64,000 nt of DNA from Candidatus Gastranaerophilales bacterium (lineage in GTDB: Bacteria; Cyanobacteriota; Vampirovibrionia; Gastranaerophilales; Gastranaerophilaceae). Shown piece by piece: positions 1-64,000 of the stretch (within the stretch, counting starts at the first letter, position 1; every line of letters starts with the position of its first letter). The stretch spans positions 1 through 64,000 of the forward strand of contig CALVBW010000018.1 of the NCBI GenBank assembly GCA_944325945.1, read 5' to 3'. A program made the translations under genes and the position numbers. The notes beneath the pieces are model-generated. The model was not told where the DNA came from. It saw only the letters and a program-made list of their open reading frames with translations, and did not search any database.

Positions 1-112
1 GTAAATGTAAAGATTTATTAATTTTTATTCTACACATGTAACAAATTTGGCATGCTTGCATTATCATGCATGTACAACTATCCCCAAATCTCCTCCCAAG
101 ATTATTGTTCAA

Positions 113-138
113 AGTCACAAAGATGTGGCTTTTTTTTT
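113..138 (+). terminator. Rho-independent terminator
   Basis: A six-pair stem (AGTCAC at 113-118 with GTGGCT at 125-130, one G-T pair) and a 6-base loop are followed by eight Ts. It would end plus-strand transcription entering from outside the window. No gene that uses it is visible here. Confidence 0.55.
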
Positions 139-139
139 G

Positions 140-165
140 AAAAAGGCGGCAATGCCGCCTTTTTT
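140..165 (-). terminator. Terminator of pepA, bidirectional
   Basis: A perfect stem GGCGGC/GCCGCC with loop AAT is flanked by A and T tracts, so it can work in both directions. The T tract overlaps the pepA stop codon. It is the natural end of the minus-strand amidase-pepA unit. Confidence 0.8.
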
Positions 166-1561
166 AATTTAAAATATAACTCAGCAAAGTTCTGACACCG
201 GCACCTGTAGAACCTTTTATAAATTCTTTTTCGGGTTTTTCTAAGAAGGCGGTACCGGCTATATCAATATGTGCCCATTTGACGTCTTTTACAAATTCCT
301 GCAGAAATACGCCTGCGGCGGATGCTCCGCCATAACGTGAACCTGTGTTTTTCATATCGGCAATATCGGATTTTAAGCTGCTGAAGTATTCTTTATATAA
401 AGGCAGCTGCCAGTATTTTTCACCAATATTTTTACCTGTTTCAATAATTTTGTGAATCATATCGTTATCGTTACCCATAATACCGGCAACAGATGTTCCC
501 AGAGCAACCATGCATGCTCCGGTCAGGGTCGCGATATCAATAACCTCATCAACTCCGAGTTCACATGCATAAACTAATGCATCTGCAAGAGTTAATCTTC
601 CTTCTGCATCGGTGTTATCAACTTCAATTGTTTTGCCGTTTTTGGCAGTCAAAATGTCACCCGGTTTATAAGCACTTCCGCTCGCCATATTTTCACAGGC
701 GGCAATAATACCGTGTACTTCAACGTCAGGATTAAAGTCTTTTAAAACGCTCATAATTCCTAAAACGCAGGCGGCTCCTGACATATCATCGCGCATTGTA
801 AGCATTGAAGATGGCGGTTTTAAATCCATTCCGCCAGAGTCAAAGCAAAGTCCTTTTCCGATAATGGCTATTTTCTTTTTAACATTTTTACCTGTATATT
901 TCATATGGATGAATTTAGGCGGTTGAACACTTCCTTTAGCAACAGCAAGGAATGCTCCCATTCCCATACGTTCAATTTCGTCACTGTCGTAAACTTCAGT
1001 TGTGATACCTTCTATACTTTGTGCTATTTCGGCCAGTTTAGTTGGTGTTGCATACGCTGCAGGTTCATTTGCAAGATCACGTGTGATTTTCATAGCATTA
1101 CCAAAATATTTTCCTGCATTAACACTTTCTTCCAGTACGTTTCCGAATGTTATTTCATCAACGTGCGTTGCTTTTTCACTTTTGTATTTATCAAAAGCAT
1201 AATCTGCCAGCATTGCACCAATTACAGCGGATTTGCCGTAGTCAAAGCCGGTTTCAAAATCAAATGCAGCGGTTTTTGCATGAATTTGCTGTAATTTTTT
1301 TACTGATTTATAAACAGCAGTGCGGGCTTCATTTTCGCCAAATTCATCACGTTTTCCGCATCCTGTAACAAGAATTTTTTGTGCGGGAATTTGACCGTAT
1401 GTTTGAAGTAAATAAGTTTGTCCTAATTTTCCTTCAAATTTATCACGACCTATTGCATAAGTGTTTGCAAGATCTTGAGATGTTTTTTCACCTTCAAACA
1501 TGTTGATAACAAGTACATCAACAGGAAGTTTTTTTACATCGTTTGAAACTTTAATTTCCAT
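164..1561 (-). CDS. pepA: Leucyl aminopeptidase (M17 family)
   Basis: Cytosolic aminopeptidase that removes N-terminal residues from peptides using two metal ions. At 465 residues it has normal M17 length. The C-terminal catalytic domain keeps the metal and catalytic residues at the family's spacing: K236, D241 (in FDSGG), K248, D259, and D318, E320 and R322 in the NTDAEGR signature. The N-terminal third (about 1-150) is the usual less conserved macro-like domain. A clear AAGGAG site lies before the ATG. The gene follows the amidase gene by 54 bases on the same strand and may be cotranscribed with it. It could also act on Cys-Gly dipeptides, as M17 enzymes do. No anomaly seen. Confidence 0.95.
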   Translation of the reverse strand: MEIKVSNDVKKLPVDVLVINMFEGEKTSQDLANTYAIGRDKFEGKLGQTYLLQTYGQIPAQKILVTGCGKRDEFGENEARTAVYKSVKKLQQIHAKTAAFDFETGFDYGKSAVIGAMLADYAFDKYKSEKATHVDEITFGNVLEESVNAGKYFGNAMKITRDLANEPAAYATPTKLAEIAQSIEGITTEVYDSDEIERMGMGAFLAVAKGSVQPPKFIHMKYTGKNVKKKIAIIGKGLCFDSGGMDLKPPSSMLTMRDDMSGAACVLGIMSVLKDFNPDVEVHGIIAACENMASGSAYKPGDILTAKNGKTIEVDNTDAEGRLTLADALVYACELGVDEVIDIATLTGACMVALGTSVAGIMGNDNDMIHKIIETGKNIGEKYWQLPLYKEYFSSLKSDIADMKNTGSRYGGASAAGVFLQEFVKDVKWAHIDIAGTAFLEKPEKEFIKGSTGAGVRTLLSYILN

Positions 1562-1615
1562 GTTAAGCTCTCCTTTTCTGTTTTTATTATAGCACTATTT
1601 TTAAGATGTAAAAAA

Positions 1616-2986
1616 TTAATTTTTTAGAAAATTTCCAATACCATCTGCAATTGCTTTTGCGCATTGTTTTTGGAAATGCGGGGTAATTAGCAAAGCATTA
1701 TCTTCCGGATTTATAAGGTATGCAACTTCTATCAAGATGCTTAAAGCATTAGTATTTCTGACCAGTGCCAGACTGCCCTGTCTTATATTGTCGTTTTTTG
1801 TCCCTAATTGTTTTGTCATTTCAATAAGCACATTCGCAGCCAGCGGTTTTGCCTGATTATAGTAGTAATAAATACTTGTACCGCGGTGTTTATTGGGATT
1901 TGCTTGATCGCCGAGGGAATTTCCGTGAATGCTTATTAAAAACATCGCGTTATTTTTATTTGCAATATCAACGCGTTCTGATAATTCGACAAAACTATCA
2001 TCAGAACGTGTCATTATTACATTTGCACCGCGTTTTTTAAGTTCATGTTGTAAGTGTTTTGCAATGTTCAGTGTTATATCTTTTTCTTTGTCACCGCAGC
2101 AGCCGATTGCACCGAATTCTTTGCCGCCGTGTCCGGCATCAATTGCAATAGTAATATTTTTTAAAGGATGTTTTGTATCAACTACCGGAAATTTTCGTAT
2201 TTTTAAGATGAAATCATTGCCATCATAGCTTCCGCTATAGCCTGCAAGTTTGGGCGTATTTGTATTTTCTTTATACGGAAAAGAAAATATATAAGTATTG
2301 TCAGGACAATCTTTTACATTAAAAAATTTTAGAGTGAAGGTTTCGCCTTCAATAATTTCATATGGTGTTTTTTTATTAAGGTGAAAAATAATTTTAAAGT
2401 ATTCTTCATCATCTTTTCGTTCAAAGCCGTTTATTACAGCAGGTGAATTAATAAAGCCGTAAAATGTTTTAACATTGGATTTTGCAATCCAGGCCTTTTT
2501 ATCTCCGCCTAATACCACACGGTAAAAGTTATTTTTTTCGGCATCAACCGTTAAGGGTATATTTTTTTCAAAATGTGACATTCTGTTTATCCCACCGTCA
2601 ACAGGCGTTGTGCGTAAAGGGGCGTTGTCAATTGATGTGAGAAATTCTTTTTTCTTTTCGTATTCAATAAGCTTTGGCGGCACATAAAAAAAAGTGGAGG
2701 GGAATTTAGGCCGGTTAATTATGTAAGTTTTTAATTCATGACCGCTTTGCAGTACAAATTTATTTTCTCCTTCATTAAGCATAATAACGTGTGCAAACCC
2801 GCCCGAAGGATGAACTTTTACCTGCACGCCATTAATTATTAAAATTTGTTTAGGGTTCGCTGAACCGATAAAAAATGACGACGGAGAGTTTATTGTAACT
2901 ATATTTTTACGCGGATAAACCACGTCAAATGCGTATACCATTTGCCCGAATAACATAATTAATAATATTATTAAAAATTTTTTCAT
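1616..2986 (-). CDS. N-acetylmuramoyl-L-alanine amidase (Amidase_3, AmiC-like)
   Basis: Exported zinc amidase that cuts the bond between MurNAc and the peptide stem of peptidoglycan. Residues 1-19 form a signal peptide ending near AFD. The middle holds SH3-like and AMIN-like beta-rich segments (about 120-275). The catalytic domain starts near 277, with zinc ligands H286 (DAGHGG), E301 (KEKD) and H354 (ISIHGN) and catalytic E420 (LIEVAYL), so it should be active. No Shine-Dalgarno is obvious; AT-rich -10-like sequence reaches almost to the ATG. It is divergent from the PBP gene, so two wall enzymes share the intergenic region. Confidence 0.92.
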   Translation of the reverse strand: MKKFLIILLIMLFGQMVYAFDVVYPRKNIVTINSPSSFFIGSANPKQILIINGVQVKVHPSGGFAHVIMLNEGENKFVLQSGHELKTYIINRPKFPSTFFYVPPKLIEYEKKKEFLTSIDNAPLRTTPVDGGINRMSHFEKNIPLTVDAEKNNFYRVVLGGDKKAWIAKSNVKTFYGFINSPAVINGFERKDDEEYFKIIFHLNKKTPYEIIEGETFTLKFFNVKDCPDNTYIFSFPYKENTNTPKLAGYSGSYDGNDFILKIRKFPVVDTKHPLKNITIAIDAGHGGKEFGAIGCCGDKEKDITLNIAKHLQHELKKRGANVIMTRSDDSFVELSERVDIANKNNAMFLISIHGNSLGDQANPNKHRGTSIYYYYNQAKPLAANVLIEMTKQLGTKNDNIRQGSLALVRNTNALSILIEVAYLINPEDNALLITPHFQKQCAKAIADGIGNFLKN

Positions 2987-3091
2987 AATATTATATTACT
3001 CTATTATTTTTAAATAATAAATTTTTGTAATTTTATTTAATATTTAATTTTTTTGTTCTTCCTTATGATAAAATATTAAAAGGATGGGGAT
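2987..3091. promoter_or_regulatory. Divergent promoter region, amidase / PBP
   Basis: This AT-rich gap separates two divergent cell-wall genes. On the plus strand an extended -10 (TG at 3066-3067, TAAAAT at 3069-3074) lies 17 bases before the PBP start codon. On the minus strand only weak TATAAT/TAATAT boxes sit within ten bases of the amidase ATG. No operator could be assigned. Confidence 0.5.
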
Positions 3092-4846
3092 ATGCGAAGC
3101 AGAAATAGGGAAAATGAAAAAGAAAAAAGAATGAAGAGCTTTGAGAAAGTTTTAGGGCTTTTGCAGATTTTTTTCATTGGATTTGCGGTACTTCTTGCAA
3201 TTTATTTATTTGTAGTACAGATAATAGATGTTGGTAAATATCGTGCGAAAGCGCGCAATCAGCGTATAAACAGAAGTTTTGTAATGCGCGGCGATATTTA
3301 CGATAGAAACGGCATTAAGCTTGCGACAGACAAAGTTTATTCTGATGTTTATGCACACCCTGCAAATTACGATTCATCCGAGGAAGATCTGGCTAAAAAG
3401 CTGTCACCTATTTTAAAAATTCCATACGGTGAACTTTTGAATATGCTTAAAAAACCCGGACCTGTTATTACTATCAAAAAAGATATTGATAAAAATACCG
3501 CAAAAGAACTTGCTCAATTGCATTTAAGAGAAATCAGCATGGGTAAGAAAAATACACGTACTTATCCACAAGGCAATTTAGCTGCCCATGTTTTAGGATA
3601 TTATAATTTTGATGCGGATATTGCAAACGGTGTTGAATATACAGCCAAAGACAAACTTGAACACGTTGAGCATGCTGTAAGATATCAAAGAACAAGAGAC
3701 GGTAAAATTATATATGATTTTATGACTGATCCTGTAGCAACCACAACAAATCCCAAAGGACAGGATATAACACTTACAATTGATGCTGCAATTCAGCATG
3801 TCTGTGAAAAAGAACTGCAAAAAATGATTGCGGAAAAAGAAGCGCTGCGCGGCACCGTAATCGTTATGAATCCTAAAAACGGTGAAATTCTTGCCTATGC
3901 GGTTTATCCGACTTACGATCCGAATAATTATAGGAAAGCCAGTGAAATTCAGATTAAAAATTGGACTTTAACAGATGTATTTCCACCGGGTTCTACTTTT
4001 AAAATTATTACTGTGGCAAGCGCAATGGAGCTTGGAAGAATAAACGAGCATACAGAGATTCTTGATACAGGTAAAACTTCTATAGGCAAGTGGGAAATTA
4101 AAAATTACGATTACAACGTTCATCCGTATCCGGGTATGATATCTCTTGAATATTTATTTGAACATTCAAGTAATATCGGGTCTATAAACGTTGCAAAAAC
4201 AATGACATCAAAAGAATTTTATGACATGTTGAAAAAATTCGGCTTCGGGCAAAAATCAGGAATAGATTTACCCGGAGAATCTGCAGGACTTTTACCGGCA
4301 TGGCACAAATGGGATAAGGGTATTCATGCGACAATGGCTTACGGTTACGGAACATCAGTTTCAGCCATGCAAATGGTAAGTGCGGTATCAGCGCTTGCGA
4401 ATAACGGAGTTCGTGTAACCCCGCATATTATAAAGTATCCGCAGGAAGAATACGATCAAAAAATTCATTACACCCAGGTAATCTCACCGGAAACAGCTAA
4501 AACAGTTACAAAACTTTTAGCCGAAAGTGTAAATAATGGTAAATCTGCAATAAAAATGGATAAATATAATATTGCGGCTAAAACCGGTACTTCCAATAAG
4601 CCAAAAGAAGGCGGTTCAGGTTATACCGGTATGTCTTATACGTCGACTATCGGGTATTTTCCGGCTACGGATCCGCAGGTTTTAATTTATGTAATGATAG
4701 ATAGTGCACGTGTTGGTGCAATCTGGGGCAACACGGTTGCAGGACCTGTTTTCCATGAAGTTGCTGAACAAACAGCAAGAATTATGAACTTGAAACCCGA
4801 TAAAATTCAAACACCAAAAACTAAGGAGATTAATAATGAAACTTGA
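3092..4846 (+). CDS. ftsI: Class B penicillin-binding protein, septal transpeptidase (FtsI/PBP3-like)
   Basis: Inner-membrane D,D-transpeptidase that cross-links septal peptidoglycan. A cytoplasmic basic tail (1-17) is followed by one membrane helix (about 20-46), a PBP dimer domain with the conserved RGDIYDRNG segment (66-74), and the transpeptidase domain. All three active-site motifs are present: S301-T-F-K304, S359-S-N361 and K497-T-G-T500. The start at 3092 is preferred because AAGGA lies about ten bases upstream; the Met at residue 14 has no such site. The gene overlaps murE by 11 bases, the classic division/wall cluster order, which supports FtsI over an elongation PBP2. Confidence 0.9.
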   Translation: MRSRNRENEKEKRMKSFEKVLGLLQIFFIGFAVLLAIYLFVVQIIDVGKYRAKARNQRINRSFVMRGDIYDRNGIKLATDKVYSDVYAHPANYDSSEEDLAKKLSPILKIPYGELLNMLKKPGPVITIKKDIDKNTAKELAQLHLREISMGKKNTRTYPQGNLAAHVLGYYNFDADIANGVEYTAKDKLEHVEHAVRYQRTRDGKIIYDFMTDPVATTTNPKGQDITLTIDAAIQHVCEKELQKMIAEKEALRGTVIVMNPKNGEILAYAVYPTYDPNNYRKASEIQIKNWTLTDVFPPGSTFKIITVASAMELGRINEHTEILDTGKTSIGKWEIKNYDYNVHPYPGMISLEYLFEHSSNIGSINVAKTMTSKEFYDMLKKFGFGQKSGIDLPGESAGLLPAWHKWDKGIHATMAYGYGTSVSAMQMVSAVSALANNGVRVTPHIIKYPQEEYDQKIHYTQVISPETAKTVTKLLAESVNNGKSAIKMDKYNIAAKTGTSNKPKEGGSGYTGMSYTSTIGYFPATDPQVLIYVMIDSARVGAIWGNTVAGPVFHEVAEQTARIMNLKPDKIQTPKTKEINNET

Positions 4847-6308
4847 AGAACTTATTGAATATTTAGACTATAAAGATCTGGTAAATTTCAAAAGCGTAGA
4901 AGTCAGCGGAATTTCTTATAATTCCAAGACAACAAAAAAAGGCGATATTTTTGTATGCCTTGTGGGTGAGCACACAGATGGACACGAATATGCACAAATG
5001 GCAATTGATAACGGGGCTGTTGCTCTTTTGGTTGAAAGACCTCTTGATATTAAAATTCCGCAGGTGGTGGTTTCAAATACAAGACATAAAATTGCGGATA
5101 TCGCGGATAGGTTCTATTCAAGACCTTCACTTGGTTTGAATTTAATAGGTGTTACTGGCACAAACGGCAAAACGACAGTTACACATTTGATTCAGCGTAT
5201 TTTTGAAGAAAGCAATCAAAAATGTGCTTTAATAGGAACTCTGGGGTATAAATTATCTTCAAGCGGTGAATATAGAGATGCCAAGCATACAACTCCTCAA
5301 GCTCCTGAGCTGCAGGCCACATTAAGAATGATTAAAGATGTTGAAAAAATTGATAATGTTGTCATGGAAGTAAGTTCCCACGCGCTTGAACAAAACAGAG
5401 TAGGCGGATGCAGATTTGATGGCGCAGTCTTTACTAATCTTACGCAGGATCACCTTGATTACCATGTTACAATGGAAAATTATTTCAACGCAAAGGCAAT
5501 TTTATTTAGAAATCTTAAAGAAGGCTGCTTTGCAGTCATAAATATTGACGATGAATACGGCGAAAGATTTCTGAAATCTGTGCCTGAAGGAGTTAGAAAA
5601 TACACATACGGCGTAAAAAATAAAGCTGATGTTGTGGCAAAGGATATTGAATTTTCTTTAAACGGTGCAGAATTTACACTTGTGACAAAAGATGATGAAT
5701 ATAAGGTCAGCCTTCACATGAACGGTATGTTCAGTGTTTATAATGTGCTTGCTGCAATTACAACTGCAATTGCGCAGGGAATTGACATAAAAACAGCACT
5801 TAAAGCATTGGAAAATGTGAAAGGGGTTGCCGGAAGGTTTGAAGTGGTGGCGAAAAAACCGCTTGTAATAGTTGATTACGCACACACACCGGACGGTTTG
5901 GAAAATGTTTTGAATTCCGCAAGAGAAATTACGCCGAAAGACGGGCATTTAATCTGTTTATTCGGATGCGGCGGCGACAGAGATGCCACAAAACGTCCGA
6001 AAATGGGTGCGATTGCAGAAAGAATTGCGGATAAAATTGTTATTACATCTGATAATCCGAGAAGCGAAGACCCGCAGCAGATTATAACGGATATAATTGC
6101 AGGATTGAAATCCACTAACCCGGAAAAGGTTACGGTTGAACCCGACAGAGGTCGTGCAATTGAATTGTTGAAAACGATTTCAGGTAATAATGATGTTATA
6201 GTTATTGCAGGGAAAGGTCACGAGGATTATCAGATTTTAAAAGACCGAACAATCCATTTTGATGACCGTGAAGAAGCACGAAAAGTTTTTGAAGGAACAG
6301 CAGTTTAA
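4836..6308 (+). CDS. murE: UDP-MurNAc-tripeptide synthetase, meso-DAP adding
   Basis: Cytosolic Mur ligase that adds the third amino acid to UDP-MurNAc-L-Ala-D-Glu using ATP. The ATP loop TGTNGKTT is at 107-114. The motif D406-N-P-R409 followed by SEDP is the known signature of enzymes that use meso-diaminopimelate; lysine enzymes differ here. At 490 residues it has full family length. An AAGGAG site lies inside the end of ftsI, and the 11-base overlap suggests translational coupling. The next gene, nagA, starts 11 bases after the stop. Confidence 0.95.
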   Translation: MKLEELIEYLDYKDLVNFKSVEVSGISYNSKTTKKGDIFVCLVGEHTDGHEYAQMAIDNGAVALLVERPLDIKIPQVVVSNTRHKIADIADRFYSRPSLGLNLIGVTGTNGKTTVTHLIQRIFEESNQKCALIGTLGYKLSSSGEYRDAKHTTPQAPELQATLRMIKDVEKIDNVVMEVSSHALEQNRVGGCRFDGAVFTNLTQDHLDYHVTMENYFNAKAILFRNLKEGCFAVINIDDEYGERFLKSVPEGVRKYTYGVKNKADVVAKDIEFSLNGAEFTLVTKDDEYKVSLHMNGMFSVYNVLAAITTAIAQGIDIKTALKALENVKGVAGRFEVVAKKPLVIVDYAHTPDGLENVLNSAREITPKDGHLICLFGCGGDRDATKRPKMGAIAERIADKIVITSDNPRSEDPQQIITDIIAGLKSTNPEKVTVEPDRGRAIELLKTISGNNDVIVIAGKGHEDYQILKDRTIHFDDREEARKVFEGTAV

Positions 6309-6319
6309 ACGGAGGCAAA

Positions 6320-7234
6320 ATGACCGTAAAAACCAAATTAATAATTGAACAGCATTTCCATGGCGCATTTGGTGTCAATTTTAATGACTGCACGGTAGAC
6401 GATATTCTGTATTTATCAAAAGAGATTACTAAATACGGAATTGGCGGAATTTTTCCGACGCTTGCGACTGACACGGTTGAAAACATTAAAAATCAGATTA
6501 ATAAAATCAAACAGGCTGCTGAAATGCAGACATCAGGAATGGCAAAAATTTTCGGCGTTCATCTGGAAGGTATTTTTCTTAACCCCGAAAAAAAAGGCAT
6601 ACATGACGAAAAATTATTCTTAAAACCAACAATTGAAAACTATAAGCTGATTGAAGATGATTTTATAAAAATTCTCACCTACGCGCCTGAATTTGACGAA
6701 AATTTTGCACTTGCGAAGTACTTATTGACAAAAGACGTAAAAATTCAAGCCGGACACTGCACAGGCGGTGATTTGTCATACTGCGACGGAGCAACACATC
6801 TTTTCAATGCCATGTCGGGAGTTGTGCAAAGAGGAACGTCAACGGCACTCACGGCTTTAACCGACGACAGCATTTATACGGAAATTATCGCAGACGGAGT
6901 ACATATTTCGGATTCGATTATAAGGCTTATCTTCAAGGCAAAACCGATTGACAAAATTCTTTTAATATCAGACTGCCTGCCGATCACAAAAAGCAATTTA
7001 AAAGAAATGGACTTTGAGGGTGAAACCATTTATTTTGACGGCGAAAAAGCAACTTCAAAAGACGGAACGCTTGCGGGAAGCACAAAACTTTTGCCTGATA
7101 TAATAAAACGGCTCGGGCTTATGGGGCTTTTTACCCCGCAATTAATTGAAAATACTTACGCTTATCACAATATAGATTTGACGGGCGGAATTGAATGGGA
7201 CGAACATTTTAATATTGTGAAAGTGGATTTATAA
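6320..7234 (+). CDS. nagA: N-acetylglucosamine-6-phosphate deacetylase, short form
   Basis: Amidohydrolase that converts GlcNAc-6-P to GlcN-6-P in amino-sugar salvage, possibly recycling wall sugars given its position after murE. The metal/substrate residues of the TIM barrel are all visible: H12 and H14 (QHFHG), E83 (HLEG), H146 (GHCTGG), H160 (THLFNAM), H195 (DGVH) and D218 (ISDC). At 304 residues it is much shorter than the usual roughly 380, because the N-terminal strands of the small beta-sandwich are missing: the HxH motif begins at residue 12 instead of about 60. GGAGG precedes the ATG, and no in-frame upstream extension is seen before the murE stop. Probably still active. Confidence 0.85.
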
Positions 7235-7242
7235 GGAAATTT

Positions 7243-8895
7243 ATGAGAAGTGACAGTATAAAAAAAGGATTAGCAAGAACACCGCACCGCGGGCTATTAA
7301 TGGCAGCGGGCGTGAGCAGGAAGAATATGGATGCTCCGTTTATCGGGATAGCAAGTTCATTTTCGGATTTGGTACCAGGACATATTACAATGCGGGATCT
7401 GGAACGTCAGATCGAAAAAGGAATTCACACAGCAGGCGGACAGGCATTTGTTTTCGGGGTTCCGGCAATTTGCGACGGAATTGCAATGGGGCATAGCGGA
7501 ATGAGATATTCGCTTCCCTCAAGGGATTTGATAGCTGACTGTGTGGAAAGTGTCGCGTCAGCGCATCAGCTTGACGGGTTAGTTTTGCTTTCAAATTGCG
7601 ATAAAATCACACCCGGAATGCTTATAGCTGCATTAAGATTAAATATTCCGACAATAGTTGTAACTGCAGGTCCTATGCTGGACGGGACATGCAGAGGCGA
7701 AAATAAACTTACAATGGTAACAGGCTCTTTTGAGGCGGTCGGACGATACAGAAAAGGTGAAATTACAAAAGAACATTTGCTTGATATGGAAGAAAATTCC
7801 TGCCCGTCAGCAGGTGCCTGTCAGGGAATGTACACCGCAAACACAATGGCATGTTTGACGGAAGTTCTTGGAATGAGTCTGCCGTATTGCTCTTCATCAT
7901 CCGTTGTATCATCTCAAAAAGCCAGAATAGCTTTTGAAAGCGGGATGCAAATTGTCGAACTTGTAAAAAAAGACATCAAACCCTCGGATATTATTACAAA
8001 AGAATCAATGACAAACGCAATAATAACGGATTTAGCTCTCGGCGGATCTACAAATACGTTTTTGCATTTGCTTGCAATCGCTAACGCAGGCGGAATTGAT
8101 ATAACAATTGATGATTTTGACAGATTAAGCCGTGAAATTCATCAAATTGTAAAAATTAACCCGTCATCAACGCTTACAATGACAGATTTTCATTATGCAG
8201 GCGGAATTCCTGCGGTTATGAAGGCTTTAAAAGATATTTTAAATAAAAATACTAAAAACGTAAGCTGTTTGAATATTAAAGATATAATCAAAAATGCTAA
8301 TGCCAACACTAATATTATTCCTCCGTATGATAAATCAGGCTATACCCAATCCGGATTAGGTGTTTTGTACGGCAATCTGGCAAAAGACGGATGTGTTACA
8401 AAGATTTCCGGGATTGACCCTGAATGCTACACCTTTGAAGGCACTGCAAAAACCTTTGACAGCGAAGAAGCTGCAATGAAAGCGCTTGAAGATGACAAAA
8501 TTAAGGCGGGCGATGTTATAATAATCCGCTATGAAGGCCCTGTCGGAGGTCCCGGTATGCGGGAAATGCTTGCTCCGACATCACTTCTTGTCGGAAAAGG
8601 CTTGGGAAAAACCTGCGCGCTTATTACTGACGGAAGATTTTCCGGTGCTACACGCGGGATTTGTATTGGTCATGTCTGCCCTGAGGCTGCAAAAGGCGGA
8701 GCTATTGCGCTTATTCAAGATGGTGACGGGATTAAAATTGACATTCCGAACCGCTCAATTGAGCTTCTGGTCGATGAAAAAACTCTTGACGAGCGCAGAA
8801 AAAATCTTAAACCTTTTGAATTAAAGGTCAAGTCAGGTTACCTTGCAAAATATGCAAAAAATGTCGGAGATGCCTCTCATGGGGCGCTGGTGTAG
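7243..8895 (+). CDS. ilvD: Dihydroxy-acid dehydratase
   Basis: Fe-S dehydratase of the valine, leucine and isoleucine pathway, converting dihydroxy acids to 2-keto acids in the cytosol. The full-length protein (550 residues) has the cluster cysteines C119 (SNCDK) and C187/C193 in the [10 protein letters not shown] signature, and GGSTNT in the middle. The region VPGH (44-47) matches the Escherichia coli type, which lacks the third cysteine found in the [2Fe-2S] enzymes. It sits 8 bases after nagA with an AAGGAAA site. No other branched-chain genes are in the window, so it looks like an orphan member of a mixed operon. Confidence 0.94.
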
Positions 8896-8919
8896 TAAAC
8901 TCCTGCGTGTGAGGGTTTC

Positions 8920-10116
8920 ATGAAAAAACTATCGGATTTCGCAGATGATATAAATAAATGTTCCAAATGCGGCAAATGTCAGGAGGTTTGCCCTGTTTAT
9001 AAATTAACAGGCAATGACTGTGCGGTTTCCCGCGGGAAATTTGTTATGCTGCAAGGGGTTTTGAAAGGTGAACTTAAACTTTCCAAAACCATAGAAAAAT
9101 ACCTTGACTTATGCCTAAAGTGCGGCAAGTGCAAGGATTTTTGCCCGTCCGACATTGATGTCTGCGAAATCTTTAACACGGCAAAACATGAATATGTAAA
9201 AGATAAATTCTACGGCAAAATTACGCGTTTTTTGCAGTCACCGAAAGTTTTTGATAAAATATTAAATATTTTTAGGCTTTTGCACAAATTTACAAGATGT
9301 GAGATCCTGAAACAAGTTCAGGATGACATGGTAAGTTCCACCAATGTTCAGAGTGTTGTCCTGCCTTTGGCAGTTCAGGATGACGGAAAAGATATATGCA
9401 ACGCTGAGAGTGATATCCTGCCTAAGGCAGTTCAGGATGACAGAAAAGTCAGACTTTTGTATTTCAAAGGCTGTGCAAATGCGCTTAACCCTAAATCCGA
9501 AAACGCAATGAAAAAAGTCCTTGCGCATTATGACGTTGAACTTATTGAAAAGGATTTTGAATGCTGCGGGGTGCCTTTTTTATCAAGCGGAAATCCGGAG
9601 CGCTATGAAGAAGTTAAAAAATATAACCTCGACCTTTTGAAAGGCGGCTATGACTATGTTATAACCGATTGCGCCAGCTGTGAAAGTGCCTTGAAAAACT
9701 ATCAATCTGCTGAAAATATTATCAATATCTGCCATTTTCTAGCGATTCAAAATAAAAAATTTGTATTTAAAAAAAACTTAAAGGTGACTTTCCACAAACC
9801 CTGCCACCTGAAATCCGATGCGTTTTTGCAACCTTTATTTGCAAAATGCGAAAATATAGAATACATTGAAGCAAAGGATTACGAAGAATGCTGCGGATTT
9901 GCCGGCGAATTCGCACTTCGTAACCCGAAATTGTCTTTTCAAATGACGCGGCAAAAAGCCAAAAACCTTGCCGATACAGGTGCAGATGTAATTTTAACTG
10001 CCTGCCCCGCCTGTATAATTGGAATTCATCAGGGATTTTTAGGCAAAAAACATCCGAAAATTATGAATTTGATTGAATTTTTAGCACTTGCGGACGAAAT
10101 TATTGAGGGTAAATAG
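8920..10116 (+). CDS. GlcF/LutA-like Fe-S oxidoreductase with repeat-derived insert
   Basis: Ferredoxin-like plus double CCG-domain protein, the electron-transfer subunit type of glycolate/D-lactate dehydrogenases and related heterodisulfide reductase subunits. Two [4Fe-4S] sites are C14-C17-C20-C24 and C65-C68-C71-C75. The C-terminal half has the CCG motifs (FECCGVPF, DCASC, HKPCHLK, CCGFAGEF, CPAC). Residues about 127-176 are unusual: they are encoded by three in-frame copies of a palindromic repeat and read as ILKQVQDD-like units. The insert lies between the ferredoxin region and the CCG part, where a tolerant linker is expected. No flavin partner gene is nearby, so the substrate is unknown. 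It follows ilvD by 24 bases and overlaps the convergent XRE gene by 17 bases. Confidence 0.82.
   Translation: MKKLSDFADDINKCSKCGKCQEVCPVYKLTGNDCAVSRGKFVMLQGVLKGELKLSKTIEKYLDLCLKCGKCKDFCPSDIDVCEIFNTAKHEYVKDKFYGKITRFLQSPKVFDKILNIFRLLHKFTRCEILKQVQDDMVSSTNVQSVVLPLAVQDDGKDICNAESDILPKAVQDDRKVRLLYFKGCANALNPKSENAMKKVLAHYDVELIEKDFECCGVPFLSSGNPERYEEVKKYNLDLLKGGYDYVITDCASCESALKNYQSAENIINICHFLAIQNKKFVFKKNLKVTFHKPCHLKSDAFLQPLFAKCENIEYIEAKDYEECCGFAGEFALRNPKLSFQMTRQKAKNLADTGADVILTACPACIIGIHQGFLGKKHPKIMNLIEFLALADEIIEGK
9303..9441. repeat. Three palindromic repeat copies inside a coding gene
   Basis: Copies lie at 9303-9327, 9355-9384 and 9411-9441. Each is a short palindrome built on TCCTG...CAGGA and ending in GGATGAC. 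Spacing keeps the host frame open throughout. The first copy, read on the minus strand, matches the intergenic element at 11218-11240 in its GTCAT...ACTTGTT...ATCTC frame. Such in-frame palindromes are known from Rickettsia (RPE elements); relationship to those is not shown. Confidence 0.8.
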
Positions 10117-10315
10117 TATTCAAATCAATCCCCAGCGCCTTACAAATCCGGATGACAATAACAATAGTCGGATTTGCTTTGCGGTTTTCTATCATATTAA
10201 GGTATTTTGTCGAAATATCAACCATTTCCGCCAGCTTTTCCTGAGAAATCCTGCGCTGTAAACGTGCCATACGTATATTATCGGAGACTTTATCCAGAAT
10301 AACCTTATCATTCAT
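10100..10315 (-). CDS. Small XRE-family DNA-binding regulator
   Basis: A 71-residue protein that is almost entirely one Cro/C1-type helix-turn-helix: helices around RISQEKLAEMVDIS and KYLNMIENRKANPT (residues about 22-50). It should bind DNA as a dimer; no ligand or dimer domain is added. Its 3' end overlaps the Fe-S protein gene by 17 bases, tail to tail. Upstream, TAAAAT lies exactly six bases before the ATG and there is no Shine-Dalgarno, so the mRNA may be leaderless. Its target is unknown; the divergently read prepilin gene promoter, about 130 bases away, is a candidate. Confidence 0.85.
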   Translation of the reverse strand: MNDKVILDKVSDNIRMARLQRRISQEKLAEMVDISTKYLNMIENRKANPTIVIVIRICKALGIDLNTIYPQ

Positions 10316-10321
10316 AGGTTA

Positions 10322-10327
10322 ATTTTA
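10322..10327 (-). promoter_or_regulatory. -10 box of the XRE gene, probable leaderless start
   Basis: TAAAAT on the minus strand ends six bases before the ATG at 10315, with no ribosome binding site between. A transcript would start at or next to the A of the start codon. Confidence 0.4.
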
Positions 10328-10427
10328 CACAGATTGACAAAATAAATATATCTATTATAATTCATGTTATAGAATTATATTTTAATAATAAGAATAATAT
10401 TTCAATATTAAAGAATTATAATACACG

Positions 10428-10456
10428 TTGTGTTTCTTACTAAAATGATTTATAAT
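10428..10456 (+). promoter_or_regulatory. Promoter of the prepilin gene
   Basis: TTGTGT at 10428-10433 and TATAAT at 10451-10456 are separated by 17 bases, a good sigma-70 type match. The leader then carries a strong TTGGAGG site before the ATG at 10489. The sequence around 10365-10420 repeats AGAATTATA, which could be a binding site for a regulator. Confidence 0.6.
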
Positions 10457-10488
10457 TCTAATTTATAAAACTTTAGATTGGAGGATTA

Positions 10489-11172
10489 ATGAAAAAGAGA
10501 GGTTTTACTTTAGCCGAGGTTTTAATTACGCTTGGAATTATAGGTGTTGTTGCAGCCATGACTATTCCAACATTAATTGCAAACTATCAAAAAAAGCAAG
10601 CTCTCTCCAAGATAAAACAATCATATTCATTGCTTGCGCAGGCTGTTAAATTGTCGGAAGCATTCAATGGAGATACAAATTATTGGAATTATAACCAAAC
10701 AAATTACAACTTATTCGAGCAGTATATTACGCCTTATTTAAAAAAATCAAAAAAATTAACAAAAGATGATGCCGATATTAAATATTATAAACCTGATGGG
10801 ACAGAAGAACTTTACTTTACCGCACTTTATGATAATGCTGAAATAATCAGACTGGCAAATGGTACTGATATATTTCTACCGAATACACCGGATATAAGAG
10901 GTGGAATGTTTTGTTTTGATATAAATGGTTATAATCAAAAGCCTAATACATTTGGTAAAGATTTTTTTGTTGTAACAATAAAAAAAGGTTATGGTTTATT
11001 ACCTTACGGGCTCCATGAAAGCTCCGATTATGATATCTACGATGATTATGACAGAGATATAATAACCGAAGGCACAAGATACGGCTGCAATACTACAGGA
11101 GGAAACGGCGCATTTTGTATGGCTTTATTAATTTATGACGGATGGGAATTTAAAGAAGATTACCCTTATTAA
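10489..11172 (+). CDS. Type IV pilin-like prepilin (type II pseudopilin family)
   Basis: Exported fibre subunit with the N-terminal methylation/cleavage signal KKRG|FTLAE: cleavage after G5, F6 as first mature residue and E10 as the mature glutamate 5. The hydrophobic helix runs to about residue 31 and includes the lineage-typical VLITLGIIGVVAAMTIP. The C-terminal globular part has the block FDING (143-147), PN (152-153), GKDFF (156-160) and LPYG (171-174). A strong GGAGG site precedes the ATG. It is monocistronic between a promoter and the repeat/terminator at 11218-11320. A second relative is at 60599 and a degenerate one at 51072. Confidence 0.9.
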   Translation: MKKRGFTLAEVLITLGIIGVVAAMTIPTLIANYQKKQALSKIKQSYSLLAQAVKLSEAFNGDTNYWNYNQTNYNLFEQYITPYLKKSKKLTKDDADIKYYKPDGTEELYFTALYDNAEIIRLANGTDIFLPNTPDIRGGMFCFDINGYNQKPNTFGKDFFVVTIKKGYGLLPYGLHESSDYDIYDDYDRDIITEGTRYGCNTTGGNGAFCMALLIYDGWEFKEDYPY

Positions 11173-11217
11173 ACCTTCTTGCTTGTAGGTTGAGCATACT
11201 TGCTAAACAATGATCCG

Positions 11218-11320
11218 TCATACCGGACTTGTTCCGGTATCTCCTGAAAGCTCCCTCTCCCGAGAGGGTGGAATTTCTTAACAAACTTGTGAGTTTAGAA
11301 ATTCGGGTGAGGGTTTTTCG
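11218..11320. repeat. Composite palindromic intergenic repeat, probable two-way terminator
   Basis: Three nested palindromes fill the gap between the convergent prepilin and proC genes: ATACCGGA/TCCGGTAT (11220-11240); CCCTCTC/GAGAGGG (11253-11268); and GAATTTCTTAAC/GTTTAGAAATTC (11271-11304, one mismatch), with an outer CCCTCTCCC pairing to GGGTGAGGG. The first unit matches the family inserted in the Fe-S protein gene at 9303. It can form strong RNA hairpins in both directions. Confidence 0.75.
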
Positions 11321-11334
11321 GTAATACGTAAAAC

Positions 11335-12141
11335 TTACGCGCCTAATTCGTGGGCTTTTTTGGCGGTTTCATCTATTACGTCGTAGAATAATTTATCCGA
11401 ATTTTCGTTATTCATTACGCTTATGCCGACAAATGTACAGCCGCCTTTGGTTGCTACATTATCAATCAAATTCTGCACTGTTAATTCGCCTTTATTGAAT
11501 ACCATTTTAGCAGAGCCTAAGGCTGTTTGGGTTGCAAGAAGCAAAGATTTTTCGTAATCCAAGCCTAATTTTTCTCCCGCACGCGCCATATCTTCTATAA
11601 CTTTATAGAAAAATGCAGGGCCAGAGCCTGAAATAGCTGTCACAATATCAATTTGTTTTTCGTCAACTTCAATACATTTTCCGATATTTGAAAGTAATTT
11701 CATAACAAATGCAGCGTCCTCATCACGCGCAAATTCGCCTTTGCAAATTCCGCTCATACCTTCCAGAACTAAAGCCGGAGTATTTGGCATTACGCGGATT
11801 ACACGCTTTTGACCTATAATTTTTTCGATTTTGGATGTGCTTACCCCCGCAGCAATTGATACAACCAGTTTTTCAGGCGTAATCTCTCTTTTTATTTCTT
11901 CCAAAATCGTCGGAACATAATTAGGTTTTACAGCGAGAAAAATTACGTCGCTATCCATTACAAGCATTCTGTTATCGGTCAAAACAGGAACTCCGAGCCT
12001 CTCTTGAGCGAGTTCCGCAATCTCGCAGTTTATTTCGGATCCTTTAATTTCGTATTTTTCGCCGCAGCATGAGGAGGTAATCCCTTTGATAATAGCGCTT
12101 GCCATTTTTCCGCATCCGATAAAACCTATTTTTTTGTTCAT
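11335..12141 (-). CDS. proC: Pyrroline-5-carboxylate reductase
   Basis: NAD(P)H-dependent last step of proline synthesis in the cytosol. The Rossmann start KIGFIGCGKMASAI (4-17), the AVKP turn and the C-terminal substrate motif ISGSGPAFFY are all present, and 268 residues is the normal length. A GGAGAGG site precedes the ATG. It is transcribed alone, convergent with the prepilin gene and divergent from rpmH-rnpA. Confidence 0.95.
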   Translation of the reverse strand: MNKKIGFIGCGKMASAIIKGITSSCCGEKYEIKGSEINCEIAELAQERLGVPVLTDNRMLVMDSDVIFLAVKPNYVPTILEEIKREITPEKLVVSIAAGVSTSKIEKIIGQKRVIRVMPNTPALVLEGMSGICKGEFARDEDAAFVMKLLSNIGKCIEVDEKQIDIVTAISGSGPAFFYKVIEDMARAGEKLGLDYEKSLLLATQTALGSAKMVFNKGELTVQNLIDNVATKGGCTFVGISVMNNENSDKLFYDVIDETAKKAHELGA

Positions 12142-12237
12142 ATTATTTAACCTCTCCTTTGTTTTTTGTTGACTAATAATTTTTTTTCATCTAACATAAA
12201 AATCATACGACAAATATAAATAAAAAGGAATTAAAAA

Positions 12238-12390
12238 ATGAGACGTACACTAGAAGGAACGAAAGTAAAAAGACAGCACGTAAGCGGTTTCAGAGCAAGA
12301 ATGGCAACCCCGGGCGGCAGAGAAGTTTTGAACAGACGCCGCGCTAAAGGTCGTCACAAATTGGCTATCACTGCTAAAGAACGTGCTTAA
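12238..12390 (+). CDS. rpmH: Ribosomal protein bL34
   Basis: A 50-residue, very basic protein of the large ribosomal subunit. The conserved L34 blocks are visible: [36 protein letters not shown] and a KEL-like tail (AITAKERA). An AAAAGGAA site precedes the ATG. It sits just before rnpA, the near-universal rpmH-rnpA order beside the replication origin in many bacteria. No dnaA or DnaA-box cluster is seen here. Confidence 0.95.
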
Positions 12391-12449
12391 TATTTTTAGC
12401 ATATTGTGCTTTTATATCAAAATTTATAATAACGAAAGGCGGATTTTTA

Positions 12450-12803
12450 ATGTTACCTAAACAATACAGATTAAAAAACAGATCCGCTTTTAAAGCTACA
12501 TACAGAGTTAAAAATTCCTTCCATAAGGGAGGAATAACTTTGTTTGCAGGGATTTTAAAAAAAGACGACAGCCCCACGAAAGTCGGTTTTGTCGTTAGCA
12601 AAAAGGTTCATAAGCGCGCAGTTAAGAGAAACCGGCTAAAAAGGCTTATGAGGGAAAGTTACAGGCTTTTATTAAAAGAAAATAATCTGGGGAACTCGCA
12701 AAAATATTTGTCGTTGATTTTTGTCGGAACGGATAAGGCTCTCGGCAAAAGTTTCAAAGAAATTGACGCAAGTATAAAAAAACTTATTCAAGGGGTTCAG
12801 TAA
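12450..12803 (+). CDS. rnpA: Ribonuclease P protein component
   Basis: Basic 117-residue protein that helps the RNase P RNA bind and cleave pre-tRNA 5' leaders. It shows the family RNR signature region (residues 47-70, VSKKVHKRAVKRNRLKRLMRE-like) and the N-terminal PKQYRLKNRSAFKATYR start. An AAAGGCGG site lies before the ATG. The stop codon overlaps the next gene's start by one base (TAATG), so the next gene is translationally coupled. Confidence 0.93.
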   Translation: MLPKQYRLKNRSAFKATYRVKNSFHKGGITLFAGILKKDDSPTKVGFVVSKKVHKRAVKRNRLKRLMRESYRLLLKENNLGNSQKYLSLIFVGTDKALGKSFKEIDASIKKLIQGVQ

Positions 12804-13327
12804 TGCTCGACGGAAATTTTACGCAAAACGTGTTGACTTTTCCGACTGTTCGACCTTATATTCCGCATCCGCAGGAAACTTCCGGTGTGGGTGACGGCTC
12901 ACAGGCGATTTACAGATATTCGCTAAAAGATTCGGATTATCCGATTTTGAGTATTGTTGATAAAATTACCGATCCCGACGGTAACACAATTCCCTCAGGA
13001 CATTATGAACTTGCGCTTTCTGATGAATGGGATTTTTTAATCCTTATGCAGACTAAAAATCCAGTTGCAATTATACCTGTTTTTAAAGTTGAAGAAGATA
13101 AAGAAGCCTACAGCAGGGAATTTGATGAAGATTACCAAAAAATAAAGAAAAAACGTGAAGAAGAACGTGAAAAAACTAATAAAGACCGCGCTGAAGTCGG
13201 GATGCCGCCTGACGAAGAAAAAATTCATATGAGGGCTTCTATAGAATATATAAAAGATGGAAATTATTACCTGATAAAATACGAACGCGGCACAATCCGC
13301 GCCTGGGGTGCTATTAAAAGTCTGTAA
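12803..13327 (+). CDS. Unknown protein coupled to rnpA
   Basis: I do not recognise this 174-residue protein. It has no signal peptide or membrane helix. The N-terminal half (1-95) looks beta-rich with aromatic and proline residues. A highly charged helical stretch, probably coiled coil, covers about 105-140 (KKKREEEREKTNKDRAE), and a short beta-rich tail ends GTIRAWGAIKSL. It starts with the TAATG overlap of rnpA, in the place where yidD and yidC usually sit, so it is expressed with RNase P protein. Cytosolic; function unknown. Confidence 0.75.
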   Translation: MLDGNFTQNVLTFPTVRPYIPHPQETSGVGDGSQAIYRYSLKDSDYPILSIVDKITDPDGNTIPSGHYELALSDEWDFLILMQTKNPVAIIPVFKVEEDKEAYSREFDEDYQKIKKKREEEREKTNKDRAEVGMPPDEEKIHMRASIEYIKDGNYYLIKYERGTIRAWGAIKSL

Positions 13328-13411
13328 TTTTAAATTGTTTAATAAAACGAATTTGTCAGGCACTTGATTTTTAATTTTTAGCATTTAATAATGAATTGTA
13401 AGAGAATTTAA

Positions 13412-13488
<77 letters not shown>

Positions 13489-13492
13489 TTTC

Positions 13493-13530
13493 ACCGGAAG
13501 TGTCAAATTCGTCACTTCCGGTTTTATTTT
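13493..13530 (+). terminator. Terminator after initiator tRNA
   Basis: A perfect ten-base stem (ACCGGAAGTG at 13493-13502 with CACTTCCGGT at 13513-13522) is followed by a T-rich tail. Confidence 0.85.
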
Positions 13531-13726
13531 AATTGATTTTACCAATTATTAATATGTATTCTGTCTTCAACATTTATCACTTTTGTAAATGCGGTTTAAT
13601 TTTTCTTGATTGTAGCTCAGTGTTGTATAACGAGGTGTTATATGCCTATAAGGCATTTTTATAAATGCAATATAAGTATTTGCTATTTTTGCAAAATAGT
13701 AAATAATAGTTAATAGAGGTCTTTGT
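13531..13726 (+). promoter_or_regulatory. Hairpin-rich leader before a two-gene unit
   Basis: No gene here. Several palindromes follow one another: TATAAC...GTTATA near 13628-13643, ATGCC...GGCAT near 13642-13656, and CTATTTT...AAAATAG near 13682-13699. They lie just before the 74-residue ORF and could be regulator sites or an RNA leader. I recognise no known riboswitch. Confidence 0.35.
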
Positions 13727-13951
13727 ATGGATTTAAACAATGATAAGGATATTTTGCAGAATTTAAAAGATGCGGCTTGTTCTGAAGAATTGATAAAAGA
13801 ATTTTTTAGTCTGAAAACATCCGGTAATGATAAATTGATTATGCAATTACTTTATCAGCATAAGACAAGACTTTTAAAAAATCTGCATTATTATCAGAAG
13901 AAAATTGACTGTCTTGATTATTTGATATTTCAACTAAATCAAACAAAATAA
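13727..13951 (+). CDS. Small helical conserved-type protein
   Basis: A 74-residue, all-helical, cytosolic protein with the pattern DILQNLKDAACSEELIKEF and a C-terminal YYQKKIDCLDYLIFQL block. From memory, very similar small ORFs lie next to MerR-regulated oxidoreductase and hydrolase genes in Clostridia; this is recall, not a search. TAGAGG precedes the ATG at a suitable distance. Only 9 bases separate it from the hydrolase gene, so the two form an operon. A role as a small partner or regulator is a guess. Confidence 0.7.
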   Translation: MDLNNDKDILQNLKDAACSEELIKEFFSLKTSGNDKLIMQLLYQHKTRLLKNLHYYQKKIDCLDYLIFQLNQTK

Positions 13952-13960
13952 GGAGAAAAA

Positions 13961-14980
13961 ATGTTTAAAAAATTATTTATTGCGTTCGTAACATTTGTAT
14001 TAGTAATAGGAGGTACTATGAGTATTGCAAAAGAGTGGGACAAAACTTTCCCGAAAAGTGACAAAGTCGATGTAAAAAAAGTACATTTTAAAAATAGATA
14101 CGGTATTGAATTGACAGGTGATTTATACACCCCTAAAGACAAGTCTGATGAGAAAATGGCTGCTATCGCTGTTGCGGGTCCTTTTGGTGCGGTTAAAGAA
14201 CAAGCATCCGGTTTATACGCACAAAAAATGGCGGAACGCGGCTTTATAACTTTAGCATTTGACCCTTCATATACAGGAGAAAGTTCCGGAGAACCAAGGA
14301 ATGTTTCATCTCCTGAAATTAATACTGAAGATTTTAGTGCTGCTGTCGATTTTTTAGTTAATCAACCTGATGTGGATCCAGAAAAAATAGGCATAATCGG
14401 AATTTGCGGATTCGGAGGCTTCGGGTTGAATGCTGCAGCAATTGATACAAGGATTAAAGCGACTGTCCCTGTTACTATGTATGATATGACACGGGTTACC
14501 GCAAAAGGTTATTTTGATGAAATGGATGAGGATGCACGTTATCAATTAAAAGAAACTCTTAATAAACAAAGAACCGAAGATTTTAAAAACGGTACATTCG
14601 CAAAAGCATCAGGATTACCCGATAAACTTACAGGCAATGAACCTCAATTCGTTAAAGATTATTATGGATATTATAAAACGCAGCGAGGATTTCACAAACG
14701 TTCAATTAACTCTAACGGCAACTGGAATACAACAGCTTCTTTATCATTAATTAATATGCCTATTCTGGTATATAGTGACGAAATTAGGAGTGCTGTATTA
14801 ATTATTCACGGTGAAAAAGCGCACAGCAGATATTTTTCTGAAGCTGCATTTAAAAAGTTAAAAGGCGACAATAAGGAACTTTTTATTGTTGAAGGTGCTA
14901 ATCACGTAGATTTGTATGACAATCTTGAAAAAATTCCGTTTGACAAGATTGAAACCTTCTTCAGAACTTATTTAAAATAG
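13961..14980 (+). CDS. Alpha/beta hydrolase, dienelactone-hydrolase-like, exported
   Basis: Predicted esterase/lipase-fold enzyme, 339 residues. An N-terminal hydrophobic segment (about 5-22) suggests a signal peptide or anchor. The nucleophile elbow region GIICGFGG-like (IGICGFGG, 146-153) points to C149 as nucleophile, as in dienelactone hydrolases, rather than serine. H315 in VEGANH is the probable catalytic histidine, and the acid is likely near the HGEKAHSRY segment. AAGGAG precedes the ATG. It is the second gene after the small helical protein and ends at a clear terminator. Substrate unknown. Confidence 0.8.
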   Translation: MFKKLFIAFVTFVLVIGGTMSIAKEWDKTFPKSDKVDVKKVHFKNRYGIELTGDLYTPKDKSDEKMAAIAVAGPFGAVKEQASGLYAQKMAERGFITLAFDPSYTGESSGEPRNVSSPEINTEDFSAAVDFLVNQPDVDPEKIGIIGICGFGGFGLNAAAIDTRIKATVPVTMYDMTRVTAKGYFDEMDEDARYQLKETLNKQRTEDFKNGTFAKASGLPDKLTGNEPQFVKDYYGYYKTQRGFHKRSINSNGNWNTTASLSLINMPILVYSDEIRSAVLIIHGEKAHSRYFSEAAFKKLKGDNKELFIVEGANHVDLYDNLEKIPFDKIETFFRTYLK

Positions 14981-15000
14981 AATAAATTTAATTTTTTATA

Positions 15001-15029
15001 AAGAGCTGAATTGTGTGCAGCTCTTTTTT
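15001..15029 (+). terminator. Terminator after hydrolase gene
   Basis: The stem AAGAGCTG (15001-15008) pairs with CAGCTCTT (15018-15025), followed by a T run. It lies immediately before the next promoter. Confidence 0.85.
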
Positions 15030-15041
15030 GTTGTTATTTTA

Positions 15042-15050
15042 TGTTATAAT
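15042..15050 (+). promoter_or_regulatory. Extended -10 of the secreted VWA gene
   Basis: TG at 15042 and TATAAT at 15045-15050 end nine bases before the ATG at 15060, and no ribosome binding site fits between. The transcript would have almost no leader. Confidence 0.5.
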
Positions 15051-15059
15051 AAAATCAAT

Positions 15060-15965
15060 ATGAAAAAGATTTTAATAACTTTATTAATATTGTCGTTTTT
15101 TTCTGCAGGTAGTTTTGCCGCTGTAAAATATAAAGTTAATACAGGCGGCAAAGTTATATCTCCTCAGGGATCTGTCCAGACAAATTCCAGTATGGTTACC
15201 AGGAAAAATCTTTATAATAATTATTACGCGCCAAATTATGTCTCTCAAAAACAGGCTATTGCCCAACCTGTAAGTACAATTGATATTGTTATGGATTATT
15301 CGGGCAGTATGGCGTATTGGATTGAGGCAGCTAAAAATTCAATGACTTCGATTGTCTCTCAACTACCGGCATCTACAAAAGTCGGATTTAGAGTATTCGG
15401 GCATGATAGCGGTAATAATCCGTATTCGCCTATCGTGAATATGGTTAAATCAATCAAAAAAAATAAAAACGGTAAATATGAAGTCGCAACAAAAACTTCT
15501 TCTTATCTCGGTAATATATCCGGAACCTGTTCTGCTACCTCAAGAATTGTTCCTGTAATGCCTTATGATGCATATCAATTAATTGCCGGTATGAATTCTG
15601 TTTCAATTGGCGGTTCTACTCCTTTAACTCTCGGGCTTGAACAGGCTGTAACCTTTGACTTTGCAGGTTTACCAACAAGTTATCCTAAAAAAATAATTCT
15701 TATTACCGACGGCGGTGAAAATTGCGGAGGAGACCCGTGTGCATTTGCCCGTGCGCTTGTTGCTAAAAGAAAAGATATTATTATTGATGTTGTTCTTGTG
15801 TCAGCTGATTCTAATGCTCTCAAATGCCTTGCCGATTATACAAAGGGAACGTTTTATAATACGGATGATATCTCAAGTTTCGTTAATATTTTGCAGGAAT
15901 CAATGCAGAATGCTCCCGCAACTTACTCTCAGCCTTCTCAAAAATATGAATTTATCGGCAACTGA
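15060..15965 (+). CDS. Secreted von Willebrand factor A domain protein
   Basis: A 301-residue exported protein. The signal peptide covers about 1-20 (ILITLLILSFFSAGSFA). The VWA domain runs from about 73 to 285 with a complete metal site: D79-x-S81-x-S83 (DYSGSM), the threonine in GGSTPLTLG, and the aspartate of ITDGGENCGG. Such domains bind partner proteins through Mg2+. I chose the ATG at 15060; the upstream GTG at 15015 would lie inside the terminator stem. It ends one base before the end of the convergent six-gene operon, which has its own VWA protein, so a shared envelope role is likely but unproven. Confidence 0.85.
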   Translation: MKKILITLLILSFFSAGSFAAVKYKVNTGGKVISPQGSVQTNSSMVTRKNLYNNYYAPNYVSQKQAIAQPVSTIDIVMDYSGSMAYWIEAAKNSMTSIVSQLPASTKVGFRVFGHDSGNNPYSPIVNMVKSIKKNKNGKYEVATKTSSYLGNISGTCSATSRIVPVMPYDAYQLIAGMNSVSIGGSTPLTLGLEQAVTFDFAGLPTSYPKKIILITDGGENCGGDPCAFARALVAKRKDIIIDVVLVSADSNALKCLADYTKGTFYNTDDISSFVNILQESMQNAPATYSQPSQKYEFIGN

Positions 15966-15966
15966 T

Positions 15967-16857
15967 TTAGTTTAATGTAACTTCAAAATTACCGCCGTAC
16001 ATCTTTACGCTAAACGTTAATATTTCGTTTTTGTAGCCCTTTGGCGGAGCCTGAAATGTTGGATTTTGCATCATTGCATTATATACAACATCATTCAGAC
16101 TGTTATTATTGGATTGTACGGAAAATTTTCTGTCAATAAGGTTTCCCTGGTCATCAATTCTAAATGTTATTGAACAGTTTCCGTCGCCTATTACGCTTGC
16201 AAAATCTATATATGCGGCAATTCTGTTGCGAAGAGAAGTTTTATATATAATGAATTCACGGCGAAGAGCTGCTTCATCAAACGGTGTTTTTTTAATGACA
16301 GGTTCTGTTTTTGGTGTGGATGTTAATCTATTTATAATGGCAGCTTTCTCTTCTTCTGTCATTGTATAGTTTTGAGTCTGTTGTGTTTTCTGCGCAGCAG
16401 GGTTTGTCTGTTTTGGCTGCTGTACCGGAGATGTGTTTACAACGGGCTTTACAACTTTCGGCGCTGATTTAAATATTGATTTGAATATTGATTTTTCAGT
16501 TTTTTCAACAGGTGCTGGTACTTGGGTATTATTTTCAGTCCATAATTCATCAATTGAAGGAATTTCTATTTTTTCTTGTTTTTGGATTGTTTGAGGCTTT
16601 GTTTGGTTGGCATTATCAGTATTTCTGCCGATAAAAATTAATGACAGAACAGATAAAACAATACACAATGAAAATATAAACCAGGATAAAATTTCACCTT
16701 TTATATTTTTGTGATTATATGTTAGGTTTGGCGAAGTTTGTGTTTTTGAGAGAACCGTTTTTTCAGGTAAAGTAAATTCATCAAAGATATTATTGCCGCA
16801 GTCGCAATAGTCCGGTTTTAGTTCATATTTTTTTCCGCAATCCGTGCATTTATACAT
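15967..16857 (-). CDS. Zinc-ribbon, single-pass membrane protein with TonB-C-like domain
   Basis: Last gene of the operon. Residues 1-25 form a cytoplasmic zinc ribbon (C4, C7, C18, C20). A membrane helix follows at about 55-75. Residues 80-200 are a low-complexity Pro/Gln/Thr/Lys linker, and the C-terminal 85 residues look like a TonB/TolA C-terminal fold (RNRIAAYIDFASVIGDGNC... with a final beta hairpin). In this topology the linker would span the periplasm. TonB-type proteins carry force or contact from inner to outer membrane, but no ExbB/ExbD partner is in the window. It follows the 251-residue paralogue by 3 bases. Confidence 0.75.
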   Translation of the reverse strand: MYKCTDCGKKYELKPDYCDCGNNIFDEFTLPEKTVLSKTQTSPNLTYNHKNIKGEILSWFIFSLCIVLSVLSLIFIGRNTDNANQTKPQTIQKQEKIEIPSIDELWTENNTQVPAPVEKTEKSIFKSIFKSAPKVVKPVVNTSPVQQPKQTNPAAQKTQQTQNYTMTEEEKAAIINRLTSTPKTEPVIKKTPFDEAALRREFIIYKTSLRNRIAAYIDFASVIGDGNCSITFRIDDQGNLIDRKFSVQSNNNSLNDVVYNAMMQNPTFQAPPKGYKNEILTFSVKMYGGNFEVTLN

Positions 16858-16860
16858 TTA

Positions 16861-17616
16861 TTAGTTCCTGTTTAAGATTTTTTCTGTGTCACTAAAGTCA
16901 TCGGGTGTACTGTATTTGGTAGTTTTTGAAATTTTCCAGCCGCCTTCTACAAGCGTCTCAAAACGGTTTGAACCTTGCGGAAATTTCAAAATATCATGCC
17001 CCTGATAACTTCTTATAACCGGTGCAATATATTGAATTGCATACGGAGTATAAGCAGGTGACAATGACCATGTTTGTACATTACTTATTTTACCATATTT
17101 GTCAACATTAAATGAAAATTTAAAAATCGTACCTTCCGGCATAATGGGAAGTCTTACATCATTCATAATTTGATTTTGTAAGTTGGAGCGCCATTCATTC
17201 CATAGAATTACCTCACGTTGGGCTTTTTCTTCTTCTGTTACTGTTTTGGAAGCCGGTTGCAGTTCTTGTGTATCTTTTTGGGTTTGAGTAACCGTTGAGG
17301 TGGTTGTTTCCTGTTTGATTAAACTTAAAAGAGGATTTTGTTTATTTGTAGAAATAGTGGTAGCTGTTTTTTGTTCCGTTGTTTCGGGTGTTTTTTGTGT
17401 ATAAGTTTCAATTTTTTGGACTTTTTTGATTGTATTGGGTTGATTAACCTGTGTAGGAATATTTTTTACTGGTTTAACGTCAGGTTTTTCTATGACTATT
17501 TCATAATCGGAATTATATAGCATTAATGGTTTGTGCATTTGGGGTTGGAAAATTCCAATGCACAATGTAATCAATGCAATTATTCCTGTTATTATAAAAA
17601 ATAATATTCTATACAA
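16861..17616 (-). CDS. Single-pass membrane protein with TonB/TolA-like C-terminal region
   Basis: A 251-residue protein with an N-terminal membrane helix (about 4-23), a Thr/Gln/Lys-rich linker (about 45-140), and a C-terminal region (about 145-230) that resembles TolA/TonB C-terminal modules: IMNDVRLPIMPEGTIFKFSFNVDKYGKI-type strand-turn-strand pattern. The N-terminus shares LC-x2-IF-x-P-x-MHKP with the 69-residue protein at the head of the operon. It starts 2 bases after the polytopic membrane gene. An unassigned periplasm-spanning link is the most likely role. Confidence 0.7.
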   Translation of the reverse strand: MYRILFFIITGIIALITLCIGIFQPQMHKPLMLYNSDYEIVIEKPDVKPVKNIPTQVNQPNTIKKVQKIETYTQKTPETTEQKTATTISTNKQNPLLSLIKQETTTSTVTQTQKDTQELQPASKTVTEEEKAQREVILWNEWRSNLQNQIMNDVRLPIMPEGTIFKFSFNVDKYGKISNVQTWSLSPAYTPYAIQYIAPVIRSYQGHDILKFPQGSNRFETLVEGGWKISKTTKYSTPDDFSDTEKILNRN

Positions 17617-17618
17617 AA

Positions 17619-19217
17619 TTAATCTCTATCCAATTTAGCTAACAATTCGTCACAGGCGTATGTATCAAATTTGGTTTGGCTGAGCATATAGGTCTCCGCA
17701 ATCAATAACGCTGTCGGAACCATTGCCGCAACTGCACTTAAAAACATTCCGCCGAGATCTCCGCCCATTTCCTGCATAAAATAAGAAATATTCATTGAAA
17801 ATTCTATAAATATTATGCAGAGACCTATAATGAATGAACGCTGCATATCAACGTCAAGTTTTTTAATGCCCTGTAAACCGTAAATTTCAACACCATGTTT
17901 AAAATAATTGCTGAAACCGTCATTTTTTAATACATTTGACGCCTGAATTTTTTTATTACATAAAAATGCGTTTACAAAAGCAAAGAATGCAAATATAATC
18001 ATAAAAGTTGCCAGAACTAAAAATACGGGAGAAAATCTTAGTCCGGAAATTCTTACCCATCCTGCAGCTTCAGGAAAACACATTGCAAGAGTGTTTGATA
18101 CACCGTAAGCCAAAAACGGTGCGGTCAAAATACCAAGACAAATTTCACCTACTGATTTTATTTGAAGCATAAACAATTTGTCTTTTATATTTCTGATTTT
18201 GGTATTGCTTAAACTGTTGATATATCGCTCAATCCATTGCTGATATTCTTTTACAACAATTTCAAAATCTTCCCGATATTCATATTGGCTCAATTCTTTT
18301 GAAAGTTCGACTTTTGCGCTTTTAAAGTAACCGCAAGCCGCAGCCAGCACCGCGCAGGTGCCTGTAAAGAAAAGTGACATTAATATTGCAAAAAATGTCA
18401 TTGAGCCCGGTGCCAGATAGTACAACAGATTTATCAGGTATATTGCGCCGTAAAATAATACTGACAACACAATCATAATAGTTTCAGCCGCCCTGTTTGA
18501 CGGAGAAATATCTTCAAGTTTATTCTGGAAAAATAAATAAACACCTTGTTTTGCGATGAGTCCTACTCCGTAAACTATTAATGAATACATTAAAACAAGT
18601 TTCATGTTTACCGGCATTTGAATAATGCTGCCGGCATCTTTTAATGATAAACCTGTCAAATAATTAGCTACTCCGAAAGCCAGAACAATTGATGCAACAA
18701 AAAGTGCAATATGCATAACAATTCCGGCTTTTGAATTCATTGAAATTTTACTTTTTAAATCATTTATGGAATATGCGACTTTTTTAGTTATTGCAACGCG
18801 TGCATCTTCAAGTTCTGCTTTGCGTTTTTCGATTTTAAGTTTTGCGGCTGCATTGATATCACTGCCGTATAAATCTTTCAAATCCTGTTCTGTTAAATTT
18901 TCCGGCGTGATTCTTGTACTTGCGGAATCAGAATTGACTTTAATACTTATAAATTCATCGGAATTTTTTACCATAATTTTACAAACTTTGTCTATTTCCA
19001 GACGTTGCGGAAGCGGCTGTCCCTTAAACAGAAAGTCCTGACAATTGAATTGATTTAAAATGGCATACCTGTTGGTATCTTTGTTATATTCAACAGTAAG
19101 CATAAAATCAAAACCCAGATTGATTTTGTAATCATAACCGTCACGTGATGAAATATTGACAAGTTCTTTATCCGCAAAGGTTTTTTCGTTGTTTTTGGTA
19201 ATTATAGTAAAAGTCAT
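17619..19217 (-). CDS. Polytopic membrane protein with N-terminal FHA-like domain
   Basis: A 532-residue protein I do not recognise as a named family. Residues 1-95 are beta-rich and cytosolic; the segment FLFKGQPLPQRLEIDKVCKIMVKNSDEFISI resembles the end of FHA domains (spread over 62-92), but key FHA residues are not clear. A charged helix follows (125-160). About eight membrane helices then occur near 165-190, 205-230, 245-268, 272-296, 352-384, 395-425, 460-482 and 488-512. It has the GGAGAAAC site and lies 9 bases after the VWA gene. It is probably the membrane platform of this operon. Confidence 0.65.
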   Translation of the reverse strand: MTFTIITKNNEKTFADKELVNISSRDGYDYKINLGFDFMLTVEYNKDTNRYAILNQFNCQDFLFKGQPLPQRLEIDKVCKIMVKNSDEFISIKVNSDSASTRITPENLTEQDLKDLYGSDINAAAKLKIEKRKAELEDARVAITKKVAYSINDLKSKISMNSKAGIVMHIALFVASIVLAFGVANYLTGLSLKDAGSIIQMPVNMKLVLMYSLIVYGVGLIAKQGVYLFFQNKLEDISPSNRAAETIMIVLSVLFYGAIYLINLLYYLAPGSMTFFAILMSLFFTGTCAVLAAACGYFKSAKVELSKELSQYEYREDFEIVVKEYQQWIERYINSLSNTKIRNIKDKLFMLQIKSVGEICLGILTAPFLAYGVSNTLAMCFPEAAGWVRISGLRFSPVFLVLATFMIIFAFFAFVNAFLCNKKIQASNVLKNDGFSNYFKHGVEIYGLQGIKKLDVDMQRSFIIGLCIIFIEFSMNISYFMQEMGGDLGGMFLSAVAAMVPTALLIAETYMLSQTKFDTYACDELLAKLDRD

Positions 19218-19226
19218 TTGTTTCTC

Positions 19227-19895
19227 CTATCTTCCGATTGCATCCAAAAGTTTTCTTTGAGATTTAGCCGCTGTTTGTTCGTTTACAACAATTAGTTTTT
19301 TTTCGCCTAAAACAGGTGTCAATTTAGTTTTAACAAGATCTAATTTTTCAGGGTGCGCGTATGCAAATAACATTGAGATTTCAGGTATATATTGTTTTAC
19401 ATTTGCAACGTTTTGCGGCAAAGTTTCCCAGTCAATTTGTTTTGAAATATCACCTTCATTTTCAAGATCGCCGATTACAACAATTGACGGGATATATCCT
19501 TCTTTTTTCATTGTAAGCGAATGCTCAAAAGCTTTTTTAAGTGCTTCGCCGTATGCTGTGCCGTAATCTGATGAGTCAAGTTTTGTAAATTCTTTTAGTG
19601 CATCATTAATAACGGAACCGTCAGTCGGCGCACCTTCATAGATAAGATATGAGCTTTCGGATACACGCAAAATTTTTATCAAATCTTCCGGATCCAGAAT
19701 AGAACATATTGAACGCAGATATTTGATTTCTTCGTCAAGTTTCGCTTGATTTGATGCTGATGAATCTATTACAAAAATTACTGCCGCAGGATGAAATTCA
19801 TCAAGTTTTATATTTTTCAATCCTGTAAATAGTAATTTCCCTAATACACATATAACTAAAATTAAAAAACCGATTATTATTAATCTTTTGTTCAT
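19227..19895 (-). CDS. Membrane-anchored VWA domain protein
   Basis: A 222-residue protein with one N-terminal membrane helix (about 4-25) and a VWA domain outside it. The metal site is present: D44-x-S46-x-S48 (DSSAS), a threonine in DYGTAYGEAL, and an aspartate in VVIGDLENEGD. An AGGAAAA site lies before the ATG. It lies 12 bases after the glycine-zipper protein gene. Small anchored VWA proteins of this type often act as chaperone or switch subunits within membrane complexes; partner unknown. Confidence 0.78.
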   Translation of the reverse strand: MNKRLIIIGFLILVICVLGKLLFTGLKNIKLDEFHPAAVIFVIDSSASNQAKLDEEIKYLRSICSILDPEDLIKILRVSESSYLIYEGAPTDGSVINDALKEFTKLDSSDYGTAYGEALKKAFEHSLTMKKEGYIPSIVVIGDLENEGDISKQIDWETLPQNVANVKQYIPEISMLFAYAHPEKLDLVKTKLTPVLGEKKLIVVNEQTAAKSQRKLLDAIGR

Positions 19896-19907
19896 AAATT
19901 TTTCCTC

Positions 19908-20933
19908 TTAATAGTTTACTACAGCTTTAATATCCTCGTCTATTATAACTTCAAGTTCTGTATATGACGGTATTTCCGCATCAACACCTTTTGCAGCAAC
20001 AGTTGACACAAGTGCAACTCCGCCGGCAATTCCTGCTCCTATAGCGGCACCTGCCCCCATATTATCTCCGGTAAGCAGTGTCCATGCAAGTCCTGCAAGT
20101 GCACCTAATGCTGTTGCCGTTGCAACTTTTGTAATTGAGGATTTTACTTTTCCTTCGTTTGTTACGTCAAAGTCTACTTTTTGAGTAACAAGGTTATATG
20201 TTTTGCCGTCAGGTGTAACAAGTTTATTAAAATCAATCTGTACACTGCCGTTTCTCAGACCTATTTTTGCGTGTTCCGCTTCCGTAAGATTTCCGTATAA
20301 AACGCTTCCCTGCGGTGCTATCAGCATTGAATCTTCTATCCAGTTGCTTTTTAATACCGCAATAATATTATCTCCAACATTTGCTGTGGCTGTATTTATT
20401 GCATGCTGAAGATATACATTCAAAATGGATCCTTTGCCAAGTTTTTTTACTGCTCCGTGTAAGACTTTAGAATTTGAAAGCGTTGTCTTTTTGGGTTGTT
20501 GAGATGTTTGCGGTGATGAAAAAGAGTATGTATTACTTTCTCCTGTGATAGTTTTTTGCGCCACTTTTGAAAAATAATCAAGATGTGTTGTATTTTTGTA
20601 TTCTTGATATGAAATATTTTGCTGCTTTAATTCTTTTAATACGGCTTTATTAAACTTCTTTCCGTCTTCATTTGCTTCTATATAATAGTATAAGTTTTGT
20701 CCGTCGGGTTGTAACACTATAACAACATAATTTTCTTTGTTTTTATTTGATATTGCATAATATGGATTTGTTTTTTGAATTGAGTAATCTTTTTCTGCAA
20801 ATACATTTTTTAAAGTATTGGAAATTGTGTCGACGCCGGTGTTATTAAGGTAATATATTTCTCCGAATGCATAGCACAAATTCGCAGTAAATAAGTAAAA
20901 AAACATTATTAGAAGCGCAAATAGTTTTTTCAT
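19908..20933 (-). CDS. Exported protein with glycine-zipper segment
   Basis: A 341-residue protein with a signal peptide (1-22, ending CYA). The N-terminal domain (25-135) is unknown. The middle (about 155-265) resembles the beta-rich C-terminal part of VirB10/TrbI proteins (IAPQGSVLYGNL, LRNGSVQIDFNKLVTPDGK), a weak fold-level impression. Residues about 275-320 form a glycine zipper (ALGALAGLAW, GAGAAIGAGIAGG) that could insert in a membrane. It overlaps the preceding 69-residue gene by 4 bases (ATGA), so it is translationally coupled. It may be the outer-membrane-facing member of the operon. Confidence 0.65.
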   Translation of the reverse strand: MKKLFALLIMFFYLFTANLCYAFGEIYYLNNTGVDTISNTLKNVFAEKDYSIQKTNPYYAISNKNKENYVVIVLQPDGQNLYYYIEANEDGKKFNKAVLKELKQQNISYQEYKNTTHLDYFSKVAQKTITGESNTYSFSSPQTSQQPKKTTLSNSKVLHGAVKKLGKGSILNVYLQHAINTATANVGDNIIAVLKSNWIEDSMLIAPQGSVLYGNLTEAEHAKIGLRNGSVQIDFNKLVTPDGKTYNLVTQKVDFDVTNEGKVKSSITKVATATALGALAGLAWTLLTGDNMGAGAAIGAGIAGGVALVSTVAAKGVDAEIPSYTELEVIIDEDIKAVVNY

Positions 20934-21139
20934 TTATTCACCTCACGGGTTGTTTGGGTAGTTATGCTTTTTGTTGTCGTAACACTTCCGTCAGTATTAA
21001 TTTTTATAATATATTCAATTATATTAAGCTGAAAAGGTTTATGCATTTTAGGATGAAAAATGCACAAGCAAAGTGTTAAAACTCCTAAAAGAATAACTGA
21101 TGATAAACATAAAATTTTTAAACTTACTTTTTTAGACAT
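20930..21139 (-). CDS. Small single-pass membrane protein, head of the operon
   Basis: A 69-residue protein with a membrane helix (about 8-27) and a short outer tail. It shares its N-terminal architecture with the 251-residue operon member: LCxxIFxPxMHKP followed by Y-x-I-x-I. It looks like that protein without linker and C-terminal domain, either a duplicate or a competing subunit. A TATAAT box on the minus strand at 21159-21164 would start the operon, and GGAAAG precedes the ATG. Confidence 0.65.
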   Translation of the reverse strand: MSKKVSLKILCLSSVILLGVLTLCLCIFHPKMHKPFQLNIIEYIIKINTDGSVTTTKSITTQTTREVNK

Positions 21140-21257
21140 ACTTTCCGAATATTTTTCTTTATTATACTATGAAATAATGTCAATTTTCAATTTTTATGTT
21201 AAAAATATATGAAAAAATTTATATTTTTGTAGTATAATATTTTTATAAATAAATTCT

Positions 21258-21338
21258 GTCGGAGTGGTGGAATGGTAGACACGTACGTTTCAGGTGCGTA
21301 TGAAGAAATTCATGAGGGTTCGAGCCCCTCCTCCGACA
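21258..21338 (+). tRNA. tRNA-Leu (CAG)
   Basis: Acceptor stem GTCGGAG/CTCCGAC, anticodon CAG at 21291-21293 in loop TTCAGGT, and a class II variable arm. CCA is not encoded. TATAAT at 21233-21238 is a likely -10. The next small gene begins 16 bases later and probably shares the transcript. Confidence 0.95.
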
Positions 21339-21354
21339 TTATTTTTGGAGAACT

Positions 21355-21618
21355 ATGAATAATCACGTTAAAACAATTATAAAAATAATCGGGATAATTA
21401 TATGTTTATGTTTGCTTATTGTTATTTCTTATCTGACAATAACAATGAATAAAGCGACTCAGGAAGAGAAAAATACGCAGGTTATTATTACACCTGCCGA
21501 GCAAAAGGTTGTTCCGCAGCCTGAAAAGCCTCAGCCAAAACCGGCTGTCAAAAAACCCATGACACGCGATGAAAATGATATTCCTAAATCCGATTATAAA
21601 GTTCCTGAAATAGGCTAG
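21355..21618 (+). CDS. Small membrane protein behind tRNA-Leu
   Basis: An 87-residue protein with one membrane helix (about 8-30) and a Pro/Lys/Gln-rich tail (VVPQPEKPQPKPAVKKP). TTGGAGAA precedes the ATG. It has no promoter of its own in the 16 bases after the tRNA, so it is likely read from the tRNA promoter. Function unknown. Confidence 0.7.
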   Translation: MNNHVKTIIKIIGIIICLCLLIVISYLTITMNKATQEEKNTQVIITPAEQKVVPQPEKPQPKPAVKKPMTRDENDIPKSDYKVPEIG

Positions 21619-21627
21619 ATTTTCAGG

Positions 21628-21957
21628 TTATATTCTGCTTATTCCGAGTGTAAACAGCGACAATACTATTGAGCCGATTAATGCGCTTAAAAATCCTTCA
21701 ACTTCAAACCCCGGTGTTATATAGCCTGCAAGCATCAAAAGCAGCGCATTTATTACAAGACTGAATAATCCAAGAGTCAAAATGTTTATCGGCAATGTAA
21801 TTATCTGTAAAAAGGGTTTTATAAAAGTATTAATTAATGCAATTATTACAACCACAAACATTGCATTAAGAAAACTTGAAACTTCAATTCCGGGTATTAC
21901 CCATGAAGTAAATATTAATGCCAGTGTATAAAGTAACCATCTTAAAAATATTTCCAT
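21628..21957 (-). CDS. Phage-holin-4-like membrane protein (YvlD/DUF360 type)
   Basis: A 109-residue protein with four predicted membrane helices and the family pattern RWLLYTLAL, ALINTFIKPFLQIITLPIN and LGLFSLVINALLLMLAGYI. Despite the family name, these proteins are ordinary chromosomal membrane proteins, not phage lysis holins; some belong to envelope-stress regulons. GGAGACAT precedes the ATG. It is convergent with the small membrane protein at 21355. Confidence 0.88.
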   Translation of the reverse strand: MEIFLRWLLYTLALIFTSWVIPGIEVSSFLNAMFVVVIIALINTFIKPFLQIITLPINILTLGLFSLVINALLLMLAGYITPGFEVEGFLSALIGSIVLSLFTLGISRI

Positions 21958-22099
21958 AAATGTCTCCTTTTTTTAAATTATATAATTACATATATGAATT
22001 TTAATCGCCGGGTAGTATTGGTTTGTTTAATAAACTAAATAGTGATATTTTTTTAAATGTTTATGTTACACTTATTATGTAATAACCGGACTTTTTAAA

Positions 22100-22777
22100 A
22101 TGATAAAGGGAATAAATCATACATCTGAATATACAACGCTTAATTCGTTTTCCAGTAATAGGAATGCTAAAAATGGTTATTTATCTTACCGTTATCATAA
22201 AATGCGTGAAAGTGAAAGGAATGAATCTATTCGTGCTCTTACCGGTGCAATTGTCGGAACGGCAATCCCGCTTTTAACGTTAGCTAAAAAACAGCGAAAA
22301 AATATTTTAAACATGAAATACGGCTTGAAAGAGATTGCCGGGATAAGCGCAGGCAGCATAATAGGCGGTGTCGCAGGCGGTATGATCGGTGCTGATAAAT
22401 TTGACAGAAAACAAAAAGTTAATGAAGGTATATTCCAATTTATGAATGCAGCGGTTCCTCCTGTTGTCGTTTTCGGATTGACGAAATTGACTGAAAAAAT
22501 TAAACCGTTAAATAATGTTTATGGAAAAATAGGTGCAATTTTTACGGGACTTTTAGCAGGGATGTTCGGTGCCGCAAAATTGTCAAATTTAATTTGCGAT
22601 CCTTATGACAGAGTTCCGGATCGCAAGCTTACAATGAAAGATTCACTGGCTAATATAGACGATGCCATCGGCGCACTCGCAATGACAGATATTCCGGTAT
22701 TAAAAAAGGTACCTGTAGCCTCACTTTTACCGCCAATATATGTATTATGCGGATATAGAGCCGGTGAAAGTAATTAA
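22100..22777 (+). CDS. Unknown membrane protein
   Basis: A 225-residue protein with a polar N-terminus (1-45) and three to four hydrophobic, glycine/alanine-rich segments (about 46-62, 78-98, 118-134, 142-162). The segment SAGSIIGGVAGGMIGADKFDR is a glycine zipper. No family recognised. It overlaps the convergent gene at its 3' end by 4 bases. Confidence 0.65.
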   Translation: MIKGINHTSEYTTLNSFSSNRNAKNGYLSYRYHKMRESERNESIRALTGAIVGTAIPLLTLAKKQRKNILNMKYGLKEIAGISAGSIIGGVAGGMIGADKFDRKQKVNEGIFQFMNAAVPPVVVFGLTKLTEKIKPLNNVYGKIGAIFTGLLAGMFGAAKLSNLICDPYDRVPDRKLTMKDSLANIDDAIGALAMTDIPVLKKVPVASLLPPIYVLCGYRAGESN

Positions 22778-23115
22778 TTCTCCGTGTGTTTTATTTTTAT
22801 ATGTCCGTCATCCTGAATTAATTCCATGTCAGGTTTCTTTTTAGAAGTTCCCAGTTCAATTTTAGGCGGTTGTTTTAAATTTTGAATTTCTTCAAATTCA
22901 GCTTGAATTTCTTCCGGACTTTCATTACGTTTTTCTACCGGATTGTCAAATGCATCCGTAAATCTTCTGTAATCATAATAATCATTTTTTTGGAAAGTCT
23001 GCTGCTGGATTATTTGTAGCGGCATCCCTGCAGGGTTTACATCAACACCCGGATAGGAATATGCGGTTAAGACAGACGTAAATATTGCTGCTGATAATAA
23101 AACAATCTTTTTCAT
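22774..23115 (-). CDS. Small secreted protein, unknown
   Basis: A 113-residue protein with a signal peptide (1-20, ending AYS) and an acidic, Pro/Gln/Glu-rich mature part. No domain recognised. It starts 9 bases after the SIMPL gene, so they form one operon, which hints at a joint periplasmic role. Confidence 0.65.
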   Translation of the reverse strand: MKKIVLLSAAIFTSVLTAYSYPGVDVNPAGMPLQIIQQQTFQKNDYYDYRRFTDAFDNPVEKRNESPEEIQAEFEEIQNLKQPPKIELGTSKKKPDMELIQDDGHIKIKHTEN

Positions 23116-23124
23116 ACTAATCCT

Positions 23125-23847
23125 TTACTTAATTTTAAATACGACATTTGCAACTGCAGTTACTTTTTTGTCTATTGTAGATGTATCATTTATACCCATG
23201 TCGGAAACGTTTGTGGAATCAACATCTGTAATTTGAAAGACACCCATTTTTACTGATTGAATTTTCCCGACTTTATTATGCGTAGCTTTTAACATGGCAG
23301 ACGCACGATCTTTTGCATCTGTAGTGGCTTCGCCCAATAATTTAACTTTTAATTCAGGAAGTTTTGAATAGAAATATGATGCTACATTTACATTTATATC
23401 TATACCTTTATCTAAAAGACTCTGAATATCTATTGAAAGTTCTTTTATTTTATTAACATCATTGGATGTGATTTCAACAGGCTGGCTAAGTTTATAATAA
23501 TCTACTTCATTTGTATAGCTATGGGTTACGTTATTGTATTTATAAGTATAATAACCGTTATAAGTCTTTACATCAATATTTTGGATGCCTTTATCTTTCA
23601 AATAATTTTTCACGACAGGCAGTTGTTTTTTCATAAGATTATATGCTTCAGCTTTAGATTTTGCCTGAATATTAATATCAAAAGAAAGTTTTCCCGAATC
23701 GGATTTTACAATTTCATAAGCGGATCCGGTGACAGTAATTCCTTCACGTGAAAGTGAATTAGTTGCATATTTTGTAGCACAAAAAAGCCCGCACGCCAAA
23801 ATTACCGCTAATAATGTCAATTGATATTTTTCCAATTTTTCAAACAT
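23125..23847 (-). CDS. SIMPL domain (DUF541) protein
   Basis: A 240-residue exported or anchored protein. One hydrophobic segment (about 10-28) is followed by the SIMPL pattern: REGITVTGSAYEIVKSDSGKLSF, a middle helix, YKLSQPVEITSNDVNKI, and ATTDAKDRASAMLKATHNKVGKI near 175-200. Family members are periplasmic or outer-membrane proteins of unclear function, some linked to oxidative stress. AAGGAG precedes the ATG. Confidence 0.88.
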   Translation of the reverse strand: MFEKLEKYQLTLLAVILACGLFCATKYATNSLSREGITVTGSAYEIVKSDSGKLSFDINIQAKSKAEAYNLMKKQLPVVKNYLKDKGIQNIDVKTYNGYYTYKYNNVTHSYTNEVDYYKLSQPVEITSNDVNKIKELSIDIQSLLDKGIDINVNVASYFYSKLPELKVKLLGEATTDAKDRASAMLKATHNKVGKIQSVKMGVFQITDVDSTNVSDMGINDTSTIDKKVTAVANVVFKIK

Positions 23848-23901
23848 AATACACTCCTTTTAAATTATAATAACATAAATAGTCTGTTTTTACCATAGAA
23901 G

Positions 23902-25206
23902 TTAAAATATTATAACAGAAAGTAAAGCAAATAAAATTAGCGGTATGTTGTAATGTAAAAATGTCGGAATGCAGGTATCCCATATGTGATTGTGCTGTCC
24001 GTCGGCATCAAGACCTGCTGTAGGTCCGAGAGTTGTGTCGGATGCAGGAGAACCGGCATCGCCCAGAGCAGCCGCAGCAGCTATTACAATAACAGATGCC
24101 GGCAGGCTGAATCCCAAATTTATACATATCGGTACATATAAAACAGCCAGAATCGGTATAGTTCCGAATGATGTTCCTATGCCCATAGTTACAAACAATC
24201 CGACAAAAAGCATCATCGCAGCTGCAATCAATTTGTTTCCGGCCATAAACGGCGTAATTGCACTGACAAGAGCTTCTACTCCGCCGGTTTCTTTCAAAAC
24301 ATATGCAAATCCGGCAGCGACAAGCATTACAAATGCAACATATCCCATCATACCTATTCCTTCATTAATAAGTTTGTCCATTTTGTCATGGTCAATTGCT
24401 TTTGTCCCGAATATTATTCCCAGACCAACAAGTGCACCCAATGGCAAAGAATTCGTCCACAATTGAATAACAAGTGTCATGAATGCTGCAAATAAGGTTA
24501 TGTAATGATTTTTATTAAATTTTAAATTTTCTGTTTCATTATATCCTGATATTTTAATATCTTCATAAACTCTCGGCTTTCGGTAAGATAAAAATATCGC
24601 CACGAAAAGCCCGACGGTCATTGCAATTCCTAAAAACCATGTATAATGCCATATATCAGATTTCGCAATTGTAATGCCGTTTTGTGTCATATTGTCCGCT
24701 AAGAGTCCCTGAAATATAAGCCCGAAACCTGCAGGGACAACTATATATGGTGTTTTAAGACCATATGCAAGCGCACATGCAATTGCACGTCTGTCAATTT
24801 TTAATTTGTTCATTATATGCAAAAGCGGTGGAATTAAAATCGGAATAAAAGCAATATGTACAGGTATAAGGTTTTGTGAGAGTATTGCAATACACGTCAA
24901 TATTGCGATTAATAAATATTTATTTGATTTTATTATGCTGCCGATTTTTTTAGCAAGAAGCGGAGCCAACCCTGTATGAGTCATTGATGCGGCAAATGCA
25001 CCGAGTAATATATAACTCAATGCGGTTTCCGAATTGCCGCCCATGCCTGTTATAAAAATATGCATGATATCACGTATGGGAATATGTCCCATAAGACCTC
25101 CGGCAATAGCTGATATCATAATTGCAAGGAGTACATTAACCTTTGAAAGGCATAATATGCATAATAAAATTACTGATACGACTACAGGGTTAAGTAATAT
25201 TTCCAT
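23902..25206 (-). CDS. YuiF-like Na+/H+ antiporter-family transporter
   Basis: A 434-residue, about 11-helix inner-membrane transporter. It matches the Na+/H+ antiporter (NhaC-like/YuiF) family: LIPVHIAFIPILIPPLLHIMNKL, GLKTPYIVVPAGFGLIFQ and the C-terminal GDAGSPASDTTLGPTAGLDADGQHNH motif. A Bacillus relative has been linked to histidine uptake, so an amino acid substrate is possible. The start lies 22 bases after the MCE gene on the same strand. Confidence 0.85.
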   Translation of the reverse strand: MEILLNPVVVSVILLCILCLSKVNVLLAIMISAIAGGLMGHIPIRDIMHIFITGMGGNSETALSYILLGAFAASMTHTGLAPLLAKKIGSIIKSNKYLLIAILTCIAILSQNLIPVHIAFIPILIPPLLHIMNKLKIDRRAIACALAYGLKTPYIVVPAGFGLIFQGLLADNMTQNGITIAKSDIWHYTWFLGIAMTVGLFVAIFLSYRKPRVYEDIKISGYNETENLKFNKNHYITLFAAFMTLVIQLWTNSLPLGALVGLGIIFGTKAIDHDKMDKLINEGIGMMGYVAFVMLVAAGFAYVLKETGGVEALVSAITPFMAGNKLIAAAMMLFVGLFVTMGIGTSFGTIPILAVLYVPICINLGFSLPASVIVIAAAAALGDAGSPASDTTLGPTAGLDADGQHNHIWDTCIPTFLHYNIPLILFALLSVIIF

Positions 25207-25228
25207 AGCCCGAGTATATCATAAAAAA

Positions 25229-26143
25229 TTACGGACAGCATTTTTTCTTTTTCACAGGTTGTCCCATTAAAAGTCTCATAAGCCCAAGACGCTTTTGCAA
25301 GGTTTCTAAAATCCCCTGAGAAATTTGTGTTACATTACACATAGTGGTATTAACATCTACAATCGTTGCATCAATATAAGGCATCATTTGGTTTAAGTTT
25401 TCGCTGATGTCTTTGAGATTTCGGGTAGCTTCGTCAACATTTGCGGAAGAACCTTCAAAACCTGTTGTAGTATTGTCAAGTCTTTGTTGGGAAAGAGAAT
25501 TGTTCATTCGCAAAGACACTTCCTGCAGATTATTTGTAGTTTTTGATAAATTGGTTGAGGCATCTAAAATATTGGGTCTGTTTTCGGCAAGAATATCGTT
25601 AAGAGTTATAAAAATTGTGTTCAAGGAGTCGCTCGTATCTTTTAGACTGCCTAAAAGCTCATCTATTCCTTCGCTTATATCATCAAGGGTTCCTTTATCA
25701 GCCTGCTGTGAAATTAATGTGTTCCAATCAAGAGAGGTTTTTCCTTTTAAATAAGAACCGGTTTTTAGATAATAAATCGAAGGTGAATCCGGATATTCTA
25801 ATTCTATATAGTCAAATCTGCCTTCTTTTTCGCCTTTGTCGATTTTTTTGACAAGGGCAGTTGTATTCTTAGGGAGTTTTAAATCTTTATAATCAAGTAC
25901 AACTTTTACAAGAGTATGCTTGAAATTTTTATCCGGTTTAATACTTCTCGTCCGACCTACTCTGAATCCTTTATAATATACTGGCATGTTTGATTCAAAC
26001 GGCGCCAATTCGTCAAATTGTATTGTAATATAAATATTTGTCAGCATTTTAAAAACAATATATATAATACTTAAAATGAACAGAGTTAAAAATATTGTTA
26101 AAAATTTTTTTCGTTTAGTTATATCAAAAAAATTATTATTCAT
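25229..26143 (-). CDS. MCE/MlaD family lipid-transport protein
   Basis: A 304-residue anchored periplasmic protein. One membrane helix (about 13-32) is followed by an MCE domain (about 35-120) with the YYKGFRVGRTRSI motif, then a long helical region (about 150-285) rich in N/T/S heptads. MCE proteins form hexameric rings or tubes that move phospholipids between membranes. No MlaE permease or MlaF ATPase gene is near, so partners must lie elsewhere. The C-terminal KKKKCCP is unusual. Confidence 0.82.
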   Translation of the reverse strand: MNNNFFDITKRKKFLTIFLTLFILSIIYIVFKMLTNIYITIQFDELAPFESNMPVYYKGFRVGRTRSIKPDKNFKHTLVKVVLDYKDLKLPKNTTALVKKIDKGEKEGRFDYIELEYPDSPSIYYLKTGSYLKGKTSLDWNTLISQQADKGTLDDISEGIDELLGSLKDTSDSLNTIFITLNDILAENRPNILDASTNLSKTTNNLQEVSLRMNNSLSQQRLDNTTTGFEGSSANVDEATRNLKDISENLNQMMPYIDATIVDVNTTMCNVTQISQGILETLQKRLGLMRLLMGQPVKKKKCCP

Positions 26144-26439
26144 AAAATAATTATAAAAATTGTTCGGATTATAACTATTACCTGAAGGTATACTTGTTTA
26201 GAATATTTTTTGAACACAACAATAGGTCATATAGGTAATTGTTAATTTTTGTTATAAGGAGTTTAATATAATTAAATCTTTTTCATACTTCCAGCTATTC
26301 TTAATTCAACGAGCCTATTATTAGGCTCTTTTTTTAAGTATAAAAATTATATGAAATTTATGTAAACAAAAATTCAAATACTCTTTATTTTATGGAAGCA
26401 TTATTCAATAATAGAGCTATACCATAAAAGGAGTATTTA
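26144..26439. other. Intergenic region with an orphan plus-strand terminator
   Basis: No gene recognised in these 296 bases between divergent genes. A strong plus-strand terminator (26311-26335) sits here without an upstream plus gene. Before it, AAGGAG (around 26260) is followed by ATA and 17 sense codons ending at TAG in the terminator stem; ATA is not a normal start. A small RNA or leader upstream of the AsmA gene is possible. Confidence 0.4.
26311..26335 (+). terminator. Orphan Rho-independent terminator
   Basis: The stem GAGCCT/AGGCTC has a 6-base loop and seven Ts on the plus strand. No T run exists on the minus side, so it works rightward. Confidence 0.8.
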
Positions 26440-29400
26440 ATGAAAACATTTTTGAAGATTTTAGGGATTTTAATATTAACAGTTATAATTTTGGCATATA
26501 TTGCTTTTCTATTTGTATTGCCGAGAAAATTGGACTTGAATATATACAAGAAAGATGTACAAAAACTTGCTTTGGAGCAGGCGCATCTTAATATTGATTT
26601 TAACGATATTGAATTATACACAACACCTATTTTGGAAGCCGGTGTAAAAATCAACGGATTGAATGTTAAACTGCCAGATGGTTCGGAATTGTTGACCGTT
26701 GATGCGGCTAAAACAAAAATATCTTTGCCAAATCTGTTATTGTTGACTGTAAGAATTTCGGATGTGACAGTTGATAATCCGAAAATTAATATAGACATAG
26801 CAGAAGACGGTTCACAATATAAAATTATGAGTATTGTGCAGGAAGTTATAAACGAACAAAAACGTAAGCAGGAAATGCAAGCTCCTGTACAGACTTCTAA
26901 AATTGCCTTCAATCCGGCATGGATAAAAATAAAAGTACCGAATATTAATGTAAATAATTATGCATTAAAGATTAATGATCTTTCATCAGGTCATTATCTT
27001 GCCTTAAAAGGCGATGAATTGAAGGCTGCTTTTAACAATATGAAAACGTTTAAAGTAAAAACGTCAACCGAATTTTTAAGTGATGAAGATGTGACTATCA
27101 AGGCTAATGTGAATATAGATTCGTTTATTCCGCCAGCAGCTGAGATTGATGAAGAAGATGATCCGGATTACAGAGCCGATATGGATTTTGTGAATCCTGT
27201 TTTGATGTACAGAGATTATAATTTAAAAACAAATGTCGATACAAAAATAAAAGCAAGATTGAATAGAAAAGGAAATGTTGTATTACACGGTTTTGTCGAT
27301 GTTGAAGATTTGACAATGAATTTGTCAGGGTATCAGCTTCCTAAAAGCTTTATCCGTGCAAAATTAAAAGGACATTCTGCCGATATTGATACAAATATTT
27401 ATGTTGCAAAAGATCAAGATATAAGACTCTGCGGCAATATCAATTATTCAAAACATCCGAAACTCGACCTTGTGATTAATTCCAGACCTATATACTTTAA
27501 TGATTTGATAATACTGACAAAAGCCTTTATGGATACTTTACACATAAAAAATGACCTTGCAATGATGAAAGGTGCGGGTTATATTTCTGCAAATGCCAGA
27601 GTGAAAACCAATTTCAAAAAATTGGAATCTTCAGGCGGCATTTTGGTTCGTAACGGTAATATTTCAAACAGTAAAATAGGATTACTATTTAAGAATATAA
27701 ATGCAAATATTTTATTTAAAGATTCAACGCTGGATGTTCAGGATACACATTTATTTGTGAATGATTCTATATTGCGGGCAGAAGGCAAAATTAACGAAGA
27801 TTCAGTTGCGGATATTTCAATATTTGCTGAAAAGCTGCCGCTGCCGGGACTTTTTGCGGCTTTTGCTCCTGTTGATTTAAAAAATGCATATACTATCAAA
27901 TCAGGTAACTTATTTTTAGATACAAAAGTAACAGGTGAGCTTAAAGAAGCTGTTTCTAATATAAATATTATTCTTTCAGACCTTGATATGTCTACAAAAG
28001 ACAATTCTTTAAGAATTACCGACACTAAAGCAAATGTTAAATTAAACAGCGATTTCAAAATTGTTACCGGCGACATTCAAAATGAAGGCTTGAATATATA
28101 TCTTCCGCCTACAAATTCCAGAATTTCAATTCCGGGTATAAATGTTAATATAGGGGAAGAAATTATTACTATAAATCCGCTTTTTGTGAAAATTAATAAA
28201 TCCTCTTTAATAAATCTTGCCGGAACAATTGTTGATTATATGAAAAAACCGTATTTCAACATAAAATCAAACGGCAATTTATATGCCGAGGACTTAAAAC
28301 AATTACTCGGAGATGCTGCTGCACCGTTTATTAATGCAAAAGGTGTTTTACCGGTGCAATTTGCTCTGACCGGCGATGACAAAATACAGGATATTGTTTT
28401 TCAGACGAAAGCTGATAGCTTAAATTATATTACGCCTGTTGATATTGAAAGCATGAAAGGTTTGCAAAGTATTTTACAGGCAAAAATTACTTATAAAGGC
28501 AACAGATTAAATATCCGTGACACAGGTTTGTATACAAAAGCTGTTCCGACTGTATTCGGTGAAGATCTTGATATGAACATGCAAGGTGCAAAAGGTGTTG
28601 CAACAGTTTCCGGTACCATTACAAAATTAGACACTCCTGCGCCTTTTATCAATCAGATAACCGTACAAATTCCTGAAGATTTGAAAATGCAAATTTGTGC
28701 ATTTAAGGATTCACATCTTACATTTGGCGGTGATTTGTTAATTTTTGGACAGGCTTTATCTCCAAAATACAGAGGTAATTTTGGGGTTTGGGATTTGTCA
28801 ATTCCGGAATTATACACTACGATGAAGACATTAAGCCTTAAATTTGTAGCAAAAACATTGTATATAACACTTGAAGATTTGTTGTTAAACGGTTCTGATA
28901 TAAGGGTTGCGGGTAATGCAAGTCTTGAACCGGCACAGGTATTTGTGGTTAATAACCTTGATGTCACATCTGAAAATATTGATGTTCCTAAATTAATGAA
29001 AGTATCCGACGCGGCAATGAAATACGCGCCGAAGGCAAAGCCGAATGCAGAGCCTGCTGATATTCCGGTTGAACTTTTAAACGGTTCAATTGATATGAGA
29101 AGAATATCTTCTCCTCCGATTGTTCTGAATAATACAGCCGGCAGAATTTCACTTTCTGATAATGTATTTTATTTGAATAATCTCAATACCTCTACACTTG
29201 GCGGCAGGGTAACCGGCAACGTTTCAGCCAATTTACTTTCAATGCTTTTAAGAGCACAGGTAAGAGGCACAAACTTTAATGTCGAAAGAACGTTCTATGA
29301 ATTAATGAATATGAAAGACACCCTGTCAGGCACAATGGCATTTGATACCGATTTAACGATAGACGGCACTGCTAAAACACAGCAGGAGCAGATGAAAGGT

Positions 29401-30159
29401 ATAAACGGTGCGGTTAATTTTGAAATATTAAACGGACAGTTAGGACCTTTTGGTAAATTAGAAAATCTAATTTTGGCGGAAAACATTCGTAATTCTGAAT
29501 TTTTCCAGACAGCACTGGGTGGTGTTATTAATTCATTAACTTCAATTCAGACATCTCACTTTGATATTCTGGACGGTCATATAATAATGAAAGACGGTGT
29601 TGCAAAACTTGATCCGATAACATCTGTCGGACCTGTCATGTGTATGAATATAACAGGGGATATGAATTTGCTTACCAATGAAGCAGATATGAAACTTCGT
29701 GCAAGATTGGGATCTAAAATTGCCGATATGCTTGGACCTATTGCAGCCGTTAATCCTATTAATCTTGTAAAAGCTACACCAGGTTTGAATGTTGCGGCAG
29801 CTAAAATGTTCTCAATATTTACTGAGGCCGTAACACCGGATGAAATGGCACAAATCCCGAATTTTGTAAACGATTTCGGTAAATTAAGCACGACAAACTT
29901 CCAGGTAGTATTAAGAGGTGATACGGCAAAACCGCTTTCGCTGATAAAATCATTTAAATGGCTTGCAACAACGGCAGAAATTGAAAGTGCGGAACATTTT
30001 GTCGAAACATTACCGCCGATGGATCCTGAAAATCCGAATGCAACTCTGGAAGAACTTCTGGCAGCTCAAGCTGAAGCTGAAAGAATTGCAAATGAAAACA
30101 TATTCCAGAAAGCAGTTCGCAAAATCAAAAATTTCTTTTCCAAAAAGGATGAAAAATGA
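26440..30159 (+). CDS. AsmA-like giant envelope protein (1239 residues)
   Basis: One N-terminal membrane helix (about 5-30) is followed by over 1,100 residues of repeating beta strands facing the periplasm. This is the AsmA/YhdP/TamB type, long beta-groove proteins known to move phospholipids toward the outer membrane. The start has the AsmA pattern (hydrophobic helix, then ALEQAHLNIDFNDIELYTTPILEAGVKINGLNVKLPDG). The C-terminal region (about 990-1150) is an AsmA-2-like segment, ending in a charged coiled tail. AAAGGAG precedes the ATG. It overlaps the acetyltransferase gene by 4 bases. A second AsmA-like gene is at 32573. Confidence 0.82.
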   Translation: MKTFLKILGILILTVIILAYIAFLFVLPRKLDLNIYKKDVQKLALEQAHLNIDFNDIELYTTPILEAGVKINGLNVKLPDGSELLTVDAAKTKISLPNLLLLTVRISDVTVDNPKINIDIAEDGSQYKIMSIVQEVINEQKRKQEMQAPVQTSKIAFNPAWIKIKVPNINVNNYALKINDLSSGHYLALKGDELKAAFNNMKTFKVKTSTEFLSDEDVTIKANVNIDSFIPPAAEIDEEDDPDYRADMDFVNPVLMYRDYNLKTNVDTKIKARLNRKGNVVLHGFVDVEDLTMNLSGYQLPKSFIRAKLKGHSADIDTNIYVAKDQDIRLCGNINYSKHPKLDLVINSRPIYFNDLIILTKAFMDTLHIKNDLAMMKGAGYISANARVKTNFKKLESSGGILVRNGNISNSKIGLLFKNINANILFKDSTLDVQDTHLFVNDSILRAEGKINEDSVADISIFAEKLPLPGLFAAFAPVDLKNAYTIKSGNLFLDTKVTGELKEAVSNINIILSDLDMSTKDNSLRITDTKANVKLNSDFKIVTGDIQNEGLNIYLPPTNSRISIPGINVNIGEEIITINPLFVKINKSSLINLAGTIVDYMKKPYFNIKSNGNLYAEDLKQLLGDAAAPFINAKGVLPVQFALTGDDKIQDIVFQTKADSLNYITPVDIESMKGLQSILQAKITYKGNRLNIRDTGLYTKAVPTVFGEDLDMNMQGAKGVATVSGTITKLDTPAPFINQITVQIPEDLKMQICAFKDSHLTFGGDLLIFGQALSPKYRGNFGVWDLSIPELYTTMKTLSLKFVAKTLYITLEDLLLNGSDIRVAGNASLEPAQVFVVNNLDVTSENIDVPKLMKVSDAAMKYAPKAKPNAEPADIPVELLNGSIDMRRISSPPIVLNNTAGRISLSDNVFYLNNLNTSTLGGRVTGNVSANLLSMLLRAQVRGTNFNVERTFYELMNMKDTLSGTMAFDTDLTIDGTAKTQQEQMKGINGAVNFEILNGQLGPFGKLENLILAENIRNSEFFQTALGGVINSLTSIQTSHFDILDGHIIMKDGVAKLDPITSVGPVMCMNITGDMNLLTNEADMKLRARLGSKIADMLGPIAAVNPINLVKATPGLNVAAAKMFSIFTEAVTPDEMAQIPNFVNDFGKLSTTNFQVVLRGDTAKPLSLIKSFKWLATTAEIESAEHFVETLPPMDPENPNATLEELLAAQAEAERIANENIFQKAVRKIKNFFSKKDEK

Positions 30160-30710
30160 TGCTTGAACGCGATAAAATGCTTAAAGGCGAATTATATAAC
30201 GCCGAGGATTCTGTGCTGGTCAATGATAGACTGAAATGTAAACAGCTTTGTTATGAATTCAATAATACGCCGTTCACACAACCTGAAAAAATGTCAGCGA
30301 TAATCCGTAAAATTCTGGGCAAAACAAAAGAAAGATTTAACATAAATCCTGTTTTCTTCTGTGATTACGGATATAATACGGAAATCGGCGAGAATTTTTA
30401 TTCAAATCATAATCTTGTAATTCTGGACTGTGCTAAAGTAACCTTCGGCGACAATGTGTTTATAGGTCCGAACTGCGGATTTTATACGGCTGCACACCCT
30501 TTGGATGCCGCAACACGTAATAAAGGGCTTGAATTTGCTAAGCCAATAACTGTAGGAAATAACGTATGGTTCGGCGGAAATGTATGTGTCATGCCCGGCG
30601 TCACAATAGGCGACAATTGCGTAATAGGCGCCGGAAGCGTCGTAACAAAAGATATCCCGTCCGATTCCGTAGCGGTTGGCAATCCTTGCAAAGTTTTAAA
30701 AACGATTTAA
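30156..30710 (+). CDS. Maltose/galactoside O-acetyltransferase family protein
   Basis: A 184-residue cytosolic acetyl-CoA-dependent sugar O-acetyltransferase of the LacA/Maa/NodL type. The N-terminal Mac domain (about 5-55) is followed by left-handed beta-helix hexapeptides. The catalytic histidine lies in TAAHPLD (near 112) and the typical C-terminal GDNCVIGAGSVVTKDIP...AVGNPCKV follows. It starts within the end of the AsmA gene (ATGATG), so it is coupled; ATG 30159 is an alternative start. It may acetylate a surface or storage sugar. Confidence 0.9.
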   Translation: MMLERDKMLKGELYNAEDSVLVNDRLKCKQLCYEFNNTPFTQPEKMSAIIRKILGKTKERFNINPVFFCDYGYNTEIGENFYSNHNLVILDCAKVTFGDNVFIGPNCGFYTAAHPLDAATRNKGLEFAKPITVGNNVWFGGNVCVMPGVTIGDNCVIGAGSVVTKDIPSDSVAVGNPCKVLKTI

Positions 30711-30721
30711 GGAGGTTTTAT

Positions 30722-31345
30722 ATGAAAGTTTTATTAATTAATGGAAGCAGTAAAACAAACGGCTGCACTTTTACTGCGCTGAACGAAATAACAAAAGTTC
30801 TTAATTCGGAAGGGATTGAAACAGAAATTATACAATTGGGTTCTGATCCTATCCGTGACTGCATAGGCTGTGGCAGGTGCAGACAAAACGGCGGCAAATG
30901 CGTTTTTAATGATGATATGGTCAATGAAATTATAGAAAAAGCGAAACATTCCGACGGTTTTATTTTCGGCTCTCCCGTATATTATGCACATCCGAGCGGA
31001 AGACTTTTATCACTTTTAGACAGATTGTTTTATGCGGGAGGAAAAGCCTTTGCATTCAAACCAGGTGCAGCTATAGTATCTGCAAGACGTGCCGGAACAA
31101 CAGCTTCACTTGATGCAATAACAAAACATTTCACAATAAACAACATGCCTGTTGTTTCATCAAACTACTGGAACATGGTTCATGGAAATACACCTGAGGA
31201 GGTTATGCAGGATAAGGAAGGTATCCAGATAATGCAGGTTGTCGGCAAAAATATGGCATGGCTTTTAAAATGTATTGAAGCCGGCAAAGAAAAAGGTATT
31301 GTTCCTCAGCCGGTTGATAAAATTATGACAAACTTTATCCGTTAA
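30722..31345 (+). CDS. Isf-like iron-sulfur flavoprotein / NADPH-dependent FMN reductase
   Basis: A 207-residue flavodoxin-fold protein. The FMN phosphate loop is NGSSKTNGCT (7-16). A compact cluster motif C47-x2-C50-x2-C53-x6-C60 follows, as in iron-sulfur flavoproteins. GSPVYYAHPSG (about 84-94) contacts FMN. I chose the ATG at 30722 because AAGGAGG precedes it; the upstream open frame overlaps the acetyltransferase. Likely an electron shuttle for oxygen or radical detoxification, or a general reductase. It overlaps the convergent glutaredoxin gene by 11 bases. Confidence 0.87.
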   Translation: MKVLLINGSSKTNGCTFTALNEITKVLNSEGIETEIIQLGSDPIRDCIGCGRCRQNGGKCVFNDDMVNEIIEKAKHSDGFIFGSPVYYAHPSGRLLSLLDRLFYAGGKAFAFKPGAAIVSARRAGTTASLDAITKHFTINNMPVVSSNYWNMVHGNTPEEVMQDKEGIQIMQVVGKNMAWLLKCIEAGKEKGIVPQPVDKIMTNFIR

Positions 31346-31598
31346 GATATTCATCAAGTTTGCCTGATTTATAAAGTGCGTTCAAATCGTCGAAACCGCC
31401 TACGTATTTATCATTTATGACGATTTGAGGAATTGTCATGACTTTTTTATTAAAACGTGTCTCAAATTTTGCGACCATTTCGTCAAAAGAATCCGTGACG
31501 TCAGTTTCTTTATACTCAAGCCCTAAAGTTTTGAGCAATTTTTTTGCTTTAATGCAATAGGGACATGTTTGTGATGTGTAAATTTCAATGTTGTTCAT
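31335..31598 (-). CDS. grxC: Glutaredoxin (GrxC type)
   Basis: An 87-residue thioredoxin-fold disulfide reductase. The dithiol active site is CPYC (12-15), the cis-proline segment is TIPQIV (near 60), and the glutathione-binding GGFDDL follows. GGAG precedes the ATG. It is 12 bases downstream of the WG-repeat gene on the same strand. Confidence 0.93.
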   Translation of the reverse strand: MNNIEIYTSQTCPYCIKAKKLLKTLGLEYKETDVTDSFDEMVAKFETRFNKKVMTIPQIVINDKYVGGFDDLNALYKSGKLDEYLNG

Positions 31599-31610
31599 AA
31601 TAAACTCCTT

Positions 31611-32516
31611 TTATTGTAATTGGCGTTTAAGCTCATATTTAACATCGGACAAAGGGCCGTTATTCGGTGTCCTCACGGTATTAAAATAATTTCTGGCATA
31701 TGTAAACGGATATTTGGGCAGCCAGGTTAATTTCAAGAGAATTGAAACGGTTTCGGCGCCCTGAGAAAGCATCAATTCATCAATTGTCTGTTCATGAGCC
31801 GGCGATATGGATGAAAAAAGTTTTAAGAAATAATCCGTAAAAGTAACAACGGAATAACCTGTTGCAGTACCGGGTTTCGTAATAAGTTCGGATATTTTAA
31901 AGTTTTCATCTTCTTTTATTGTCTGAACATCTTGAGGGAGAGTGAAAGTTTCACCTCTTACCTGCTCAATTTCATACCATTGCCCCTCATAACTTATCCG
32001 CATGACATTGGGCTTTGGCATATAAATATCATCAAATTTATTTTCAAGGATTGTTCTGCCGTTCATATCGACAATTCCGTATTTAAAATCCTTACGTGTC
32101 AAAATCATTCCGCCGAAAAGAAGATCAATTGAAGAATATTCTCTCGGCAGGATTTCTTTTCCGTATTCATCATAAAGCGCGTATTTATTTCCGCGTCCGA
32201 TTTTTAAATATTTTCCGAGAATCCTTTCCACATGGCTGTATTTAATCGGCACTAAAATATTGCCGGATTTGTCAATCAAACCGAATTTACTGCCTTTTTG
32301 AACAATATAGGATGAATCGCCGAGCAAAATCATCTTTTTATATTCGGGTTCAACAATAATATTGTCGTTTGCATCTTTCAGCCCGAAATATTTATCACCT
32401 TTGAATACTTTTACAGGAACATTTGCAGGAACATTTTTTTCAATACTGCCGGTTACAGCAAATGCTGATCCTTGAAAAATTATAACCAAACCTAAAAATA
32501 ACAAAAACTTTTTCAT
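31611..32516 (-). CDS. Exported WG-repeat protein
   Basis: A 301-residue protein with a signal peptide (1-20). Four to five WG/KWG-type repeats follow (about 40-175), each reading roughly KYG-L-D-x-G-x-I-hydrophobic-P-x-Y/F; examples are FGLIDKSGNILVPIKYS and YGIVDMNGRTILENKFD. These are beta-rich repeats of unknown binding partner. A C-terminal helical region (about 205-301) is unassigned. TATTAT lies six bases before the ATG with no ribosome binding site, so a leaderless mRNA is likely. Confidence 0.8.
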   Translation of the reverse strand: MKKFLLFLGLVIIFQGSAFAVTGSIEKNVPANVPVKVFKGDKYFGLKDANDNIIVEPEYKKMILLGDSSYIVQKGSKFGLIDKSGNILVPIKYSHVERILGKYLKIGRGNKYALYDEYGKEILPREYSSIDLLFGGMILTRKDFKYGIVDMNGRTILENKFDDIYMPKPNVMRISYEGQWYEIEQVRGETFTLPQDVQTIKEDENFKISELITKPGTATGYSVVTFTDYFLKLFSSISPAHEQTIDELMLSQGAETVSILLKLTWLPKYPFTYARNYFNTVRTPNNGPLSDVKYELKRQLQ

Positions 32517-32522
32517 AATTAT

Positions 32523-32552
32523 ATAATAGCATAAAATTTATTATGCTATAAT
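32523..32552. promoter_or_regulatory. Palindromic divergent promoter, WG-repeat / AsmA-like
   Basis: Two extended -10 elements face outward: minus TG-C-TATTAT (hexamer 32523-32528, six bases before the WG gene ATG) and plus TG-C-TATAAT (TG 32544, hexamer 32547-32552, followed by a 20-base leader with GGGAG). Together they form an inverted repeat. Confidence 0.55.
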
Positions 32553-32572
32553 TTCATTATGAGGGAGATGTG

Positions 32573-35353
32573 ATGAAAAAAAGATTAACAATAATAATTT
32601 TAAGTACAATATTTGGCGCGGCAGCTATATTGTCCGTCCTTTATACGGCAGTAATTCCGGCAGTTATATCAAATCCGCATACAATAAATTTTATTGAAAA
32701 ACAGGTTAAAAATCTTACCAGAGCTGATCTTATGATTGGAAATATTAAACTAAAAACCGGTTTGGCAATAAAATTTAAAGCTGACGAGATTAAACTTACA
32801 AAAGACAATGAAACCCTTTTCGGAGTCAAAAATCTTGATACACAAATTTCTCTTAACGATATTTTTAAACATCGCATAATCCTTGACAAATTATTTGTGG
32901 AATACTTTTTTGCGGACGTAAATAAGATTATTGCGCTTTTCCAGCAGACTGAAACACCTAAACAAACAACAAAATCAAATTGGACTATTGATTTTTATGA
33001 TTCAATACTCGGGCTTAAAAAAGCAACCGTACTTTATCATATTGAACCTGATGTTGATATAAAACTTTATGCAGATAAACTTTTCGTTAATAACACAAAA
33101 AAATACGAACGATTTGTACATTTCAACTTTGATACAACTATTAAAAAAGCCGACAAAACCCTGACTTTTTCAATCGGCGACAAAAACAAAGTTTTTATCA
33201 AAGAAAAACATCTTTATGTAAAAGACTGTATTTTTAATGTCAACAATTCCGACGTTCATATAAATGCTGAGGCTTCCCGTCAAACCGGAATGAATGTAAA
33301 TTTATCCTCAAAAAATTTCAACATAGATGATATTATTGCAATTGCCGGCTCAAATCTTTTAATCAATAACGGCAGCGAAATTATATCTTATTTCAAAGAC
33401 ATAAAAGGAAGCTTTAATTTTGATATTAACCTCACAAAAAATGACTTGAACGGCACAATTGATATGAATAAAGTATCACTCAAGGTTGTTCCGGTGGCTG
33501 ATTTGCCTTTGACAGTGGACAAAGGTCAAATTGTTTTAACCTCAAAAGATATTACTCTTAAAGATTTCAAAGGCTATTACGGAGCTACAAGAAAAAATCA
33601 TATTGAATTAAAAGGCATTGTAAAAGATTATACAAAATCATGTGACACTGAAGTTATAGTCAAAACCGTTGCGACAAATGAATTCGCCGAAAAGTATTTG
33701 TCAAAATTCGTCGGTTTCCCGTTCAAAATCATCGGTAATGCCGGCACCAGCGTGATTATAAAGTCCGTTTATAATAAAATTGACGTAATCTGGGCATCAA
33801 AACTTGCAAAAGGTGAAGATATCCTCGTCGACGGCGCTTCTCTTACCCCGACCGGTTACGACAGAGCCGTCAAAGCGGATTTGCATTTTGAAGATAATAT
33901 TTTAAACATAAAAGACATAAATTATTACATTGCATCCGAACTCGTCCGCGGAGTAAAAGTCAAACCCGTTTTATCATTGAACGGCAACATTGATTTTTCA
34001 AAACCTGTTCCGTTTGTTAAAGATATGGGATTTATTATACCGAATCCTTTGCCGAGTGAATTTTTGAACGTATTAATCGGGCAAAAATTATTCAAAGGCG
34101 GAAAATTCTACGGCGACCTTTCAATGATTAATAACGGAACATATCCTGTTATAAAAGGCAAGTTAAATGCTGAAAAAATTATTATTCCGTCCCAGAGAGT
34201 GTTTATTAAAAGCGGTGAATTTTATACAAATAAAGACTTTATCAATATAAAATCCGAAGGCTGGTATAAACGTTCAAAATACGATTTTTCAGGAACAATC
34301 GCCAACAAAATAGCATTTCCGATTGTTATTAAAAATATAGATTTCGGGATAGATAAAATTGATATCGAACGAATAATGAAGTCATTTAATCAGCAAAATA
34401 CAACTGCAGTTCAAAGTCAGCCCAAAATTGTTGAAAATGCCGAATATGACTACGAAAATTACGACGAAGACAAAGACACAACAGCCGCCGCATTTGACGT
34501 AAATAATTTGATTATAGAAAGATGTATTCTAAGACTTGATGACGGCAAATATAAAGACATTAAATTCGGCAACTTAAAGGCAAATCTTACGCTGGATAAA
34601 AATAACATTCTTCAATTACATTCAAACAGATTTGATATCGCAGAGGGAATTTCGTCTGTCAAAGTATTCTGTGACTTAAAAAAACATCAATATAACCTCA
34701 CTCTCGGAATAAAAGACGTAAATTCGGACTTGATGTCAACATCATTATTAAATCTGCCGCGCGAAATTTCCGGCAAAGCGAGCGGTCTGATTGCGCTTAA
34801 TACAGATGATTCTCTCAAAATGAACGGTTCTATAAAATTTATCGTAAAAGACGGAACTATTCAAAAAATCGGTCTGATTGAATACATTCTGAAATTCGCT
34901 GCCGTATTCAGAAACCCGATTGCAATGATAAGCCCTGCAACTTTATCGGATATGGTAAGCATACCCGAAGGCAATTTCAAAAACATCACAGGTGAACTTT
35001 ACCTGAAAAATAACGTTGTTGAACTTCTAAAAATCAAATCATCTTCTCCGCAATTGGGAAGTTACATAGTCGGCAGATATAATATAGAAAACGGCGATGC
35101 AATCCTCCGAATTTATACAAAATTCAGCAGTACAAATAAAGGATTTGCCGGATTTTTGAGAAATTTTTCACTCAACAGCCTTGCAAACAGAATACCTTTA
35201 AGCAGCAGAAACGATGCGCATTATTATGCATCAGAGCTTAAAGAAATTCCTGAAATTGAGGCTGATGAAAAGGACTGTCAGATATTCCTGACTAAAGTCG
35301 ACGGTGATGTTGTAAACAACAACTTCTTGTCGTCACTTAAAAAGATTAAATAG
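32573..35353 (+). CDS. AsmA-like envelope protein (926 residues)
   Basis: A second very long anchored beta-strand protein, with a membrane helix (about 7-27) and an extended periplasmic part. The C-terminal region (about 720-870) resembles the AsmA-like/YhdP C-terminus (PREISGKASGLIALN, MNGSIKFIVKDGTIQKIGLIEYILKFAAVF, GNFKNITGELYLKNNVV). I chose ATG 32573, since GGGAG lies at the right distance; the GTG one codon earlier is less likely. Divergent from the WG gene. Presumed role: phospholipid or lipid movement between membranes. Confidence 0.78.
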   Translation: MKKRLTIIILSTIFGAAAILSVLYTAVIPAVISNPHTINFIEKQVKNLTRADLMIGNIKLKTGLAIKFKADEIKLTKDNETLFGVKNLDTQISLNDIFKHRIILDKLFVEYFFADVNKIIALFQQTETPKQTTKSNWTIDFYDSILGLKKATVLYHIEPDVDIKLYADKLFVNNTKKYERFVHFNFDTTIKKADKTLTFSIGDKNKVFIKEKHLYVKDCIFNVNNSDVHINAEASRQTGMNVNLSSKNFNIDDIIAIAGSNLLINNGSEIISYFKDIKGSFNFDINLTKNDLNGTIDMNKVSLKVVPVADLPLTVDKGQIVLTSKDITLKDFKGYYGATRKNHIELKGIVKDYTKSCDTEVIVKTVATNEFAEKYLSKFVGFPFKIIGNAGTSVIIKSVYNKIDVIWASKLAKGEDILVDGASLTPTGYDRAVKADLHFEDNILNIKDINYYIASELVRGVKVKPVLSLNGNIDFSKPVPFVKDMGFIIPNPLPSEFLNVLIGQKLFKGGKFYGDLSMINNGTYPVIKGKLNAEKIIIPSQRVFIKSGEFYTNKDFINIKSEGWYKRSKYDFSGTIANKIAFPIVIKNIDFGIDKIDIERIMKSFNQQNTTAVQSQPKIVENAEYDYENYDEDKDTTAAAFDVNNLIIERCILRLDDGKYKDIKFGNLKANLTLDKNNILQLHSNRFDIAEGISSVKVFCDLKKHQYNLTLGIKDVNSDLMSTSLLNLPREISGKASGLIALNTDDSLKMNGSIKFIVKDGTIQKIGLIEYILKFAAVFRNPIAMISPATLSDMVSIPEGNFKNITGELYLKNNVVELLKIKSSSPQLGSYIVGRYNIENGDAILRIYTKFSSTNKGFAGFLRNFSLNSLANRIPLSSRNDAHYYASELKEIPEIEADEKDCQIFLTKVDGDVVNNNFLSSLKKIK

Positions 35354-36251
35354 TATCGACATTTTTAAACGGCAATTGAGAAATTATAATGGCGATTATC
35401 ATAATAATACAGCCTGTAATTTCTTTTCCCGTTAAAGTTTCGCCCAAAAGCACCATGCCTCCCAGAACCGCAAAAACAGCTTCGGAGCTTAAAATTAGAG
35501 TTGCCAAGATGGGCTGTGTTGCCTTGTGTCCGAAAATTTGTAAAGTATAAGCAACTCCAGTTACAATCACGCCAATAAATAAGATTGGTTTGTAACCTGT
35601 TATAATTGCGGGCAAGGTAGGATTTTCCAGCAAAAACATAAAAGGCAAGGATAATATCCCAGCAACAAGAAACTGCAGACCGGATAATTTTAAAGCATTT
35701 GCTCTTTTAGAAAAATGGCTTACAACAATTATATGAAGTGCAAAGAAAAATGCGCTTATAATTAGCCATATATCCCAAAAATTAAAGCTAAACGCACCTT
35801 TTGCACACAAAAGATATAACCCGAAAAGTGCCAGCATAATGCTCAATTTAACATTATTTTTTAATTTATGTTTGAGCAAAACCGCGATAACCGGCACAAA
35901 AATTATATATAATGACGTGATAAATCCTGCCTTTCCGGCCTGTGCGTATATCATACAATATTGATTAATGGAAAACGCAATAAATAAAACAATTCCTGCC
36001 CAAAATCCGCCTTTCAAAAGCTCTTTATCAGAATAAGAACATTTGATGCTTTTATCAATTTTATCAAAAATAAAAAACAACGGCATAAGACAAAAACTTC
36101 CGATAAAACATCTCAAAGTGTTAAACGTGAACGGTCCGACATAATCCATCCCGTTTTTTTGTGCTACAAAAGACAACCCCGAGATAAATGCAGCCATTAA
36201 AAGTGAAATATTGCAATAGATATATAATTTTTTTGCCTCAATTTTTTGCAT
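35346..36251 (-). CDS. EamA/DMT family transporter
   Basis: A 301-residue, ten-helix inner-membrane protein made of two EamA repeats. The first begins LMAAFISGLSFVAQKNGMDYVGPFTFNTLRCFIG and the second ends ILATLILSSEAVFAVLGGMVLLGETLTGKEITGC, the usual DMT closing motif. Likely exports a metabolite; substrate not predictable. It overlaps the end of the convergent AsmA gene by 8 bases. Confidence 0.9.
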   Translation of the reverse strand: MQKIEAKKLYIYCNISLLMAAFISGLSFVAQKNGMDYVGPFTFNTLRCFIGSFCLMPLFFIFDKIDKSIKCSYSDKELLKGGFWAGIVLFIAFSINQYCMIYAQAGKAGFITSLYIIFVPVIAVLLKHKLKNNVKLSIMLALFGLYLLCAKGAFSFNFWDIWLIISAFFFALHIIVVSHFSKRANALKLSGLQFLVAGILSLPFMFLLENPTLPAIITGYKPILFIGVIVTGVAYTLQIFGHKATQPILATLILSSEAVFAVLGGMVLLGETLTGKEITGCIIMIIAIIISQLPFKNVDTI

Positions 36252-36486
36252 ATAACTATTATGTAGCCTGATAAAATTTTTAAGTCAAGATCTCTGTTAT
36301 CGGCTTTATAATGTTTGGATTTAAAAAACATTATTAAGGTTTATGCTTTGTAACAAAAAGTAATTTTTGATAAGAAAAATGTTTTATATAAATAATAGGG
36401 TTTAAGTTTTTTAAAAGACAGTTAAAAACAGGATATTTGTATTCAAAATTTTATCTCAATTAAAAATACTTTTCACAAAACTCATT
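36252..36486. other. Gene-free AT-rich stretch
   Basis: I see no gene, tRNA or strong hairpin here. It lies between the start of the EamA gene and the first copy of the tRNA-Ser-associated repeat. Confidence 0.5.
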
Positions 36487-36541
36487 CCATAATAAAACCG
36501 GCTGAATAATTCAACCGGCTTAATTCAGAGGGGATGGGATT
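36487..36541 (-). repeat. Displaced copy of tRNA-Ser 3' end plus terminator
   Basis: A perfect 55-base copy of 36680-36734. It holds the last 16 bases of tRNA-Ser including the discriminator, then the downstream terminator hairpin. The period between copies is 193 bases. Confidence 0.9.
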
Positions 36542-36679
36542 GTCTTGCTAGTCGGCATTAAACGGGTCTGCGGTTGCCGACTGCAATGCCTTCGGCATCT
36601 TGTCGTCAAGCCTTCGCCCTCTGCCGACTCGCGCTCGAACCACAAAAGGCTTTGCCTTGGTGGGTTCTCATCCTCATCC
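36542..36679. repeat. 138-base GC-richer element between tRNA-Ser repeats
   Basis: This segment stands out from the AT-rich surroundings and contains several small palindromes (for example TGCCTTCGGCA near 36588). On the minus strand a 25-codon basic open frame starts at the ATG near 36682 and ends at TGA, but it has no ribosome binding site. It shares the CTCTGCCGAC word with the repeat unit next to the CAT tRNA. Confidence 0.65.
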
Positions 36680-36685
36680 CCATAA

Positions 36686-36714
36686 TAAAACCGGCTGAAT
36701 AATTCAACCGGCTT
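36686..36714 (-). terminator. Terminator of tRNA-Ser
   Basis: Minus-strand hairpin CCGGTTGAAT/ATTCAGCCGG (imperfect) followed by TTTTATT, right after the tRNA 3' end. The displaced copy at 36487-36541 carries the same hairpin. Confidence 0.8.
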
Positions 36715-36718
36715 AATT

Positions 36719-36805
36719 CAGAGGGGATGGGATTCGAACCCACGGTGGAATTGCTCCCACACAACCTTTCCAAGATTGCACCTTAAACCTCTCGGACACC
36801 CCTCT
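36719..36805 (-). tRNA. tRNA-Ser (GGA)
   Basis: Class II tRNA with acceptor AGAGGGG/CCCCTCT, discriminator G, and a long variable arm (TGTGGGAGCAATTCCAC). Anticodon GGA corresponds to plus bases 36769-36771. CCA is not encoded. Its last 16 bases recur at 36526-36541 as part of a direct repeat. Confidence 0.95.
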
Positions 36806-36926
36806 TGGTATTTGTCAAGCTTTTAGGTTTTTCGTGCTCATTTTATGCTCACTCTTTTATTTTATCATAAAAATTTTAATTTTCTGCTATTTTTTGTGTG
36901 AAAATCATTAATTTTCTCTAAATATA

Positions 36927-36935
36927 TGCTAAAAT
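36927..36935 (+). promoter_or_regulatory. Extended -10 of aroA, probable leaderless start
   Basis: TG at 36927-36928 and TAAAAT at 36930-36935 end exactly six bases before the ATG at 36942. No Shine-Dalgarno is present. Confidence 0.5.
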
Positions 36936-36941
36936 CATTTT

Positions 36942-38219
36942 ATGAACAAAAAAGTTATAAAACCTGAAAAAGGCTTAAAAGGCAAAATAACTATACCGCC
37001 TGACAAATCTATTTCACATAGAGCAGTGATATTTTCAAGTCTTGCAAACGGAACATCCGTAATTAAAAATTTTTCAGCTGCTCAAGATCCTAAATCCTCG
37101 CTTGAGATTTGCAAATCTCTCGGGGTTAAAGCTGAATTTAAAAATAATAATGAGTTATATATAACATCATCCGGAAAATTAACATCGCCAATTGATACAC
37201 TTTATTGCGGAAATTCAGGAACAACAATGCGTCTTGTGGCGGGTGTTCTTGCCGGACAATCTTTCAATTCGGTTCTAACCGGTGATGAAAGTCTTTCTAA
37301 TCGCCCTATGCAAAGAATTATAACTCCTCTTTCTTTAATGGGTGCAAAAATTATATCAAATAACGGTAGATCTCCGCTTGAAATTTACGGACGAAATTTA
37401 CACGGAATAACTTATTCTTCTCCTATTTCTTCTGCGCAGGTAAAATCGTCAATACTGCTTGCAGGACTTTTTGCGGAAGGTAAAACAACTTTTACAGAGC
37501 CGTATTTATCCAGAAATCATACGGAGTTGATGCTTTCCTATATGGGGGCTGATATTAGTATAAACGGACTTTCAGTATCTGTTTCACAATCAGAATTAAT
37601 TCCAAAAATCATTGAAATTTCCGGTGATATTTCAAGTGCAGCATATTTTATCGCTGCTGCTTTACTTGTCCCGAATTCCGAAATAATTCTAAAAAATGTA
37701 GGGTTAAACCCGACTCGAACCGGAATTCTTGATATATTGGAAAAAATGGGTGCTGATATTGAAATTTTGAATAAACATACAGTCTCCAACGAGGTCACCG
37801 GCGACTTGAGAGTTAAATATTCCGAATTAAAAGCATGCAAAATTGAAGGTGATATAATCCCGAGCTTGATTGATGAAATTCCGATACTTGCTGTCATTGC
37901 TACGCAGGCCGAAGGTCAAACCGTAATAAAAGATGCACAGGATTTACGAAATAAAGAATCAGACAGGATTAAAGCAATTGTAACAGAGCTTAAAAAATTG
38001 GGCGCTGCTATTGAAGAAACCACGGACGGTATGATTATACACGGCAAAACGGATTTGAAAGGCGGAATTGAACTTGAAACTTATCAGGATCATAGAATCG
38101 CAATGAGTTTGTATATTGCGGGTTTGTTATGTCCGAAAGAAATTTTAATCAGAAATTTTGACTGGGTAAATATATCTTTTCCTGAATTTGATGAATTTTT
38201 TGGTCATTTATTAGCATAA
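36942..38219 (+). CDS. aroA: 3-phosphoshikimate 1-carboxyvinyltransferase (EPSP synthase)
   Basis: Cytosolic shikimate-pathway enzyme joining phosphoenolpyruvate and shikimate-3-phosphate. A 425-residue, complete two-lobe protein with PPDKSISHRA (19-28), LYCGNSGTTMRL, GDESLSNRPM, SAQVKSSIL and the C-terminal DLRNKESDRI and YQDHRIAMS motifs. The set resembles the Bacillus-like class II enzymes. No other aro genes are adjacent. It probably comes from a leaderless transcript. Confidence 0.95.
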   Translation: MNKKVIKPEKGLKGKITIPPDKSISHRAVIFSSLANGTSVIKNFSAAQDPKSSLEICKSLGVKAEFKNNNELYITSSGKLTSPIDTLYCGNSGTTMRLVAGVLAGQSFNSVLTGDESLSNRPMQRIITPLSLMGAKIISNNGRSPLEIYGRNLHGITYSSPISSAQVKSSILLAGLFAEGKTTFTEPYLSRNHTELMLSYMGADISINGLSVSVSQSELIPKIIEISGDISSAAYFIAAALLVPNSEIILKNVGLNPTRTGILDILEKMGADIEILNKHTVSNEVTGDLRVKYSELKACKIEGDIIPSLIDEIPILAVIATQAEGQTVIKDAQDLRNKESDRIKAIVTELKKLGAAIEETTDGMIIHGKTDLKGGIELETYQDHRIAMSLYIAGLLCPKEILIRNFDWVNISFPEFDEFFGHLLA

Positions 38220-38251
38220 TTCAAATTTTTTATAAGAAAATTGTTTATATG

Positions 38252-39076
38252 TTACTCTTTAACTCCGCCTTGTAAAATATCATTTATAAAATATTTTTTA
38301 CCCAGTAAAAATACACCTATTACCGGCAGTGTACAGATGACAGAACACGCAAGAAGTTCACCCCAGAGGGTAATTTCTCTAAAACTTCCTTTAAAAATTG
38401 CAAGTCCGACAGGCAGTGTTCTCATTCCTTCTGAATTCGTGACAATTAGCGGCCACATAAAACTGTTCCATGTTGAGACAAATGTAAATATCCCGAGTGT
38501 CGCAACAGCCGGCATTGCAAGCGGCAAAGCTATTTTAAAAAATGTTTCAAATAAATTACATCCGTCAATCCGCGCAGATTCTTCAAGATCTCTCGGCATA
38601 CTTAAAAAATATTGTCTTAGCATAAAAACACCCAGTCCGCCAAAAAGTCCGGGTAAAATCAATGCCTGATAAGTGTCAATCAAATGCAGTTCACGCATTA
38701 AAAAGAAAAGCGGAATAATATTTACCTGCGGCGGAATTAGCATTGTAATGAGGATAATTAAAAATAACAAATCGCGATACTTAAATCTTAATCTTGCAAA
38801 TGCATAGCCCGCCATTGCTGCAATTATAACCTGTCCGAAAGTCGTAATTAATGCCACAATCAAACTGTTCATAAAATATTTGCTCAACGGGATTTGTCCG
38901 AAAACATTTACATAATTTTCAAAAGTTAATGGTGTATGAAAAATTTTATCTGCCTGCGAAAAAATCTCACGATTTTCCACAAACGACAAATTAACCATTG
39001 CAAAAAACGGATACAACATACTTATTGCAATAAGTATTAATACAATATACCCCAGACCCGTTTGATATTTTTTCAT
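38252..39076 (-). CDS. Carbohydrate ABC transporter permease (MalG/UgpE type)
   Basis: A 274-residue, six-helix inner-membrane permease. The EAA loop that contacts the ATPase is complete: EESARIDGCNLFETFFKIALPLAMP (about 170-194, split across the loop). The N-terminus begins IVLILIAISMLYPFFAMV, and NSFMWPLIV lies near the end, both typical of MalG-type subunits. The partner permease, binding protein and ATPase are not adjacent within the window, so it is an orphan here. No strong ribosome binding site is visible. Confidence 0.88.
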   Translation of the reverse strand: MKKYQTGLGYIVLILIAISMLYPFFAMVNLSFVENREIFSQADKIFHTPLTFENYVNVFGQIPLSKYFMNSLIVALITTFGQVIIAAMAGYAFARLRFKYRDLLFLIILITMLIPPQVNIIPLFFLMRELHLIDTYQALILPGLFGGLGVFMLRQYFLSMPRDLEESARIDGCNLFETFFKIALPLAMPAVATLGIFTFVSTWNSFMWPLIVTNSEGMRTLPVGLAIFKGSFREITLWGELLACSVICTLPVIGVFLLGKKYFINDILQGGVKE

Positions 39077-39137
39077 AAACAGATTATATCATAAACTAAT
39101 ATGATTAATATTTACAGTCTGAGTTTGTGTATTGATT

Positions 39138-39272
39138 TTAAATTACAAAATACAAAACAGCAAACATAGAACAAAGAGACACGGCACTGAGTAAAAACCA
39201 GGTGTGCATAACGGGGTGCTGGTATTGCCAGATTTCTTTTATTGTGGTTGCAGCGTTTTCTATAGTTTGCAT
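39138..39272 (-). CDS. 44-residue single-pass membrane protein
   Basis: A short gene with a GGAG site seven bases before its ATG. The protein begins MQTIENAATTIKEIWQYQHP and has one membrane helix (about 25-44) rich in F, L, V and S that runs to the C-terminus. It lies alone between the permease and peptidase U32 genes. Good start signal and biased hydrophobicity support it as real. Function unknown. Confidence 0.6.
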   Translation of the reverse strand: MQTIENAATTIKEIWQYQHPVMHTWFLLSAVSLCSMFAVLYFVI

Positions 39273-39373
39273 ATATTTTCTCCAATCTTTATATATTCTA
39301 TTTTCTACATAAATCAAAAAACGACATCACCTAATCGGTTGATTATTTGTTACCTTTTGAGTATCATTCTGGT

Positions 39374-40618
39374 ATGAGAGATGTAGAACTTTTGATGCCT
39401 GCGGGTAATCTTGAAAAGCTGGAATATGCAATACGCTACGGTGCTAATGCCGTTTATCTCGGCGTTGTGGATTTTAGTCTAAGAGCCATGCGTAAAGGCG
39501 AAATCATAACACTTGAAAACCTTAAAACAGCGGTTGATTTGGCGCACAATCTCGGCGCAAAAGCATATTTAACCCTTAATATTTTTGCATTTAACAATGA
39601 CATAAAACTTTTGGAAGAATCAATTGACAGATTGAAAGACTCCAATCCTGATGCGGTTATCGTAAGCGATTTCGGAGTTATCAATCTTGTTAAAAAATAT
39701 ATGCCGGACACTCCGCTTCATATCAGTACGCAAACTAACACTTTGAATTACGAAAGTGTTAAATTCTGGCGTGATTTTGGCGCAAGCCGTGTGATTCTTG
39801 CACGTGAACTTGCAATAAAAGACATTGCAGAAATCAGACGCCGTGTGCCTGATATTGAACTGGAAAGTTTTATTCACGGCTCACAATGTGTTTCCTTTTC
39901 AGGCAGATGCCTTTTGAGTGATTATTTTACTAACGGTGAAAGAAAAGCTAATCACGGCAACTGTTCTCAGCCATGCCGCTGGAGTTACAAGCTTGTTGAA
40001 AGCACCCGTCCTGATCAATATTATGAAATTAATCAGGACGAAAGAGGCTCACATATTTTAAGCCCAAAAGATTTATGCCTTGTTGAACACTTAAAAGAAC
40101 TTATAGACGCAGGTGTTGATTCTTTGAAAGTCGAAGGCAGAACAAAAAGTCTTTATTATGTTTCGGCAGTTGCAAAAACGTACCGGAATGCTCTTGATGA
40201 ATTGAAACAGAATTCAAATTGTGATATGCATAAGTATTTTATAGAACTTCAAAAAGTCGGTAACCGCGGATATACAACGGGTTTTGCGCTGGGCGAAAAT
40301 ACTCCCGACAGTTACAGCTATAATATTTCAAAAGGGCTTGCCGGTGCTGATTTCCTTTTTGAATTTCACGGAAAACAAGATGACAGTTATTTAGTAAAAA
40401 TCAAAAATAAAATTCATTTAAACGATGAAGTCGAAATTATAACACCGACTGAACAATTCACAACAAAAATTCTTGAAATTAAAAATAAAGACGGAGAAGA
40501 GCAACCGCTTGGCAACACTAATGACGATGTGTATGTGAAATTTGAGAAGGCGCCGGAGGATTACAAATACGCGTTAGCACGCACAATAGGAGTAAAAGAA
40601 TATGTTTCTAAAGCCTGA
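39374..40618 (+). CDS. Peptidase U32 family protein
   Basis: A 414-residue protein of the collagenase-like U32/RNA-hydroxylation group. The family signature ESFIHGSQCVSFSGRC, with further cysteines in NCSQPCRW, is present and may hold an Fe-S cluster, as in TrhP/RlhA-type enzymes that hydroxylate tRNA or rRNA. The N-terminal TIM-barrel start is VELLMPAGNLEKLEYAIRYGA. I prefer ATG 39374; a TTG nine codons earlier has no better signal. It overlaps the YqeG-type gene by 17 bases. Confidence 0.88.
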   Translation: MRDVELLMPAGNLEKLEYAIRYGANAVYLGVVDFSLRAMRKGEIITLENLKTAVDLAHNLGAKAYLTLNIFAFNNDIKLLEESIDRLKDSNPDAVIVSDFGVINLVKKYMPDTPLHISTQTNTLNYESVKFWRDFGASRVILARELAIKDIAEIRRRVPDIELESFIHGSQCVSFSGRCLLSDYFTNGERKANHGNCSQPCRWSYKLVESTRPDQYYEINQDERGSHILSPKDLCLVEHLKELIDAGVDSLKVEGRTKSLYYVSAVAKTYRNALDELKQNSNCDMHKYFIELQKVGNRGYTTGFALGENTPDSYSYNISKGLAGADFLFEFHGKQDDSYLVKIKNKIHLNDEVEIITPTEQFTTKILEIKNKDGEEQPLGNTNDDVYVKFEKAPEDYKYALARTIGVKEYVSKA

Positions 40619-41081
40619 TTATAACCTGAAAAGTATCTATGACATTAATCTTGAAGAATTGAAAAGCCTTGGTATCAGAGCAATGCTTTTTGACCTTGAC
40701 AGCACTATTATGGCATCAAAAGCAGGCACATACACAGAAGAAATGCTTGGCTGGCTGAAAAAGGTAAAAGAAAACTTTTTTATTGCGGTAATTTCCAATA
40801 ATAAAAATCCTGAGTATATTGAAAAAGTAAGAAACATTTCGGATTTTCCGCTTCTTTTTAATGCCTGCAAACCTCAAACAGGACCAGCAAAAGAATTTTT
40901 ACATAAATATGACCTAAAAGCTAATGAATGTGCACTCGTTGGCGACAGACCGCTCACGGATATTTTATGCGGTAAACTTTTAGGTTGTAAAACCATACTT
41001 GTTGATTCTATTACCGCGGATAAGGAAGCAAAAATCGTAAGATTTGTGAGAGCATTGGAGCGCTGCTGCATTCGAAGATAA
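40602..41081 (+). CDS. YqeG-family HAD phosphatase (HAD IIIA)
   Basis: A 159-residue cytosolic phosphatase. The HAD motifs are complete: DLDSTIM (motif I), ISNNK (motif II), the lysine in ACKP, and VGDRPLTDI (motif III). YqeG relatives often lie beside ribosome biogenesis or shikimate genes; some are phosphatidylglycerolphosphate phosphatases. It overlaps the U32 gene by 17 bases, so the two are coexpressed. Confidence 0.9.
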   Translation: MFLKPDYNLKSIYDINLEELKSLGIRAMLFDLDSTIMASKAGTYTEEMLGWLKKVKENFFIAVISNNKNPEYIEKVRNISDFPLLFNACKPQTGPAKEFLHKYDLKANECALVGDRPLTDILCGKLLGCKTILVDSITADKEAKIVRFVRALERCCIRR

Positions 41082-41155
41082 TATTGTAACATTTTATTAA
41101 TATAAAGGCAATTCATTTTCTTGAGAGATTTTATCTGTAAAAAAGGTCTCTTATT

Positions 41156-41449
41156 ATGCAGATAAACATTTCATTTGGCGGAATGATACCGTTGAAAAAA
41201 TATACAGGTCCACTATTAAAGTTGACCAAAAGTGAAGAAGATAAAATCTCTACGCTTCAGTCAAATATTAATGATTTGGAGATTGAGCTTTATCAGTTAA
41301 GCAAAATTTATGACGGAAAAAATCTGACAAATGGTCAGGCAAATTATTATTTTAATAAAGTTGAGAGTATTAATACGCAGATTAATGAGTTGAAAGAAAT
41401 TATACGCACTATAAAAATTAACAGATTTAATGAACAGAAAAAACATTAG
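41156..41449 (+). CDS. Small coiled-coil protein, unknown
   Basis: A 97-residue protein whose residues 30-90 form a coiled coil (IELYQLSKIY, VESINTQINELKEI). The short start MQINISFGG is a style shared with other lineage-specific small proteins, including the truncated gene at the window end (MKINGGVRF). The ribosome binding site is weak (AAAAAGG). No function assigned. Confidence 0.55.
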   Translation: MQINISFGGMIPLKKYTGPLLKLTKSEEDKISTLQSNINDLEIELYQLSKIYDGKNLTNGQANYYFNKVESINTQINELKEIIRTIKINRFNEQKKH

Positions 41450-41509
41450 AAAATTACAGCTTTATAATTAAAAATAACAAATTTAAAAGGGAGTTATTTT
41501 TTATATTTA

Positions 41510-41518
41510 TGTTATACT
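41510..41518 (+). promoter_or_regulatory. Extended -10 of the GT8 gene, probable leaderless start
   Basis: TG at 41510-41511 and TATACT at 41513-41518 end exactly six bases before the ATG at 41525, with no ribosome binding site. Confidence 0.5.
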
Positions 41519-41524
41519 GGTTTT

Positions 41525-42442
41525 ATGAATATTAATGTCTGTATTTCATGCGACAATAATTATAGCATATACGCCGGTGTAGTAATTGCATCTATTCTTG
41601 CAAATGCGATGGAATCTGATGTTTTGCATTTTTATATTTTAGATGGAAATATAGATTCTGAAAATAAGGCAAAAATTTTATCTCTTAAATCTATAAAAGA
41701 TTGTGAAATTACTTTTGTGCCTGTAAAGGAAGATGACTTTAATTTGTATCGTGATATTGTGACGCATGATTACGTATCTATTGCAACTTATTACAGATTA
41801 CGTTTAGGTGCGCTTTTACCGGATGTTGATAAAATAATTTATCTTGACTGTGATACTGTTGTTAATACTTCATTGGCAGAGTTATATGATACAAACCTTG
41901 AAAATCATTATATAGCAGGGGTTCTTGATGCTAGAGTAAAACATAAGAAAAAATGGGCAAATACAAATTATATTAATGGCGGCGTCTTGGTAATTGATTT
42001 AAAGAAAGTTCGAAATGATGATATTGAAGAAAAATATTATGAATATACAAAGAACAATCCTGATGTAATAAAAACAGGAGATCAGGATATTATAAATTTT
42101 GTGTTAAAAGATAAAATAAAAATTTTGTCTGATGAATGGAATGTTCAAATAAGTAATTTTAACAACCGTACAAGCTATACACGACACCCTAAAATAATTC
42201 ATTATATCGGGCGGCAAAAGCCGTGGTTGTTTGGTGCGGTTACATTTTTTAAGAGTTGCTATTTTAAAAATCTTCAATTGACACCCTGGGCTATTCCTGC
42301 TGATGATTCTAAAGAGAACTTTAAATGGAAATTTCTCAATCCTTTATATACAGGATGGCGTTTTTTCAAGAATAGACCGTTGTTTTTTATCCGACCTAAA
42401 TTCTGGCGCGCATTTTATTATACATTTATAAAAAAATCTTGA
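41525..42442 (+). CDS. Glycosyltransferase family 8 protein
   Basis: A 305-residue retaining glycosyltransferase of the LgtC/galactosyltransferase type that uses UDP-sugars. The metal-binding DxD lies in YLDCDTVV, the NGGVLVIDL and GDQDIIN blocks follow, and HYIGRQKPW near 230 is the C-terminal substrate motif. The basic, aromatic tail (about 275-305) fits membrane association. It lies next to a CAT tRNA and, after it, the NDP-sugar and GNAT genes, a likely surface polysaccharide or LPS islet. Confidence 0.9.
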   Translation: MNINVCISCDNNYSIYAGVVIASILANAMESDVLHFYILDGNIDSENKAKILSLKSIKDCEITFVPVKEDDFNLYRDIVTHDYVSIATYYRLRLGALLPDVDKIIYLDCDTVVNTSLAELYDTNLENHYIAGVLDARVKHKKKWANTNYINGGVLVIDLKKVRNDDIEEKYYEYTKNNPDVIKTGDQDIINFVLKDKIKILSDEWNVQISNFNNRTSYTRHPKIIHYIGRQKPWLFGAVTFFKSCYFKNLQLTPWAIPADDSKENFKWKFLNPLYTGWRFFKNRPLFFIRPKFWRAFYYTFIKKS

Positions 42443-42465
42443 TACATTTGTAAAAGCAAGCCGAG

Positions 42466-42545
42466 CAGAGGCACGAGTGAAGCGAGAGCCGAACAACAAT
42501 CAACGAAAACGTTGAGTTTTCGTTGTAGTTGTGAGCGGTGCCGTT
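42466..42545. repeat. GC-richer palindromic element 3' of the CAT tRNA
   Basis: A ten-base stem CAACGAAAAC/GTTTTCGTTG (42501-42525) lies inside weaker outer arms (ACAAC/GTTGT and GGCAC/GGTGCC). Base composition differs from its surroundings. It follows the tRNA on the minus strand and may be its terminator or a dispersed repeat. Confidence 0.55.
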
Positions 42546-42588
42546 TAATGCGAGGCGTAGGTATACTAATAAAATTTCACGAAAAAAC

Positions 42589-42660
42589 TGGGCCCGGAGG
42601 GATTCGAACCCACGACCAAAGGATTATGAGTCCTCTGCGCTACCGCTGCGCCACAGGCCC
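42589..42660 (-). tRNA. tRNA with CAT anticodon (elongator Met, or Ile2)
   Basis: Acceptor GGGCCTG/CGGGCCC, D-arm GCGC-AGCGGTA-GCGC, anticodon CAT (plus 42626-42628) in loop CTCATAA, discriminator A, no encoded CCA. It lacks the initiator features seen at 13412. Whether it is elongator Met or a lysidine-modified Ile2 cannot be decided from sequence alone. Its first eleven bases recur in the tandem repeat upstream. Confidence 0.9.
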
Positions 42661-43000
42661 AGATTTTAAGGTTGCTGGTCAACCGTTATTCAGTTGTTTT
42701 GGCTTGCGGTAGCTGCGCTACCTTCCTCTCCTCAGAAGATAATCAATCTTCTTCGTCGGCAGAGTGCCACAGGCCCAGATTTTAAGGTTGCTGGTCAACC
42801 GTTATTCAGTTGTTTGGCTTGCGGTAGCTGCGCTACCTTCCTCTCCTCAGAAGATACTTAATCTTCTTCGTCGGCAGAGTGCCACAGGCCCAGATTTTAA
42901 GGTTGCTGGTCAACCGTTATTCAATTGTTTTGGCTTGCGGTAGCTGCGCTACCTTCCTCTCCTCAGAAGATACTTAATCTTCTTCGTCGGCAGAGTGCCA
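42661..43000 (-). repeat. Tandem repeat carrying the 5' end of the CAT tRNA
   Basis: Nearly three units: 42661-42776 (116 bases), 42777-42891 (115) and 42892-43000 (truncated). Units differ by a few bases only. Read on the minus strand, each full unit begins with GGGCCTGTGGC, the first eleven bases of the tRNA, then diverges, and ends with the sequence immediately upstream of the tRNA. Inside are hairpins GGTAGC/GCTACC, AGAAGAT/ATCTTCT and GGTTG/CAACC. No open frame and no CRISPR-like spacer variation. Confidence 0.9.
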
Positions 43001-43166
43001 TAGCTCACGCTTTTTTGTAAAAAAGCTTAGAACAAAACTTTAACATTGAAATTTTGTTAATATTTTATTGTCATGATTGTTTGCTATAGTTTTCTTTGAC
43101 AATATGTCAAGCCAACCTCGCGATAACTAAATTAACATTAATATTCTGCAAAGTCAAGTGCAAAAC
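43001..43166. other. Gene-free AT-rich stretch
   Basis: Holds a hairpin GCTTTTTT/AAAAAAGC (43009-43026) just after the truncated repeat and a small inverted repeat TTGACA-ATA-TGTCAA (43096-43110). No gene seen. The latter lies near the 3' end of the nucleotidyltransferase gene. Confidence 0.45.
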
Positions 43167-44159
43167 TTATATTGAAACCGCTTTAGTATGTCCTATAACT
43201 CTATTTTCAATATTATTTGTTATAACTTCATCGTTCGCAATTATACAATTTTTAATTGTAACATTATCAGTTATTTTAATATTATCCCACAGAATGCTGT
43301 TTTCCAGGGTTACATTCTTGCCTATATTACAATTGTTCCCAATCACTACCCGACCTGATAATACTGTATCTTCGGGAATTGGTGACGCTGAAATATATTC
43401 ACTTTCAGGTGTTCTTATTATTTTGTCATGCTTGAAATGACAATTACCGTCAAAGACATCCCATGCCGATAATCTGTATTGCGTAAGTGTTCCTATATCG
43501 CTCCAATAATCCTCTATTACAAAAGTATTTATCTGTTTATCCAATAAAAGTTTCGGAAAAACATTTTTTGCAAAATCATAAAAAGTGTTTTCCGGTATAT
43601 AATCAAAAATTTTGTAATTAAAAATATATATTCCGGTGTTTATAAAATTATTTTTTGCCTCATCAACGGAAGGTTTTTCTTGAAATTCTGTTATAAATCC
43701 GTTTTTATCTGTTACAACAACACCAAAATTAGAGACTTCTTCATGTCTAACTTGTTTTATCCCGATTGTCGCAATAGCACCGGATTTGTTATGAATATCA
43801 ATCCCTTTTAAAATATCCGCATTTGTTAATCCGTCAGCGGATAATACCAGAAAATCTTCACCTTTATGAAAGAAGAATTGGCATTTCTTCAATCCTCCGG
43901 CCGTTCCTGATAAGTCGTTTTCTTTTATGTAATTAAAATTTAATCCGATATTATTTGTTTTATATCTGTTTATTATTTGATCAGCAAGATAGTGAGTATT
44001 GCATATAACATCTTTTATCCCGATATTTAAAAGACTTTCAAATAAAATATCCATAATTGGTCGGTTTGCGACTGTAACAAGCGGCTTAGGCACCTGTAAT
44101 GTCAACGGTTCCAATCTTGAGCCCATACCTGCAGACATAATCATTGCTTTTAAATTCAT
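43167..44159 (-). CDS. NDP-sugar nucleotidyltransferase (mannose-1-P guanylyltransferase-like)
   Basis: A 330-residue cytosolic enzyme that makes an activated sugar. The nucleotide-binding signature MIMSAGMGSRLEPLTLQVPKPLVTV lies at 5-29 in two blocks, LSADGL supplies the metal site, and FQEKP is the sugar-binding motif. A C-terminal left-handed beta-helix (about 260-320) has hexapeptides such as VVIGNNCNIGKNVTLENSI. I prefer the ATG at 44159, since AGGA is correctly spaced from it; the ATG at 44168 directly abuts that site. The sugar is not certain. It probably serves the adjacent GT8. Confidence 0.85.
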   Translation of the reverse strand: MNLKAMIMSAGMGSRLEPLTLQVPKPLVTVANRPIMDILFESLLNIGIKDVICNTHYLADQIINRYKTNNIGLNFNYIKENDLSGTAGGLKKCQFFFHKGEDFLVLSADGLTNADILKGIDIHNKSGAIATIGIKQVRHEEVSNFGVVVTDKNGFITEFQEKPSVDEAKNNFINTGIYIFNYKIFDYIPENTFYDFAKNVFPKLLLDKQINTFVIEDYWSDIGTLTQYRLSAWDVFDGNCHFKHDKIIRTPESEYISASPIPEDTVLSGRVVIGNNCNIGKNVTLENSILWDNIKITDNVTIKNCIIANDEVITNNIENRVIGHTKAVSI

Positions 44160-44203
44160 TTTAGTCATTCCTGAATTTTACATGAAAAAAAAATATTATA
44201 CAA

Positions 44204-44758
44204 TTATACAAATTTAATATCATTTAAAATCTCAATAATGTTGTTTATGTCAGTATGAAGATTTTTAAAAATAAATTTAATAGTTTTATATACGGTGTTA
44301 TTATCAGGTAATGTATTCCCCAGGTAATACAAATCCATTGGCAATCCTCCTTCGGTATTCGGATAGATATAGTTTATATTGAGTTTTACAGCACCCAGGT
44401 ATTGATAAAATTTAATTCTTCTTATTGAATCAGGATTTTTGATATCAGGTTTTTCCACCTCAAGATAACAATCCGGTATTAATTTGAAAATTTTTTTACC
44501 GTATCCTTTGGAATGGAATTCTTTTTTAACTGCTATATAATCCAGCCAGATAGCATTATTTTCTAATAAAGCATAAATTATATAACCTATCTCTGTTTGT
44601 TCATCAAAAACAGCATCGCATTTCAGGACATTTTTTTTAATCAGATTTAAAAAATTATTGTAATGTTTAAGTTCAGCTTTAGGAAATTGTAGCAGCATAT
44701 CATTATATATATGCTCAAAATCCACGGCATCAATTTTTTTTAAAGTTAAGTTACACAT
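44204..44758 (-). CDS. GNAT-family N-acetyltransferase
   Basis: A 184-residue acetyl-CoA-dependent transferase. The acetyl-CoA loop is VKKEFHSKGYGKKIF (about 78-92), and IWLDYIAV is the preceding strand. The C-terminus (150-184) is helical. Gene context suggests acetylation of a polysaccharide precursor. No ribosome binding site is seen; GATAAT lies six bases before the ATG. Confidence 0.75.
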   Translation of the reverse strand: MCNLTLKKIDAVDFEHIYNDMLLQFPKAELKHYNNFLNLIKKNVLKCDAVFDEQTEIGYIIYALLENNAIWLDYIAVKKEFHSKGYGKKIFKLIPDCYLEVEKPDIKNPDSIRRIKFYQYLGAVKLNINYIYPNTEGGLPMDLYYLGNTLPDNNTVYKTIKFIFKNLHTDINNIIEILNDIKFV

Positions 44759-44787
44759 AAAATTATTATCTTTTAAAATTATATTAT

Positions 44788-44816
44788 TGTCAAAAAAAAA
44801 TCATAATGATATAATA
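44788..44816 (+). promoter_or_regulatory. Promoter of tRNA-Lys
   Basis: TTGTCA at 44788-44793 and TATAAT at 44811-44816 are separated by exactly 17 bases, and TGA precedes the -10. Start of transcription should be about 30 bases before the tRNA. Confidence 0.75.
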
Positions 44817-44849
44817 GACATGGTAAAAATAAATTTTATATATGAATTT

Positions 44850-44922
<73 letters not shown>

Positions 44923-44950
44923 AATTGATATAATATCAATGAGGGCTAAT

Positions 44951-46804
44951 ATGAGTTTTGATGAAAAAGCAGTAAAAATTGTTCGTCAGGCACTGGACGT
45001 ACTTGGAAAGAAAAATTTTGCATTAATAGTTCATGGTGGTAGTTTTCCGTCAGCAGAAGGCGAAAATACAGGCTTTGGCTCCATGAATACTAAAGGCGGC
45101 AGAGATCTTATTGATTATGTCTCCGGTATATTTAATGCAATTCAACTCGGACCGGCCGGTAAAACAAAAAGTTGTGATTCTTCGCCTTACACCGGCACAA
45201 TTTTTTCTACAAATCCGCTTTTTGTTGATTTGAAAGAGCTGACTACTGATGCGTGGAGCAATATTTTACCTGAAGATAAATTTAATGAAATAGTAAAGAA
45301 TAATCCTAATAAAAACGATAATAAAACAGCGTATTCTTATGCATTTAATCAGTATGCGGATGCATTGAACCATGCATACAGAAATTTTTTGCAAAAAGGC
45401 TCTAATTCTCTCAAAAAAGAATTTGAAGAATATAAACATTTGAACAATAGATGGCTTGACCGTGACAGTATTTATGAAGCATTGTGTATAGAACATCAAA
45501 ATGATTACTGGCCTTTATGGCAGTCAGATATTGATAAAAAATTATTTGCACCTGATACAATAGAAGAAAGATTGGAACATGGCAGACGGCTTGTTGAAAT
45601 TTCCAAAAAATATGCTTATGATATTGATAAATATAAATTCATACAATTTGTTCTAAAAAAACAAAACGGTGAAGTTAAAGAATATGCGAAAAACAAGGGA
45701 ATTAAAATGATTGCCGACAGACAGGTCGCATTTTCTGACCGTGACAGCTGGGCTTATCAAGCGTATTTTCTTCCCGGTTGGATGCTGGGCTGCCCGCCGG
45801 ATTATTTTTCAAAAGACGGACAGGCATGGGGATTTCCTGTATTGGATCCTGAAAAAATGTTTAAAGAAGACGGTTCACTCGGTAAAGCCGGCGTATTGTT
45901 AAAAAATTTATATAAAAAAATGTTCAGGGAAAACCCCGGCGGTGTCAGAATTGACCATATTGTCGGCTTGATTGATCCATGGGTATATAAAGCAGGGCAT
46001 AAGCCAAAAATTGAAGAAGGCGCAGGCAGATTATATTCATCACCCGAGCATGAGTTTCTTTCAAAATATGCTATTCCTTCAATGGAAGATTTAGATACAA
46101 CGCTTGAAGCTGACAAAGAAAAACGCGTAAAAACATTAACAGATGAACAAATATCTAAATACGGCGCATTGATTGAGAAAATTGTTATTGCCGCTGCAGA
46201 AGAAGAAGGGCTTACAAAAGATGCAATTGTGTGCGAAGATTTAGGTACGCTGACAAATCCTGTGGCTGCGGTAATGAAAAAATACGAACTTCTGGGTATG
46301 CGTTTGACACAATTTGTCGTGCCTGAAGAGCCAAAACATCCGTATCGCTGTTGTAACATTACGGAAAAATGCTGGGCTATGGTTGGTACGCATGATAATC
46401 AGCCTATTTCTATGTGGGCAAAATCTATGATAAATACTCACGAAGGTTATTTGCATGCCAAGAATCTGGTTGAGGATTTGTATGCTGAAGCTTCAAATAA
46501 AGACGATATTATAACAAGATTAACCAAAGACGCTGAATTTTTAAAACAGACAAAATTGGTTGAGATATTTGCATCAAAAGCTGAGAATATTCAAATTTTC
46601 TTTACTGACTTTTTCAGGATTGATGATGTTTATAACAGACCGGGTACTTCTGGAGATGCAAACTGGAGTTTAAGAGTTCCGGATAACTTTAGAGAATTAT
46701 CGCCTATTGATTTGCCGGAAATATTAAAACAGGCTATTATATCAAGAGGAAGCGAATTCGCAAAAGAAAATGCACAATTAATTGAGGAATTAAGTGAAAT
46801 TTAA
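44951..46804 (+). CDS. malQ: 4-alpha-glucanotransferase (amylomaltase, GH77)
   Basis: Cytosolic enzyme that transfers alpha-1,4-glucan pieces between maltodextrins or glycogen-derived chains. At 617 residues, key motifs are PPDYFSKDGQAWGFP, the nucleophile D335 in GVRIDHIVG, the acid/base E429 in CEDLG, and GTHDN. The N-terminal part is longer and more divergent than in Escherichia coli MalQ. I chose ATG 44951 with GAGGG before it; the ATG at 44939 overlaps that site. It overlaps the next gene by 11 bases. Confidence 0.9.
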   Translation: MSFDEKAVKIVRQALDVLGKKNFALIVHGGSFPSAEGENTGFGSMNTKGGRDLIDYVSGIFNAIQLGPAGKTKSCDSSPYTGTIFSTNPLFVDLKELTTDAWSNILPEDKFNEIVKNNPNKNDNKTAYSYAFNQYADALNHAYRNFLQKGSNSLKKEFEEYKHLNNRWLDRDSIYEALCIEHQNDYWPLWQSDIDKKLFAPDTIEERLEHGRRLVEISKKYAYDIDKYKFIQFVLKKQNGEVKEYAKNKGIKMIADRQVAFSDRDSWAYQAYFLPGWMLGCPPDYFSKDGQAWGFPVLDPEKMFKEDGSLGKAGVLLKNLYKKMFRENPGGVRIDHIVGLIDPWVYKAGHKPKIEEGAGRLYSSPEHEFLSKYAIPSMEDLDTTLEADKEKRVKTLTDEQISKYGALIEKIVIAAAEEEGLTKDAIVCEDLGTLTNPVAAVMKKYELLGMRLTQFVVPEEPKHPYRCCNITEKCWAMVGTHDNQPISMWAKSMINTHEGYLHAKNLVEDLYAEASNKDDIITRLTKDAEFLKQTKLVEIFASKAENIQIFFTDFFRIDDVYNRPGTSGDANWSLRVPDNFRELSPIDLPEILKQAIISRGSEFAKENAQLIEELSEI

Positions 46805-47636
46805 GACTTTATTTATTGCTTTTGCTGCGGCGGTTATTTTTTCCTGTTCAGCTGTGATGGCTGACAATATGACTGAAGCAAAACTTCAATACAATAAAGG
46901 TATTGATTTTTATAAAATAGGTCAGTATGACCGTTCAATGGAATGTTTTAGAAAAGCAATTGATCTTGATCCCGAATATATTGATGCATATTATAATTTA
47001 GGCTCTATTCTCGAATATTTGGGGCAGGATGAGGCTGCGCTTACAGTTTTTAAACAAATAGTCGTGAGAAAGCCGACGGATTATGATGCGGTTTATAAAG
47101 CTGCTGAATTGAGCAAAAAGTTAGGGCAAATTGATAAAGCTAAATCATTTCTTGCAATTATTCCGTCAGGCTCATATGTAAATCCTAAAGCACAGCAGCT
47201 TGCGCATGAATTGAATACGGATTTACAAACACTTCAATATGAAAATAAAATAAAAGAAACCCCGTCACAGCCTTTGACAAACGGAGTCTATGAAAACATT
47301 CCGAGTCCTACCGGTATTACAACAGATAATGCTGGTAATCTTTTTGTCGCGGGTTTTTCTGATAATGTAATTTTTAAAATCACGCCTGACGGTAACCGGA
47401 TTATATTTTTAAAAGATAAGCGTTTGAACGGTCCTATCGGGATAATAAATGACGGGGCAGGTAATCTTTATATTGCAAATTATAATGCAGATAATGTTCT
47501 AAAGGTATCTGCAACAGGTCAGGTCAGTGTTTTGATTGAAAATATTTTAAAACCCTATGGACTGTATATTTCCAACGGGACATTATTTATTTCGTCACAG
47601 GGTTCTAATGCGGTCATAAGATTTAAATTGAAATAA
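46794..47636 (+). CDS. Exported TPR plus NHL/beta-propeller-like protein
   Basis: A 280-residue protein with a signal peptide (1-23). Residues 25-125 hold about three TPR repeats (KLQYNKGIDFYKIGQYDRSMECF, AYYNLGSILEYLGQDEAALTVF). Residues 160-280 hold NHL-like blades (PTGITTDNAGNLFVAGFSDN, GPIGIINDGAGNLYIANYNADN), too few for a full propeller, so it may pair up. The sequence FSC near residue 18 is not a good lipobox. It overlaps malQ by 11 bases. Confidence 0.78.
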   Translation: MKFKTLFIAFAAAVIFSCSAVMADNMTEAKLQYNKGIDFYKIGQYDRSMECFRKAIDLDPEYIDAYYNLGSILEYLGQDEAALTVFKQIVVRKPTDYDAVYKAAELSKKLGQIDKAKSFLAIIPSGSYVNPKAQQLAHELNTDLQTLQYENKIKETPSQPLTNGVYENIPSPTGITTDNAGNLFVAGFSDNVIFKITPDGNRIIFLKDKRLNGPIGIINDGAGNLYIANYNADNVLKVSATGQVSVLIENILKPYGLYISNGTLFISSQGSNAVIRFKLK

Positions 47637-47848
47637 GTTTAGAAAAATATTTGTATCAAAATATAAATTACCTATATACAAAACCTGTATGTCATGTTAA
47701 AATATTGACAGATGTAGTAGTTAATATTTTTTGGAAATATATGCATTAAAATTTGATTAAATTAAATAATCATAAGCTCGATAGGATATATGTATCGGGC
47801 AATGCGTGTATTATATGAAAAATAGAATAGGATAAGGTAAAAAACTTT
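47637..47848 (+). promoter_or_regulatory. Upstream region of rny
   Basis: No gene. An inverted repeat GCTCGATA/TATCGGGC (47776-47800, one G-T pair) sits directly before a TATTAT box (47809-47814). AAGG lies about 11 bases before the rny ATG. The palindrome could be an operator. Confidence 0.4.
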
Positions 47849-49369
47849 ATGGACTTTTTATTGGTTGCCGCGATTATTTTGGTAATAATCTTAATCGCCG
47901 TGCTGATAATTCAGCAAAATAAGGTCAAAAGTGTTCTTCAAAGCACACAAAAAGACCGTTTGGATTTGGAAGAAAAAGAGAAACTTTTATTAAAAGAAGC
48001 AAAAATTAAGGCAATTGAAGAGTTGCAGGCTGACAGAGACAAGCTTAATGAAGAAGAGAGAGAACGCCGGCAGGAGCTTAATCGTCTGGAACAAAAATTG
48101 GTCAAACGCGAGGATATGCTTGAAGATAAAATTCAAGAATATACCGAAAAAGATATTCAGGTTCAGAAAAAACTTGATGAATTGCTGGATAAAGAGGATT
48201 ATCTTGCGGAAATCGTGCAAAAACAGACAACGGAGCTTGAAAGAATTTCCGGTATGTCAGCAGATGAAGCAAAAAATATGCTTCTTGAACAGTTAAAGCA
48301 TGATCTGGCGCAGGAACAAATGCAGTTGATCCGCGAAAATGAGGCAAAAATAAAAGAAACTGCTCTTGAAAAATCAAAAGAGATTTTGTCAACAGCAATG
48401 CAGCGTTGTATGATTGAACAGGTTGTGGAAACAACTGTTTCCGTTGTAGCACTGCCGAGTGACGAAATGAAAGGCAGAATAATCGGTCGTGAGGGACGTA
48501 ATATTAGAGCTTTGGAAACTTTGACAGGCGTCGATTTGATTATTGATGACACGCCGGAAGCTGTTGTATTATCAAGTTTTGATCCGGTAAGACGTGAAAT
48601 TGCAAAACTCGCGCTTGAAAAACTTATTGTTGACGGGCGTATTCACCCTGTCAGAATTGAAGAAATGGTTGAAAAGGCAAGAGAAGAAATTGAAAAGAAA
48701 ATCTGGACAGAGGGTGAAAACGCAGCGTTTGAAATGGGCGTTATGGGCTTAAATAAAGAGCTTATCAAAACTCTCGGACGTTTATATTACAGAACAAGCT
48801 ACGGACAGAATGTTTTGAAACATTCGCTCGAAGTCGGACATATTGCCGGCATGCTCGCTGCGGAACTCGGCGCAAATGAGGCTGTGGCAAAGCGCGCAGG
48901 ACTTTTGCATGATATAGGAAAAGCCGTTGACCAAACACAGGAAGGTACACATATTCAGCTTGGTGTCGAGCTTGCATCGCGTTATGGTGAAAAACCTGAA
49001 ATTATTCATGCAATTGAGGCTCACCACGATGATGTTGTTGCAAACACTATTGAGGCGGTTCTTGTAAAAATTGCTGACGCGATTTCTGCAGGCAGACCGG
49101 GCGCAAGACGTGATACTCTGGAAATTTATATTAAACGTCTGCAAAAGATTGAAGAAATCGTAAACAGCTATGACGGAATTAAACAATCATTTGCCGTTCA
49201 AGCAGGACGTGAAGTCAGAATTATTGTTCAGGCTGAAATGTTTGATGATCTGGCATCTCAAAAGCTTGCAAGAGATGTCGCAAAACGTATTGAGGATGAG
49301 ATTGATTATCCCGGTCAAATCAGAGTTACTGTTGTAAGAGAATTCAGAACAACAGAAATAGCAAAATAA
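47849..49369 (+). CDS. rny: Ribonuclease Y
   Basis: Membrane-anchored endoribonuclease that starts mRNA decay. The 506-residue protein has an N-terminal membrane helix (3-22), a long charged coiled coil (about 25-195), a KH RNA-binding domain ([17 protein letters not shown], about 207-223), and an HD domain with metal residues H325 (HSLEVGH) and H354-D355 (LLHDIGK). Complete and typical. The next gene is ymdB-like, as in many bacteria. Confidence 0.96.
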
Positions 49370-49394
49370 GAGCAGGGTTTTCCTGCTCTTTTTT
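49368..49394 (+). terminator. Terminator overlapping the rny stop
   Basis: The stem AGAGCAGG/CCTGCTCT (49369-49389) with a short loop is followed by six Ts. The next gene begins only a few bases later, so partial read-through or its own start is needed. Confidence 0.8.
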
Positions 49395-49405
49395 AAGGAA
49401 TATAA

Positions 49406-50218
49406 ATGTCAGGTGATGAAAAAACAATAAAAATTTTATTTTTCGGAGATATGGTCGGCAGACCCGGAAGGTATGCCGTGCGTGATTTTTTGTCACAAAA
49501 TGCCGGAAAATATGATTTTATAATCGCAAATGTTGAAAATGCATCTCACGGTTTTGGATTGACCGAAAAAAATTACAATGAAATAATAAGTTACGGCGTA
49601 AATTGTATGACAAGCGGAAATCATATCTGGGATAAACGGGATATTTTCGGTTTTATAGAAAACGCCGACAAATTAATTCGACCGATTAATTATCCGTCAG
49701 GCACAAAAGGAGTCGGGAGCAGAGTATTTGATTTGGGAGATTATAAAATTGCAGTTATAAATGTACTGGGTAAAGTTTTCATTAACGTTGTCGATTTCCA
49801 ATGGGATTTTGTAACGGAAGAGATTAAAAGATTAAAAGAAATTACGCCGATTGTGATTGTAGATTTTCATGCGGAAGCAACGGCGGAAAAAATTTGTTTT
49901 GGTAAATATTGTTCGGAATTGGGTGTCAGTGCATTTTTCGGAACACATACTCATGTTCAGACAGCTGATGAAACCATTATAAATAATATGGGATACATAA
50001 CCGATGCCGGATTTTGCGGTGCATCGGACGGGGTTATAGGTATGGAATATAAAACATCTTTGACACGTTTTGTAACAGGAATTCCGGAACGATACGAGAT
50101 AGCAGACGGTAAGAGCCTTCAGATAAACGCGGTTGAAGTGGAAATTAAACCTTCAACGGGGCATACTGTTGCTATAAAAAGAATTTTGTGCAGTAGAGAT
50201 GAGGAAATAAAGGAATGA
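49406..50218 (+). CDS. YmdB/TIGR00282 metallophosphoesterase
   Basis: A 270-residue binuclear phosphoesterase; Bacillus YmdB hydrolyses 2',3'- or 3',5'-cAMP and affects biofilm decisions. Metal motifs are FFGDMVGRPGR (10-20), NVEN, SGNHIWD, DFHAEAT and GTHTHVQTAD. AAGGAA precedes the ATG. It follows rny, a conserved partnership linked to RNA turnover, and overlaps the PHP gene by 4 bases. Confidence 0.9.
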   Translation: MSGDEKTIKILFFGDMVGRPGRYAVRDFLSQNAGKYDFIIANVENASHGFGLTEKNYNEIISYGVNCMTSGNHIWDKRDIFGFIENADKLIRPINYPSGTKGVGSRVFDLGDYKIAVINVLGKVFINVVDFQWDFVTEEIKRLKEITPIVIVDFHAEATAEKICFGKYCSELGVSAFFGTHTHVQTADETIINNMGYITDAGFCGASDGVIGMEYKTSLTRFVTGIPERYEIADGKSLQINAVEVEIKPSTGHTVAIKRILCSRDEEIKE

Positions 50219-51069
50219 AGACAGATTTACACATCCATACCTATTATTCGGACGGTGTGTTCTCGCCTGAGAAAATTGTCGACACCGCGGTCGATGTCGG
50301 GCTTCAGGCAATAGCTATAACCGATCACGATAATGTTCTGGCTTATGATGTCGCCAAAAAACATATAAAAGACAAAGGGCTGGAAGATAAAATTGAAATT
50401 ATACGCGGGATTGAAGTAAATACACTTTATAAAAATTATGAAGTCCACATTCTCGGATATTTTATGAATCCGGAAAACAGTGACTTTCAGGCAATGTTAA
50501 AAACACAGCAGCAGGCAAGGGTTAAGCAGACAAAAGAAATTCTTGCGCTTCTGGCTAAAAAAGAAGGTATTAAAATAAAATTTGATGATGTTAAAAAAAT
50601 GGTAGCGGAAGGCGGAAGTATCGGACGTCCGCATATTGCCAAAGCAATTACAAATGCGGGCGGCACAACAACCGTTATGGACGCGTATGCAAAATATATC
50701 CACGATGATTCGCCTGTTTATGTTCAAAGAAAAACGGTTACGCCTCATGATGCGGTTGAAATAATCTATGATGCCGGCGGGATTCCTGTTATTGCGCATC
50801 CGCATGATATTGATATCGCGGAAAGTTTGATAAAGGAGCTTATGAATTACGGCTTGAGGGGAATTGAGGCGTATCACAGAAAACATTCTCCTGCCTGTGT
50901 CGAGTATTTTTCATCTATGGCTGAAGAATTAGGTCTGATTGTCACCGGCGGCTCTGATTTCCATACACCAAACATTATGAACGGTCAGATTATTCTGGGT
51001 AAAAATTTCGTACCCGAGTGGGTTTATGACAAACTTGTGAAAGAAAAAAAATTAATTGATATGGCGTAA
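50215..51069 (+). CDS. PHP-domain phosphoesterase (RNase AM/YciV-like)
   Basis: A 284-residue cytosolic phosphoesterase. PHP metal motifs are DLHIHTYYSDG (4-14), ITDHDN, GIEV, and the C-terminal IAHPHD and GGSDFHT. Relatives hydrolyse 3',5'-bisphosphonucleosides and trim RNA 5' ends. It overlaps the YmdB gene (ATGA), and the cluster with rny suggests one RNA-degradation module. Confidence 0.9.
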   Translation: MKTDLHIHTYYSDGVFSPEKIVDTAVDVGLQAIAITDHDNVLAYDVAKKHIKDKGLEDKIEIIRGIEVNTLYKNYEVHILGYFMNPENSDFQAMLKTQQQARVKQTKEILALLAKKEGIKIKFDDVKKMVAEGGSIGRPHIAKAITNAGGTTTVMDAYAKYIHDDSPVYVQRKTVTPHDAVEIIYDAGGIPVIAHPHDIDIAESLIKELMNYGLRGIEAYHRKHSPACVEYFSSMAEELGLIVTGGSDFHTPNIMNGQIILGKNFVPEWVYDKLVKEKKLIDMA

Positions 51070-51071
51070 AA

Positions 51072-51716
51072 ATGGTAAAGAAAAAATTCTGGAAACTTGA
51101 ATATTCAATCACTTTATTTGTTCTAATCGGGTTGCTTTTGCTTTTTGTGCCTTTGAAAATAGAAAATTATTTTCAAGCCGGCATGATATCAAAATGGAAT
51201 GACAGATATAATAAAGTTGCATATATGTTTACGGTCATTAATGCGCAGACGGATGATGAAATATTGAAAAGTTTTGCGGAGGCCGAAACTCCTGAACAGC
51301 GTGAAAAATTGCTGCTTCAGCTTGTAAAACCGTATCTTAGAATTCATCAATCCGACAAATTTCCGAGACGATATAAGCCCAAATTTATGAACGGCGACAG
51401 AGTTCAGAAAGATAACTATTATTATTTTAATGAATTTTATTTCGCTGATAACGGAATGCATGTTGTCGGGATTAAAGATATTGTAAAACACGAAAATAAC
51501 GCACCGTGGTTTATGATGATGTTTGACATAAACGGTGTTCTGCCTCCGAATACCTGGGGCAAAGATATTTTTGGTATTTATATTCTGGATGAAGGAAAAA
51601 TTCGTCCTTTTGGTTATGAAAAGAGTATGGATGCTCTTGCGGAAGACTGTTCCGAAAACGGTACGGGTGTTGATTGTTCTTATTTCTATAGAATTGGCGG
51701 TGAGTTTAATGATTAA
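51072..51716 (+). CDS. Degenerate pseudopilin-like membrane protein
   Basis: A 214-residue protein with an N-terminal membrane helix (about 11-30). Its first residues align without gaps to the prepilin at 10489: F6 and E10 match the mature F1 and E5 positions, followed by ITL and IG. The residue before F6 is lysine, not glycine or alanine, so cleavage is doubtful. The C-terminal block FDING (151-155), PN (159-160), GKDIF (163-167) and RPFG also matches that pilin. It lies two bases after the PHP gene and overlaps the LOG gene by 8 bases. A minor pilin or pilus-assembly component is my inference. Confidence 0.7.
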   Translation: MVKKKFWKLEYSITLFVLIGLLLLFVPLKIENYFQAGMISKWNDRYNKVAYMFTVINAQTDDEILKSFAEAETPEQREKLLLQLVKPYLRIHQSDKFPRRYKPKFMNGDRVQKDNYYYFNEFYFADNGMHVVGIKDIVKHENNAPWFMMMFDINGVLPPNTWGKDIFGIYILDEGKIRPFGYEKSMDALAEDCSENGTGVDCSYFYRIGGEFND

Positions 51717-52296
51717 AAGGATTTGTGTATTTGCATCATCTTCAAACTTCCTGCAGCCGGTCTATTATAAAGATGCTGCGGAACTCGGGCGTTTGATTGC
51801 GGAAAACGGTTATGATATGGTCTATGGCGGAAGCAATTTAGGCTTGATGTGGGCTTGTGCCGGCGCTGCAAAAGTTCATGGCGCAAAACTTACCGGTGTT
51901 ATGCCAGAAAAGCTTCAAAGTATGGGCGTATTCACAGACGGCTGCGACGAATTTATCGTAACTGAGGGTATGAGAGAGCGAAAAGCCAAAATCGACAGTA
52001 TTTCGGATGCTGTTGTAGCGCTTGCCGGTGGTTTCGGAACCCTTGAAGAATTGTCAGAGATGATTGTCCAAAAACAATTAGGGTACAATAAAAAGCCTAT
52101 TATAATTTTGAATACAAACGGATTTTATAATAAATTGAACGACTTTTTTGAAGAAGTTATTGAACAGAAATTCGCAAACAAAAACGTCAGAAGTCTTTAT
52201 TATCTTGCCGATACCCCTCAAGACGTAATTGATTATCTGAAAACTTATAAGCCGTCGGAGCTTAACGTTGATAAAAACGCGATTTATGCAAGATAA
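51709..52296 (+). CDS. LOG-family (Lonely Guy) nucleotide phosphoribohydrolase-like protein
   Basis: A 195-residue Rossmann-fold protein that releases ribose-5-phosphate from nucleoside monophosphates. The family motif appears as LAGGFGTLEELSE (normally PGGxGTxxE), with MRERKAKI just before and VYGGSNLGLMW in the N-terminal half. The ATG at 51709 is chosen because the family start IKRICVFASSS follows it; the earlier open frame lies inside the pseudopilin-like gene. Probably cotranscribed with rny-ymdB-PHP. Confidence 0.88.
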   Translation: MIKRICVFASSSNFLQPVYYKDAAELGRLIAENGYDMVYGGSNLGLMWACAGAAKVHGAKLTGVMPEKLQSMGVFTDGCDEFIVTEGMRERKAKIDSISDAVVALAGGFGTLEELSEMIVQKQLGYNKKPIIILNTNGFYNKLNDFFEEVIEQKFANKNVRSLYYLADTPQDVIDYLKTYKPSELNVDKNAIYAR

Positions 52297-52373
52297 TTAT
52301 ATTAAAAGCAAATGCTTTGAATATTCCGTTGGATGACCTTTATAAGGCTGTTCCGCAAAATAAGGTATGATTA

Positions 52374-52445
52374 GATATAAAGTTTCTCAACGACGCTCCC
52401 GCCTCCGGCTTCGCTATTGTTTCGAAACCTTATATCTTTATTTTT
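52374..52445 (+). terminator. Long hairpin terminator / repeat before gatB
   Basis: A 13-base stem GATATAAAGTTTC (52374-52386) pairs with GAAACCTTATATC (52424-52436) with one mismatch. It encloses a GC-rich 37-base loop and is followed by a T-rich stretch. Probable end of the LOG operon. The GC-rich loop resembles the style of other GC-rich islands here. Confidence 0.65.
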
Positions 52446-52457
52446 TATGTTTTTTTA

Positions 52458-52466
52458 TGCTATAAT
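52458..52466 (+). promoter_or_regulatory. Extended -10 of gatB
   Basis: TG at 52458-52459 and TATAAT at 52461-52466, followed by a 23-base leader with AAGGAG before the ATG. Confidence 0.55.
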
Positions 52467-52489
52467 TATCATACGATAAGGAGAAAATA

Positions 52490-53932
52490 ATGGAAAATTT
52501 GAGAGATAAGTATGAAGTAGTTATAGGTTTGGAAGTTCACGCGCAGTTAAAGACCAAATCAAAGATATTTGCACCGGACGGTACGGAATTCGGTAAAGAA
52601 CAAAATACTGAAATCAGCCCGATTACCCTTGGTATGCCGGGAGTTTTGCCGGTTTTGAATAAAGAAGCCGTCAATATGGGAATTTTAACAGGGCTTGCCT
52701 TGAATTGCGAAATCCCTTCCCGCTGCAAATTCGACAGAAAACAATACTTCTACCCCGATTTGCCTAAGGGTTATCAAATCTCTCAATATGATGAACCGAT
52801 TTGCGTAAACGGTCACATTGATATAAACGGAAAAAGAATAGGAATTACCCGTGCGCATTTGGAAGAAGATGCAGGAAAACTCGTTCATGCAGGTGCTGAC
52901 GGACTTGCAGGTTCCAGCTATTCTCTTGTTGACCTGAACCGTGCAGGAACTCCTCTTTTGGAAATCGTATCCGAACCTGATATGAGAAGTTCAGATGAGG
53001 CAAGAGCTTATATGGAAGAATTGCGCAATATCGTTAGATATATAGGTGTTTGCGACGGTAACCTTGAAGAAGGCTCAATGAGATGCGACGCCAATATTTC
53101 TATTATGCCGAAAGGTTCAAAAGAATTCGGCACACGTGCTGAAATTAAGAATGTAAACAGTTTTTCGGCACTTCAAAGAGCTATTGAATACGAAATAGAC
53201 AGACAAATTGAAATTGTCGAAGAAGGCGGAAAAGTTGTTCAAGAAACAAGACTCTGGGATGACAACTCACGCGAAACCCGTTCAATGCGCGGTAAAGAAG
53301 ATGCACATGATTATAGATATTTCCCTGAGCCTGACTTGATGCCGTTAGAAATTTCAAGAGAATGGGTTGAAGAAATCAGATCAAAAATGCCCGAATTGCC
53401 GTCTGCAAAACGCAAACGCTATATGGATTTGGGCTTGAGTGAGTATGACGCAAACGTTATCGTTGAACAGATGGGGCTTGCACTTTTCTTTGATGAAGTG
53501 CTGAAGCTCGGTGCAACTCCGAAAATTGCCGTCAACTTTATGATGGGCGAAATTGCTGCATATTTAAAAGAAGAAAAACTTGAGATTAACGAAACAAAAT
53601 TAACTCCTGAAAATCTTGCCGAGTTGATTTCTTTGATCGAAAAAAATACAATTTCAAATAATATCGGTAAACAAATTATCTTTGATATGATGAAAGAAGG
53701 CAAAAAAGCTTCTCAAATCGTTGAAGAAAAAGGTTTAAGCCAGATTAGTGATGAAGGAGCAATAAAAGCAATTGTTCAAAAAGTTGTTGATGCAAATCCT
53801 GATCAGGTAACAGCTTACAGAAACGGTAAAGTTCAGCTTTTAGGCTTCTTTGTCGGACAAGTTATGAAAGAAACCAAAGGCAGGGCTAACCCGAAAGCGG
53901 TTAATGAATTGTTGAAAGAAATTTTAGGATAA
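52490..53932 (+). CDS. gatB: Asp-tRNA(Asn)/Glu-tRNA(Gln) amidotransferase subunit B
   Basis: Binds misacylated Glu-tRNA(Gln) or Asp-tRNA(Asn) and catalyses the ATP-dependent amidation with GatA and GatC. The 480-residue protein starts [21 protein letters not shown], has the [17 protein letters not shown] block and the C-terminal GatB/YqeY tail ([23 protein letters not shown]). AAGGAG precedes the ATG. gatA and gatC are not here, so the operon is split. Confidence 0.96.
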
Positions 53933-53964
53933 TAGGCACCAACGAAAGATTTTCCGAGGTAAAT

Positions 53965-55020
53965 ATGTTTTTTAAAAAAAGAAAAAGCAGCATGGAACGC
54001 GAGATTTTTGAACAGTCAAAAATCCTTGAACACCTTGTAAATACGTATATCGGCGATAATGAGGAAATCTTGATTGATGTTCCTCAAGGGATTGAACAGG
54101 TGGTCTTTGTAGCAAGCGGTTCTTCCTATCATTGCGCAAGGTACGGCGCGGATGTTTTCGGCAGTATTGCTAATCTTGAGGCGCGTGCAATTTATTCCAG
54201 CGAATTTTTGCTTAAAGCTGTTATTCCGCATGCCGAAAATATGCTCTATATCTTTATAACCCAATCAGGCGAAACCTCTGATACTAACAAGGCTTTGATT
54301 AAAGCAAAACAATTCGGCGTCAGAACCTTGTGCATCACGAACAAAGAAGATTCTACAATTTGGAATGCTTCTGACTACAAGGTTTGCTGCCATGCGGGTG
54401 TGGAAAGAAGCATTGCCGCAACTAAATCCTTGACATCTCAGATGATGTGCGTAACCCTTCTTGCCTTAAAGTTTGCAAGATTAAAGGGTATTGATGTCGA
54501 AAATTACATTAATGAGGTTATTTCAATACCTGAATATATTGATAAAACCTATGAATTACGTCCGAAAATTAAAACGCTCGGCAGATTTGTTTCCAAATAT
54601 AAAAACATTGTTGTGTGTGCGGACGGGATGTCCTATGCGCTTGCAAAAGAAGCCGCGTTGAAGATTAAAGAGACGTCTTATTTGAATGTGACATCCCACA
54701 TTTTAGGCGAATTTATGCACGGGCATGTGGCGGTTTTGAATAATAAGGGTTTGCTTATTTATATTTTGGTGGATGATTTAAGCTATATTGCGACAAAAAA
54801 TTTGAATAAAATTAAAGAGGAATATCGCCCGCCTATTTGTATTCTCGGCAATAAAAACGTGAAAATTAATTCAACATTCAATATAAACATTGATTGCGAA
54901 AGCAAAATTGTTAAATATTTTTGTGTGGCTGTAATGATTCAGCTTCTGGCGCTTGAGGTGGCTATGAAACTCCACAGAAACGTCGATAAACCACACGGGC
55001 TGGATAAAGTGGTTAAATAA
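53965..55020 (+). CDS. Double SIS-domain protein (GlmS isomerase-like, no glutaminase)
   Basis: A 351-residue sugar isomerase/deaminase-type protein. Two SIS domains occur (about 35-165 and 200-335): VVFVASGSSYHCARYGADVF and ITQSGETSDTNKALIKAKQFG are typical of GlmS/AgaS. The tail VDKPHGLDKVVK mirrors the GlmS C-terminal loop (DVDKPRNLAKSV). The N-terminal glutaminase domain is absent, so ammonia or a deaminase reaction is expected. It sits 32 bases after gatB. Confidence 0.85.
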   Translation: MFFKKRKSSMEREIFEQSKILEHLVNTYIGDNEEILIDVPQGIEQVVFVASGSSYHCARYGADVFGSIANLEARAIYSSEFLLKAVIPHAENMLYIFITQSGETSDTNKALIKAKQFGVRTLCITNKEDSTIWNASDYKVCCHAGVERSIAATKSLTSQMMCVTLLALKFARLKGIDVENYINEVISIPEYIDKTYELRPKIKTLGRFVSKYKNIVVCADGMSYALAKEAALKIKETSYLNVTSHILGEFMHGHVAVLNNKGLLIYILVDDLSYIATKNLNKIKEEYRPPICILGNKNVKINSTFNINIDCESKIVKYFCVAVMIQLLALEVAMKLHRNVDKPHGLDKVVK

Positions 55021-55144
55021 AGTCGTTAGGACAATAAGACGTTAAGTCGTTAAGTTCATTAAAAAATAATGGCAGTGAAATGCTACTTAAATTGATTAAT
55101 GAAATGGACTTATAGTCTTAATCACTTAACGTCTTAGCGACATC
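55021..55144. repeat. Inverted repeat between convergent genes
   Basis: Two imperfect inverted arms (about 55022-55056 and 55117-55144) share AAGACGTTAAGT on opposite strands. The region separates the convergent SIS and pheS genes and may fold as a two-way terminator. Confidence 0.5.
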
Positions 55145-56179
55145 TTAGAACTGTTCCAAAAATCTTACGTCATCGTTGAAGAATAATCTGATGTCGTCGA
55201 TTGCGTATTTTAGCATGGCAAGTCTTTCAATGCCCATACCGAACGCAAAACCCGAATAAACATCCGGATCAATTCCGACACCGCGTAAAACATTCGGGTC
55301 AACCATGCCTGCGCCTAAGATTTCCAGCCAGCCGGTACCGGAACATGTCCTGCAGCCTTTGCCTTCACACATAATACATTGTACGTCAACTTCGGCAGAA
55401 GGTTCCGTGAACGGGAAAAAGCTGCTTCTGAACCTTGTCGGACGGCTTGCACCGAAGTAGATTCTGATAAATTCGTTTAAAACACCCTTTAAATCACCGA
55501 AAGTGATGCCTTTATCAACGTATAAGCCTTCAATTTGATGGAAAAAGTTGTTTTTACGTGCATTAATGTTTTCGTTTCTGTAAACTCTGCCCGGTGAAAT
55601 AACTCTTATCGGAGGATTTTTGCCTTCCATTGCGTGAATTTGCGCGCCTGACGTCTGACTTCTTAACACAACATTTTTAGCAAGTTTTGTGTAAAAAGTA
55701 TCTTGAACATCACGTGCAGGATGGTCTTTCGGAACGTTCAGCATATCAAAGTTGTAATATTCCGTTTCCACCTCTGGAGATAACTCATCGCTTACAACCG
55801 AGAATCCAAGAGTTTGAAAAATTGATACAATTTCGTTTGTTGTTGATGTAATAGGATGTGTATGCCCGACGGGTGTGAATTTGCCCGGCAAAGTTACATC
55901 AAGTTTTTCCTTTTCAAGTTTTTCATTAAGCTCTTTTTTATAAAACTCGTCATATTTACTTTTTAAAGCGTCTTCAAGCTTTCGGGTAATTTCATTTGCC
56001 AATGACCCGATTATTCTTTTATCCGCGTCGGACAAATCTTTTAAACCTTTTTTTATTTCGTTAAATTCACCTTTACGGCTTAAATATTTACCTCTTATTT
56101 CTTCAATGTCGCTGATTGATGAAGCATTTTCAAGAGCCTGTGTAGCATTTTTGTAAATATTTTCCAGTTGAGTTTTCAT
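55145..56179 (-). CDS. pheS: Phenylalanyl-tRNA synthetase alpha subunit
   Basis: Class II aminoacyl-tRNA synthetase catalytic subunit, 344 residues. An N-terminal coiled coil (1-90) is followed by the catalytic core with motif 2 (GRVYRNENINARKNNFFHQIEG, split here), motif 3 in GFAFGMGIERLAML, and a small zinc-like CIMCEGKGCRTC insert. It overlaps the MBL gene by 4 bases. pheT is not adjacent. Confidence 0.96.
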   Translation of the reverse strand: MKTQLENIYKNATQALENASSISDIEEIRGKYLSRKGEFNEIKKGLKDLSDADKRIIGSLANEITRKLEDALKSKYDEFYKKELNEKLEKEKLDVTLPGKFTPVGHTHPITSTTNEIVSIFQTLGFSVVSDELSPEVETEYYNFDMLNVPKDHPARDVQDTFYTKLAKNVVLRSQTSGAQIHAMEGKNPPIRVISPGRVYRNENINARKNNFFHQIEGLYVDKGITFGDLKGVLNEFIRIYFGASRPTRFRSSFFPFTEPSAEVDVQCIMCEGKGCRTCSGTGWLEILGAGMVDPNVLRGVGIDPDVYSGFAFGMGIERLAMLKYAIDDIRLFFNDDVRFLEQF

Positions 56180-56790
56180 ATCAATCCTCTTATTTCATTA
56201 TATTGTTTTTCATAATCTATAGTGGTTTCGGGGCCGTGTCCCGGATAGACCGTAATATTTTCATCCATTGCGAAAAGTTTGTTATTCACGCTGTCTGACA
56301 GTTTTTTTAAATTCCCGCCGGCAAGGTCGCATCTTCCGACAGTACCTTTAAATAAAGTATCTCCCGAAAAAAGTTTGTCGTCAACAAGGTAGCACATGCC
56401 GCCTTCTGTATGACCCGGAGTCGCAATTGCTTTGATTTTCGTATTACCGAATTTTATTATATCCCCGTCATTTATAAACCCGTCGGCATGCGGAGTTTCG
56501 ACACCTTGAACGCCGAATGTTTTCATAATACTTGCGGATTCTTCCATTCTTGCAACATCGTTTTTATTTACAAGCACTTTTGCCCCAGTTTTTTCTTTCA
56601 TGCCGTTTATACCTAAAACATGGTCAAAATGACCGTGAGTGAGCAAAATATATTTTAATTTTTCCCCCTCAAGCTCTTTTAATATTTCAGGTTTAACCTC
56701 GGAGCAGTCAATTAAAACAGCTTCATCTCCGTCAATTAAAAGGTAGTTGTTGGCATCAATAGGACCAGCCGTGAATGTTTTTATAATCAT
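56176..56790 (-). CDS. MBL-fold hydrolase (glyoxalase II-like)
   Basis: A 204-residue binuclear metal hydrolase. The signature THGHFDHVLG (50-59), further metal residues in TPGHTEGGM, the GDTLFKGTVGRCD block and the final histidine in YPGHG are present. It is shorter than glyoxalase II, which has a C-terminal lid, so thioesterase or other activity is possible. It overlaps both neighbours by 4 bases (kdsA-MBL-pheS). Confidence 0.9.
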   Translation of the reverse strand: MIIKTFTAGPIDANNYLLIDGDEAVLIDCSEVKPEILKELEGEKLKYILLTHGHFDHVLGINGMKEKTGAKVLVNKNDVARMEESASIMKTFGVQGVETPHADGFINDGDIIKFGNTKIKAIATPGHTEGGMCYLVDDKLFSGDTLFKGTVGRCDLAGGNLKKLSDSVNNKLFAMDENITVYPGHGPETTIDYEKQYNEIRGLI

Positions 56791-57611
56791 TTTCTTACAA
56801 TCTCAAAAATATCTTTACATTGTTTAAAAAGTTCTTTTGCATCTTTCAGTGCAATCATATTCGGTCCGTCGCACAAAGCTTTGTCAGGATCCGGATGAAC
56901 TTCAAAGAATAATGCATTGGCGCCTGCCGCCATAGCAGCTTTTGCAAGCGGAGGTACAAATCTTCTGTCACCGCCGGAACTTGTTCCGTTTGCTCCGGGT
57001 AACTGCACACTGTGTGTTGCATCAAAAACAACCGGATAGCCAAATTCAAGCATTATAGGAATTGCTCTGAAATCTACAACTAAATTATTGTAGCCGAAAG
57101 AGGTGCCTCTGTCGGTAAGTAATATATTGTTATTGCCTGAATCTTCAACTTTTTTGACCAGAGGTCCCATCTGCTCGGGTGCTAAGAATTGTCCCTTTTT
57201 AATGTTTACTATCTTACCCGTTTTTGCTGCAGCTACAAGTAAATCTGTCTGTCTGCATAAAAAAGCCGGAATTTGAAGTATATCGGCAACTTCACTGACA
57301 GGCTCCGCCTGATCCGGTGTGTGGATATCAGTTACAATTGGTATATCATATTTTGACTTAATGGTTTGGAGCATTTCAAGCCCTTTTTCTAAGCCCGGCC
57401 CTCTGTATGAATTTATGGAAGAACGATTAGCTTTATCAAAAGATGACTTGAATACAAAATTAATATCCAGTTCTTTTGTAATTTCCTTTAAGCCTTTTGC
57501 GGTTTCATCCAGAATTTCCATGCTTTCGGCAGCACAGGGACCTGCTAGGATAGTTAATTTATCCCCGCCTATTTTAAAATTTTTTAATTCAAGTTTTTTT
57601 ATTATTTCCAT
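56787..57611 (-). CDS. kdsA: 3-deoxy-8-phosphooctulonate synthase
   Basis: Condenses arabinose-5-phosphate and phosphoenolpyruvate to KDO-8-phosphate, the first step of KDO for lipopolysaccharide. The 274-residue protein has ILAGPCAAES (21-30), FVFKSSFDKANRSS, TDIHTPDQ and the C-terminal FFEVHPDPDKALCDGPNM. It is the strongest evidence in the window for an LPS-bearing diderm. It heads the kdsA-MBL-pheS operon. Confidence 0.96.
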   Translation of the reverse strand: MEIIKKLELKNFKIGGDKLTILAGPCAAESMEILDETAKGLKEITKELDINFVFKSSFDKANRSSINSYRGPGLEKGLEMLQTIKSKYDIPIVTDIHTPDQAEPVSEVADILQIPAFLCRQTDLLVAAAKTGKIVNIKKGQFLAPEQMGPLVKKVEDSGNNNILLTDRGTSFGYNNLVVDFRAIPIMLEFGYPVVFDATHSVQLPGANGTSSGGDRRFVPPLAKAAMAAGANALFFEVHPDPDKALCDGPNMIALKDAKELFKQCKDIFEIVRK

Positions 57612-57727
57612 AACTTTATTATATTAAAAAGATGGTTTTATTACAAGGATTTGTGTTACATAATATTTATTATGAACAAATTGCAAAGGTTATAAATTTA
57701 TGCTAGGATAATATTCAGGAGAGAGTG

Positions 57728-58942
57728 ATGGACAAAAAAAAATTTAATTTAAAAAATAACATTGAAGTTTTGTATAAACGTAATGAAAATACCCCGCGTG
57801 TTGCGCTTTGTTTTAATTTATCTTTAAATGATCCGGTACCTAATCCCGGTGATTATTCTTTAATGACAAGACTTTTTTTGCAAGGGACTAAAAACAGATC
57901 CGCCGAACAACTGGCTGAAGAACTTGATCGTTATGCTATTGAATTTACGAGTGAATTGAAACTAGATTACTTAAAACTTAAATTTGTTTGTTTAAATGAA
58001 GATTTTGACAAAGCTCTTGAAATTTTTGAAGATATTATTAAAAATTCAACTTTTGAAGATTTTGATAAAGAAAAAAATAAATTAATCGGTGAAATACAAG
58101 CACAGCTTGATTCTCCCAGAGCGAAAGTCGTTGATAATTTCTATCGGAATTTATATCCTAACCATCATTACGGGTATACAAATACTGTAATTTTAGAAAA
58201 TCTGCCTAATGTAACACGTGAACATGTTTTGCGCGGTTATAATACATTTATAAATAACAGCAAAAAAGTTATTGCTTTTGTAGGAGATTTGGATTTTGAA
58301 GATGTTAAAGAAAAACTAAATCAAAGATTCGGTGATCTTCCTGCTTCAATAACTGAATTACCGGCTCTGAAAGTTCCCGTATTAAATGAAACAAAAACAG
58401 TTGAAATAAACAAACCTGATGCCAATCAGGCACATATTATTCAAGGCTGGCTCGTTGATACTGCAAGCCAACAAGATTATCCCGTTCTGGCTTTGATGAA
58501 TATAATTCTCGGTGCTTCCGGTTTATCTTCACGTTTGTTTCTTGAACTCAGAGACAAAAAAGGGCTCGCATATGTTGTCAGAAGTTCGTATGATGTTGCA
58601 CGTCTTCGTGCAAATTTTTCAATATATATTGCGACTGAGCCCAAGAATATTGAAGTTTCTTTGAATGGTTTTAAAGAAGAAATTGAAAAACTTAAAAAAG
58701 AATTGGTTTCAGTGGAAGAACTTGAAAATGCAAAAAATAACCTCATCGGTAAATGGGCATTTTCACAGGAAGACAATAACCAGCAGGCAGCGACATTAGC
58801 TCATTATGCAATAACAGGACTTGGATTTGATTTTAATGAACAGGCAAAACAAAAAATTAAATCTGTTACACCTGATCAAATAAAAGAATGTGCAAATAAA
58901 TATTTCAACGATAAATATGTAGTCTCAATAATTAAACCTTAA
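57728..58942 (+). CDS. M16-family peptidase-like protein lacking the zinc motif
   Basis: A 404-residue two-lobe protein of the pitrilysin/PqqL/insulinase M16 group. The N-terminal lobe lacks the HxxEH zinc motif: the place where it is expected reads LMTRLFLQGT. The C-terminal lobe keeps the R/Y pair region (GLSSRLFLELRDKKGLAYVVRS, about 258-280). M16 enzymes often work as heterodimers of one catalytic and one inactive subunit, so this is likely the inactive partner. GGAGAG precedes the ATG at 57728; the GTG one codon earlier is less likely. Confidence 0.85.
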   Translation: MDKKKFNLKNNIEVLYKRNENTPRVALCFNLSLNDPVPNPGDYSLMTRLFLQGTKNRSAEQLAEELDRYAIEFTSELKLDYLKLKFVCLNEDFDKALEIFEDIIKNSTFEDFDKEKNKLIGEIQAQLDSPRAKVVDNFYRNLYPNHHYGYTNTVILENLPNVTREHVLRGYNTFINNSKKVIAFVGDLDFEDVKEKLNQRFGDLPASITELPALKVPVLNETKTVEINKPDANQAHIIQGWLVDTASQQDYPVLALMNIILGASGLSSRLFLELRDKKGLAYVVRSSYDVARLRANFSIYIATEPKNIEVSLNGFKEEIEKLKKELVSVEELENAKNNLIGKWAFSQEDNNQQAATLAHYAITGLGFDFNEQAKQKIKSVTPDQIKECANKYFNDKYVVSIIKP

Positions 58943-58990
58943 CCTTATCAGGGGATTATTTTAGCGATTTGCTGCCGAATAATAATTTTG

Positions 58991-59527
58991 ATGCGAATTT
59001 TTAAAATTATTATTTTTACATACTTAATATCACTATTTTATTTTAATATATCAGCATGTTGTACTGCATATGACTTGACTGATATGCAAAAAATTGAATA
59101 TTTGTTTAAATCAACGGTCAAACCCGATGGGGCAATGTATTTTACATATGTTCCAAGAGGATTGATAGTTAGTATTGATGAAAATGTGTTTTTTAATCAT
59201 GCACAAGAAAAAATAAAAAAAGAAGGATTATGTGTTTTGAATTCCATCGGTAATGTTCTTGCGCAGACGGATAAATCGTGTGTCATTGAAGGTCATACGG
59301 AAAACGCTGATCCTGAATTTTCGAGTTATAAAGCAAATTGGGAATTATCTTTAGCGAGGGCGCATAGTATTACTATGTATTTAATGAGATATTTAAAAAT
59401 TTCACCGGAACGTCTTTATTGCATAGGCTACGGGGAATTTATGCCATATGTTGACAGCGTTTCAAAAGACGCAGAAATGAATAACAGGATTGATTTTGTA
59501 ATAATAGATTACCATGCAGAGCGTTAA
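58991..59527 (+). CDS. OmpA/MotB-C-like envelope protein
   Basis: A 178-residue protein with an N-terminal hydrophobic segment (about 4-22, signal or anchor) and an OmpA-like peptidoglycan-binding domain: CVIEGHTENADPEFSSYKANWELSLARAHSITMYLMRY (about 100-138, split) and NNRIDFVI with the conserved Arg. Probably ties the envelope to peptidoglycan. I chose ATG 58991, since no better signal exists for the TTG before it. It overlaps the convergent sigma factor gene by 4 bases. Confidence 0.8.
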   Translation: MRIFKIIIFTYLISLFYFNISACCTAYDLTDMQKIEYLFKSTVKPDGAMYFTYVPRGLIVSIDENVFFNHAQEKIKKEGLCVLNSIGNVLAQTDKSCVIEGHTENADPEFSSYKANWELSLARAHSITMYLMRYLKISPERLYCIGYGEFMPYVDSVSKDAEMNNRIDFVIIDYHAER

Positions 59528-60351
59528 GCAACAATTGATTGACGAAGACGGCTGGAGCGATTTTCGCTGAGAATATTTTTAAGTTTCATAATAGCTTGAG
59601 CATGCAGTTGGCATACACGTGATTCAGACATGCTGATTGTTTCGCCTATTTCTTTCAATGTCATGTTTTCCTGATAGTAAAGAACCATTATAATTCGTTC
59701 TCTTTCCGGTAATCTCATTAAAGCCCTCTCCAATTCCTGTTTTACGTTATTTTCTTCGGCATTTTCCTGCGGGTTAAGTTTATTTGTATCCTGAATTGTG
59801 TCTATAATTTCGACACTGTCTTCGGCACTGCCTTTTTTATCATATAATGACGTAATTGTAACATCTTCTGATAATAACTGGTTTACTTTATCGGGCTCCA
59901 TATCGACTTTATTTGCTATTTCTTGTGTCGTAGGAGTACGTCCGAGTTCTTGTTTTAAGGTTTCTTGTGCTTCTTTCAGTACTTTTATTTTCTGTCTTAC
60001 ACTTCGCGGCAAAAAGTCTTGAGATCTGATCTTATCAAGTATGGCACCCCTAATTCTTATTAGTGCATATGTTTCAAATCTGGTATTTTTTTGCGGGGAG
60101 TATCTTTCAATTGCATTTATAAGTCCTTCTACCCCATAGCCTGCTATATCTTCTATTGAGATTGTCGCGGGCAGCGTTACTCTGACTCTGCCAACTACAT
60201 AACGGATTAAATAAATATATTGCACAATTAATGCGTCTCTTGAAGCTTTATCACTTTTATCGGCAAGGTATTTCTCCCAAAGTGCCGTAAGCTCTTCTTC
60301 CGATAAACGCTTAATGTTATTATACGATGTAAAATCGAAATCTTGACTCAT
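59524..60351 (-). CDS. FliA/WhiG-family sigma factor
   Basis: A 275-residue alternative sigma factor. Region 2 is at about 45-110 (LIVQYIYLIRYVVGRV, GLINAIERYSPQKNTRFETYALIRIRGAILD), region 3 with LPRSVRQKIKVLKEAQ is at about 115-165, and region 4 (MTLKEIGETISMSESRVCQLHAQAIMKLK) is at about 230-260. I chose ATG 60351 with GGCGGA before it; a TTG four codons earlier also reads in frame. No flagellar genes are in the window, so it may control another regulon. Confidence 0.88.
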   Translation of the reverse strand: MSQDFDFTSYNNIKRLSEEELTALWEKYLADKSDKASRDALIVQYIYLIRYVVGRVRVTLPATISIEDIAGYGVEGLINAIERYSPQKNTRFETYALIRIRGAILDKIRSQDFLPRSVRQKIKVLKEAQETLKQELGRTPTTQEIANKVDMEPDKVNQLLSEDVTITSLYDKKGSAEDSVEIIDTIQDTNKLNPQENAEENNVKQELERALMRLPERERIIMVLYYQENMTLKEIGETISMSESRVCQLHAQAIMKLKNILSENRSSRLRQSIVA

Positions 60352-60464
60352 TAATCCGCCCAAATATTGTTCAATATATTCCTATTCTATACAATATAGC
60401 CTTAGCTACATCAACTAAAAAGAGGAATTAATTAAAATATCATTAAAGTGATGTAGATTTATGA

Positions 60465-60470
60465 TATAAT
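60465..60470 (+). promoter_or_regulatory. -10 box of the phase-variable prepilin unit
   Basis: TATAAT at 60465-60470, with weak -35. It lies 27 bases before the upstream ATG at 60498 and its strong GAAGGAG site. Confidence 0.5.
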
Positions 60471-60497
60471 AAACTCATAAAAGAAGGAGAAACGCTT

Positions 60498-60545
60498 ATG
60501 GGAAAAGAAAAATCTTCAAAATTCGGGGGGGGGCGACTCCTCTAA
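60498..60545 (+). CDS. Short upstream ORF with G9 tract, out-of-frame start of the prepilin
   Basis: AAGAAGGAG, seven bases before this ATG, is the only strong ribosome binding site here. The frame reads MGKEKSSKFGGG, then RLL and stop, because the G9 run at 60525-60533 ends in a frame that is closed. With ten (or seven) Gs the frame continues without stop for 22 more codons and joins the prepilin at 60599. The extension would be 34 residues before its present Met. The unbroken alternative frame in AT-rich DNA argues that it is normally coding. Confidence 0.6.
   Translation: MGKEKSSKFGGGRLL
60525..60533 (+). repeat. G9 homopolymer, candidate slippage site
   Basis: Nine Gs in an otherwise AT-rich region, within a coding frame. 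Changes of one base would switch translation of the prepilin between the upstream strong start and no coupled start. Confidence 0.8.
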
Positions 60546-60598
60546 GTAGTCATAGAGCGAAATTTGACAGTATTGACGGAATAAACTATAATTCAAAT

Positions 60599-61279
60599 AT
60601 GTCAAATTATAGTTTTAAAAGAGCGTTTACACTTGCCGAGGTATTAATAACCCTTGGAATAATCGCAATAGTTGCGGCTTTGACAATACCGAATTTGATT
60701 TCAAATTATAAAAAGAAAGTGCTTGAAAGCGGTCTGGTAAGGTTTTATTCCACAATTAATCAGGCGATAAAATTATCAGAAATTGAAAATGGCGAAAGAC
60801 GATTTTGGAAAGATTACGGATATGATTCATGTGGTTTTTATGAGCAATATTTGGCGCCATATCTGAAAACAACAGATTACGAGTGTGGTTATTATAATCC
60901 GGCAAATAACAAACATGTTGATTCAAATCTGGCAGTCGGAATATATTTTCAATCAGGTGATATGGCTGTGTTTAGCTATGGAAGATATTTCTATTATATT
61001 TACAACACAAAAAAGTATTATAAAAATTATCCGGTTATGGGGTCCGGTAATCCTGAAGACATTGCTATATCTGATGAATATGGCAAAAATATATTTGTAT
61101 TTGTCTTGCATTCATATAATTTCAATAGCGGGGTTGTTCCTTATGGAATGCAGTATAATGATACCGCTACGGATGAGCAGCTTATGGAAAAATGTGCCGG
61201 AAACAGGCATCTTACTTGTTCAGCATTAATCGCAAAAAATAATTGGAAAATTCCCGAAGATTACCCCTTTGATTTTTAA
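60599..61279 (+). CDS. Type IV pilin-like prepilin, possibly phase-variable
   Basis: A 226-residue prepilin. Its cleavage motif is KRA|FTLAE, with Ala9 in the -1 place (prepilin peptidases accept Ala), F10 as mature residue 1 and E14 as mature glutamate. The helix carries VLITLGIIAIVAALTIPNLI. The globular part contains DEYGKNIFVF and VVPYG, matching the GKD-x-F...PYG block of the other pilin. The Met at 60599 has no ribosome binding site; expression probably depends on the upstream start at 60498 and the state of the G tract. Confidence 0.85.
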   Translation: MSNYSFKRAFTLAEVLITLGIIAIVAALTIPNLISNYKKKVLESGLVRFYSTINQAIKLSEIENGERRFWKDYGYDSCGFYEQYLAPYLKTTDYECGYYNPANNKHVDSNLAVGIYFQSGDMAVFSYGRYFYYIYNTKKYYKNYPVMGSGNPEDIAISDEYGKNIFVFVLHSYNFNSGVVPYGMQYNDTATDEQLMEKCAGNRHLTCSALIAKNNWKIPEDYPFDF

Positions 61280-61281
61280 TT

Positions 61282-62634
61282 TTACTCTTGCACCTGTTCT
61301 ACAACGGGAGTTTCTTCTTTTATAATCTCGAGTTTTGTAATTCTTGCGCCTTCAATTTCTTTAACAATAAAGGTTAAGCCAAGATGAGTTACTGTGTCGC
61401 CGACTTCGGCAATTCTTCCGAGAAGTTTTACAACAAGCCCGCCGATTGTGTCTATATCTTCGTCATCAAGTGCTTCTTCGTCAATATTGAAGTATTCAGC
61501 AATTTCATCTGTTCTCATCATAGCGTTTGCAATATATGTATTAGGTGCAATCTCTTTTATATCGCATTCCTGTTCTTCTTCTTCGTCAAATTCATCCTGA
61601 ACATCGCCGAAAATTTCTTCAATAACATCTTCAAGTGTTATAAGACCTGATGTTCCGCCAAATTCGTCAACTACAATTGCCATTTGACCTTTGCGTTTTT
61701 TGAATTCCAAAACAAGATTATCCATAGTCATGGTTTCAGGCACCAGTAAAATCTCGCGCTGAATCCGTTCAATAGGACATGTAGTGTCATCAAGCGACAA
61801 TTTATATAAATCTTTTACGTGAATTAAACCTGTTATATGGTCGATATCACCTTCATAAACCGGATATCTCGTATATTGATTTTCAGTGGCAACATTGTTT
61901 AATTCTTCCAAAGACATGTCAATCGGCACGCAAACCATATCGGTTCTCGGGACCATAACCTGTTTTGCGGTTAAGTCAGAGAATTTAAATACATTATGAA
62001 GCATATCTTTTTCGGTTTCATTCAAAACACCGCCGTTATAACTTGCATCAACAAGCATATCCAATTCTTCGGATGAGTGTACCAGAGATGATTTATGTGA
62101 ATGCGGAATATGCATTAGTTTTAAAACCCAGTTGCCAAAGCCGTTTAACAGCCATATAAATGGATTAAACACAAATGTAATTGCCTGCATCGGTCGTGCA
62201 ATTATTAATGCGGTTTTTTCAGTGTATTCCAGCGCAATAGATTTTGGAATAAGTTCACCTAAGACAACATGCAAGAATGTGATTAATGCAAATGCAAGTG
62301 ACACAGATACCGTATGGGTTGCAATAGTCTGGCTTACACCCGGTAAAAATACAAATACCGGCTCAATAATACGGGCTAAGGTTCCTTCGCCAACCCAGCC
62401 TAATCCGATACTGGAGATTGTTACACCCAGCTGAACTGCAGCAATAAATTTATCCAGATCCTTTATCGCTTCAAGTGCGATTTGTGCACTGTAGTTGCCC
62501 TCTTTTACAAGCTGCTCTATTCTGGTTTTTCTAACCTTTACCATGGCAAACTCGGCAGCCACAAAAAAACCGTTTGAAAATAATAGGAATGCTATTAGAA
62601 ATAAATTAAAAACCAAATTTCCCGACTCATCCAT
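61282..62634 (-). CDS. CNNM/CorC-type membrane protein (hemolysin family)
   Basis: A 450-residue inner-membrane protein. An N-terminal DUF21 (CNNM) domain of four helices (about 8-195; ELIPKSIALEYTEKTAL) is followed by a CBS pair (about 215-340; MVPRTDMVCVPIDMSL, YTRYPVYEGD, VVDEFGGTSGLITLEDVIEEIFGDVQDE) and a CorC_HlyC domain. Family members move Mg2+ or related ions; despite the name, hemolysis is not implied. It is 2 bases from the convergent prepilin gene. Confidence 0.92.
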   Translation of the reverse strand: MDESGNLVFNLFLIAFLLFSNGFFVAAEFAMVKVRKTRIEQLVKEGNYSAQIALEAIKDLDKFIAAVQLGVTISSIGLGWVGEGTLARIIEPVFVFLPGVSQTIATHTVSVSLAFALITFLHVVLGELIPKSIALEYTEKTALIIARPMQAITFVFNPFIWLLNGFGNWVLKLMHIPHSHKSSLVHSSEELDMLVDASYNGGVLNETEKDMLHNVFKFSDLTAKQVMVPRTDMVCVPIDMSLEELNNVATENQYTRYPVYEGDIDHITGLIHVKDLYKLSLDDTTCPIERIQREILLVPETMTMDNLVLEFKKRKGQMAIVVDEFGGTSGLITLEDVIEEIFGDVQDEFDEEEEQECDIKEIAPNTYIANAMMRTDEIAEYFNIDEEALDDEDIDTIGGLVVKLLGRIAEVGDTVTHLGLTFIVKEIEGARITKLEIIKEETPVVEQVQE

Positions 62635-62698
62635 TGTATATCTTTTACCTCAAAATAATTGTTGTTACAATTATAATATTATTTTAAAAAAAATGCAA

Positions 62699-63526
62699 CT
62701 ACTCATCTATTTCAACTTCTTTTAGCTGAGTATAAATAATAGGAGATAGTCCGTCTTTAGAAACAATGTCAATGATTTTGTATACCGGCGGATTGTCCAG
62801 TAAAGTAGGTGTACTGATATGATAAATTCCGTTTTGCATAATTTCACTATTTACATGAAAATGACCGGAAATAACCGCAATTACATTGTCATGAAGCTCC
62901 AGCATTTTAAGATATTTTTCAGGTTCAAAAGTCCTGTGTGTCTTTAAACGAGAACTTCCAAATTCCGGTGCATCAATTATAGGATAATGCTGGAAAATAA
63001 TTACGGGGTGTTTTTTGTTTTTTGTAAGCTGTTTGTCCAGCCAGGCAAGAGTGTCTGCTCTGTAATACCCTACAGGACCCGGAATAATTTCTTTCGCTCC
63101 GTCTACAACAATAAATGTGTATCCTTTTTTCTTGAATACGTAATTCCATTTTCTGCGAAACCAGAAAAAGTTATTATCACGTACAATTTCATTATAAATC
63201 TCTTTTGAAAGCTTTTGGCTTTTAAATACATCGTGATTTCCTAACACAAGGTAATATGGCGCTTTTAATTTATTTATAATTTTTATAAAATCATCCAGAT
63301 CCTCGGGTTCGGGTTTATTAAGATTGTCGCCCGTGAAAACAACAAAAGATACATTATTCAGTTTGTTAATATCTTTTACTGTTTCCTGCAAAACTTTTAC
63401 GGAATTCGGATTTTTTGCATTAAAATGAGTATCCGTAACCTGAACAAATTTTATTGAACTGTCAAGTGCCATAGCCGCAGTCTGGAATAACAATATAAAT
63501 AATAACGTTAAAACAGCCTTTTTCAT
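62699..63526 (-). CDS. Exported calcineurin-type metallophosphoesterase
   Basis: A 275-residue protein with a signal peptide (1-20, ending AMA). Metal motifs are VTDTHFN (31-37), GDNLN, GNHD (97-100), and GHFH near the C-terminus, with H in FQHYP. Relatives include cyclic nucleotide phosphodiesterases. An extended -10 (TGATATAAT) lies seven bases before the ATG, without Shine-Dalgarno, so a leaderless mRNA is likely. Divergent from rqcP. Confidence 0.87.
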   Translation of the reverse strand: MKKAVLTLLFILLFQTAAMALDSSIKFVQVTDTHFNAKNPNSVKVLQETVKDINKLNNVSFVVFTGDNLNKPEPEDLDDFIKIINKLKAPYYLVLGNHDVFKSQKLSKEIYNEIVRDNNFFWFRRKWNYVFKKKGYTFIVVDGAKEIIPGPVGYYRADTLAWLDKQLTKNKKHPVIIFQHYPIIDAPEFGSSRLKTHRTFEPEKYLKMLELHDNVIAVISGHFHVNSEIMQNGIYHISTPTLLDNPPVYKIIDIVSKDGLSPIIYTQLKEVEIDE

Positions 63527-63533
63527 AATTCAA

Positions 63534-63557
63534 ATTATATCATAAATATGATATAAT
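63534..63557. promoter_or_regulatory. Palindromic divergent promoter, phosphoesterase / rqcP
   Basis: A 10-base inverted repeat ATTATATCAT/ATGATATAAT with a 4-base centre. Each arm is an extended -10 (TGATATAAT) pointing outward: the plus hexamer ends six bases before the rqcP ATG, and the minus hexamer seven bases before the phosphoesterase ATG. No ribosome binding site fits on either side. Confidence 0.6.
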
Positions 63558-63563
63558 AAAGCC

Positions 63564-63812
63564 ATGAGATTAGACAAATTTTTAAAAGTATCAAGATTGA
63601 TAAAAAGAAGAACAGTGGCTAATGAGATATCCGATACGGGCAGAGTTCTGGTAAACGGGAATCCTTCAAAGCCGTCCAAACAGTTAAAAATCGGTGACAT
63701 TATTACAATTGAATATGCAAACAGAAAAGTCGAAGCAAGAGTTTTAAAAATTCCTGAAAATAATGTAAGTGTTCAGGAGGCATCCTCTTTATATGAGTTA
63801 TTGTCAAATTGA
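63564..63812 (+). CDS. rqcP: S4-domain protein, RqcP/YabO-like
   Basis: An 82-residue RNA-binding S4 protein (RLDKFLKVSRLIKRRTVANE, LVNGNPSKPSKQLKIGD). Relatives (RqcP, Hsp15) bind the 50S subunit with P-site tRNA in ribosome rescue. Length and start fit RqcP; the longer basic tail of Hsp15 is absent. It is transcribed from the palindromic promoter with a likely leaderless start. Confidence 0.9.
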   Translation: MRLDKFLKVSRLIKRRTVANEISDTGRVLVNGNPSKPSKQLKIGDIITIEYANRKVEARVLKIPENNVSVQEASSLYELLSN

Positions 63813-63928
63813 CTTTTTAAAAATTTTCATTAAGTACATTTAAAAACCCATACAAACGGATGATTTTTCATGGATTTGTTAAGTAAATACTGAAAAATGT
63901 CCGAAAATATAACCAGAGGTATAAATGT

Positions 63929-64000
63929 ATGAAAATTAACGGCGGTGTAAGATTTGTAGAAAACGGTATCACGGCATCAATCAGGGCAATGCACGTGGAT
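63929..64000 (+). CDS. 5' end of an unknown gene, cut by the window end
   Basis: The frame from ATG 63929 begins MKINGGVRFVENG and stays open to the last base (24 codons). AGAGG lies about nine bases upstream. An ATG five bases earlier is out of frame and stops after four codons. The short start resembles the small protein at 41156. The remainder of the gene lies outside. Confidence 0.5.
   Translation, partial: MKINGGVRFVENGITASIRAMHVD

Follow-up and report, generated by a model that had tools for sequence, protein, structure and literature searches.

A large prepilin repertoire in Gastranaerophilales lies mostly one base out of frame at poly-G tracts and may be phase-variable

The genome of Candidatus Gastranaerophilales (G000; 1.63 Mb) from which the analysed stretch of DNA (64,000 nt, here termed the window) derives encodes dozens of prepilins which are preceded by a short leader containing a G or C homopolymer, and most of these leaders are a single base away from the length at which they would be read into the prepilin. 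This architecture, its repetition across the genome, the constraint on the coding frame, the conservation of the closed pilins and the differences between species in the length of the tract before related pilins are all observed. They are best interpreted, with a probability of roughly three in four, as phase variation, mediated by simple sequence repeats, of a very large and mostly OFF prepilin repertoire, although the switching itself is inferred within any one strain.

The original prediction described a strong Shine-Dalgarno (SD) sequence serving an ATG at 60498, a run of nine Gs and a TAA at 60543, and when the sequence was re-read these proved correct to the base (Table 1). The re-reading likewise confirmed that one extra G joins an open frame of 34 codons to the prepilin without a stop; with ten Gs (or seven) the 34-codon leader is MGKEKSSKFGGGATPLSSHRAKFDSIDGINYNSN and proceeds directly into MSNYSFKRAFTLAEVL. 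The prepilin ATG at 60599, which had been proposed to lack a ribosome binding site, is indeed preceded by the sequence aaactataattcaaat, in which there is no SD. The nine Gs form codons 10 to 12 of the leader, and the lengths which do not open the frame result in termination after 15-16 codons, with the other units behaving alike. The distance between the tract and the closing stop is the same in nearly all copies of this leader family. This tract is the only run of seven or more Gs in the window. A gene for a FliA/WhiG-type sigma factor (59524-60363, minus strand) is located divergently, 5' of the pilin leader, and is backed by a gene coding for an OmpA-domain protein (58988-59527, plus strand). 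A second prepilin in the window (approximately 10480-11169, plus strand) has no tract, its normal SD-ATG lying five codons ahead of FTLAE.

Table 1. Coordinates of the leader, tract and prepilin features in the window
Feature	Position	Strand	Remarks
-35-like hexamer TTAAAG, weak	60443-60448	+	16-nt spacer to -10; read from sequence, function inferred
-10 hexamer TATAAT, leader promoter	60465-60470	+	read from sequence
Shine-Dalgarno AAGGAG	60484-60489	+	8 nt 5' of leader ATG
Leader ATG and first nine codons (MGKEKSSKF)	60498-60524	+	ATG 60498-60500; leader family A
G9 tract, proposed frame switch	60525-60533	+	9 = closed; 10 or 7 = open
TAA closing the ATG frame in the G9 state	60543-60545	+	read from sequence
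Out-of-frame leader extension and prepilin signal (..TPLSSHRAKFDSIDGINYNSNMSNYSFKRA)	60534-60625	+	to predicted A↓F cleavage site
Prepilin, N_methyl/IV_pilin_GFxxxE signal FTLAEVLITLGII and DUF6613	60599-61279	+	internal ATG without SD

The protein encoded at 60599-61279 carries a class III signal, KRA↓FTLAEVLITLGII, in which the (G/A)↓F junction, the glutamate at +5 and the hydrophobic stretch are all present. The N_methyl model scores above its gathering threshold and TIGR02532 above its cut-off, and N_methyl is also matched in 32 of 36 relatives. The AlphaFold model (pLDDT 84) consists of a long N-terminal helix (residues 11-63) and a beta-rich C-terminal domain, while a fold search of the PDB with this model returned no match at E<=0.001. 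A prepilin peptidase (Peptidase_A24) and four T2SSE-type ATPases are encoded in the genome; an NCBIfam search of the fragment around the peptidase locus gave no match.

Across G000 there are 82 prepilin-like matches and 66 tracts of seven or more Gs, nearly all of the latter occurring in the order SD, ATG, tract and prepilin. The locus in the window is thus a typical copy of a system which extends through the genome and the family. The number of tracts exceeds chance; base composition predicts roughly three runs of eight or more Gs in the genome by our own estimate. At least 51 tracts lie within SD-ATG leaders which join a prepilin in one frame only, and of these 51 units 47 are closed by one base and four are open in the assembled state. 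Between tract and prepilin the joining frame contains no stop in 4401 codons, as opposed to 402 and 456 stops in the other two frames. While the 51 units were selected for joining, the extension is visibly broken in only about five of the roughly 60 such leaders, with a few others cut off by the end of a contig, so that the selection cannot have created the stop-free result. Several leaders of G000 are found at contig ends (contigs C14, C16, C20, C26 and C32) and some units are truncated there, suggesting that the repeats break the assemblies and that the count of units given here is probably an underestimate.

Three leader families are distinguished in G000, namely family A (AAGGAG...ATG...G9-CGACTC(CTC or TCC)TA), family B (GGAGG...ATGGGCGCAAATACGCAT...G11-CAGTAGC) and family C, with C9 on the coding strand (..KAVQIV-APPP..). 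In all three the ATG frame ends a few codons past the tract, while a one-base change would open a frame that continues for between 20 and about 200 codons and runs into FTLAEVLITLGII. Of 61 leaders, 49 have a -10-like hexamer 6-25 nt before the SD (exactly TATAAT in 32) and 45 use AAGGAG as the SD. No alternative start occurs between tract and prepilin at loci L069, L092, L100 and L102. Among the tract-less prepilins examined, no G tract was found within 700 nt; in most of them an SD-ATG stands 4-13 codons ahead of FTLAE. Some leader extensions (e.g. those of L052, L061 and L107 in G000) are mosaics of translated genomic repeats, including VILNLFQDL, ELVSASHNKEIPKLVRNDK and AGAQNDKNTFLVPYCLSNLVSS, which recall the in-frame insertions of palindromic elements in genes of Rickettsia and may double as recombination blocks.

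The closed pilins are conserved between species. At the locus in the window, the orthologue in G012 is also closed at G9 and its mature part is 94% identical, with a dN/dS of 0.28 (0.024/0.085), and the mature parts of closed pilins in other pairs give values of about 0.1-0.3. The extension in the window (60534-60625), when compared with its orthologue, has a dN/dS of approximately 0.7, is stop-free in both genomes and contains no indel; in most pairs the extensions are nearer to neutral (about 0.5-1), yet stop-free. Judged by these substitution ratios, the closed pilins are under purifying selection, and the combination of a constrained mature part with a near-neutral but stop-free extension is what would be expected of a removable leader on a pilin that is used at times. 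Directly 3' of the orthologous pilin in G012 (L039, 1200-1310), a second leader copy (G8, CGACTCTCCCAG) is present which has no counterpart at that place in G000, and which is read as a recent cassette insertion or loss.

When one genome per species in GTDB 220 was scanned, matches to the family A motif were confined to Candidatus Gastranaerophilales records and to unlabelled bins with contigs matching genomes of the same genus, and 10 of 16 genomes from that genus carry the motif. The more general SD-ATG-polyG pattern is present in up to tens of copies per genome in most members of the non-photosynthetic gut family Gastranaerophilaceae, where dozens of pilin genes per genome carry between about nine and thirteen consecutive Gs; in the remaining families of the order and class, as in a reversed-pattern control, it is practically absent. 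Within the family the number of tracts follows the number of prepilins (Spearman 0.89, n=36, from first-look prepilin counts), and no such relation exists outside it. Poly-G leaders also precede larger pilin-like proteins of 480-510 aa at L379 and L347 (FTLAEMMVVMLI, FTFVEVILVMTL), and at L258 in G024 a protein in which no prepilin motif was found, suggesting that the switch may extend beyond a single type of pilin. Two further origins of the motif were rejected: a dispersed non-coding element present in both orientations, as the reverse copies are SD-ATG leaders with C9 on the coding strand that are closed by one base, and a viral source, the motif being unmatched in 2.9 million viral contigs.

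A relative in which leader and pilin are joined, as the original prediction would have it, was found in G008 (L110), where a 43-residue leader homologous to that in the window has G10 and is open and in frame (MGKMKKTINGGGATPLSRHRAGFDSAVEINYNSDM...GFTLAEV). Related pilins in four species differ in state, with G11 closed in G004, G10 open in G008 and G9 closed in both G010 and G011, and a G9 closed copy in G000 (L086) has a related G10 open copy in G010 (L145). Such differences at homologous loci were recorded between species only. Among 113 units at the genus level, 14 are open (12%, versus the one third expected for random frames), 84 need one base more and 15 one base less. The closed side is nearly fixed within a family, as 77 closed units of family A need a base and four need to lose one, while the corresponding figures for family B are none and nine; families A and C are thus one G/C short of open and family B is one G long. 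Among 113 family A tracts, 84% are G9 (range 7-11). Some leaders are open also in genera beyond the source genus, and there too the side varies: the leaders of G117 are mostly G10 and open at G11, those of G018 range from G9 to G12 within the genome but are mostly G11 and open at G10, and those of G024 are mostly G13 and open at G12. In G006, where tracts of 8, 9, 10, 11 and 15 occur in one genome and the leaders are one short, each unit examined was at its own open length or next to it, units opening at 10 having 9 and three units opening at 11 having 10. A mutational optimum fixed at G9 was rejected as the sole cause of the observed lengths, since family B stands at 11 in the same genome and the lengths in G006 follow the frame. 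Binomial figures overstate the independence of the copies, since those of one leader family have a common origin, and all genomes are drafts, most or all derived from metagenomes, so that the states are consensus states.

The phase-variation model would operate as follows. The promoter and strong ribosome-binding site would drive translation from the ATG at 60498 into the tract, and with nine Gs the ribosome would stop at 60543. Replication slippage by one base, to ten Gs, would allow translation through the 34-codon extension into the prepilin, from which the prepilin peptidase would cleave the signal, and the mature part would join a type IV pilus-like filament. At least 51 such units exist in G000, with comparable numbers in its relatives, and nearly all are OFF in the assembled consensus. 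With single pilins opened by slippage in a minority of cells, a cell would display only a few of the many alternative pilins at once, while the population would hold many combinations. Since MutS proteins are encoded in the genome, slippage need not be very fast. The original prediction of a phase-variable pilin captured in the OFF state is supported by the joined relative and by the families of mixed direction, while a change of length within a strain remains an inference, as do surface display and any benefit in host adhesion or in evasion of immunity or phages.

The uniformity of the closed state is a poor fit to simple, unbiased slippage, given the 84% of G9 in family A, an open share about a third of that expected and the near-constant closed side. 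Selection against many pilins being open at once would produce a uniform closed state, as would programmed transcriptional slippage, which is therefore the main rival. The closed tract would then be the fixed normal state, on which RNA polymerase (or the ribosome) slips to give a set fraction of full-length product as a dosage device, and this is considered a minority possibility. The same weight is given to the related proposal that closure by one base is a selected stable state, RNA polymerase slipping on the G/C runs so that some 50-100 pilins are made throughout the lineage as a low-level regulon and each cell bears a mixed pilin coat, with no individual switching. About 88% of units, in several unrelated leader families and species, are closed by one; the closed frame persists in family B copies in which substitutions break the run (CAA-G10, CAGGA-G8); and tract length tracks frame in G006, all of which would suit programmed slippage. 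The required shift is, however, opposite among families (a base is lacking in A, C and G117 and is in excess in B, G018 and G024), 14 of the 113 copies are open, including at G7, and related pilins differ in tract length between species. The opposite directions exclude one common ribosomal frameshift signal, and a single programmed ribosomal -1 signal was rejected as families A and C need one base more and B, G018 and G024 one base less; RNA polymerase slippage is not excluded. The uniform closed-by-one state sets replication slippage clearly against programmed slippage.

The closed copies may alternatively be a silent archive of mostly unexpressed donors, recombining into a small number of open loci by way of the shared leader and FTLAEVLITLGII blocks. 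The leaders are mosaics of common blocks (PYCLSNLVS is found in 28 of 51 units), and a pilin with a family C leader in G000 matches a G002 pilin with a family A leader at 67% identity, implying that leaders have been exchanged. Most copies nevertheless retain a promoter-like -10, an SD and an ATG, and no copy has a stop in the joining frame, features for which a donor would have no use, making this improbable. Homopolymer runs of G are a known weak point of sequencing and all the genomes are draft assemblies, and the original prediction had allowed for a sequencing or assembly error, with G10 as the true length and the gene constitutively open. This can be set aside with little hesitation, as the G012 assembly also has G9 at the orthologue, dozens of units across several genomes would require the shift, with an error in the opposite direction in other families, G7, G10, G11, G12 and G13 are called elsewhere and 14 of the 113 units are open. 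Least tenable is a regulatory upstream ORF, with the short closed leader separate and the prepilin starting at 60599, for despite the in-frame ATG there and the good SD of the leader ORF, 60599 has no SD, start codons are lacking from the interval between tract and prepilin in several other units, and the joining frame stays free of stops over as many as about 200 codons.

If phase variation is correct, an uncultured lineage of Cyanobacteriota from the animal gut possesses a phase-variable repertoire, built from pilins, which is among the largest of a single class known to us, and the 50-130 prepilin-like genes with ill-fitting starts in these small genomes would be accounted for. The number of surface variants shown at once by a gut commensal, and host or phage pressure opening particular pilins, would become testable in existing metagenomes. 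No description of such a phase-variable pilin system in Gastranaerophilales or Melainabacteria was found in the open-access full text available to the search library. The class of mechanism is known, but the literature searched contains no account of it in this lineage, at this scale, dedicated to a single class of protein or following the closed-by-one rule.

Pilus phase and antigenic variation is familiar from Neisseria, with its poly-G tract in pilC and the pilE/pilS system, where homopolymer frame switching of pilus-related variation is likewise accompanied by a large stock of pilin variants. In Gastranaerophilales, by contrast, the pilins themselves bear the tract, each with promoter-like sequence, SD and ATG, and no single expression locus has been identified. 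The closest precedent is Bifidobacterium breve, a gut commensal in which the pilus genes bbr_0113 and bbr_1889 contain an intragenic G-tract, the reference is OFF and one base fuses the frames, switched ON by the loss of one base, and the ON fraction at one locus reaches about 30% in mice, ten times the level in vitro (PMC9187656). There, replication slippage was measured in two Gram-positive sortase pilus clusters (PMC9187656), whereas in these Cyanobacteriota it is inferred for dozens of type IV-type prepilins per genome. Programmed transcriptional slippage, as in IS elements, also joins two frames at a homopolymer run in a fraction of products, but has been described for A/T runs (PMC1088944), while the runs here are G or C and the needed shift varies between leader families. 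Campylobacter likewise has tens of tracts of seven or more Gs in a small AT-rich genome, mostly inside reading frames and with a mode at nine (PMC6321876; 28-locus assay of NCTC11168, PMC4965091), indicating that such a set can be a phasome. Its poly-G tracts are 53% with nine and 26% with ten repeats (PhasomeIt, PMC6321876), broader in length than family A, which is far more uniform at 84% G9, and belong to genes of many kinds, whereas the tracts of Gastranaerophilales nearly all serve one protein class, sit in common leader cassettes and are closed by one base.
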